Positions 1-39,736 are shown, counted from the first letter of the stretch. The stretch: DNA of 39,736 bases from Acetobacteraceae bacterium (GCA_030037175.1 JASHRV010000009.1:1-39736); one strand, 5' to 3'. The notes: generated from the letters alone by a model not told the origin. A program made the numbers and translations.

Positions 1-453
1 GGCCGTCGTCCGCTGCTCCTCGCGGGCACCGCGATCACCACTATCTGCCTGGCACTTTTCGTGGTCGGCTTCGCCGGCCTTGACCATCTCGGTCCCGTCG
101 GGCGTTGGCTCGTGGTGGCCAGCCTGTTCTTGTACATCGGCGCCTTCTCGTTGAGCCTCGGTCCGGTCTGCGGCCTGGTGGTGTCGGAGATCTATCCGCA
201 GCGCGTGCGCGGCGTGGCGATGAGTTTCGTCATCGCCGTGAACTGGACCTTCCAGATCATTGTCACGCTGACCTTCCCCAGCCTGATCGCCGTGCTCGGC
301 CCGTGCTGGACCTTCCTGATCTATACCTTCATCGGCCTGGCGGGCTTCGCCTTCTGCTACGTGCTCGTGCCGGAGACGGGGGGGTTGTCGCTTGAGGAGA
401 TCGAAGCGCATTGGAAGGCCGGCCGGCCGCCGCGCCAGTGGCAGCGGGCCTGA
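1..453 (+). CDS. MFS sugar porter, C-terminal part (truncated by window start)
   Basis: Frame 1 is open from base 1 (GRRPLLLAGTAITTICLALF...); hydrophobic helices, 'SEIYPQRVRGVAMS' and 'PETGGLSLEEIE' sugar-porter signature. Confidence 0.85.
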   Translation, partial: GRRPLLLAGTAITTICLALFVVGFAGLDHLGPVGRWLVVASLFLYIGAFSLSLGPVCGLVVSEIYPQRVRGVAMSFVIAVNWTFQIIVTLTFPSLIAVLGPCWTFLIYTFIGLAGFAFCYVLVPETGGLSLEEIEAHWKAGRPPRQWQRA

Positions 454-460
454 AGGCGGC

Positions 461-1363
461 ATGCTGCAGCCGGCGCGCGACATGCTGATTCTCGGCACCT
501 CGCCCAATGTCGGAGCACCGCTCTACGAACGCGTCGGCCCAAGGCGCGCGCTCGCCACCTGGCGCCGCGCGCCGATCGCCGGTGGCGTGCGCTTCGATGC
601 GCTCACCGACGATCTCGCCCTGTTGCTCGACATGCATTCCGGCATCCGGAGCGCGGTCATCCTATATGGCGAAACCCATCCCGACCGCTGCTTCGCCGAT
701 CCCGCCGGCAGCGAGAAGCTGAACGTGGACAGCATCCGCCGCGCCATCGACATCCTGCGCGCCCGCGGCGTCTTCATCGTGTTCCTCTCCAGCCAGTTCG
801 TCTTCGACGGCGAGGTCGGCAACTATGTCGAGACCGATCCGGCAAACCCGATCCTGCTCTATGGTGCGCAGAAGATCCGGGTGGAACGCCATCTGCAGGA
901 AAGCTGCGAGCGCTATGCCATCCTTCGTCTCAGCAAGTCCTACGCAGAAACACCGGGCGACGGGACAATGCTCTGCGCTTGGGTGGACGAGATCATGGGC
1001 GGCGTACGCCGGATACGCTGCGCGACGGACCAGATCTTTTCGCCGATCCTGGTCAGCGACATCGTCGCTGCGATTCTCGCCGTAATTGAAGGGGAGTGCC
1101 GTGGCCTCTATCATCTCTGCGCGCCGGGCGCGTACCGCCGGATCGAGATGCTGGAGATCCTGATCGCCGCGCTCAGCCGGCATTTCCCCGTCGCGGTCGA
1201 TATCGAGCCGTGCAGCATCCGTGACTTCGACCTGCCGGAGCCGCGCCCGCTCGACGTGTCGATGCAGCCCGCCAAGCTGCTCGCGGCCATCGGGCTCCGC
1301 TTCGACAGCATCGAAGAAGCCTGCCGGCGTATCGCCGGGCGCATCGCGGCGGCAAGAGTTTAA
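461..1363 (+). CDS. NAD-dependent sugar reductase/epimerase, RmlD-like
   Basis: 'FIVFLSSQFVFDGEVGNYVETDPANPILLYGAQKIRVERHL' resembles RmlD substrate-binding/YxxxK region; start ATG 461 or 482. Confidence 0.75.
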   Translation: MLQPARDMLILGTSPNVGAPLYERVGPRRALATWRRAPIAGGVRFDALTDDLALLLDMHSGIRSAVILYGETHPDRCFADPAGSEKLNVDSIRRAIDILRARGVFIVFLSSQFVFDGEVGNYVETDPANPILLYGAQKIRVERHLQESCERYAILRLSKSYAETPGDGTMLCAWVDEIMGGVRRIRCATDQIFSPILVSDIVAAILAVIEGECRGLYHLCAPGAYRRIEMLEILIAALSRHFPVAVDIEPCSIRDFDLPEPRPLDVSMQPAKLLAAIGLRFDSIEEACRRIAGRIAAARV

Positions 1364-1366
1364 GCC

Positions 1367-1948
1367 ATGAGCAAGCTGAAGCTGATCTCGCGCATCGACC
1401 TTGCCGACGACACGATGATACGCGTCGAGGAGACCGCCCGAGCCGTCGGGCTGTTCTGCCGCCGCAGCCCAGCGATGGTCGACGCGGCGACGATTGCCGC
1501 GCTGAAGCAGTTTGCCGCACGCTATCCCACGAAGAACGTGCGGCTTTGCCTGCACGCATCGCCCGCTGCGCCGTTTCACAGCATGATCATCCACGAGCGT
1601 AAGGGCACCTTCTACCCGCCGCATCGCCACGCGGAGAAAGGCGAGAACTGGCACATCGTTGAAGGCCGGATGGCCGTGTTCATCTTCGATGCGGACGGGC
1701 GCGTGACCGATGCGCGCCACCTGGGTGGGGTTGACGGGCTGATCTACCAGCTTGATCCGGGCGTTTATCACACCGTCGTCGCGCTGAGCGAAACGGTGAT
1801 CTACCACGAAACGAAGCTTGGCCCGTTCCTCGGCGCGGCCGATAGCCTGATGCCCAGCTGGTCGCCCGATCCGTCCGACACAGAGGCGGTGCGCTTCTAT
1901 GTAACAGGGCTGCTTGCACTCCTGGACGCGTCGGCCGATGCCGGCTGA
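1367..1948 (+). CDS. WbuC-family cupin-fold metalloprotein
   Basis: Cupin motif 'YPPHRHAEKGENWHIVEGRMAVFIFD' and 'LDPGVYHTVVALSETVIYHETKLGPF'; 3-nt gap to upstream gene. Confidence 0.75.
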   Translation: MSKLKLISRIDLADDTMIRVEETARAVGLFCRRSPAMVDAATIAALKQFAARYPTKNVRLCLHASPAAPFHSMIIHERKGTFYPPHRHAEKGENWHIVEGRMAVFIFDADGRVTDARHLGGVDGLIYQLDPGVYHTVVALSETVIYHETKLGPFLGAADSLMPSWSPDPSDTEAVRFYVTGLLALLDASADAG

Positions 1949-2110
1949 CCCACCCTGCGCCTCTCCTCCGAGGGGGCGCTTGTCCGGATCTTACGCCGCG
2001 GATCCGTTCCTGTGGCGCGGTTCAACGTGTGCTTCACTTGAAAGGATCTCCAACGGTGCGGCTCAACTCCGCCTCGCAGGGCACCGCCACCTGACCCCCG
2101 GCGTCCAGGG

Positions 2111-3421
2111 ATGACCTCGAGACCTCACATGACCGCACCCGTCATGTCCCCACATTCGGTCGGCGCGCCCCAATTTGCCTTCGGCGCGATATCTGAGCCG
2201 ACAGACCCGCCACCCGACACCAGGGCCGAGGCGGCGCGGCTCAGCGCGACCGGGCTGCCCGTTGTGCTGATCGTCACCCACTCCTACGGCGGCGGTACCG
2301 AACGGCATATTCGCGATATCTGCGAGCGTTTCACAGGCCGCGGGATCTTCCTCGTGATGCGCACCACGGCCGACGGGCGCCTGCTGCTGAGCTGGCCGGG
2401 CAGAGCGGGACCGGTGGGCATTGCCTTCCCGCACGGCACTGATACGGGTACCCTCACGGTCGCGCTGCGCCCGTTCGGCATCGCATCCGTCCACATCCAC
2501 CAGCTGTTCAGCTTGCCGCTCGATGCCGCTGCGCTCGTCAGCGCGCTTGCGGTGCCGTTCGATTTCACCGTCCACGACTACCATACGATCTGTCCGCGCG
2601 TGCATCTGAAGACGCGCGACAACCGCTATTGCGGCGAGCCGGATGTGGCGGGGTGCGCCGCCTGCCTCGCCGATCATTCCGTCGCGGAGGAGCGTGACAT
2701 CGAAGCCTATCGCGCGTGCCATGCCTGGCTCTATCGCTGCGCCGCGCGCGTGATCTGCCCGAGCCGCGACGTCGCCAATCGTCTCGCCCGTTACCATCCC
2801 GCCGCGCGCCTCGTCGTCGCGCCGCATGACGGCCTCTGTGCCGTTCCGCGCCCGGCGGTCACACCGCGTCCGCTCGCCGCCGACGAGCCGCTGCACGTTG
2901 TGATCCTTGGCGCGGTCAGCCGCTACAAGGGGGCAGGGACGGTGCTGGCCACCGCCGCGCTCGCCGCGCGCGAGCGCGCCCCGGTCCGCTTCTCGGTTAT
3001 CGGCACGATTGAGGCCGATGCTGCGGCCCTGCCGCCTGTGCTCGCCGTCACCGGCGCGTACGACGCGGCGGACCTGCCCGACCTCCTCGCCGTGTGTGCG
3101 CCGCATCTCGCCTGGTTCTCCGTCCTCGTGCCAGAGACCTACTCCTACACGCTGAGCGAGGCGCTCGCGGCAGGTCTGCCCGTCGTGGTGCCCGATCTCG
3201 GCGCCTTGGCCGGGCGCATCTCAGGCCGGCCCTGGTCCTGGGTCGTACCCTGGGACGCCATGCCCGAGGCACTGCTTGCCAAATTCGTAACCATTCGCCA
3301 AGCCTTTCTCAAAGACGCCGCCGCCAACCCCGGCAGCAACGGCAGCACCGGCAAGCCGGATGCCGGCGACTTTTACCACCGCGCCTATCTACGCGCGCCC
3401 GCGGCTGCGGTGCGGGTATGA
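2111..3421 (+). CDS. Glycosyltransferase, GT4-like
   Basis: 'LIVTHSYGGGTERHIRDI', 'FDFTVHDYHTICPRVHL', 'CPSRDVANRL', C-terminal 'ETYSYTLSEALAAGLPVVVPDLGAL'. Confidence 0.85.
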   Translation: MTSRPHMTAPVMSPHSVGAPQFAFGAISEPTDPPPDTRAEAARLSATGLPVVLIVTHSYGGGTERHIRDICERFTGRGIFLVMRTTADGRLLLSWPGRAGPVGIAFPHGTDTGTLTVALRPFGIASVHIHQLFSLPLDAAALVSALAVPFDFTVHDYHTICPRVHLKTRDNRYCGEPDVAGCAACLADHSVAEERDIEAYRACHAWLYRCAARVICPSRDVANRLARYHPAARLVVAPHDGLCAVPRPAVTPRPLAADEPLHVVILGAVSRYKGAGTVLATAALAARERAPVRFSVIGTIEADAAALPPVLAVTGAYDAADLPDLLAVCAPHLAWFSVLVPETYSYTLSEALAAGLPVVVPDLGALAGRISGRPWSWVVPWDAMPEALLAKFVTIRQAFLKDAAANPGSNGSTGKPDAGDFYHRAYLRAPAAAVRV

Positions 3422-4230
3422 ACAGAACCTCGCCGCTGGAGGACGACGTGCTCGCAAGCCCCGCGGGCCGGCGCTTTCTCTTCCTGTTTCCGCACCCGGA
3501 CGACGACGTGTTTGTCGCGGGCCTGATGCAGGGCCTGCTCCGCAGCGGCGCCACAATCACCTGTGTCTGGCTCACGTCCGGCGGCGCGGGCGGCGACTCC
3601 TCGGTACGTGAGAGAGAGATCGAGGCGGCGATGGATATACTCGGCCTGCCGTCTCATGACCGCGTGCTGCTGCGCCTGCCGGACATGGGCTTGCTCGGCG
3701 CGATGGGAAGCGGCGCAGATCTCGTGGCCGGCCTCGTCGCGCACCACCGCCCGGACGGGATCTTCGTCACCGCCTTCGAGGGTGGGCATGTCGATCACGA
3801 CGCCGCAAACTTTATCGCCGCCGAAGCAGTGCGCCGCGCGGACGCCGATACTGCGCTGTTCGAGTTTCCCACCTACAACGCCAGCGGGACCACGCGCGCG
3901 GGAGGCCTCCGCATCAACGCGTTTCCGCCGCGCAGCCCGGGCGTGCAGCACGCGCGGCTCGATCACGATGCTTGGGTCTGCAAGCGCGCCATGATCCGCG
4001 CCTATGCAAGCCAGGCGGGCGTGTTCGTGATCGACAGGTTGGAGCGCGGCCGTACGACGATGCTGCGGCGAGGCGAGCCCTATCGTCGCTTCCCCGCCAC
4101 GCGCGATCATCGCCTGCCGCCGCTCCCTGGCATGACAGGGTACGGCCAGTGGTTCAATCCCTGTGCCGGCATCTCCGTGGCCGATGTCGCGGCCGCGGTC
4201 GAGGCTTCCACCAGAGCAAGGACCCCCTGA
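3418..4230 (+). CDS. PIG-L/LmbE family N-deacetylase
   Basis: 'FPHPDDDVFVAGLMQGLLRSGATITCVWLTSGGAGGDSSVREREIEAAMDILG' with HPDDD metal motif and later 'GHVDHDA'; ATGA overlap with upstream CDS. Confidence 0.85.
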   Translation: MNRTSPLEDDVLASPAGRRFLFLFPHPDDDVFVAGLMQGLLRSGATITCVWLTSGGAGGDSSVREREIEAAMDILGLPSHDRVLLRLPDMGLLGAMGSGADLVAGLVAHHRPDGIFVTAFEGGHVDHDAANFIAAEAVRRADADTALFEFPTYNASGTTRAGGLRINAFPPRSPGVQHARLDHDAWVCKRAMIRAYASQAGVFVIDRLERGRTTMLRRGEPYRRFPATRDHRLPPLPGMTGYGQWFNPCAGISVADVAAAVEASTRARTP

Positions 4231-4704
4231 ATGAATACGTCCCTTCGCATGCGGGAGCTCTGCCACTCCGAGACCGGCCGGCAGCCCGACGGCGATGCCG
4301 ACCCGCATTACATCGCCTGGCTGGAACGCAAGCGGCCCTTCCGCGCCGAGGAAATCGCCGGTTCCTGGCTGTTGAAGCTCGGTGAGCATTGCGGCGGCTA
4401 CATCGCGCATCTCGCACCCGACGGCACGCTGACCGAGTGTGACGTCTTCGCGCCCCAAAAGACCTGGCCCGGTTCGTGGAAGATCCTCGATGAGGGTGTG
4501 CTCGAGGTTTACGTTCCCTCGGGGAACGAGCAGACCGGACCGATCCTGTGCACGCTCAGCGCCGTCGCCAGCCAGGAAGGCGCACTGCACGCGGGCGCCG
4601 AAACCACAACGGAGGGCACCGGCATCATCGAGTTGTTCAAGGTGATTCATCTGGGTAAATCGGTCTCTCTGCCCGCAATGGGAAACGGCCAGAAGAAAAG
4701 CTGA
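4231..4704 (+). CDS. Hypothetical protein, no recognised family
   Basis: ATG immediately follows the deacetylase stop; codirectional. Confidence 0.65.
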   Translation: MNTSLRMRELCHSETGRQPDGDADPHYIAWLERKRPFRAEEIAGSWLLKLGEHCGGYIAHLAPDGTLTECDVFAPQKTWPGSWKILDEGVLEVYVPSGNEQTGPILCTLSAVASQEGALHAGAETTTEGTGIIELFKVIHLGKSVSLPAMGNGQKKS

Positions 4705-4855
4705 TGGTTGCCCAGTGCCGTGACGGCGCGATGGCGGAGCTCGCCATATGGGCCGCGCCGGCCGGGACAATGTGCTTCAGCAACGACGCCGGCACGGATC
4801 CATTCCGATCATCTCTATGATCGACACGCCGAGGGCTCCTCTCACAGGATGCCGC

Positions 4856-5482
4856 ATGACCGTCGCCCGACCCTCGCTTGTTGCTTTCGACGTGGATGGC
4901 ACGCTGCTGCGCGGCCTCTCCATCTGCGCCTGCATCGCTGCCGGGATCGGCCGGCAGCGCGAAATGGCCGCGCTGGAACATGGTCGTTCCATCGCCGACG
5001 TCGCGTATGCCCGCGCGACCATGGCCGCCTGGTACCGCTCGCTTGGTACCGATGCGCTGCTCGGCCATCTGCGAGCCGCGCGGCTCGCGCCAGGCACCCG
5101 CGAAGGCATCGCTCTGCTGCGCGCGGCGGACGTGAAGGTGGCGCTGGTGTCGCTGAGTTGGCAGTTCGCGCTCGATTGGTTCTTGCGGGAACTATCGGCC
5201 GATTATGCGGTCGGGGCAGGCCTCGCAAAGGATGGCACCGTGGTGCATTTCTGGCCGGAGGACAAAGCACGCTGGCTGCACGCGACGGCGCATGCGCTCG
5301 GTCTCACGCGTGCCGATGTCGTGGCGGTGGGGGATTCGCCCGCCGACCTGCCAATGCTGCGCTTCGCCGCATCGGGCTTTTATGTCGGACGCGACCCCCC
5401 GCCAGATCTGCCCGCCCACGTACGGCACTGGCCGCAGGCAGACATCGCTGCTCTCGCGCAGGAAATCATTCGGGCGGGATAG
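4856..5482 (+). CDS. HAD-superfamily (SerB/HAD-IB-like) phosphatase
   Basis: 'FDVDGTLLRGLS' motif I, 'VALVSLSWQFALDW', 'VVAVGDSPADLPMLRFA' motif IV; alternative starts at 4748/4817. Confidence 0.8.
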   Translation: MTVARPSLVAFDVDGTLLRGLSICACIAAGIGRQREMAALEHGRSIADVAYARATMAAWYRSLGTDALLGHLRAARLAPGTREGIALLRAADVKVALVSLSWQFALDWFLRELSADYAVGAGLAKDGTVVHFWPEDKARWLHATAHALGLTRADVVAVGDSPADLPMLRFAASGFYVGRDPPPDLPAHVRHWPQADIAALAQEIIRAG

Positions 5483-5522
5483 CCCTGCGGCTCAGCGTGC
5501 ATGGGGGCATTGTCACCTTGAT

Positions 5523-5590
5523 CCTGATTGGGTGGCGTAATGCCGGAACGGGCAGCATATCGCGGATAATGCCGAATCCGGGAAGTGCGT
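5523..5590 (-). repeat. IS-end-like repeat, copy A
   Basis: GATTGGGTGGCGTAATGCCGGAACGGGCAGCATATCGCGGATAATGCCGAATCCGGG resembles copy C at 8140-8210 in the same orientation. Confidence 0.5.
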
Positions 5591-6089
5591 CTGCCACCGC
5601 CGGACATCAAAGGACATTGGGACAATAGCCCGGTCGCGCAGAGCGTTGGAACATAAGGCCGGTGAAACTGCCGACGTGAAGCGACGACCCAATCGCCGTT
5701 GCCGCCATCGATTCTCAGTTGATGTCAAAAAACCGTGCCGTCCGGCCCTTTCACGTGTTCAGCATCAACTTAAAAGATGTAGGACGGCTTCTTGCCGAAC
5801 GCGGTCATTATTGCCGGCAAAACCCGAAAACAACGCCATGGTGCAACGTCGCCTTCTTTTCCGGGTCGAGAACCAGCAAAGTCGATAGCTCAACGATCGT
5901 GTCGAGAACGCAGCGCCGACCGGCGCGGCGACAAACGAGACTCGGGCAGCGGTTAAAACCGCTTGGCCGAGCGCAGGACTCCGTCTCCGCGCGTGGATTC
6001 ATCCGTGCCACTTCCATCCACGATGACACGCGGTGCCGACCAACGCCCACTGAGTGTTCAGGTTCGCGGCCTTCGATGCTTGGAGGCAA

Positions 6090-6205
6090 AAGGCGTGCGC
6101 CCGGCATGCGGCATGATTTACGAGATATCGCTTTCTTTGACGCGGGAGTGTCTACCCTGCGTTAACGTAACAATGCTACGCCCAATCGGGATCAGCGCGG
6201 CAATG
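6090..6205 (+). repeat. IS-end-like repeat, copy B (inverted relative to A and C)
   Basis: GCGTGCGCCCGGCATGCGGCATGATTTACGAGATATCGCTTTCT...CCCAATCGGGATCAGCGCGGCAATG aligns with reverse complement of copy C. Confidence 0.55.
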
Positions 6206-6262
6206 CTGGTTGCGCGATAGGCCGACGAACGTTATCATAAAATTAGGTGCGCTTTAGTAGAC

Positions 6263-8065
6263 ATGCCGAAATCAGGAGCACCTGTGAATCATTCTCGTAT
6301 CGCCCTCGGGATCAATTGCGCGCACGACGCCTCAGCCACCTTGTGCGACCCGAGCGGAATTCTCGCCAGCATCGCTGAGGAGCGCCTGAACCGCGTCAAG
6401 CATTTTTGCGGCTTTCCGTCACTGGCCGTACGGGCTGTTCTTGACCATTGTGGCCTGACCCTCGACGACGTCGACATCATCGCATTCTCTAGCCAATATG
6501 GGGTGTTTCCTCAACACGAGGACAACGTCGTGGTTGGACTCGACGCCCGGCCGCGGGCATCGTCGGCAGAGGATATTGCTTTCCGGCTACAGGAAGGCGA
6601 GCCCACCACAGTGCTCGAGCAACGGCTGGGGGAAGGGTGGATCGGCTTTGCCGATCGACACCCCTTTGCCCGCTTGGGCGAAATGGCGGAGCTTGGCTTC
6701 TTCCGCAAGCACCTGCGGCACTACCACGTGCACCACCATCTTGCCCACGCCGCCTCCGCCTATCTGCTCTCCGGGCTGGAAGAGGCCTGCGTCCTCACCG
6801 TCGACGGCAAGGGTGATAAGACCAGCGCCACCATCTACCGCGGCGCCGCGGACGGCTCGCTTCATCTGCTGCGCTCGTCGGGCTCACGAGACAGCCTTGG
6901 CTGCTTTTATCAAGCCGTGACGGAAGCGCTCGGCTTCGTCCCCATCGACAGCGAATACAAAACTATGGGGCTGGCCGCCCTGGCCAGAGCGAACGACGCT
7001 GCCAACATTTTCGACGGTGCGGTGCGCTGCGAAAACGGCGTTTTTCAGGCCGCCGACAAGTGGCAGTTCCGCTGCTATAACCGGGCCAACCCCGATCGGC
7101 GTCTTCCGAATCCGATGAATTCGATAGTGCAGTCGGTGGCATTTGCTCGCCATCTCGATCATATGCTGCCGGAGCAGTTCGCGTACCAGGCCCAGACGCA
7201 CTTCGAGGATAACATTCTCGCCTACGTGCGCGACGCCATGGCGATCTCCGGCTGCAAATCGCTGGCTGCGGCCGGGGGCGGGTTTCTCAACGTCAAGGCC
7301 AATCGGCGCATACTCGACGAGTTGCGGCCCGACCATTTCTTTGTCTTCCCGGACGCCGCCGACAGTGGTACCGCGGCCGGTGCGGCGCTTTTGGCCCTGC
7401 AGATGGAAGGTGCGCTCCGCATTCCCCTCGAGTTTCCGATGCCGTATTTCGGAAACGTCTTCAGCCGGGACAGGATCGAGAAACTATTGGCGTCCTCTGC
7501 GGATGTCGAAGTTCGCCGAGCTGGGCCGGACGACATCGCCCGCGCGTTGACACAGGGCGAGGTCGTGGGGACTTTCCAAGGACGCATGGAGGCCGGTCCG
7601 CGCGCTCTTGGAAATCGCTCAGTACTCGCAGACCCGCGCCACGCCTCGGTCAAGGACCGCATCAACGGCCTGCTTAAAGGACGCGAGCCGTTCGTTCCCT
7701 TCGCCCCGATCGTCATGGAAGAGGACGCATCGATGTACTGGTCGGGGTCCATCAATTACCGCTACATGACGTTCGCGGTGGAAGCCAGCGACTACGCGCG
7801 CCAGAAAGTTCCGGCCGTGGTTCATGTCGACGGCAGTATCCGTCCCCAGGTCATGGCCGCCCGCGACAATTCTCTGCTCCATTCGTTGCTGGGCGCCTTC
7901 CGCGAGCAGGCCGGAGTCGGCGTGATCCTCAACACCTCGTTCAACCGCCACGGGCTGCCCATCGTTGGCTGCCCCGAGGACGCGCTGGATCATCTCCGTG
8001 AGGGCTGGGTCGACAGCCTGTGGATGGGCCCCTGGCGGGTGATCCGCCGCGAGGCGGATGACTGA
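6263..8065 (+). CDS. Carbamoyltransferase, NodU/CmcH family
   Basis: 'LGINCAHDASATLCDPSGILASIAEERLNRVKH', 'HHLAHAASAYLLSG', 'EYKTMGLAALA', 'GGGFLNVKANRRI', 'GRMEAGPRALGNRSVLADPR...KGREPFVPFAPIV', 'LNTSFNRHGLPIV'. Confidence 0.93.
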   Translation: MPKSGAPVNHSRIALGINCAHDASATLCDPSGILASIAEERLNRVKHFCGFPSLAVRAVLDHCGLTLDDVDIIAFSSQYGVFPQHEDNVVVGLDARPRASSAEDIAFRLQEGEPTTVLEQRLGEGWIGFADRHPFARLGEMAELGFFRKHLRHYHVHHHLAHAASAYLLSGLEEACVLTVDGKGDKTSATIYRGAADGSLHLLRSSGSRDSLGCFYQAVTEALGFVPIDSEYKTMGLAALARANDAANIFDGAVRCENGVFQAADKWQFRCYNRANPDRRLPNPMNSIVQSVAFARHLDHMLPEQFAYQAQTHFEDNILAYVRDAMAISGCKSLAAAGGGFLNVKANRRILDELRPDHFFVFPDAADSGTAAGAALLALQMEGALRIPLEFPMPYFGNVFSRDRIEKLLASSADVEVRRAGPDDIARALTQGEVVGTFQGRMEAGPRALGNRSVLADPRHASVKDRINGLLKGREPFVPFAPIVMEEDASMYWSGSINYRYMTFAVEASDYARQKVPAVVHVDGSIRPQVMAARDNSLLHSLLGAFREQAGVGVILNTSFNRHGLPIVGCPEDALDHLREGWVDSLWMGPWRVIRREADD

Positions 8066-8139
8066 CCGATCGACGGTGAGGCGCGCTTTCCGGCTTTGGC
8101 GCAGATGGACTGAAGGAAAAGATAACCATCGCCGCGGTA

Positions 8140-8210
8140 AACCTGATCGGATGGCGTGATGCCAGAAGGCGATATCTCCCGGATAATACCACATGCCGAA
8201 CGCACGTCTC
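8140..8210 (-). repeat. IS-end-like repeat, copy C
   Basis: CTGATCGGATGGCGTGATGCCAGAAGGCGATATCTCCCGGATAATACCACATGCCGAACGCACGTCT; matches copy A and inverted copy B. Confidence 0.55.
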
Positions 8211-8445
8211 TCGCCGGCAGCGGATGCATGCATCGGTCTCTATGGTGCGTGCCAGTACTCGGACGGTCTCTGCACTGAAAGCGACAAAGCGGAGTATGTG
8301 CGTGTGCGGGAGAGGTTGAAGCGCGGTTTCACAGCGGACATTGTCGGCAGGACGTGCAAGGCGCGTACACGGGGTGGTGCCTCGAAATGCGCGCCCGCTG
8401 AGTTCGTCGTAGTTCGTCCAATAGCAACATGAGAGTCAGGCACCG

Positions 8446-9285
8446 ATGAAAATATCTCTCGATGAACTCCGGGCAGGAGCCATGACTGCGGAATCTCTCA
8501 AGACTGCCGTCCGCACCCTGAAAGAATGCGGGTTCGTAGTCATTGAAGATGTTCTACCGCGTGAGTGGGTGAACCGCATCCGCCAAGTGTGCAATGAAAC
8601 TCTGTTGCGCTATATGGGAACACTGAATCCGGAAAAGCGGGAGGCAATGCAATGCATCCACACGGCAATGTTTCCTCCCATCTGCTCGCCGTTCACGGAC
8701 GCAATCGCGATTGAAAATCCTTTCGCCGTCCAAGTGGCGGAAGCGACGATCGGGCGAGATTTTTTTTGTACCTTCTATAACACGAATACCCAATGGCCGC
8801 GTTCCGGAATACAACATATTCATCGCGATTTCGACCACCTGTTCCCCAGATTTCCGGTGCCGCTTCCGGTTACCCAAATAATCGTCAATATTCCTTTGGT
8901 CGATTTCACCCCCGAAAATGGCGCGACCGAGGTTTGGCCCGGGAGCCATTTGATTGTTGACGATCTGCCTGAGGATGGTGAGGCACTAGAGGAACGCGCT
9001 GAGTACTTCCCATCAGTGAGAACGACGGTCACCGCCGGTTCTATAATACTGCGGGATATGCGGACTTGGCATCGCGGTATGCCCAATCAAACGCCCGAGA
9101 TCCGTACCATGTTAGCTATGATATATAACTGCGCATTCCTCAATGCCTACATCAGCGCAACAGAACTCATTGAGATCCCGCGTCGTACGTGGGAGCAGCT
9201 CTCTCCGCGCGCCAAACACATTTTCCGGCACAATCCGGTCGTCGACAAAGAGCCGTCCCTTGAGGGCAAAGCTCCGCCCTATTGA
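8446..9285 (+). CDS. Phytanoyl-CoA dioxygenase (PhyH)-family Fe(II)/2OG oxygenase
   Basis: 'GFVVIEDVLPREWVNRI', 'QHIHRDFDHLFP' (HxD), 'PENGATEVWPGSHL', 'DMRTWHRGMPNQTPEIRTMLAMIY' distal His/Arg. Confidence 0.88.
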   Translation: MKISLDELRAGAMTAESLKTAVRTLKECGFVVIEDVLPREWVNRIRQVCNETLLRYMGTLNPEKREAMQCIHTAMFPPICSPFTDAIAIENPFAVQVAEATIGRDFFCTFYNTNTQWPRSGIQHIHRDFDHLFPRFPVPLPVTQIIVNIPLVDFTPENGATEVWPGSHLIVDDLPEDGEALEERAEYFPSVRTTVTAGSIILRDMRTWHRGMPNQTPEIRTMLAMIYNCAFLNAYISATELIEIPRRTWEQLSPRAKHIFRHNPVVDKEPSLEGKAPPY

Positions 9286-9301
9286 TTTGTTGTGGCTCCT
9301 G

Positions 9302-11101
9302 CTAAGCTGTCACTTTAAAGAGGTGGGTTATTCTCCTGCACTCATGCGCCATTAATTCAGAGTTGACAAAAAAAATAAGCTCTGCCGCTCTATTCTTTTC
9401 CTCACCGACGCGGGGCAAGAGGGGTTGCAGCAGGAAATCGAATAGGCGCGCCGATAGAAAGGCCTTCGTACACCCGTAGGCGCTGCCTGGATGAATAGTA
9501 AACTGCGCATCGCCCTCGATTGTTACGAATGTCTCGCCAATATACCCGCCAAAAGCCGCCGCACGGTCACTCACCACATCGATGGGCATAGCGAGTTGTG
9601 GGTCCAGCGGCAGCCAGGGAATCCGCCTCCCGCCGGTATGCGGTGCCGATCCCCGGGGATCTGTCCGAATCGCTTCAAAGCCGTACTTGGCCCAGAAGCG
9701 CAGCAGCCGCCGCAACTCACCCGATTCGCGGCCGCCTACATGGGGCCCGTCTGCTCGCCTTATTGCAAGGCGCAATCGATTTTCCTCAGCCGGCGCTAGG
9801 TTCAATCCGAGATAGTGATGTCCCGGCACCTGGAGGATAGTCCCTGCTTCGAGCTTTGTTCCCTCGCGGGAAACGTAGCGGTGAAATGCGTAATTCAGTT
9901 TCGACGAAAGCTCCCCGAGGATCTGGTTCGGGCGCGAGGGCTTCTTTCCGTCGGTTCGAAAAATAGCAATGATCCCGGTGTGCGAGTGAAAATGATCACG
10001 TCGGGGAATGCCCAGCAGATGCGAGGTGGGGCTGCGTTTGCCGTCGGCGATGACGATCAACTGGGGGAAAAATGAACGCACTGTCTGTCGATCAGAACTA
10101 CGAGCAACCACTCGCGCAGCCCCTCGGTCCTCGTCGATACGCTCAATGGAGGTATCATATTGCACGATCCGATCGGGGTCATCCACTGTCACAAGGCGAA
10201 GAATGGCTTTAAAGGCGAGCTCAAGGTCAGCCAAACTAACTTCCAACCTCAACCGCCCAAGAGGAAAAATTCGGCCCTCTTTGAATAGAAAGTCGATTAC
10301 TCCCAGTTCGTCCAGGAGCCTCATGACCGCTTGCGAGCGGATCACGACAATCTGCGGTCGCTTGGCTGCGTTTTCCGGCCGCAGTTCGATGACCGTTGTT
10401 TCGAGGCCTCGGAGGGTCGCCGAAATAGCACGAATCAGACCGGCCGGTCCCGCGCCGATAATCAACACAGAGTGCCGCCGATTTCCCTGACTGCTGGTTC
10501 CGATAGTTTGGAGAAGTTTCAAATCTGCGATACGCTGTCGAAAGCGCCCCTCATGCACTGACTTCGCCTGTGGGATCGGGAGTTGCTCCGGCGAGGGCGC
10601 AATCATCGTGGGCTCGAGGACGGTGGGGGATATAGGCCGGCCACATCGAGCCGCCGCCATTTGAAACAGGTGCTGCTCCAACGCGGGCGCAAGAAGCGGT
10701 CTGAACGGGTTCAGGTCGCGCAGATGGCAGACCTGTTTCAATACGGCGGCAGCGTCTGCTGGATTAAAGGAGCTACCGGCAATGTGGCGAAAAAGCCTTT
10801 CTTGTTCATTCACCAGACTGTCGGCGAGAAACCGACCAAGCCCTCGCTGCAGGTCGTCAGGCGCCTCCTTGCCGGATTCAATTGCTGTGAACTCCGCCAA
10901 GGACAAAGGCTCGCGGGTTATCCGATCGATCGTATCGTCGTGGAGTTCCTGCTCGGAACTTATACGATAGAATGGATTGCTGAACCGGCCCAGGAAATGA
11001 TTCAGCAGAAACCTGCCGTCGTCCTCGAGGATCAAGGGATCGCAAAAAGGAGTCCAATCAGGCACGGTCGTCTCCCAGAGGAAAGTTTGCTTCCCGTTCA
11101 T
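9302..11101 (-). CDS. FAD-dependent monooxygenase (class A-like) with about 200-aa N-terminal extension
   Basis: 'HSVLIIGAGPAGLIRAISATLRGLETTVIELRP' GxGxxG, 'LIVIADGKRSPTSHLLGI' DG motif, 'EGDAQFTIHPGSAYGCTKAF' GD motif; ORF may start at 11143. Confidence 0.8.
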   Translation of the reverse strand: MNGKQTFLWETTVPDWTPFCDPLILEDDGRFLLNHFLGRFSNPFYRISSEQELHDDTIDRITREPLSLAEFTAIESGKEAPDDLQRGLGRFLADSLVNEQERLFRHIAGSSFNPADAAAVLKQVCHLRDLNPFRPLLAPALEQHLFQMAAARCGRPISPTVLEPTMIAPSPEQLPIPQAKSVHEGRFRQRIADLKLLQTIGTSSQGNRRHSVLIIGAGPAGLIRAISATLRGLETTVIELRPENAAKRPQIVVIRSQAVMRLLDELGVIDFLFKEGRIFPLGRLRLEVSLADLELAFKAILRLVTVDDPDRIVQYDTSIERIDEDRGAARVVARSSDRQTVRSFFPQLIVIADGKRSPTSHLLGIPRRDHFHSHTGIIAIFRTDGKKPSRPNQILGELSSKLNYAFHRYVSREGTKLEAGTILQVPGHHYLGLNLAPAEENRLRLAIRRADGPHVGGRESGELRRLLRFWAKYGFEAIRTDPRGSAPHTGGRRIPWLPLDPQLAMPIDVVSDRAAAFGGYIGETFVTIEGDAQFTIHPGSAYGCTKAFLSARLFDFLLQPLLPRVGEEKNRAAELIFFVNSELMAHECRRITHLFKVTA

Positions 11102-11106
11102 GATTG

Positions 11107-11520
11107 TCAAATCGGCAATTTTGGGTCCCACGCAATCTCCCACAAATGCTCGTCAGGATCGGCAAAGAACCCGGCATATCCGCCCCAATCAGTAGCCATT
11201 GCAGGCTTGGCGATCCTGCCGCCGGCAGCAACCGCCGCTGCAAGAGTTTGATCGACGAGCGCCGGTTTCTCGACGTGATGCGCCAACACCATAGGGGATC
11301 GTCCGAATAGCTCGATGGGAACTCTAATATCGATTGACAGGAGTTCAATCGGGAAAAGCGCCAGCCAAAGGCCACGTAGAGGAAAGTAGGCGATCAATTC
11401 GTTGCTCAGGGCGGAAAGGTCGAAACCCAGGCCGTCACGATAGAACACCGTCGAGCGGCGCAAATCGCGGACACCGAGGGTGAGGATGCTGAGGCGGGGC
11501 TGCATGACTATGCGGGGCAT
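11107..11520 (-). CDS. VOC/glyoxalase superfamily protein
   Basis: 'LSILTLGVRDLRRSTVFYRDGLGFDLS' and 'GGYAGFFADPDEHLWEIAWDP'; stop lies 5 nt from the monooxygenase ATG. Confidence 0.82.
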   Translation of the reverse strand: MPRIVMQPRLSILTLGVRDLRRSTVFYRDGLGFDLSALSNELIAYFPLRGLWLALFPIELLSIDIRVPIELFGRSPMVLAHHVEKPALVDQTLAAAVAAGGRIAKPAMATDWGGYAGFFADPDEHLWEIAWDPKLPI

Positions 11521-11579
11521 TGTGCTGTTAACATTGGGCGGGCACCATGGTGCCAGAGAGGAAACAATAATTCGCAAAT

Positions 11580-11606
11580 TAAACCATATGGCCGAACGCA
11601 CGTCTT
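11580..11606 (-). repeat. Partial IS-end-like repeat, copy D
   Basis: GCCGAACGCACGTCT shared exactly with copy C. Confidence 0.35.
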
Positions 11607-11744
11607 CCTTCATCGGGCGTTGATGCGACGAGCTTCCAGGCAGTGGGGCGGGTGGCCCTGCTGCCGGCCGACCGTCACACTTTCCAGCGTGCGCTTTGAG
11701 CGCCGCGCCCGCCCGCCGCCACCCCATTCCGAAGGCCCGCCACC

Positions 11745-12553
11745 GCACCGGGGGGCCAGGCTTGGCATTCGGATGCGAAGATCGAGGTGGTGCCGATCCT
11801 GCGGCTCGTCTTCCGTTTTGCTTTGCCCCAGGCTGAGGGCTTCGCCATCGGCGTGCTGTGATTGCTCGGGCAGGAGTTGCGCGTTCCAGACCATGCCACA
11901 TTGAGCCGAGGCAGCCGCGGCGTCGCGGGCCGAAGGCACCGGGCCGTATCGAACGGTTCAATGCACTTGGTGATCGACAGCAAGGGGTTGAAGCTGTCCC
12001 TACAAGGCGTGTGGGATGCACAGAAGCACGGCCGGTCACTCCGGTCCTGGCGTAAGGCCGCACACGCCGGCACCAGCAAGATCGTCGCCTCCACGCTCAC
12101 CAACAATGCCGGGGATGACGCGGGCGAAGTGCCGGCGTTGCTCGAACAGGTGGAAGGTAAGATCGCGAGCCTGGCAGCGGCGGGGCGTATGATGGCGAAC
12201 CTGTCTACCAAGCCGTCGCGAGCCATCAGCCCGGTTTTTCACCCTAGGTCATTATCCCTCCGCGTACGTCAGCGCTCATGGGCACGGAAGACGCCCATGA
12301 GCAGAGTCGACCCGACCGGCACATTCAAATCATTGCCGACGAGTCATTGCCGAGAGGGCCGCATGGCCTGCCAGAGGCAACCGCCTGCGGCGAACGCGCA
12401 GTCGCAGAGACGGCAATGTATACAAGGCGATCATCGGTCCTAAGCTCCGCGCTTGCAGCTTACCCGGCGCAGCCGCGCGGAACCCTGATCGCTATCGAGG
12501 CGCTCAATCCTATGACCCGCGTCGCGAAACCGGTTTCAGTCCGCGTTGCGTGA
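11745..12553 (+). pseudogene. Decayed IS5-family transposase
   Basis: Across frames: 'AKIEVVPILRLVFRFALPQAEGFAIGVL', 'LLGQELRVPDHATLSR', 'MHLVIDSKGLKL', 'WDAQKHGRSLRSWRK', 'IVASTLTNNAGDDAGEVPALLEQ', 'YKAIIGPKLRA', 'RGTLIAIEALNPMTRVAKPVSVRVA'; several frame shifts. Confidence 0.8.
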
Positions 12554-12639
12554 GGTGCGTCCGCTCACGAACCCAACTGCGAACTCACTGACCTCCGTGC
12601 ACCGGCGCCGACGAGAACGGGATTGCATCGCCTTCGGAT

Positions 12640-13497
12640 TCATTCTTCCCGGCCGGTGGCGATGATCACCTCCGCGCCGGCATCGCTCAGAGCCTGCGCC
12701 AGCTCCGGCGGGGGCGGCTTATCGCTGATCAGAGTGTGCCTCGGGCCGAGCGGCGCGATATGGGCGAAGGCGTTGTGATCGAACTTGCTGGCGTCGGCGA
12801 GCACGATCGCGCGCCGCGAGGCGGCCATCATGGCGGCGATCATCGACGCCTCCGCGAGCAATGTGGTCGAGAGGCCGGCCGGCGAAATCCCCCCGACACC
12901 GATCACCGCGGTGTCGGCATGGATGCTGCCGGTGCCGGCGAAGGCGACCGGACCCAACGTGACCTGCGATTCTGTGCGCACCTGGCCGCCGAGCAGATAA
13001 ACATCGCGCACCGCACCCGGTGCGAGGATCGCGGGCAGGCTCAGATTGTTGGTGACGACGGTGAGCCCGCTCACGCTCCCGAGCTCGCGTGCAAAAGCAA
13101 GCGTGGTCGAGCCGCCATTGATGACCAGCGTCTCGCCGCTCGCGATCAGGCGCGCCGCGGCGCGCGCGATCCGCGCCTTGGCCTCATGGTTGGCGTTCAG
13201 CCGCGCGGTGAAGGGTGCGTCCGCGCCGACCAGCGGCTCCGCCGCAACGGCGCCGCCATGGGTGCGGCTAAGCAGGCCGCGGCGCGAGAGGAGTTCGAGA
13301 TCCCGCCGGATCGTGTCGGGCGAGACCTGGAATCGCTGGCAGAGCTCGAGAACCGTGGCCTGGCCGTGCTCGCGCACGTGCCGGATCAGCGCGGTGCGGC
13401 GGCTGGCGGGCAGGGCGAAATTGGCGGCTTCCGGGGCGGTTTCCGGTGGCGGGGCGGCTTCGCTGGGCGATTCCAGCGCGTGGATATGCGTGTTCAT
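12640..13497 (-). CDS. DeoR-family transcriptional regulator
   Basis: 'RRTALIRHVREHGQATVLELCQRFQVSPDTIRRDLELLSRRGLLSRTHGGAV' HTH, then DeoR sensor domain 'VINGGSTTLAFARELG'. Confidence 0.92.
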   Translation of the reverse strand: MNTHIHALESPSEAAPPPETAPEAANFALPASRRTALIRHVREHGQATVLELCQRFQVSPDTIRRDLELLSRRGLLSRTHGGAVAAEPLVGADAPFTARLNANHEAKARIARAAARLIASGETLVINGGSTTLAFARELGSVSGLTVVTNNLSLPAILAPGAVRDVYLLGGQVRTESQVTLGPVAFAGTGSIHADTAVIGVGGISPAGLSTTLLAEASMIAAMMAASRRAIVLADASKFDHNAFAHIAPLGPRHTLISDKPPPPELAQALSDAGAEVIIATGREE

Positions 13498-13543
13498 GCT
13501 TGACTATCGACCAGAGCTAGCCCTATTGTCAATAGACATGCTT

Positions 13544-13587
13544 AAAAACGCATAATACCGCAAAAGACGGCAAGCCTCAAAACGCAA
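13544..13587. promoter_or_regulatory. Candidate DeoR-type operator repeats
   Basis: Direct repeats AAAACGCA at 13545-13552 and 13579-13586 with CAAAAGACG at 13561-13569, in the divergent DeoR/SBP intergenic region. Confidence 0.45.
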
Positions 13588-13601
13588 CCAAGGTGGGTCG
13601 A

Positions 13602-14921
13602 ATGTCCAAGATAGACTCCAGCAATCGGGCCGGATCGCGGCTTCCAGCCGGGTCGTGCCCGGGCCGGCGCGCCTTCCTCGGCGGCGCCCTCGGCACCGCT
13701 GCCGCCTTCGGGGCCACGCGCCGCGCCCGCGGCGCCTCGCGCACCGAGATCACCTTCGCCAGCGCGAAATTCTTCGGCAAGGAGACCGTGGCGCAGGTCG
13801 TCGAGGCCTACAACGCGAGCCAGGGCCGCGTGCACGTCACCTATGTCGAGCTGCCGCCGCCGAGCGAATCGACGGAAGTGCATCAGCTCCTGGTCCAGCA
13901 GCTCGCGCGCCAAACCGGCTCGCCCGATGTCTTCACCCAGGACGTGATCTGGATCGCCGAATTCGCAGGTGCGGGCTGGGCATTGCCGCTCGATCAGGAG
14001 CTCGGCGCGGATGTGCGCAAGCAGTATTTCCCCGGTGTCGTCCAGGCCTGCACCTGGGGCGGAAAGCTGACCGCTCTGCCCTGGTTCATCGATTCCGGCA
14101 TGCTCTACTACCGCACCGATCTGCTCGGCGGCGCTGCGGTGCCCGAAACCTGGGACGAGCTCGTCTCGATCGCGCAATCGGTCGAGAAATCGGGCCGCGC
14201 GCGGTTCGGCTTCCTCTGGCAGGGCAAGCAGGCGGAGGTGCTCGTCTGCGACCTGGTCGAGTTCATCGCCTCCAACGGCGGCGCGATCCTCGCGCCGGAC
14301 GGCAAGACCGTCCTGATCGACGACGAAAAATCCGTTCAGGCCGTGCAGTTCATGCGCGACACGATCACGCGCTACAAGATCAGCCCGCAGGACGTGCTGA
14401 GCTGGGACGAGGAGCCTTCGCGCCGGCCCTTCACCGGCGGGCAGGCCGCTTTTCTACGCAACTGGTCCTATGTCTATACGATCGCGCAGGACCCCAAGGC
14501 ATCCTCGGTCGTGGGCAAGGTCGGCGTGGCACCGCTGCCGCATTTCCCGGGCGGGCGCAGCGCGGCCTGCCTTGGCGGCTATCAGTACGGGGTCAATGCC
14601 TCGACCAAGAACCGCGACGCGGCCATCGACTTCGTGAGCTGGATGTCCTCGCCGGCAACGCAGCTTCATTTCGCAACCGAGCTTGGCCTTGCCCCGACGC
14701 GGCCGGATGTCTTCGACGAGCCCAGGCTGGCCGAGAGCCAGCCCTTCATGCAGAAGCTGAAACCCGTGTTCCTCGGCGCGACGCCCCGCCCGGTGACGCC
14801 GAAATATGCCCAGGTGACGCTCGTGCTGCAGTCCTCCGTCTCGCGCGCGCTCGCCGATGGAAACGTGAAGCAGGCACTGGCCGGTGCAAAGGATCGAATC
14901 AGCGCCATTGTGGCCACGTGA
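13602..14921 (+). CDS. Sugar ABC transporter substrate-binding protein
   Basis: Tat-like N-terminus 'CPGRRAFLGGALGTAAAFG', 'LYYRTDLLGGAAVPETWDELVSIAQ', 'GGYQYGVNASTKNRDAAIDFVSWMSSP'; RBS AAGGTGG before ATG 13602. Confidence 0.92.
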   Translation: MSKIDSSNRAGSRLPAGSCPGRRAFLGGALGTAAAFGATRRARGASRTEITFASAKFFGKETVAQVVEAYNASQGRVHVTYVELPPPSESTEVHQLLVQQLARQTGSPDVFTQDVIWIAEFAGAGWALPLDQELGADVRKQYFPGVVQACTWGGKLTALPWFIDSGMLYYRTDLLGGAAVPETWDELVSIAQSVEKSGRARFGFLWQGKQAEVLVCDLVEFIASNGGAILAPDGKTVLIDDEKSVQAVQFMRDTITRYKISPQDVLSWDEEPSRRPFTGGQAAFLRNWSYVYTIAQDPKASSVVGKVGVAPLPHFPGGRSAACLGGYQYGVNASTKNRDAAIDFVSWMSSPATQLHFATELGLAPTRPDVFDEPRLAESQPFMQKLKPVFLGATPRPVTPKYAQVTLVLQSSVSRALADGNVKQALAGAKDRISAIVAT

Positions 14922-14943
14922 GCGACCGTGAGAGCAGGCGTCC

Positions 14944-15891
14944 GTGAGCAGGACCGTCGCCGTCGACGGCGTCCAACACGCAGCACAACCTTCCTTCGCC
15001 TTGGTCGGGGCCGGGCGGATCGATTTCGCGCCGCTGCTGCTTCTGCTGCCGACCGCGATTTCGCTCGGTTCCGTCTCTCTCTATCCGATCCTCGACGGGC
15101 TCTGGCTCTCTTTTCACAACACCACGCTCGCGACCCGGGAAAACCGCTTCGTCGGCTGGCTCAATTACCGGCTGCTGGCCACCGATCCTGACTTTTGGAG
15201 CGCATGGCGGCACACGCTCGAATTCACCGCGATCTCCACTCTCGCGGAGACCGTGATCGGGCTCGGCATGGCGCTGCTTCTGGTCGAATGGTTTGCCGGG
15301 CGCGGCTTCGTGCGCGCGGCGATGCTGATCCCCTGGGCGATGCCGACCGTGGTCACCTCCAAGATGTTCGGCTGGCTCTTCGACGGCCAGAACGGGCTGG
15401 TCAACTGGGTGCTCCGCTCCCTGCACCTGATCGGCGGCAATATCGACTGGTACGGCTCGCCAAATACGGCGCTCGGCACGATCATCGTCGCCGATGTGTG
15501 GAAAACGGCACCGTTCATGGCGCTGCTTCTGATGGCGGGATTGCAGACAATTCCGGGTTCTCTGCTGGAGGCGGCCCGCATCGACGGCGCCGGAGCGTGG
15601 CAGACATTCTGGCGCGTGCGCCTGCCGATGCTGGCACCGATATTGCTGATCGCGGCGATGTTCCGCGCGCTCGATGCCTTCCGGATCTTCGATCTCGTCT
15701 ATGTGCTGACCGGCGGCGGCCCGGCGGACTCGACCGAGGTGCTCTCCACCCTCACCTACAAGACGTTGTTTTCCGCGCTCGAATTCGGCTACGGCTCGGC
15801 GCTCTCGACGGCGATGTTCGCAACCGAGGCGCTGATCGCGCTCGGCTTCGGCATCGTGATCGTGCGCAGCATGCGCCGGCAGGGACGTTGA
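14944..15891 (+). CDS. Sugar ABC transporter permease, MalF-like
   Basis: Transmembrane protein with EAA loop 'LLEAARIDGAGAWQTFWRVRLPMLAP'. Confidence 0.92.
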   Translation: MSRTVAVDGVQHAAQPSFALVGAGRIDFAPLLLLLPTAISLGSVSLYPILDGLWLSFHNTTLATRENRFVGWLNYRLLATDPDFWSAWRHTLEFTAISTLAETVIGLGMALLLVEWFAGRGFVRAAMLIPWAMPTVVTSKMFGWLFDGQNGLVNWVLRSLHLIGGNIDWYGSPNTALGTIIVADVWKTAPFMALLLMAGLQTIPGSLLEAARIDGAGAWQTFWRVRLPMLAPILLIAAMFRALDAFRIFDLVYVLTGGGPADSTEVLSTLTYKTLFSALEFGYGSALSTAMFATEALIALGFGIVIVRSMRRQGR

Positions 15892-15893
15892 GG

Positions 15894-16739
15894 ATGGCGG
15901 CGGTCGGACAGAGGCGGACCGCAGGCCAGAGCGCGGTCTTCTTCGCCGGCGCGGCGGCGATCGTGCTCTGGTCCGCCGGTCCCTTCCTCTGGCAGCTCTC
16001 CACTTCGTTTCAGCTCGACCGCGCCCTGGTGAGCTCCACGCCGAGCCTCATTCCCCATCCCTTCATCCTCCAGCATTTCTACAACATCTTCGCCGTCAAG
16101 CACTTCCAGCTCTACGTCCTCAACTCGACCATCGTCGCGCTCGCGACGACATTCCTCTGCCTCGCCTTCGGTGCCATGGCCGCCTATGCGCTCTCGCGGC
16201 TGAAGCTGCGCCGGCGCTTCGGCCTGCTCGGATTCATCCTCTCCGTCTCGATGTTTCCGCAGATCGCGATCGTCGGGCCGCTCTATCTCCTGGCCTCGAC
16301 GCTCGGCCTGCTCGACACGTACGAGGTGCTGGTGATCATCTATCTCGCGCTCGGCCTGCCGCTCGTGATCTGGGTCCTGTTCGGCTATTTCCAGACCATT
16401 CCGGAGGATCTCGACGAAGCGGCGCGGATAGACGGCGCCGGCCCGTTCCGCATCCTGCTCTTCATCATCATTCCGCTTTCGGTTCCGTGCCTCGTCACGA
16501 CCGGCCTCCTCGCCTTCATCGCGGCGTGGAACGAATTCATGTTCGCCCTCGCGCTCACCTCGACCATCGCGCATCAGACCGTCCCGGTCGGGATCGCGAA
16601 CTTCACCAACCTCTATTACGTCCCCTGGGGAGACATCGCGGCCGCGTCGGTGGTCGTGACCCTGCCGCTCGTGCTGCTCGTTCTGTTCTTCCAACGCCGG
16701 ATCATCGAGGGCCTGACCCAGGGCGCGGTGAAGGAATGA
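15894..16739 (+). CDS. Sugar ABC transporter permease, MalG-like
   Basis: EAA loop 'DLDEAARIDGAGPFRILLFIIIPLSVPCLVT'; 'AYALSRLKLRRR'; start ATG 15894. Confidence 0.92.
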   Translation: MAAVGQRRTAGQSAVFFAGAAAIVLWSAGPFLWQLSTSFQLDRALVSSTPSLIPHPFILQHFYNIFAVKHFQLYVLNSTIVALATTFLCLAFGAMAAYALSRLKLRRRFGLLGFILSVSMFPQIAIVGPLYLLASTLGLLDTYEVLVIIYLALGLPLVIWVLFGYFQTIPEDLDEAARIDGAGPFRILLFIIIPLSVPCLVTTGLLAFIAAWNEFMFALALTSTIAHQTVPVGIANFTNLYYVPWGDIAAASVVVTLPLVLLVLFFQRRIIEGLTQGAVKE

Positions 16740-17998
16740 GGCCATTTGTCGAGCCCGACTGGCCCCAGGCCTATCTCGAATCCGCCGCACGCCTCACTCG
16801 CGTGGCCGCTAAATCGCGGCTCATCCTCTGCGGATGCTGCGCCTGCATCGACAGGCTCGTCACGCTTAACGAGGCAGTGCCGGTGCTGCTCGCCGCTCGC
16901 GCGCCCGGTGCCATCCGTCTCGGGCACGAGTTGCTGCGCCGCGCCGAGGCCGGAATCGGTGGCGAGATTCTCTCTCATTCGGCCGAGGCGCTCACGCTGC
17001 TCGAGCGGCTCGACGGCAGGCGAGGCCTTGGCGGCACGGCCGCCCAGGCGGCATATGCGCTCGCTCAGCTTGGCGCGCCCGTGCTGCTTGCGCTGCAGGA
17101 CAGGACCGCGGAGCAGATCGCCCTGCTTCATCCCGACATCCTGATCGCGACCGAAGACGGGCTCGCGTGCGCGAGTGCGCTGAAGCCGCTTCGGGCGAGC
17201 GGCAAGGCGCCGCACCTCATCGTCGAATATGTTCAAGGCCGCGCTGTGGCCGGAATCGTCCCACCGCGCTCGACCCGCGTCATCGTCCGCTTCGCCGATG
17301 ACGGCATGGATCGCGATCCCCTTTTCATAAGCGGCAGCCGTCATCTCGCCCGCGAAGCCGCGTGCGGCATCCTCGCCGGATTCAACGCGATTCCGCCGCA
17401 CGCGCTCAACGCAACGCTCGCCGAGGCGGCGGACATCGCCGCGCGCTGGCTGAGCGCCGGCCTCGCCCCCATCCATGTCGAGCTCGGTGATTTTCCGAAC
17501 CTCTCCGATCGGCAGGCGGTCTTCGCCGCCCTCACCGGCCGCTTCACCTCGCTCGGGATGAACCACAACGAGCTCCTCTCGCTGTTGCCCGGAAACGCGC
17601 CGGTCCGCGCCAAGGCGAGATATCTGGCCGAAACGCTGGGCGCGGAGCGCGTCAGCATCCATGCCGACGACTGGGCGCTTTCGGTCACACACGGCGATCC
17701 CTGGCGCGAGCAGCAGGCGCTCCTCGCCGGCTGCCTGCTCGCGGCGAGCCGCGCCGCGCACGGGCGGCCCACGGTGCCGGATTCGGTGCCCGCAGGCGCG
17801 CGCTTTTACCTGCCGCATCCCGCCTTCGCCGAGGAAGATGGCTGGTACGCCGTCTCCTGCCCCGCCCCCTTTCTGCCGAGACCGGCCAGCACGATCGGTC
17901 TCGGCGACACGTTCGTTGCCGGAACGATGCTGATGCTCGGCCGCGCGCGCGACGAGCACGGATCCGATCCGCGGCGAGCTTCCGACAACAGCGCCTGA
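16736..17998 (+). CDS. ADP-dependent phosphofructokinase/glucokinase-family sugar kinase
   Basis: 'GGTAAQAAYALAQLG', 'PIHVELGDF' (HxE), 'LGMNHNELLSLL' (NxxE), 'TIGLGDTFVAG' (GxGD); ATGA overlap with permease. Confidence 0.8.
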   Translation: MRPFVEPDWPQAYLESAARLTRVAAKSRLILCGCCACIDRLVTLNEAVPVLLAARAPGAIRLGHELLRRAEAGIGGEILSHSAEALTLLERLDGRRGLGGTAAQAAYALAQLGAPVLLALQDRTAEQIALLHPDILIATEDGLACASALKPLRASGKAPHLIVEYVQGRAVAGIVPPRSTRVIVRFADDGMDRDPLFISGSRHLAREAACGILAGFNAIPPHALNATLAEAADIAARWLSAGLAPIHVELGDFPNLSDRQAVFAALTGRFTSLGMNHNELLSLLPGNAPVRAKARYLAETLGAERVSIHADDWALSVTHGDPWREQQALLAGCLLAASRAAHGRPTVPDSVPAGARFYLPHPAFAEEDGWYAVSCPAPFLPRPASTIGLGDTFVAGTMLMLGRARDEHGSDPRRASDNSA

Positions 17999-18016
17999 CA
18001 GGAGATCAAACGAGCG

Positions 18017-19054
18017 ATGAGCAACCCCCGAACCCTCCCCGATCCGGGCAAGATCAGAAGCTTCCAGCGCGTGACCACGCCGGACGGTTTTTTCCTGATC
18101 TGCGCCCTCGATCATCTGTCCGACTTCCAGGCGCTGCTCGATCCCGACCCCGCGAAGGTGGACCACCGCCGGACCGTCGCCGGCAAGATCGAGCTGATCC
18201 GCGCGCTCGCGCCCGAAGTGAGCGCCTTCCTGCTCGATGCCGAGTTCGGCCTCGCCCAGGCCATCGCCTCGCGCGCCCTGCCCGGCAACGTCGGGCTGAT
18301 GGCGAGCATCGAGAACGAGGATTACCAGATTCCGCCCGGGGCCCGGCGCACGAGGCTGCGCGAGGGGTGGAGCGTCTGGCAGGCGAAAATGATCGGGGCC
18401 GATGTCCTGAAGCTGCTCTGGTTTTTCCGCCCCGACAGCGACACCGCCGATCATCAGCGCGACGTGGTGCGTCGCCTCGTCGATCAATGCGCTTCCTTGT
18501 CGCTCCCGCTCGTCGTCGAGCCGATCTGGTATCCGCTGCCGGACGAGGACCGGAGCAGTGCCGCGTGGCGAAGCCGGCGTGTGGATGGAATCATCGAGTC
18601 CGCCGCGGAAGCGGCGGCGCTCGGAACCGACATGCTGAAGGTCGAATTCCCCGGCGAGGTCGGCAGCGAAAACGAGAGGTCGGCAGCGCTCGCTGCGTGC
18701 AAGCGGCTCGATTCCGGAATTCGCGGCCTGCCCTGGGTGATTCTCTCGGCGGGCGTCGGCTACGACGCGTTCCGCGAGCAGGTGCGGATCGCGAGCCTCG
18801 CGGGAGCCTCCGGGTTTCTTGCCGGACGCTCCATCTGGCGCGACGCGGCGGCGACGCATGAGCCGGGGCAGCGGCGCATAGCAACGGCGGAAGCCGCTGC
18901 GCGGCTCAGGGAGCTTGCCGCCATCACCCGCGCCCATGGCCGACCCTACTGCCCTGCCCTCGACAGCGACGCGGCCGCGCACGCGTTTCCGAGCGGCTGG
19001 TATCGGCACTGGAACAGCGAAAGGGCGGGAGAATCCCAGATCGCCGCCGAGTAG
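18017..19054 (+). CDS. LacD/YihT-like class I aldolase (tagatose-bisphosphate aldolase family)
   Basis: 'FFLICALDHLSDF', 'AFLLDAEFGLAQAI', 'GADVLKLLWFFRPD', 'LPLVVEPIWYP', 'ALGTDMLKVEFPGE', 'PWVILSAGVGYDAFREQVRIASLAGASGFLAGRSIW'. Confidence 0.82.
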   Translation: MSNPRTLPDPGKIRSFQRVTTPDGFFLICALDHLSDFQALLDPDPAKVDHRRTVAGKIELIRALAPEVSAFLLDAEFGLAQAIASRALPGNVGLMASIENEDYQIPPGARRTRLREGWSVWQAKMIGADVLKLLWFFRPDSDTADHQRDVVRRLVDQCASLSLPLVVEPIWYPLPDEDRSSAAWRSRRVDGIIESAAEAAALGTDMLKVEFPGEVGSENERSAALAACKRLDSGIRGLPWVILSAGVGYDAFREQVRIASLAGASGFLAGRSIWRDAAATHEPGQRRIATAEAAARLRELAAITRAHGRPYCPALDSDAAAHAFPSGWYRHWNSERAGESQIAAE

Positions 19055-19137
19055 CGCTCCGTTGCCGTGCGCGAAAGGCTGAGCCCACCCGGCCACGCGC
19101 GCCCATTCAGCGGCGCGCGTGCCGGACAATCGGAGCG

Positions 19138-19890
19138 TCAGGTCACTTCCGTCGCGTAGCTGTATTCTTTCGTCTTGTAACGGCTGATGCGCAGCTCGAC
19201 GGGCTTTCCATTCACGTCCTTGGCGATTCGGACCACCTCGAGCAGAGGGTATCCTTCCTCGACCGCGAGATGCCGCGCCTCCTCGCGCGTCGCGCGGACC
19301 GCCCGCAATCGCTCGCTCGCGCGCGCAATGGTGATCAGAAAGCGGTCCTGATAGATAACATACATCTCGTCGGTCATCTCGGTGCCGAGCGTGACCGCGA
19401 GCTCCGGCATCAGCGCAACCGGCACCAGAATGCGCTCGAAAATGGCTGGATCCGCTCCGAACAGTCGAACCCGGGTGATCACGTGCAGCATCGTGCCGGG
19501 CTCCACGCCGAGCAGTCGCGCCTGCTCCCGTGTCGCTTTCCGCTGCGTCTGCGAAAGCGGCTGGCTGGTTGGGGTCAACCGCTTGCCGCCTTCGTCGACC
19601 ATCCGGAAGAATTGGAACAGCGCCCGTTGCGGCGTGTGGCGGGCAACATAGGTGCCGCGCCCCTGATGACGCACGATCAGCTTGTCGGCCTCGAGCGCCA
19701 TCAGCGCCTTGCGGACGGTGCCCTGACTCACATTGAACTCCGCCGCAAGCTGGAATTCGTTCGGAATCATCTCACCCGGCTGCCAGCGTCCCGACCCGAT
19801 CCATTGGGTCATCGTGGCCTTGACCTGCGCGTAAAGCGGCTGGAACGCCGCGCCGGATTTCCGCTCCGTCTCGCTCATGACCGCCCGCAT
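19138..19890 (-). CDS. GntR-family (HutC/UTRA) transcriptional regulator
   Basis: 'PLYAQVKATMTQWIGSGRWQPGEMIPNEFQLAAEFNVSQGTVRKALMALEADKLIVRHQGRGTYVA' then UTRA-like effector domain. Confidence 0.92.
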   Translation of the reverse strand: MRAVMSETERKSGAAFQPLYAQVKATMTQWIGSGRWQPGEMIPNEFQLAAEFNVSQGTVRKALMALEADKLIVRHQGRGTYVARHTPQRALFQFFRMVDEGGKRLTPTSQPLSQTQRKATREQARLLGVEPGTMLHVITRVRLFGADPAIFERILVPVALMPELAVTLGTEMTDEMYVIYQDRFLITIARASERLRAVRATREEARHLAVEEGYPLLEVVRIAKDVNGKPVELRISRYKTKEYSYATEVT

Positions 19891-19978
19891 TCCCCAGCGT
19901 CCTGCCCCCCGGCTCGGACTCCGTGCAGAACATGCAACTTATAGAGGATTGCCGGCAGAAAAGGAAAAAGAGAAAGAA

Positions 19979-20027
19979 TCTTCTTTTTCTGAGGAAAAAG
20001 AAGCAAAAAGACTTTAATCCGTTTTCC
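19979..20027 (-). terminator. Stem-loop repeat downstream of the SuyB-like gene
   Basis: Reverse complement contains CTTCTTTTTC-CTCA-GAAAAAGAAG perfect 10-bp stem; near-identical to 34660-34706. Confidence 0.55.
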
Positions 20028-20041
20028 GGACCACCGCCGCG

Positions 20042-21211
20042 TCAGGCGCTGCGATAGAGCTTCGTCATGACGAACTCGCGATGGCCAAGCGCTTCCGCCG
20101 CGGTCAGCCTGCCATTCACGGTCCGCTCGATCATCGCAATCAATCCGTCGCCTGCTTCGCCGATCGTCATCTCGCGGCGGAGTATGCCCGATACGTCGAG
20201 GTCGATATGCTCCGACATCGTACGCACTGTGCGCGGATTCCCCGAGATCTTGATCACCGGCACGATCGGATTGCCGATCACATTGCCCTGCCCTGTCGGG
20301 AAGGTGTGAACCACATAGCCGCCCGCCGCCATCAGGGTCACGCACTCCGCAGCCGCCGAGGACGTATCCATGTAATAAAGTCCGGGCCCCTGCGACGGAG
20401 TCTCGGCAGGCTGCAACACATCGATGAAGCGGCACTCGTGACCGATCTTCTCCAGATTGCCGAGTGCCTTTTCCTCGATCGTCGTGAGCCCGCCAAGGAT
20501 ATTTCCCTTGGTCGGCTGGCTGTCGGAAAGATCATCGGTCTTGTGCGCCTCGATCACTTCCTCCTGATACGCCTTCCACATGGCGTACCATTTTTCCCCG
20601 ATCTCCGGCGAGATTGCGCGCTTGCGCGCGAGGTGCTCGCCTCCCGTGATCTCCGAGGTCTCGCCGAACACGCCATAGATCCCCTGCGGAATCAGCTTAT
20701 CGTACATATTGCCGACCGTCGGGCATGAAGCGAGGCCGGTCGTCGTGTCGCTCTCCCCGCACTTGGTCGAGATCCAGAGATCGGAGACGGCAATCTCCTC
20801 GCGCTTCAGCTCCGAGGCCCATTGCAGGAACTCCTTCGCCTTGCGCGATGCATTGGCAATCGTGTTGAAATCCCCGTTCTGCTCGATCCAGAATCCCTCC
20901 GCCGGCTTGCCGGTCTCGCGGATGCCGTCGACCACACGTCCGGTCCAGGAGGGCTCGATGCCGATCACCACGACCGCGGCGACGTTCGGGTTGGCCCCGG
21001 TCCCGATCAGCGTGCGGAAATGCAGCTCAAGATCCTCGCCGAACTGCAGCCGCCCATAGGCATGCGGAATCGCGAGCGTGCCCTTCACGTTGTTCGCCAC
21101 CGCTTCGCAGGCAGCGTTCGAGAGATCGTCGAGCGGCAGGATCACCACGTGATTGCGCACGCCGACGCGGCCATTCTCGCGCCGCCATCCGGTCAGCTTC
21201 ATCGCCTTCAT
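20042..21211 (-). CDS. suyB: UxaA-family dehydratase/lyase large subunit, (2R)-sulfolactate sulfo-lyase beta (SuyB)-like
   Basis: '[32 protein letters not shown]', '[10 protein letters not shown]', '[24 protein letters not shown]', '[19 protein letters not shown]'; start ATG 21211. Confidence 0.62.
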
Positions 21212-21221
21212 ATCCCGCCCC

Positions 21222-21509
21222 TTACCAGCGCTTCGTCTTGAGGTTGTGCGTATGGACATGGCCGCCCTTGGCGACGGCAGCGACGATCCGGCCGATATCC
21301 TCGCCGTACTTGATCGCGGTGTCGCCCGGCTTCAAATCGCGCAACGCGATCTTGTGGCCGATGGGCACGTCCTCGATCGCCGCGAGCCGAAAGCTCGAAT
21401 CATCGCGCGTGACCACGCACAGCATATCGGTGCCGGCCCTCAGCCCCTCGATCACGACGACACCGACATTATCCTCCGGATCGTGCACCAGGAGTTGGGG
21501 TATGGTCAT
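21222..21509 (-). CDS. suyA: SAF-domain small subunit, UxaA N-terminal/SuyA-like
   Basis: '[24 protein letters not shown]', '[52 protein letters not shown]'; 10 nt upstream of the large subunit. Confidence 0.62.
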
Positions 21510-21540
21510 AATCAACCGGCTCCTCTCTCGACCACTGATA

Positions 21541-21572
21541 TATCTTATATAAGATAAGCTTGCCCACGTCAA
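21541..21572 (-). promoter_or_regulatory. Candidate promoter and palindromic operator for the SuyAB-like operon
   Basis: Minus strand TTGACG (21567-21572), 17 nt, TATAAG (21544-21549); 16-bp perfect palindrome TATCTTATATAAGATA at 21541-21556. Confidence 0.55.
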
Positions 21573-22477
21573 TTCGCCTCCCCGCCGGGAACCTCCGCAA
21601 TCTCCCGGAGCAGCCGGGCAACGGCGTTCGCCGCCGCCGTTTGCCGGTTCTGCGCCGACTGCGCGAGGACCACCGCAACGGTCGGCGGCCCGCCCGTCAG
21701 CGTCACCGCCGCAAGCCGCCCGGCCCGCATGGCCTCGTGAACGAGCGGGCGCGGCACGAGCGCGTATCCGAGGCCGGCCTCGAGCAAGGCGAGCGTCGCC
21801 ATGTCCGAATCGACCTCGGCGGCGATCGAAAGGCTGACGCTGGCCGTGCGGGCGGCGCCCTCAAGCGCGGCACGAAGCCCATGCCGGCGGGTCTCGACGA
21901 TAAGCGGCAGACCCGCGGCAACGGCGAACGAAACCGGCCCGTTCGCGAGCAGCGGGGCGCCCGTGCGCCCGGCAAGGCAGAGCGCCGCCTCGCAGAGCCC
22001 GATCGCGCGATGCTCCGGCCTCGCCTCTCCGGCATGAAGGCTCGCGAGGTCGAGCTCGCCTCCCGCCAGCGCCTCGGCAAGATCCCCGCTCTGCCCGTCC
22101 CGCAGCACCAGCCTGACCTCCGGAAGCCGCGCCTTCGCCTCGACGACGAGGCGCGGCAGCAGCGGGCGGCAGAGCCAGGCCAGCAGGCCAAGCCTCACCT
22201 CTCCCGCGATCGCCCGTCCGGGATTCGCGATCTCGTCCTTGAGCTCGCGCGCGGCGTCGAGAATCCGGCGCACATGGCGCTTGAGCTCCAGGCCCTGTTC
22301 GGTCGGGTGCACGCCGCGCCCATCGCGGCGGAAGAGCGTGCAGCCAAGCTCGGCCTCGAGCGCGGTGATCTGCGCCGAGAGAGCGGACGGCACGGTGCCG
22401 AGCAGCGCGGCGGCCTTGTTCAGGCTCTCGACCTCGGCGGCAACCAGGAACTGGCGGAGCTGGCGGAACGTGGGCAT
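21569..22477 (-). CDS. LysR-family transcriptional regulator
   Basis: 'RQLRQFLVAAEVESLNKAAALLGTVPSALSAQITALEAELGCTLFRRDGRGVHPTEQG'. Confidence 0.93.
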   Translation of the reverse strand: MPTFRQLRQFLVAAEVESLNKAAALLGTVPSALSAQITALEAELGCTLFRRDGRGVHPTEQGLELKRHVRRILDAARELKDEIANPGRAIAGEVRLGLLAWLCRPLLPRLVVEAKARLPEVRLVLRDGQSGDLAEALAGGELDLASLHAGEARPEHRAIGLCEAALCLAGRTGAPLLANGPVSFAVAAGLPLIVETRRHGLRAALEGAARTASVSLSIAAEVDSDMATLALLEAGLGYALVPRPLVHEAMRAGRLAAVTLTGGPPTVAVVLAQSAQNRQTAAANAVARLLREIAEVPGGEAN

Positions 22478-22649
22478 GCATGAATGAAGGCCGAATCCGC
22501 CCGATATAACAAAATCAGAATGCTGATAAAATAAAGCGCTCCATTCCCTCCTTCGCCTGCATGCGCAACCCTGCGGCGCGAAGACCAGCCGGCGCCGGTG
22601 GCCACCGCAGCCCTGCGGGCGTCATGAGGGAGGAATGAACGCGGTTCTT

Positions 22650-23561
22650 TCAGCCTGCCGTTGCGGCATGACGCACCGCGAGCTCGCGCACCGAGGCGAT
22701 GACCTGCCGCGCGGCGAAGCTCTGCGGGCGATGGGCAAGGCGCGCGATCATCAGCCGCCGCGCGAGCGGCGGCGCGCCGATCGGCTGCGCCGTCACCTGC
22801 CCGGATGCCGCCTCGCGCATCACCGTGAAGGCCGGCAGAACCGTGTGGCCGAGCCCGGCCACGACGAGATTCTTGATCGCCGCGACCGCATCGAGCTCGA
22901 CCGCGACGGTAAGCCCTATCCCGTGCCGCGCGGCCTCTTCTTCCAGGAGTACGCGCAGCCCGCTCTTGGGCGAGGGCAGGATCAGCTCGATCCGCTCGAG
23001 TGCTGCCAGCGGTATGACCGGCTCGGCCGAGACCGCATGCCCGGCGGCGCTGACGAGGCACAGCGGCTCGTCGATCAGGGGCTCCACGGCGAGGCGTCCG
23101 AAATCGGCGCGCTGATGCAGGATCGCGACATCGGCCTCGCGCGTCCTGATCAGCTCCATCGCAACACTGGTCGCGGCCTCGGTGACGCGCAGCGCAATCC
23201 CCGGAAAACGGTGCCGCAGCGTGGCGTAGAGATCGGGCAGCAGCCCGGCGCTGATGCTCGCGGGAAGGGCGAGCGAAACCAGGCCGACCGGCGCCGCCGG
23301 CCGGCGGCTGAGTGCTGCCGGCAGCGCATCGAGATCGGCGAGGATCTTGCCCGCCTCCGCCGCGAAGCGCGCGCCCGCCGCCGTCGGCTGCACCCCGCGC
23401 CCCGTGCGCCTGAGCAGCCTCTGGCCGAGCTCGCCCTCGAGCGCGCGGATCTGCCGGCTGAGCGCGGGCTGGGTCACACCGAGCGAAGCCGCCGCGCGCG
23501 AGACGCTCTCGAGCTCGACCGCCTTGAGGAAATAACGAAGGTCGCGGGTTTCCATCGCCAT
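22650..23561 (-). CDS. LysR-family transcriptional regulator
   Basis: 'RDLRYFLKAVELESVSRAAASLGVTQPALSRQIRALEGELGQRLLRRTGRGVQPTAAG'. Confidence 0.93.
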   Translation of the reverse strand: MAMETRDLRYFLKAVELESVSRAAASLGVTQPALSRQIRALEGELGQRLLRRTGRGVQPTAAGARFAAEAGKILADLDALPAALSRRPAAPVGLVSLALPASISAGLLPDLYATLRHRFPGIALRVTEAATSVAMELIRTREADVAILHQRADFGRLAVEPLIDEPLCLVSAAGHAVSAEPVIPLAALERIELILPSPKSGLRVLLEEEAARHGIGLTVAVELDAVAAIKNLVVAGLGHTVLPAFTVMREAASGQVTAQPIGAPPLARRLMIARLAHRPQSFAARQVIASVRELAVRHAATAG

Positions 23562-23613
23562 CCATTCGGCGAAAATCGCGGCGCCGTTTCAGCTCTTTCA
23601 GCGAGGACAAAGG

Positions 23614-24408
23614 ATGCCGGGACGGCTTGAAGGTCAAGTGGCACTCGTGTTCGGGGCCGGCTCAGTCGGGCCCGGCTGGGGCAACGGCAAGGCAACATCG
23701 GTGCTCTTCGCGCGCGAGGGCGCGAAAGTCGTCGCGATCGACATCAATCCGGCCGCGGCCGAGGAAACGCGCGCCATCATCGCGGGCGAAGGCGGCACGT
23801 GCGATGCCGCCACCGCCGACGTCACCTCCTCGGAAGCGGTGCGCGCCGTCGTCGACGCGGCGCTGCGCCGCCACGGCCGCATCGACATCCTGCACAACAA
23901 TGTCGGCATCACCGAAATGGGCGGCCCGGTCGAGCTTTCCGAGGAAGCCTGGCACCGCGTCCTCGATATCAACGCAACCGGAATGTTCCTCACCTGCAAG
24001 CACGTGCTGCCGGTGATGGAACGGCAAGGAAAAGGCGCGATCGTCAACATCTCCTCGCTCGCCGCGATCCGCTACACGGGCTACCCGTACATCGCCTATT
24101 ACGCGGCGAAGGGCGCGGTGAACCAGTTCACGGTCGGGCTCGCGCTGCAATACGCGGCCAAGGGCATCCGCGTGAACGCGATCATGCCCGGCTACATGAA
24201 CACCCCGCTCATCCACCAGCAGATCGCGGGCCAATATGCCTCCGGCGAGGAGATGGTGCGCGCGCGCGATTCCCTCTCGCCCACCGGCAAGATGGGCACC
24301 GGCTGGGACATCGCCCATGCCGCGCTCTTCCTCGCTTCCGACGAGGCCGCCTACATCACCGGCGTCTGCCTGCCGGTCGATGGCGGCGTGCATTGCCGCG
24401 TCGGTTGA
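23614..24408 (+). CDS. Short-chain dehydrogenase/reductase
   Basis: Cofactor-binding N-terminus 'VALVFGAGSVGPGWGNGKAT', 'HNNVGITEMGG', 'YIAYYAAKGAV' (YxxxK), 'ITGVCLPVDGG'. Confidence 0.92.
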   Translation: MPGRLEGQVALVFGAGSVGPGWGNGKATSVLFAREGAKVVAIDINPAAAEETRAIIAGEGGTCDAATADVTSSEAVRAVVDAALRRHGRIDILHNNVGITEMGGPVELSEEAWHRVLDINATGMFLTCKHVLPVMERQGKGAIVNISSLAAIRYTGYPYIAYYAAKGAVNQFTVGLALQYAAKGIRVNAIMPGYMNTPLIHQQIAGQYASGEEMVRARDSLSPTGKMGTGWDIAHAALFLASDEAAYITGVCLPVDGGVHCRVG

Positions 24409-24431
24409 TCGTGCCCGCGCAGCAACCGCCC

Positions 24432-25691
24432 ATGACCGGCCCCCGCATCGAGGCCGACTACGCGATCGAAACCACGTTCCCGCCGCGGGAAGCGGCCGCG
24501 GTCATGGCCGGCGAGCAGTCGAGCGGCACTTTCGTTGCGGTTCCGGGCGAAACCCCGGAGCTGCTCGCCCGCGCCGCCGCCCGCGTCGAACGGATCGAGA
24601 TCGCGGGCGAGGTCGCCGAGCCCTCGCTTCCCGGCGCCGCCGCCCCGCCCGGACCCCATCGCCCCCGCGTCCGCGCCGAGGTCACGCTCTCCTGGCCGAT
24701 CGAGAATTTCGGCACCTCGCTGCCCAACCTGCTCGCCGCGATCGCCGGCAATCTCTTCGAGCTTCGCCAGCTCTCCGGCATCCGCATCCTCGATCTCCGC
24801 CTCCCGACCGCCTTCGCCGAAGCCTGTCCCGGCCCGCGCTTCGCGGTCGAAGGAACCCGCCGCCTCGCGGGCGTCCACGGCCGGCCGCTCCTCGGCACCA
24901 TCGTCAAGCCCAGCATCGGCCTGCACCCCGAAGCCATCGCCGGGCTCGTCAAAACGCTTGCCGCAGCCGGCATCGATTTCATCAAGGACGACGAGCTGCA
25001 ATCCGACAGCCGCCACGCGCCTTTCGAGACGCGCGCCCGGGCGGTGATGCGCGAGATCAACGAAGCCGCCGAGCGCAGCGGCCGGAAGGTCATGTACGCC
25101 TTCAACATCACCGGCGATCTCGATCAGATGAAGCGCCGGCACGACCTCGTGCGCGATCTCGGCGGAACCTGCGTGATGGCGAGCCTCAATTCCGTCGGCC
25201 TCGTCGGCATGCTCGCCCTCGCCCGCCACGCGGAGCTCCCGATCCACGCGCACCGCAACGGCTGGGGCGCGCTCTCGCGCCATCCGATGCTCGGCTGGTC
25301 CTATGTCGCCTGGCAGAAGATCTGGCGGCTCGCTGGCGCCGACCACATGCACGTCAACGGGCTCGCCAACAAATTCGCCGAGCCGGACGAGAGCGTGCTC
25401 GCCTCGGCGCGTACCTGCCTCACCCCGCTCTTCCCCGAAAAACCCTGCCTCGTCATGCCGGTTTTTTCCTCGGGCCAGACCGCGCGCCAGGCCGCCGGCA
25501 CCTATCGGGGGCTCGGCTCGATCGACCTCATCCATCTCGCGGGCGGCGGCATCCTCGCCCATCCCGGCGGCCCCGCCGCCGGCCTCGCCAGCCTCCGCGA
25601 AGCCTGGGAAGCGGCGATCGCGGGCGTCCCGCTCGAGGAACACGCGCGCGCCCACCCCGCCCTCGCCCAGGCGCTGGCGCGCTTTCCGTGA
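24432..25691 (+). CDS. RuBisCO-like protein (form IV-type large-subunit superfamily)
   Basis: 'LLGTIVKPSIGLHPEAIAGLVKTLAAAGIDFIKDDELQ' with KDDE carbamylation-type motif; 'IHAHRNGWG'; 'SSGQTARQAAGTYRGLGSIDLIHLAGGGILAHPGGPAAG'. Confidence 0.9.
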   Translation: MTGPRIEADYAIETTFPPREAAAVMAGEQSSGTFVAVPGETPELLARAAARVERIEIAGEVAEPSLPGAAAPPGPHRPRVRAEVTLSWPIENFGTSLPNLLAAIAGNLFELRQLSGIRILDLRLPTAFAEACPGPRFAVEGTRRLAGVHGRPLLGTIVKPSIGLHPEAIAGLVKTLAAAGIDFIKDDELQSDSRHAPFETRARAVMREINEAAERSGRKVMYAFNITGDLDQMKRRHDLVRDLGGTCVMASLNSVGLVGMLALARHAELPIHAHRNGWGALSRHPMLGWSYVAWQKIWRLAGADHMHVNGLANKFAEPDESVLASARTCLTPLFPEKPCLVMPVFSSGQTARQAAGTYRGLGSIDLIHLAGGGILAHPGGPAAGLASLREAWEAAIAGVPLEEHARAHPALAQALARFP

Positions 25692-27055
25692 CCCCGGCTC
25701 CCCTCCCCGCCAACCGGCCTCTCATCGCCTGGTATGGCGATGACTTCACGGGCGCCGCCGCCGTGATGGAAACGCTCGCCTTCGCCGGGCTTCCCGCCGT
25801 GCTTTTCCTCGACATACCTACCCCGGAACAAATCCGCGCCTTCGCCGATTGCCGCGCCTTCGGCATCGCCGGCATCGCGCGCGCCAAAAGCCCCGCCTGG
25901 ATGGAGCACGCGCTCCCGCCCATCTTCCACGCCCTCGCCCGCTTCGACGCCGCGATCGCCCAATACAAGGTCTGCTCGACCTTCGATTCCTCGCCAGCCA
26001 TCGGCTCCATCGGCCGCGCCGCAACCCTCGCCGCGCCCATCCTCGGCGGCGCCTGGACCCCGCTCCTCGTCGCCTCACCCGCCGTCGGCCGCTACCAGGC
26101 GTTCGGAAATCTCTTCGCCCGGGCCGGCGATTCCATCCATCGCCTCGACCGCCATCCCACCATGCGCCGCCATCCCGTCACGCCGATGACGGAATCGGAC
26201 GTGCGCCTCCACCTCGCCCAACAAACGAGCGCACCCATCTCGCTCGTTGATCTGGTCGCGATGAAAGCAGGCCGCGGCGACGCCGCGCTCGCCGCCGCCC
26301 TCGCCGCCGGCGCCGAAATCATCGCCCTCGACGTCGTCGATTCCGAAACGCTGCGCGAGGCCGGCCGCCTCATCTGGGCCCATCGCGGCCAGCGCCTCTT
26401 CGCGATCGGCTCCCAAGGGCTCGAGGAAGCACTCATCGCCCATTGGCGCGCCGCGAACCTGCTCGCCGCCCCGCCCCCGCCGCCGCCCGCCGCGCCGGTC
26501 GACCGCGTCGCCATCGTCTCCGGCTCCTGCTCGCCACTCACCGCCGCGCAAATCGCCTGGGCCGAAACACACGGATTCCGCGCCATCCGCCTCGACGCCG
26601 CCGGCGCGGTCGATCCCGCACGCTGGCAAACGCTCGTCCAGAACGCAGCCGCTTCCGCGCTCGCAAGCCTCGCCGAAGGCCACGACCCCATCGTCTTCAC
26701 CGCCCGCGGGCCGGACGATCCCGCCTCCGCGGCCCTCAACACCGCCCTCGCCGCCAGCGGCGCGAACGCAGAGACAGTGCATGAACGAATCGGCGACGGC
26801 CTCGGCCGTATCCTCGCCGCGCTCCGCCGCAAAGCGCGCCTTACCCGCGTCGTCATCGCCGGGGGCGACACATCAAGCCGCGCCGCCGGCGCGCTCGGCC
26901 TCGCCGCGCTCACCGCCGCCGCACCCCTGCAAGCCGGCGCCGCCCTCTTCGAAGGACACGCCGCCAACGCCAACACGCCAAAACTCGAAATCGCGCTCAA
27001 GGGCGGGCAAATGGGCGGGCCGGACTATTTCGGCCGCATCAAGGACGGCCAGTGA
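25688..27055 (+). CDS. Four-carbon acid sugar kinase family (DUF1537; OtnK/LtnK/OiaK-like)
   Basis: 'IAWYGDDFTGAAAVMETLAFAGL', 'CSTFDSSPAIGSIGRA', 'VSGSCSPLTAAQIAWA', 'VIAGGDTSSRAAGALG', 'LKGGQMGGPDYFGRI'; GTG start overlaps RLP stop. Confidence 0.9.
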   Translation: MTPAPLPANRPLIAWYGDDFTGAAAVMETLAFAGLPAVLFLDIPTPEQIRAFADCRAFGIAGIARAKSPAWMEHALPPIFHALARFDAAIAQYKVCSTFDSSPAIGSIGRAATLAAPILGGAWTPLLVASPAVGRYQAFGNLFARAGDSIHRLDRHPTMRRHPVTPMTESDVRLHLAQQTSAPISLVDLVAMKAGRGDAALAAALAAGAEIIALDVVDSETLREAGRLIWAHRGQRLFAIGSQGLEEALIAHWRAANLLAAPPPPPPAAPVDRVAIVSGSCSPLTAAQIAWAETHGFRAIRLDAAGAVDPARWQTLVQNAAASALASLAEGHDPIVFTARGPDDPASAALNTALAASGANAETVHERIGDGLGRILAALRRKARLTRVVIAGGDTSSRAAGALGLAALTAAAPLQAGAALFEGHAANANTPKLEIALKGGQMGGPDYFGRIKDGQ

Positions 27056-28980
27056 CCAGAGGCTCCGCCTCTGGACTCCACCAGGGCTCCGCCCTGGACC
27101 GGCTGGGGCCCAAGGGTCCAAGTATGGGAGGCCCCAGACCCCCAATAGCGCTGCGTGGCAAAATACTCGCCTGGCTCGAAACAACGCTCGTCCTCATCAC
27201 CGAAATCCCCGCCGCCGCGCTCGTCGTCATCGAGGTCGCCATCCTCTTCACCGGCGTCGTCTTCCGCTACGCGCTCGACAACCCGCTCGTCTGGACCGAC
27301 GAGCTCGCCGGCGCCCTCTTCCTCTGGCTCGTCATGCTTGGCTCGGTCATCGCGCTCCGCCGCGGCCAGCATATGCGCCTCTCCGCGCTCTCGCGCTGGG
27401 TCTCGCCCGCCTGGCAGGCCCGGCTCGAATCGCTCGCCGCAATGTTCGCCGCCCTCTTCGTGCTCGAGATCATCGTTCCGGCCGCGAACTATACCCAAAC
27501 GCAATGGGCGATCATCACGCCGACGCTGCAAATCCACGACAGCTTCCGCGTCGCCGCGATCCTCGTCGGCAGCGTGCTGATGCTCGCCGTCGCCCTCCTC
27601 CGCCTCGCCCGTATCTCCCGCCCGCGCGAAACGGCGCTCTCCCTCGCCGTCATCGCCGTGCTCGGCCTCGCCCTCTGGGCGGCCGCACCCGCTCTGCAGA
27701 CGCTCGGCAACGCCAACCTCGCCCTCTTTTTCGGCGTCATGGTCGCGGCCCTCGTCGCCATCGGCTGCCCCATCGCCTTCGCCTTCGGCGTCGCCACCAT
27801 GTCCTATCTCGCGCTCGTCACCAGCGTGCCGCTCTCCATCGTCGTCACGCGCATGGACGAGGGCATGTCCTCGCTCATCCTCCTCGCCGTGCCGCTCTTC
27901 GTTTTCCTCGGCCTGCTGATCGAAATGACCGGCCTCGCACGCGTGCTCGTCGCCCTCATGGCCGCCCTCGTCGGCCATCTCCGCGGCGGCCTCTCCTACG
28001 TCCTGCTCGGCGCGATGTACCTCGTCTCGGGCATCTCCGGCTCGAAAGCCGCGGACATGGCCGCCGTGGTGCCCGTGCTGTTTCCGGAGATGCGCCGCCG
28101 CGGCATGCAGGACGGTGATCTCATCGGCCTCCTCTCGACCTCCGGCGCCATGGCCGAAACGATCCCGCCCAGCATCGTCCTCATCACCATCGGCGCCGTC
28201 ACCGGCGTCTCCATCGCCGGTCTCTTCGCCGCCGGCCTCCTGCCCGCCCTCATCGGCGCGCTGGCGCTGGCCCTCACAGCCTTCCTCCGCGCGAAGGACG
28301 ATGTCGGCCGGGAGCTCCGCCGCGCCTCGCTCCGCGAGATCGCGCGCGCCTTCATCGCCGCCGCGCCCGCGCTCGTCCTGCCCGTCCTCATCCGCTGGGC
28401 CGTGGTCGCCGGTGTCGCCACCGCAACCGAGGTCTCGACCATCGGCATCGTCTACACGGTGCTGATCGCGCTCCTCGTCTATCGCCGCTTCGACTGGCGC
28501 CGCCTCGGCCCCGTCCTCGTCGAAACCGCCTCGCTCTCTGGCGCGATCCTGATGATCCTCGGCACCGCAACCGCCATGGCCTGGGCGCTCACCCAGTCCG
28601 GCTTCGCGGGCGAGCTCGCCGCTTCCATGGCAAGCGTCCCCGGCCACGCGATCGGCTTCATGGCGATCTCGGTCGCCGTCTTCGTGATGCTCGGCAGCAT
28701 CCTCGAAGGCATCCCCGCAATCGTGCTGTTCGGCCCTCTGCTTTTTCCCATCGCCGGCGAGCTCGGCATCAACCTCATCCATTACGCGATCGTCGTCGTG
28801 CTCTCGATGGGGCTCGGCCTCTTCATGCCCCCGCTCGGCGTCGGCTTCTACACCGCCTGCGCGATCGGCGGCGTCGCGCCGGAGAAGGCCATGCGCGCCT
28901 GCTGGCCCTATATCGCCTCCCTCTTCTGCGCCCTCGTCCTCGTCGCGCTCTTCCCCGCCCTCTCAATCGGCCGCTTCTGA
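27052..28980 (+). CDS. TRAP transporter fused small and large permease (DctQM)
   Basis: N-terminal DctQ-like helices 'RYALDNPLVWTDELAGALFLWLVMLGSVIALRRGQHM', then DctM-like 'GVATMSYLAL', 'YLVSGISGSKAADMAAVVPVLFPEMRRRGMQDGDLIGLLSTSGAMAETIPPSIVLI'; alternative ATG at 27124. Confidence 0.9.
   Translation: MTRGSASGLHQGSALDRLGPKGPSMGGPRPPIALRGKILAWLETTLVLITEIPAAALVVIEVAILFTGVVFRYALDNPLVWTDELAGALFLWLVMLGSVIALRRGQHMRLSALSRWVSPAWQARLESLAAMFAALFVLEIIVPAANYTQTQWAIITPTLQIHDSFRVAAILVGSVLMLAVALLRLARISRPRETALSLAVIAVLGLALWAAAPALQTLGNANLALFFGVMVAALVAIGCPIAFAFGVATMSYLALVTSVPLSIVVTRMDEGMSSLILLAVPLFVFLGLLIEMTGLARVLVALMAALVGHLRGGLSYVLLGAMYLVSGISGSKAADMAAVVPVLFPEMRRRGMQDGDLIGLLSTSGAMAETIPPSIVLITIGAVTGVSIAGLFAAGLLPALIGALALALTAFLRAKDDVGRELRRASLREIARAFIAAAPALVLPVLIRWAVVAGVATATEVSTIGIVYTVLIALLVYRRFDWRRLGPVLVETASLSGAILMILGTATAMAWALTQSGFAGELAASMASVPGHAIGFMAISVAVFVMLGSILEGIPAIVLFGPLLFPIAGELGINLIHYAIVVVLSMGLGLFMPPLGVGFYTACAIGGVAPEKAMRACWPYIASLFCALVLVALFPALSIGRF
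27056..27134. repeat. Cluster of short GC-rich palindromes
   Basis: CCAGAGGC-TCC-GCCTCTGG (27056-27074), CCAGGGC-TCC-GCCCTGG (27081-27097), then a GGGGCC...GGCCCC inverted repeat. Confidence 0.7.
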
Positions 28981-29018
28981 CTTTTCCCCCGTCCCCACCA
29001 CGAACCTGAGGAAGCTCC

Positions 29019-30032
29019 ATGCAGACACAAATGAAACGCCGCGCGCTCATGGCAACCGGGCTCGGCCTCGCTGCCGCCGCCGCAACCCGGCCCGCATCCG
29101 CCGCGCCGCATTTCACCTACAAGCTCGGCGACGATCTCCCCGTCACCCACCCGCTCAATATCGAGCTCCGCAGGGCCGCCGCCAACATCGCCGCGCGCTC
29201 ACAGGGCCGCCTCACCATCCTCCTCTTCCCCAACAACCAGCTCGGCGGTGACACGGACATGCTGACGCAGATCCGCTCCGGCGCGGTCGAAATGCTCACC
29301 ATGTCCGGCAACATCCTCTCGACGATGCTGCCCGTCGCCTCGATCTACAACCTCCCCTTCGCCTTCCCCGACTACGACCACGTCTGGGCGGCGATGGACG
29401 GCGGGCTCGGCGACTATCTGCGCGGCGAGCTCGACAAGATCGGCTTCCACGCGCTCGACAAGCACTGGGACAACGGCTTCCGCCAGATCACCAGCAGCGA
29501 GAAGAAAATCTCCGCGCCCGCAGACCTGCACGGCTTCAAGATCCGCGTGCCGGTCAGCCCCCTCTGGCTCTCGCTCTTCCACGCGCTCGGCGCCGCGCCG
29601 ACGCCGATCAACTGGAGCGAAACCTACACCGCATTGCAAACCCACATCGTGGACGGGCAGGAAAACCCGCTCGTCGTGATCGAAACCGGCAAGCTCTACG
29701 AGGTGCAGAAATACGTCGCCCTCACCAACCATATGTGGGACGGATACTTCCTCCTCCTCAACAAACCGGCCTGGACCCGCCTGCCGCCCGACCTCCAGCA
29801 AATCCTCGCCGAGGAAATGAATGCGGCCGCGCTCCGGCAGCGCAAGGACATGGTCGCAATGAACAACACTCTCCAGGCCACGCTCACCGGCCAGGGCATG
29901 ACGTTCAACACGCCCGACCGCGCGGCCTTCCGCCAAACCCTCATCGCAGCCGGCTTCTACGCCGAATGGAAGAAGAAATTCGGCCCCACCGCCTGGACGC
30001 TTCTCGAAAAATACTCCGGCCCCCTCAGCTGA
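29019..30032 (+). CDS. TRAP transporter substrate-binding protein (DctP family)
   Basis: 'KLGDDLPVTHPLNIELRRAAANIAARSQGRLTILLFPNNQLGGDTDML', 'WSETYTALQTHIVDGQENPLVVI'; Tat/Sec-like signal. Confidence 0.93.
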   Translation: MQTQMKRRALMATGLGLAAAAATRPASAAPHFTYKLGDDLPVTHPLNIELRRAAANIAARSQGRLTILLFPNNQLGGDTDMLTQIRSGAVEMLTMSGNILSTMLPVASIYNLPFAFPDYDHVWAAMDGGLGDYLRGELDKIGFHALDKHWDNGFRQITSSEKKISAPADLHGFKIRVPVSPLWLSLFHALGAAPTPINWSETYTALQTHIVDGQENPLVVIETGKLYEVQKYVALTNHMWDGYFLLLNKPAWTRLPPDLQQILAEEMNAAALRQRKDMVAMNNTLQATLTGQGMTFNTPDRAAFRQTLIAAGFYAEWKKKFGPTAWTLLEKYSGPLS

Positions 30033-30087
30033 TTTTTTGGGTGTTGAGCAAAGCGCCAAGTCCGGAGGCTCCACCCCTGCACTCCGG

Positions 30088-30165
30088 CAAGGAGCTCTGC
30101 TCCTTGTATCCTCGGCTTAAGGCCTTGAGGCCCCAGACGGGTTCCCAACGCGCAAGCGCGTTGGG
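30088..30165. repeat. Palindromic repeats after the TRAP operon
   Basis: CAAGGAGC-TCT-GCTCCTTG (30088-30106) and CCCAACGCGC-AA-GCGCGTTGGG (30144-30165). Confidence 0.65.
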
Positions 30166-30300
30166 TGCCCGCCCCATCCGCGCTGCGCGGCCTCGCGCTG
30201 CGCGGAAATCCTTGTCGCAACGCATCCGCAAAGACTAGGGTCGGCGCCCCGGAAGGCGAACCCAACCGGCATCCGGGAAACGACCGGAAATTTCACTTCG

Positions 30301-31365
30301 ATGCGGAGAGCCAGAATGATCGAAGAAGTCCGCCCATGCAGGCGCCGCTTCCTCGGCGCAGCGGCTACGCTCATCGCAGCCGCACCGCTCGGCATGACCG
30401 AAATCGCCGCGAGGGCCGCCACCCCAACCTCCACCGGGTTGCCGCGGGTGAAGCCCGGAACGAACACCTCGTTCCCTTCGCTGAAGCAGGCGGACGCGGG
30501 ACTGCTCAGCGTCGGATACGCAGAAGCCGGCCCCGAAAATGGCCCCGTGGTCATCCTTTTGCACGGCTGGCCCTACGATATTCACAGCTATGTCGACGTC
30601 GCGCCCATCCTGGCATCGGCGGGCCACCGGGTGATCGTCCCCTACCTGCGCGGCTACGGCGCAACGCGCTTCCTCTCCAGCGCAACCTTCCGCAACGGCC
30701 AGCAGGCAGCCATGGCCCTCGACATCATCGCCTTCATGGACGCTCTCGAGATCAAGCAGGCCACCTTCGGCGCCTTCGACTGGGGGGCGCTGACGGCCGA
30801 TATCATCGCCGCCCTCTGGCCGGAACGCTGCAAGGGGCTCGTCTCCGTGAGCGGCTACTTCATCGGCAGTCCCGCGGCCAACGCCGCCCCCTTGCCGCCG
30901 GCGGCCGAGCTCGCCTGGTGGTATCAGTTCTATTTTTCAACGGAACGAGGCGAGCTCGGCTACGATCGATACCGGGATGCCTTCAACAGGCTCATCTGGC
31001 AGCAGGCATCGCCGAGATGGCAGTTCGATACGGCCACGTTCGAACGGAGCGCCGCGGCATTCGCCAATCCGGATCACGTCGCGATCGTGATCCACCATTA
31101 CCGATGGCGGATCGGCCTCGCGGCGGGCGAGGCGAAATACGACGACGTGGAAAGGCAGCTCGCCAAAGCCCCGACCATCGCCGTGCCGACGATCACGCTC
31201 GAGGGCGACGCGAACGGCGCGCCGCATTCGCCTCCCGCCGCCTATGCCGGGAAATTCACCGGCCGGTACGCACACCGCCTCATCACCGGCGGCGTCGGCC
31301 ACAACCTCCCCCAGGAGGCGCCGAATGCCTTCGCCCAGGCGATCGTGGATGTCGGCCAGTCCTGA
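30301..31365 (+). CDS. Secreted alpha/beta hydrolase, epoxide hydrolase-like
   Basis: Tat-like 'CRRRFLGAAATLIAAAPLG', 'VVILLHGWPYDIHSYVDVAPILASAGHRVIVPYLRGYG', nucleophile 'GAFDWGALTA' (Asp), 'GGVGHNLPQEAP'. Confidence 0.85.
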   Translation: MRRARMIEEVRPCRRRFLGAAATLIAAAPLGMTEIAARAATPTSTGLPRVKPGTNTSFPSLKQADAGLLSVGYAEAGPENGPVVILLHGWPYDIHSYVDVAPILASAGHRVIVPYLRGYGATRFLSSATFRNGQQAAMALDIIAFMDALEIKQATFGAFDWGALTADIIAALWPERCKGLVSVSGYFIGSPAANAAPLPPAAELAWWYQFYFSTERGELGYDRYRDAFNRLIWQQASPRWQFDTATFERSAAAFANPDHVAIVIHHYRWRIGLAAGEAKYDDVERQLAKAPTIAVPTITLEGDANGAPHSPPAAYAGKFTGRYAHRLITGGVGHNLPQEAPNAFAQAIVDVGQS

Positions 31366-31497
31366 GCACCCTTCGGCCCGACACCGCAACCGCGTAACGG
31401 CTCTCTGTCGGGATGGCGCTCCCGGGCATCTTCACTGCGCAGCTGGTTGGAAGCCGAAAGGGGCCGAGCCCCGGAACCTCTCCGCCCCCGCCGCGCC

Positions 31498-31680
31498 TCA
31501 GCTTGCGTTCGCGCCGGACATCAGCTTCAGAGCCTCCTCGATCCGCCTCCATGTCCTCGCCTCGTCTTCGTTGCCCTGCTGCTCGAAGCGGCACGCCTCC
31601 TGGGCCGCTTCGGCGATCGCAGCGGCACCATGCGCCTCCCCCAATTGCCGGGCATAGTCCAGTATCTCGCTCTCCTTCAT
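31498..31680 (-). CDS. Small conserved-looking protein of unknown function
   Basis: 60-aa ORF 'MKESEILDYARQLGEAHGAAAIAEAAQEACRFEQQGNEDEARTWRRIEEALKLMSGANAS', alpha-helical composition, codirectional with glnA. Confidence 0.55.
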   Translation of the reverse strand: MKESEILDYARQLGEAHGAAAIAEAAQEACRFEQQGNEDEARTWRRIEEALKLMSGANAS

Positions 31681-31736
31681 GGCTCATCTCCTCCTTCTCC
31701 GTGCGTGCCGGCCGGCGGAGGAAAAGGCTCCGCCGT

Positions 31737-33164
31737 TCAGATGTCGTAATAAAGGAAGAACTCGAACGGATGCGGCCTGAGGCGAAGCTCGTCGATCTCG
31801 CGCGCCCGCTTGTAGAGCAGATAGGTGTCGATGACGTCCTCGGTGAAAACATCTCCCTGCAGCAGGAACTCGTGATCCGCTTCGAGCGCCGCCAGCGCCT
31901 CCTCGAGCGATCCGGGCGTGGAGGCGATGTTCTTCCGCTCCTCCGGCGAGAGATCGTAAAGGTTCTTGTCGATCGGCTCGCCGGGACTGATGTGGTTGCG
32001 GATGCCGTCCAAACCCGCCATCAGCATCGCCGCGAAGGCGAGATAAGGATTGGCGGCGGGGTCGGGGCAGCGGAACTCCACGCGCTTCGCCTTGGGATCG
32101 GGCGAGTACATCGGAATGCGGCAGGCGGCCGAACGGTTCCGCGCCGAGTAGCCGAGATTGACGGGCGCCTCGAACCCCGGCACCAGCCGCCGGTAGGAGT
32201 TGACCGTCGGCGCGCAGATCGCGAGCAGCGCCGGCGCATGCTTGAGAAGCCCGCCGATATAATAGCGCATGACATCGCTTGAGCCCGCATAGCCATCGCC
32301 GGCGAAGATCGGCGTCTTTCCCTTCCATATGCTCTGGTGGACATGCATGCCCGAGCCATTGTCGCCGAGCAGCGGCTTGGGCATGAACGTCGCCGTCATG
32401 CCGCGGCTGCGCGCAACGTTCTTCACGACGTATTTATAGACCATGACATTGTCGGCCATGCGCGTGAGCGTCGCGAAGCGCATGTCGATCTCGCCCTGGC
32501 CGCCGGTCGCGACCTCGTGGTGGTGAGCCTCGATCGGAATCCCCACCTTCTCCAGATGCAGGACAATGCTGCTGCGCGCATCCTGAAGCGCATCGGCGGG
32601 CGGCACGGGGAAATAACCCTCCTTGGGCCGAAGCTTGTGCCCGAGGCCCGGCCGGTCCCGCCGCGCCGCGTTCCAGTTGGCCTCCACGGCGTCGATCTCG
32701 TAATAGCCGAAATTTGTTCCCTGATCGTAACGTACATCGTTGAAGATGAAATGCTCGAGCTCGGGTCCGAAATAGGCGACATCCCCGGTTCCCGTCGCCT
32801 TGAGGTGCGCTTCGGCCTTCTGCGCGATGTGCCGGACGTCCCGGCTGTACGGCTGCCCGGTGACCGGATCGCGGATATTCCCGACGAGCACGAGGGTCCT
32901 CGCTTCCGTGAACGGGTCCAGGAACGCCGTGGTCGGGTCCGGAACGACCAGCATGTCGCTTTCCTGAATCTCCTGAAAGCCGCGAATGGAGGAGCCGTCG
33001 AAGCCGATGCCGTCGGTGAGGCCCGCGATATCGAGGGCGCTGGGCGGAACCGAAAAATGCTGCCACAGACCGGGAAGATCCGTGAACCGGAGATCGACCA
33101 CCTCGATCTTGTCGTCGGCTATCGTCTTCAGAAGATCTGCAGGGCTCTTGCAGTCGTACGACAT
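31737..33164 (-). CDS. glnA: Glutamine synthetase, type I
   Basis: '[25 protein letters not shown]', '[11 protein letters not shown]', '[12 protein letters not shown]', '[26 protein letters not shown]', '[10 protein letters not shown]' adenylylation-type site; start ATG 33164. Confidence 0.95.
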
Positions 33165-33416
33165 GTCTCCTCCCTTCTTGTTGGCTCGATGCAGGCGCCG
33201 CGCGCCGGCAAAGCTCCGCCCGCGGCGCCCGGGCTCTCCCCCGCGCTCCGGTTCCAAAGGACGGCCGCGCACTCTGATCCACAACGGTAACAATTGCACG
33301 GAAATTCGGGGCTACGCCTTCAGGAAATACGCCTGCCTTCGCACATCAATGGCTTACCCGCCGCTTCCCGGGCGAAGGGAGAGACCGCGCAAAGCCACGG
33401 CGACCCGCCGCCGCGC

Positions 33417-33448
33417 TTGACAAGTAAAATATATTCAGAAGTATATCT
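33417..33448 (+). promoter_or_regulatory. Candidate promoter with embedded operator upstream of the IPMDH-like gene
   Basis: TTGACA (33417-33422) and GTATAT (33441-33446); operator AAAATATATTCAGAAGTATATCT (33426-33448). Confidence 0.6.
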
Positions 33449-33471
33449 CAATCACAGGCGCCGGAGACCCC

Positions 33472-34596
33472 ATGAAAACCCTCGAAATCGCCGTCGTGTA
33501 CGGGGACGGTATCGGCCCGGAGGTCTGCCAGGCCGCGCTCGATGTCATCGCCGCCGCCCTCGGCCCCGATCAGGCCATCCTCCGCTTCACGGAATGCAAG
33601 GCCGGCGCGGAGGAATATCGGCGCAGCGGCATCGCCTATCCGGAGGAATCGTTCGCGGGCTGCCGCCGCGCCGATGCCATCCTCCATGGCGCCGCCGGCC
33701 TGCCCGGCGTCACCTATCCGGACGGCACGGAGGCCGGGCTCGATTTCGGCCTCCTCACCCGTTTCCGCCTCGATCTCTATGCCAATATCCGCCCCATCCG
33801 CCTTTTCCCCGGCACCGCCTCGCGTCTCGCCGGCAAGCACCCCGGCGACATCGACTACGTGATCGTGCGCGAGAACACGGAGGGGCTCTACGCCGCGCGC
33901 GGCAACGGCGTCGTGCTGCGCGACGAGGTCGCAACCGATTCCCTCGTCCTCACCCGCAAAGGCACGGAGCGGGTGGTGCGCGCCGCCTTCGATCTCGCCC
34001 GCACGCGCAACGGCGCGCCGGCGGACGGCAAGCGCCGCGTCACCTGCTGCGACAAGTCGAACGTGCTCCGCAGCTACGCCTTCTTCCGCCGCGTCTTCGA
34101 CGAGGTCGCGGCGCGCTATCCCGATATCGAGGTTGACTACGCCTACGCGGACGCGATGACGGTCCATCTCGTCGAGCGGCCGGAGCATTACGACGTCATC
34201 GTCACCGAGAACATGTTCGGGGACATCATCTCCGATCTCGCCGCCGCTACCGTGGGCAGCATGGGCATGTCGCCCTCGGCCGAAATCGGCGACAGGCACG
34301 CCCTTTTTCAGGCCGCGCACGGCTCGGCGCCCACCATCGCCGGCCAGGGAATCGCCAATCCCTACGGCACCATCCTTTCCGCGGCCAGCATGCTGCTCTG
34401 GCTCGGCGAGCGGCACCGGAACGAAACCCTCACCCGCGCCGGCCGCGCGATCGAGCGCGCGGTCGCGAAAACCCTCGCCGAAGGCAAGGCCCTCACACGC
34501 GACATCGGCGGCCGCGCCTCGACACGCGACGTCGTGGACGCGGTTTCAGGCCGCTGCGCTCCCACGCAGTCAGTCATGAAGAATGTTCTTTCTTGA
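33472..34596 (+). CDS. Isocitrate/isopropylmalate/tartrate dehydrogenase family protein
   Basis: 'IAVVYGDGIGPEVCQAALDVI', 'DYVIVRENTEGLYAARG', 'VTCCDKSNVLR', 'DVIVTENMFGDIISDLAAATVGSMGMSPSAEIGD', 'FQAAHGSAPTIAGQGIANP'. Confidence 0.92.
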   Translation: MKTLEIAVVYGDGIGPEVCQAALDVIAAALGPDQAILRFTECKAGAEEYRRSGIAYPEESFAGCRRADAILHGAAGLPGVTYPDGTEAGLDFGLLTRFRLDLYANIRPIRLFPGTASRLAGKHPGDIDYVIVRENTEGLYAARGNGVVLRDEVATDSLVLTRKGTERVVRAAFDLARTRNGAPADGKRRVTCCDKSNVLRSYAFFRRVFDEVAARYPDIEVDYAYADAMTVHLVERPEHYDVIVTENMFGDIISDLAAATVGSMGMSPSAEIGDRHALFQAAHGSAPTIAGQGIANPYGTILSAASMLLWLGERHRNETLTRAGRAIERAVAKTLAEGKALTRDIGGRASTRDVVDAVSGRCAPTQSVMKNVLS

Positions 34597-34610
34597 AAGA
34601 AAGAACCAAA
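34588..34610 (+). terminator. Perfect stem-loop spanning the stop codon of the IPMDH-like gene
   Basis: GTTCTTTCTT-GA-AAGAAAGAAC; the final codons GTT CTT TCT TGA lie in the palindrome. Confidence 0.55.
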
Positions 34611-34659
34611 GAACTTTTACCCATTTTCCGTTCGGAGTCTCTCGCCGATGCCCGCCCCC

Positions 34660-34706
34660 GGGAAACGGAAAAAAGTCTTTTTGCTTCTTTTTCTTCAGAA
34701 AAAGAA
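34660..34706 (+). repeat. Stem-loop repeat related to 19979-20027
   Basis: AAAAGTCTTTTTGCTTCTTTTTC-TTCA-GAAAAAGAAGA, near-identical to the reverse complement of the 20-kb copy. Confidence 0.65.
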
Positions 34707-34735
34707 GAAAAGAAAGCTCGCCCTTTTCTCGCCTT

Positions 34736-35407
34736 CTACAAAGCCAGCAGACGGAATTTCTCCACGGCCCTGACCAGCATTTCCTCACCGCGCCGGCGCT
34801 GGCGGAAGTGCGCGTTGGCCGCCGCGTTGGGCTCGCCGGCGAGGATGAGCGTGGCGAGGCTGCGGTGTGCTTCCACCGAGCGCGTCAGATAGTCCGCCGG
34901 TTGCAGCCGCATCGCGACGAGATGCGCGCGCCGCGTCAGGTCGCGGAACTGCAGTCCGCTGCGTTCGATGCGGCTGTTCCCGCACAGCATGAGCAGCGCG
35001 CGGTGGAACGCTTCGTCCGCCTCGCCCCAGAGTTCGAGGTCGCCGCGCGCGCTCGCCTCGTCCATGCGCTTGAGCGCGCCGAGCAGCGGCTCGAGCGTGC
35101 TTCGCGTGGGGTGCTGGCCGGTGAGCAGGAACACCGCCATCACTTCCATGCCCGTGATCGCCTGGTAGATCTCGCGCATATCCCCGCTCGAGAGCGCGCG
35201 CACGACGATGCCGCGCCCGCGTCCCATCTCCACCAGCCCCTCGTTCTCCAGCCGCAGCAGCGCCTCACGCACGGGCGTGCGGCTCATGCCGAGCTCCGCC
35301 GCCATCGCCCTCTCGTCGATCTGCGCGTTCGGCGCGATTGCGCCTTGCAGGATCAGGGATTTGATCCCGGCATAGGCGGAGTCCGTAAGCGATATGCTTT
35401 GGGCCAA
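34736..35407 (-). CDS. GntR-family (FCD-type) transcriptional regulator
   Basis: 'LTDSAYAGIKSLILQGAIAPNAQIDERAMAAELGMSRTPVREALLRLENEGLVEMGRGRGIVV'; TTG start at 35407 with upstream AAAGGAAG RBS inferred. Confidence 0.88.
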   Translation of the reverse strand: MAQSISLTDSAYAGIKSLILQGAIAPNAQIDERAMAAELGMSRTPVREALLRLENEGLVEMGRGRGIVVRALSSGDMREIYQAITGMEVMAVFLLTGQHPTRSTLEPLLGALKRMDEASARGDLELWGEADEAFHRALLMLCGNSRIERSGLQFRDLTRRAHLVAMRLQPADYLTRSVEAHRSLATLILAGEPNAAANAHFRQRRRGEEMLVRAVEKFRLLAL

Positions 35408-35452
35408 GATTCTTCCTTTCTCTGTCGCTTCGCGTCGCAGGCGGAATCGCGC

Positions 35453-35483
35453 TGGACATGAGATATATGCCCAAATATATTTC
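35453..35483 (+). promoter_or_regulatory. Candidate promoter with embedded operator upstream of the second TRAP SBP
   Basis: TGGACA (35453-35458), 17 nt, TATATT (35476-35481); operator AGATATATGCCCAAATATATTTC (35461-35483). Confidence 0.6.
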
Positions 35484-35521
35484 CTGGCGCTCCCCAGCCA
35501 TACCAAGAGACGAGGAAACGC

Positions 35522-36535
35522 ATGAAGGGGCTCCGCAGACGAACGCTGGTCAAGGCCGCCGCCGCTTCGCCTTTCGCCTTCGCCATTCTCCGCTCGCGGG
35601 CTGAGGCGGCGGAGTTCGTCTTCAAGTTCGGCAACAATGTCCCGGACAGTTATCCGCTCAATATCCGCGTCCGCCAGGCCGCGGCGCGCATCCGCAAGGA
35701 GACGGACGGCCGCTTCGATCTTCAGGTCTTCTCCAACGGCGCGCTCGGCACGGACACGGACATGCTTTCGGAGGTCCGCAGCGGCGCCATCCAGTTCTAC
35801 ACCGCCTCGGGCCTCGTCCTCTCCACCCTCGTGCCGATCACCGCGATCAATGCGCTCGGCTTCGCCTTCAAGGATTATGGCCAGGTCTGGCCGGCGATGG
35901 ACGGCAAGCTTGGGGATGTGATCCGCGCCAGGATCGATATTTCCGGCCTGCACGCGATCGACAGGATCTTCGATATCGGCTTCCGGGAGGTCACCGCGAG
36001 CACGCACCCCATCACCGATCCCGCGAGCTTCAAGGGCTTCAAGATCCGCATCCCGCCGAGCGAGCTCGGCGTTTCGATGTTCAAGGCGCTCGGCGCCGCG
36101 CCGGTGACCATCAACTTCTCGGAGGCCTATACCGCGCTTCAGACCCATGTCGTGGACGGGCAGGAGAACCCACTTTCGATCATCGACACTGCGAAGTTCT
36201 ACGAGGTCCAGAAATACGTTTCGATGACCAACCACATGTGGGACGGGTATTGGATGCTCTGCAACGGCCATGCCTGGGACGGCCTGCCCGACGATGTGCG
36301 TACGGTTGTAGCGCGCGAACTCGATCGCGCGGCGATGGAGGACCGCGCGGACATCGCAGCGCTTGACGCCTCGCTGAAGACGAAGCTTCAGTCCAAGGGC
36401 ATGATCTTCAATATACCGGACACCGCCCCCTTCCGGGAAACGCTGAAAGCGGCCGGCTTCTATGCGCAATGGCACGAGAAGTTCGGAAATGCGGCCTGGC
36501 AAGCCCTTGAATCTTATGTGGGTCCGCTCGCCTGA
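35522..36535 (+). CDS. TRAP transporter substrate-binding protein (DctP family), paralog of 29019-30032
   Basis: Shared blocks 'EAYTALQTHVVDGQENPLSII', 'KFYEVQKYVSMTNHMWDGY', 'MDGKLGDVIRARID'. Confidence 0.93.
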   Translation: MKGLRRRTLVKAAAASPFAFAILRSRAEAAEFVFKFGNNVPDSYPLNIRVRQAAARIRKETDGRFDLQVFSNGALGTDTDMLSEVRSGAIQFYTASGLVLSTLVPITAINALGFAFKDYGQVWPAMDGKLGDVIRARIDISGLHAIDRIFDIGFREVTASTHPITDPASFKGFKIRIPPSELGVSMFKALGAAPVTINFSEAYTALQTHVVDGQENPLSIIDTAKFYEVQKYVSMTNHMWDGYWMLCNGHAWDGLPDDVRTVVARELDRAAMEDRADIAALDASLKTKLQSKGMIFNIPDTAPFRETLKAAGFYAQWHEKFGNAAWQALESYVGPLA

Positions 36536-36847
36536 CCCCGCCCCGCTCGCGAAATGAAAGACGCTCCCTGGTCTTATTGTCCCCTGAGCCCGATTTATCG
36601 GCGACGCGCCCGCCGCTCGCCACGCCCGCATGCGGGACGAGAATCCGGAACCAGGCCCCGCAGGCTGGAAAGGAAGAGAAATCGAGGGAAATGAAGGGCT
36701 GCGTCGCCGCGGCGAGGCCGAGCCGTAATTGCTCACTCAGCCTCGCAAGGCGACCGCGAGAGCCGGTCTTGCCGCATATCGGGCGGCTAACCGCGCCGCG
36801 CGTTCATGGCGAGGCGACGGAAACGGGCGGTCCCGCCTCGCGGGCGG

Positions 36848-37111
36848 TTAACGCTCGATCTTGCCGTAAATATCTCGCTGGCAGTCCCAGCGCACAAGCC
36901 GCCAGCCCTCGTTCTGCATCTCGCGGACGGTGGAGCTGGAGGAAATGATCTCGCTGGCGTAGCCGCTGCCGGGATCGCATTCGATCGTCGATAGATGATC
37001 GGGGAGTGTCACGGCCTCGATGTGGCCGCCCAGAATGCCGCCGAGCTGCATCGTGACGACGAGCACGTAGGAAAGAGCAGTCACGAATCGAGCACCACCC
37101 CTGAAGCCCAT
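36848..37111 (-). CDS. Hypothetical protein with N-terminal hydrophobic segment
   Basis: 'MGFRGGARFVTALSYVLVVTMQLGGILGG...GWRLVRWDCQRDIYGKIER'; coding status uncertain. Confidence 0.4.
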   Translation of the reverse strand: MGFRGGARFVTALSYVLVVTMQLGGILGGHIEAVTLPDHLSTIECDPGSGYASEIISSSSTVREMQNEGWRLVRWDCQRDIYGKIER

Positions 37112-37318
37112 CCGAAAATTCGTCTCAGGGCGGGAAAGGTCAAGCTTGACGATCGCCGCCGCGGCCGCTTCCGCGCCATTCAGGGGAACGTGGCAGGAAC
37201 GCGAGGAAAGGCTTTGGATTCGCGGCGGTTTCGCGGGTTGGAAAAAAATTCGGTTGGACAGGTTGGACATGACGGGGGCGGGTTTGAGGTATTTTTTTAT
37301 TTAGAATCAAAGAATTGG

Positions 37319-37341
37319 GTTCCGGGGACGAGCCCCGGAAC
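37319..37341 (-). terminator. Candidate terminator of the PHA-synthase-like gene
   Basis: GTTCCGGGG-ACGAG-CCCCGGAAC inverted repeat shortly downstream of the minus-strand stop. Confidence 0.4.
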
Positions 37342-37367
37342 GGCATTTTCCGGCCTTTTCGCGCCCG

Positions 37368-38519
37368 CTACGCGCCGGCGGTTTTCGCCTTGAGCCAGGC
37401 CGCGATCTTCGGCCAGGTCTCGGCAAGGGTGCGGGTTCCCATGAAGAGGCCGATATGGCCACCCGGAACGAGAAGCTGCTCGATCTCCGCCGGCTTCGTT
37501 CCGACCAGCCCAGAAGCCGCGAAGACCTGCTCCTTCGTGGTGATGTCGTCCGTCTCGCCCGCGAGCAGGAAGAGCGGGCAATTTATGTCGTGGAGCGTGA
37601 TCCGCCGCCCCAGCGCCACGAAGCGCCCGCCGGCGAAGCGGTTCTCCCGGAAAAGGAGATTGATCGCCTGCATGTAGTAGCGGCCGGGCAGATCGATCGG
37701 GTTCTCGTACCAGCGCTCGAAGGTCTCGGTGCGCCTGAGATAGCTCGGGTCCTCGACATGCTCGTAGAGGTCGAGGAACTTGCCGAGATATTGCCGGCCG
37801 GGATGCATGTCCTTCCAGCCCGCGAGCATGGCCTGGCCGCGCATCAGCCCGCCGCCGGCGGCGACCATGTCGGCATAGAAGGAGGGCGGCAGATCATGCA
37901 CCATCTTCTTGAGCGGGCCGTCGCCGGCATTCGTGTCGATGGGCGCGCCCGCGAGGACCAGGGCGCCGATCTTGCCCGGAAAGCGCGCGGCATACATCGC
38001 CGACATCCAGCCGCCCTGGCAGAGCCCGACCAGGATCGCCCGGCCGCCGAGATCGTCCACGGCGACGTTGATCTCGGCGAGATACTTGTCGATGTCGAAG
38101 TCCTTCATCTCCTCGGTGGCCGGCTTCCAGTCCGTGACCAGAACCCGATCGAGGCCGCCCGCGCGCAGCGTCTCCACCAGGCTCTGGCCCTTGGCGTAGT
38201 CCGCGATGGTGGCGCTGTGCCCGGCATAGGGCGCATCGACGATGACGGGGAGCGGGCGGGAGGCCGCGCCTTCGCCGTTCCCGGCCGAGAAATCCCTGAG
38301 CCGCATCGTATCGAGATCGAGCGCGACCGTGTTGGGCGTTGCCCATTCGGGCGGCGGCGGGGCGGAAATCTTCTCCGCCTCGGCGATGAACTTCAGATTG
38401 TCCCGCGCGAGCTTCAGCTCCTCCTTCTCAAGCTCGATGCCGGCCGCGAGCGGCCAGAAGAACGGGACGGAGTGCTCGTGGCGCGGCTTATGGGCGGAGG
38501 ATTTCGGGTCTTTGGACAT
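37368..38519 (-). CDS. PHA synthase/depolymerase-like alpha/beta hydrolase
   Basis: 'ILVGLCQGGWMSAMYAARFPGKIGALVLAGAPID' (GxCxGG box), 'CPLFLLAGETDDITTKEQVFA', 'VPGGHIGLFMG'. Confidence 0.85.
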   Translation of the reverse strand: MSKDPKSSAHKPRHEHSVPFFWPLAAGIELEKEELKLARDNLKFIAEAEKISAPPPPEWATPNTVALDLDTMRLRDFSAGNGEGAASRPLPVIVDAPYAGHSATIADYAKGQSLVETLRAGGLDRVLVTDWKPATEEMKDFDIDKYLAEINVAVDDLGGRAILVGLCQGGWMSAMYAARFPGKIGALVLAGAPIDTNAGDGPLKKMVHDLPPSFYADMVAAGGGLMRGQAMLAGWKDMHPGRQYLGKFLDLYEHVEDPSYLRRTETFERWYENPIDLPGRYYMQAINLLFRENRFAGGRFVALGRRITLHDINCPLFLLAGETDDITTKEQVFAASGLVGTKPAEIEQLLVPGGHIGLFMGTRTLAETWPKIAAWLKAKTAGA

Positions 38520-38534
38520 GTTCGGATCTTTCTC

Positions 38535-38567
38535 GGTCAGTGGCCCGGTCAGTGGCCCGGTCAGTGG
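38535..38567. repeat. 12-bp tandem repeat (2.75 units) at the fabI 3' end
   Basis: GGTCAGTGGCCC GGTCAGTGGCCC GGTCAGTGG. Confidence 0.9.
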
Positions 38568-39343
38568 AACGCCATCCCTTCGATGTGGAAACCGGCATCG
38601 ACATAGAGGATCTCGCCGGTCACCGCCGTCATGTGATCGCTCGCGAGAGCGAGCGCGGTGCGGCCGACCTCCGAGGATTCGACCAGCCGATGCAGCGGCG
38701 CGTCGCGGAGGCTTTCGTTGAGCAGCGCATCGAAATGCTCGATGCCCGAGGCGGCGCGGGTCTGCACCGCGCCGGCGGAGATCGCGTTGACGCGGATGCG
38801 TTTGGGCCCGAGCTCATGGGCGAGATAGCGGACCGAGGATTCGAGCGCGGCCTTGACCGGGCCCATGACGTTGTAATGGTCCACGACCTTGTCCGCGCCG
38901 TAATAGGTGAGCGTGGTGAGGCTGCCGCCCTTGTCCATCAGCTTCTCGGCCAGGTGCGCCATGCGGATGAAGGAATGGCAGGAGATCAGCATGGATTCGG
39001 AGAAACCCTCGGCCGAGCAATCGGTGAGACGGCCGTGCAGATCCTCCTTCCGCGCCCAGGCGATGGAGTGGAAGAGGAAGTCGAGCCGGCCCCATTGGGT
39101 GCGGATGGCGTCGAACACCGCTTCGAGCTCCCCGGGCGCGGCGACGTTGCAGGGAAGGAAGATCGGGGCGGCGATTTGGCGCGCGAGGGGCTCGACATAG
39201 GGCTTCGCCTTGTCGTTGAGGTAGGTGACGGCGAGCTCGGCGCCGGCGCTCTGGAAATGCTGGGCGGCGGCCCAGGCGAGGCTGTGCTCGTTGGCGATGC
39301 CGACGACGAGGCCCTTGCGGCCGGCGAGGTCGAGAATTTCCAT
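38561..39343 (-). CDS. fabI: Enoyl-ACP reductase
   Basis: 'LAGRKGLVVGIANEHSLAWAAAQHF', 'LDFLFHSIAWA', 'LTTLTYYGADKVVDHYNVMGPVKAALESSVRYLAHELGPKRIRVNAISAGAVQTRAASGI'. Confidence 0.94.
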   Translation of the reverse strand: MEILDLAGRKGLVVGIANEHSLAWAAAQHFQSAGAELAVTYLNDKAKPYVEPLARQIAAPIFLPCNVAAPGELEAVFDAIRTQWGRLDFLFHSIAWARKEDLHGRLTDCSAEGFSESMLISCHSFIRMAHLAEKLMDKGGSLTTLTYYGADKVVDHYNVMGPVKAALESSVRYLAHELGPKRIRVNAISAGAVQTRAASGIEHFDALLNESLRDAPLHRLVESSEVGRTALALASDHMTAVTGEILYVDAGFHIEGMAFH

Positions 39344-39580
39344 CCGGTTTTCTCCCGTTCACGTGCGCCAGGGTATCGGGCTAGCTGTACTGGGCTTGCC
39401 GTGCGGCGATTCTGATCTCTGTCAATTCGGCGCGCGGCCGCGAGCGATAGTTTCGTGACGGTGGGCGGGCGGCGCGTGCCAGGAAACCGCCCCAGCAGCG
39501 CCACGGGGAGGCCCTTGTCCGTGCCTAGGTGATGGCGGACGGCACGCAATCCCGCGTGCGCCAATCGTTCGGGAGGACGA

Positions 39581-39736
39581 ATGACGATGCGCAGGCTCAT
39601 CATCCCCTTGCTGCTCGGCAGCATCGCGTTCAGCATGTCCGCTTGCGGCTACGACCCCGGCACGCGCGCCGTGACGGGCGGGCTTCTCGGCGCCGGGGCG
39701 GGCGCGGGCATCGCCGCGGCGACCGGCGGCAAGCCG
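39581..39736 (+). CDS. Small lipoprotein with glycine-zipper-like region (truncated by window end)
   Basis: MTMRRLIIPLLLGSIAFSMSACGYDPGTRAVTGGLLGAGAGAGIAAATGGKP; RBS GGGAGG; lipobox-like SMSAC. Confidence 0.7.
   Translation, partial: MTMRRLIIPLLLGSIAFSMSACGYDPGTRAVTGGLLGAGAGAGIAAATGGKP

Follow-up and report, generated by a model that had tools for sequence, protein, structure and literature searches.

The window, i.e. the whole stretch of 39,736 nucleotides analysed here from the MAG of an Acetobacteraceae bacterium (GCA_030037175.1 JASHRV010000009.1:1-39736), contains a real and conserved module of five genes, coding for an SDR dehydrogenase, a RuBisCO-like protein (RLP), a DUF1537 kinase and the DctQM and DctP components of a TRAP transporter. 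With a probability of about 0.5, this operon encodes a complete breakdown route for a 2-C-(hydroxymethyl)aldonic acid, in which the lower half of the D-apiose pathway is fed by the SDR; it probably represents a rewired D-apiose pathway, with the key intermediate supplied by a different enzyme. The TRAP transporter would import the 2-C-(hydroxymethyl)aldonate, and the SDR would oxidise its C3 hydroxyl, generating a 2-hydroxy-2-(hydroxymethyl)-3-oxo acid; in the simplest case, isoapionate would be converted to 3-oxo-isoapionate. The DUF1537 kinase would then phosphorylate the terminal hydroxyl, and the carbamylated, metal-dependent RLP would generate an enediolate by removing the C2 carboxylate, before recarboxylating the neighbouring carbon and hydrolysing the product to 3-phosphoglycerate and glycolate. 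OiaK and an OiaT-type RLP would be kept, while the SDR would stand in for ApsD, ApnL and the oxidoisomerase ApnO. The genes present, their family membership, the catalytic residues, the position in the trees and the lack of ApnO, ApnL and ApsD orthologues in the 87%-complete MAG were observed directly, while every reaction, the identity of the acid and the OiaT assignment of the RLP group are inferred.

The five genes fill positions 23614-30032, are all on the + strand and are each supported by Pfam well above the cut-off (Table 1), in agreement with the SDR, RLP, kinase and TRAP genes that the earlier note had placed in this region. The same note had described tight coupling of the genes by GTGA overlaps, which was found for one junction: the start codons are ATG 24432 for the RLP and GTG 25688 for the kinase, where GTGA overlaps the RLP stop by four bases. 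This overlap is not due to chance, since a 4-bp overlap of the two genes (ATGA, GTGA or TTGA) occurs in 95 of 111 loci of relatives and the genes adjoin in 99 of the 111. Conversely, 23 bp lie between SDR and RLP, and the kinase-TRAP overlap at 27052 is probably spurious. A permease read from this GTG would be translated through both hairpins located at 27057-27097 (fold -38.9 kcal/mol, z = -2.8), and the permease alignments of relatives mostly begin 30-60 residues into the frame; both features indicate ATG 27124, or a later codon, as the likelier start. Elsewhere in the genome, the tandem hairpins have a single, weaker match (G000:C10:20599). The LysR encoded divergently from the module differs from the LysR type that is common to the other SDR-type loci.

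Table 1. Features of the SDR-RLP-kinase-TRAP module and of its candidate regulator, with positions counted from the first letter of the window.
Feature	Position	Strand	Evidence
LysR, divergent, candidate regulator of the module	22650..23561	-	position and ORF
SDR dehydrogenase, 264 aa, proposed C3-dehydrogenase	23614..24408	+	PF13561 205 bits; also PF00106
RuBisCO-like protein (RLP), 419 aa, proposed OiaT-type transcarboxylase/hydrolase	24432..25691	+	PF00016 216 bits; NF042437
KDDE carbamylation/metal-binding motif, RLP residues 185-188	24984..24995	+	invariant in RLP alignment
DUF1537 (SBD_N/NBD_C) kinase, 455 aa, OiaK-type	25688..27055	+	PF07005 168 bits, PF17042 115 bits; NF042436
Two perfect hairpins, gap between kinase and TRAP permease	27057..27097	+	
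Fused TRAP permease DctQM	27124..28980 (frame opens GTG 27052)	+	PF06808 343 bits, PF04290 82 bits
TRAP solute-binding protein DctP	29019..30032	+	PF03480 266 bits

Comparison with the NCBIfam models gave OiaX (NF042437), a 3-oxo-isoapionate-4-phosphate decarboxylase, and OiaK, a 3-oxo-isoapionate kinase, as the top families for the RLP and the kinase, by a wide margin. The RLP obtained 442.5 bits with OiaX, followed by form III RuBisCO (238) and the two MtnW models (176 and 155). A true RuBisCO of forms I-III was rejected, with 238 bits against a cut-off of 497 and with S161, W278 and Q349 as the counterparts of K177, H298 and G381. Clustering with the methionine-salvage enolase MtnW, named beforehand as the outcome that would refute the kinship to OiaX/OiaK acid-sugar pairs, did not occur, the 155 and 176 bits standing against cut-offs of 514 and 409. 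This kinship is thus borne out at the level of the best models, but the RLP is not OiaX itself: its score lies below the OiaX cut-off of 700 bits, it shares about 46% identity with OiaX proper and, as judged from its residues, it carries E28, N107 and H307 at Rubisco positions 60, 123 and 327, where OiaX proper has D, G and Q. The two proteins share the fold, the KDDE motif and the counterparts of K175 and K334. Among 300 genomes of the same family, full-length matches to the OiaX model form two classes, one comprising seven matches above 700 bits and the other, larger one scoring 410-495 bits; identity to the window RLP is about 46% for the former and 65-72% for many members of the latter. 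Sequence comparison therefore places it in the 3-oxo-isoapionate-4-phosphate RLP family, as a member distinct from OiaX, which corrects the annotation as OiaX expected from an automatic best match. The closest solved RLP is 3nwr (421 bits, about 51% identical). A second RLP group, which includes 3nwr (L217, L057-L061) and is about 50% identical to the window RLP, is accompanied by kinase and TRAP genes, with neither ApnO nor an SDR.

The gene context of the closest relatives points to D-apiose catabolism. RLPs 61-71% identical to that of the window are found on annotated plasmids of Microvirga ossetica, Shinella and a Rhodobacteraceae strain, together with kinase, ApnO-like, Gfo/Idh/MocA (ApsD-like) and ApnL-like genes, the Microvirga ApnL passing its curated cut-off (899 vs 750 bits); a more distant RLP has a comparable context in Phyllobacterium. 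A genome scan supplied 80 further loci. RLPs 55-72% identical to that of the window are encoded in twelve loci together with ApnO, ApnL and ApsD, and the RLPs of three Ancylobacter loci of the D-apiose type (L079, L081, L082) are 69-71% identical to it. In a quick LG+G4 tree, as used for all trees here, the window RLP nests in the ApnO-linked group, its immediate position being modestly supported (SH-aLRT 80). The D-apiose RLPs described for Agrobacterium radiobacter and Xanthobacter autotrophicus, as far as they are summarised in a citing paper, are a decarboxylase and a transcarboxylase/hydrolase (Carter et al. 2018, via PMC6302742). Since the group of the window RLP is not OiaX and yet serves D-apiose clusters, we infer that it is OiaT; the RLP would then be an OiaT-type transcarboxylase/hydrolase, the group being assigned by gene context. 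Besides the presumably shared group, which occurs in D-apiose clusters and is distinct from OiaX, the likeness to OiaT, a 3-oxo-isoapionate-4-phosphate transcarboxylase/hydrolase, includes the catalytic positions common to the ApnO-linked members. The surroundings differ from those of OiaT: ApsD, ApnL and ApnO were not found with the window module, the SDR precedes the RLP, and uptake is of the TRAP rather than the sugar ABC type.

The KDDE motif expected in the RLP is present as K185 D186 D187 E188. Rubisco-equivalent positions were assigned from motifs, and at all 22 catalytic-site positions compared the window RLP is identical to 66 ApnO-linked RLPs, with at most one exception per position. 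The positions at which it differs from OiaX are relevant, as E60, N123 and H327 of RuBisCO are tied to gas addition and hydration. Among the positions at least 93% conserved in the ApnO-linked RLPs, the window protein differs at five and at the C-terminal residue, none of which is catalytic.

Similar relationships were found for the kinase, whose best NCBIfam model is OiaK (NF042436, 506 bits), followed by 3-oxo-tetronate kinase (153). The score lies below the OiaK cut-off of 700 bits, as does that of the Microvirga kinase from the cluster with confirmed ApnL (575); in the kinase tree, the window protein nests among the OiaK kinases of D-apiose clusters, with L080 and L088 as nearest neighbours and identity up to 62%, and, as noted above, its gene overlaps that of the RLP. 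These data bear on the proposal that the substrate is some other 3-oxo acid sugar, such as a linear C4-C6 aldonate, and that the RLP is a decarboxylase only. The DUF1537 family acts on several acid sugars, such as 3-oxo-tetronate and threonate, and RLPs as a family catalyze varied reactions; however, the window kinase is far from the 3-oxo-tetronate kinases, and the catalytic site of the D-apiose-cluster RLPs is fully kept, including the counterparts of N123, H327 and K334 expected for carboxylation and hydration, so that this proposal seems improbable.

An ordinary D-apiose cluster was rejected after ApnO, ApnL and ApsD had been sought in the organism's own genome: the 87%-complete MAG gave no match for ApnO, none for ApnL and no orthologue of ApsD, for which all matches were 24-32% identical. 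As a positive control, the ApnO query was tried on five relatives known to carry this gene and matched in all of them, at 77-83%. An ordinary D-apiose/D-apionate pathway might have its upper genes in the 13% of the genome that is missing, in which case the SDR would be an aldose 1-dehydrogenase that replaces ApsD, or would be unrelated to the pathway. This would agree with the D-apiose clusters in which the closest relatives of RLP and kinase reside, with the presence of ApnO near the same SDR-RLP-kinase genes in one locus (L047) and with the weak match of the SDR to a broad NCBIfam model of glucose 1-dehydrogenases (217 bits, cut-off 215). Nevertheless, besides the results on the MAG, TRAP transporters as a rule carry acids and not neutral apiose, and the SDR recurs with TRAP genes; we consider such a pathway improbable, marginally more so than the linear aldonate.

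The SDR has the classical catalytic residues of its family, with the Rossmann loop GAGSVGPGWGNG, N95, S147/S148 and Y163-K166. Its orthologues, 67-73% identical, are located beside or near the RLP in five loci (L038, L043, L047, L083, L086) and adjoin TRAP transporter genes in four others (L197, L198, L223, L224); further orthologues have a partner SDR, or adjoin ABC transporters accompanied by genes identified by eye as cyclase or SMP-30-like. Exclusive association of this SDR with RLP clusters was therefore rejected, as some orthologues have no RLP nearby and lie with ABC genes, TRAP genes or other SDRs instead. The TRAP-type uptake suggests that the simplest role for the SDR would be oxidation of an imported hydroxy acid. 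The part of oxidant given to it in the earlier note is retained, its function as a replacement of the oxidoisomerase being argued solely from gene neighbourhood. A beta-keto-acid cleavage enzyme (PF05853, 194 bits) lies beside SDR-RLP in L047, with a 58% identical relative in L043, and fits a 3-oxo-acid intermediate; likewise, pyruvate kinase in two other SDR/TRAP-type clusters fits 3-phosphoglycerate as product, both indications being circumstantial. In many loci, a second SDR family is found after the kinase. The same five functions as in the window module are combined in clusters of Azospirillum oryzae (NZ_CP054618) and Bradyrhizobium elkanii (NZ_CP126037), with RLPs 69% and 54% identical; differently from the window, their SDR belongs to another SDR family and is encoded downstream, and pyruvate kinase is added.

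Among 84 flanked loci, an SDR is present in 8 and ApnO in 50 within 6 kb, and no locus has both (Fisher p = 0.0004, uncorrected for descent and with locus classes defined after the data were seen). This exclusion corresponds to only 3-6 independent contrasts, for which a sign test is not significant. The SDR-type loci do not form a single clade (AU p = 5e-5, for a group named after the tree was seen), and at least 6 changes are needed on the RLP tree. In L047, from genome G064, ApnO is about 8 kb from the same SDR-RLP-kinase genes, and there the SDR could perform another step. SDR-type and ApnO-type loci coexist in some genomes, as in G206 (L051 and L052) and in G064, where both are on one contig; the SDR route thus looks like a second entry rather than a mere replacement. 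This would suggest that OiaK and the OiaT-type RLP form a common lower pathway that can be entered in more than one way, by the known oxidoisomerase route from D-apiose and by a dehydrogenase route from an imported branched acid.

Candidate acids that fit a 2-hydroxy-2-hydroxymethyl-3-oxo intermediate are isoapionate (C5) and hamamelonate (C6), and the C5-pathway type of both RLP and kinase speaks for isoapionate. The closest solved structure to DctP is 4oan (57% identity), whose modelled ligand may be acetolactate and was set aside as a guide to the substrate of the module. 2-Acetolactate is among the ligands reported for TRAP transporters (PMC5812351). SDR, kinase, RLP and solute-binding protein make up a short, testable gene set with which a new acid-sugar substrate of RuBisCO-like enzymes might be found.

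Hamamelonate is 2-C-hydroxymethyl-D-ribonate, or 2-carboxy-D-arabinitol, the dephosphorylated form of the night-time Rubisco inhibitor of plants. With this C6 substrate, the SDR would oxidise C3, the kinase would phosphorylate the product and the RLP would decarboxylate and then oxygenate or hydrolyse it, yielding 3-phosphoglycerate and a small acid. A precedent is the D-hamamelose pathway of Ochrobactrum anthropi, a branched-sugar route in which, according to the citing papers from which we know it, an RLP oxygenase reportedly leads to 3-phosphoglycerate and glycolate (Kim et al. 2018, doi 10.1007/s12257-018-0305-6, via PMC10176493, PMC8914248); differently from the module, that pathway starts from the aldose. 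Related SDR-type clusters hold a sugar ABC transporter and a cyclase-family gene, possibly a lactonase, which are needed for an aldose-to-aldonate route, but no lactonase or sugar ABC gene adjoins the window module. Leaves contain 2-carboxyarabinitol, which has been measured in Phaseolus (PMC9833046), and isolates from Phaseolus are the source of five Rhizobium SDR-type loci; such an origin, however, is expected anyway for bean-nodulating rhizobia. Moreover, the catalytic site of the RLP and the kinase match those of C5 (apiose) clusters, and a C6 substrate appears somewhat unlikely. That the module and its SDR-type relatives all degrade hamamelonate, imported directly as the acid by TRAP, is more doubtful; if true, a RuBisCO-like enzyme of soil and plant-associated bacteria would consume a leaf compound made by plants to switch Rubisco off.

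Further genes were noted near the module. At 13593-19054 (+) there is a separate sugar ABC operon, whose kinase is of an unusual, ADP-glucokinase-like type (PF04587, 75 bits) and which also encodes a LacD-type aldolase (208 bits, cut-off 184). A split galactarate/altronate-dehydratase-like pair, formed by a GD_AH_C large subunit and a 116-aa small protein with no Pfam match, lies at 20045-21572 (-); proteins 79% and 68% identical to the pair are encoded about 8 kb from the RLP in L091, and the pair was rejected as part of the module, its relatives being near an RLP in this locus only. The same applies to an isocitrate/tartrate-dehydrogenase-like gene at 33472-34596 (+), with relatives near RLP-kinase in two loci only (L138, 62%; L087, 58%). 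Another DctP, which shares about 52% identity with that of the module, is encoded at 35522-36535 (+).

Among the other loci, Rhizobium and Agrobacterium plasmid clusters (L221, L222, L071) combine RLP, kinase and SDR with an acid permease or TRAP genes and a conserved cyclase-family gene, several isolates coming from Phaseolus; those of L071 and L221 also contain sugar ABC genes. Finally, a haloarchaeal plasmid of Halalkalicoccus (L072) carries RLP, kinase, an ApnO-like gene and a GntP permease, which suggests that the pathway was transferred across domains.
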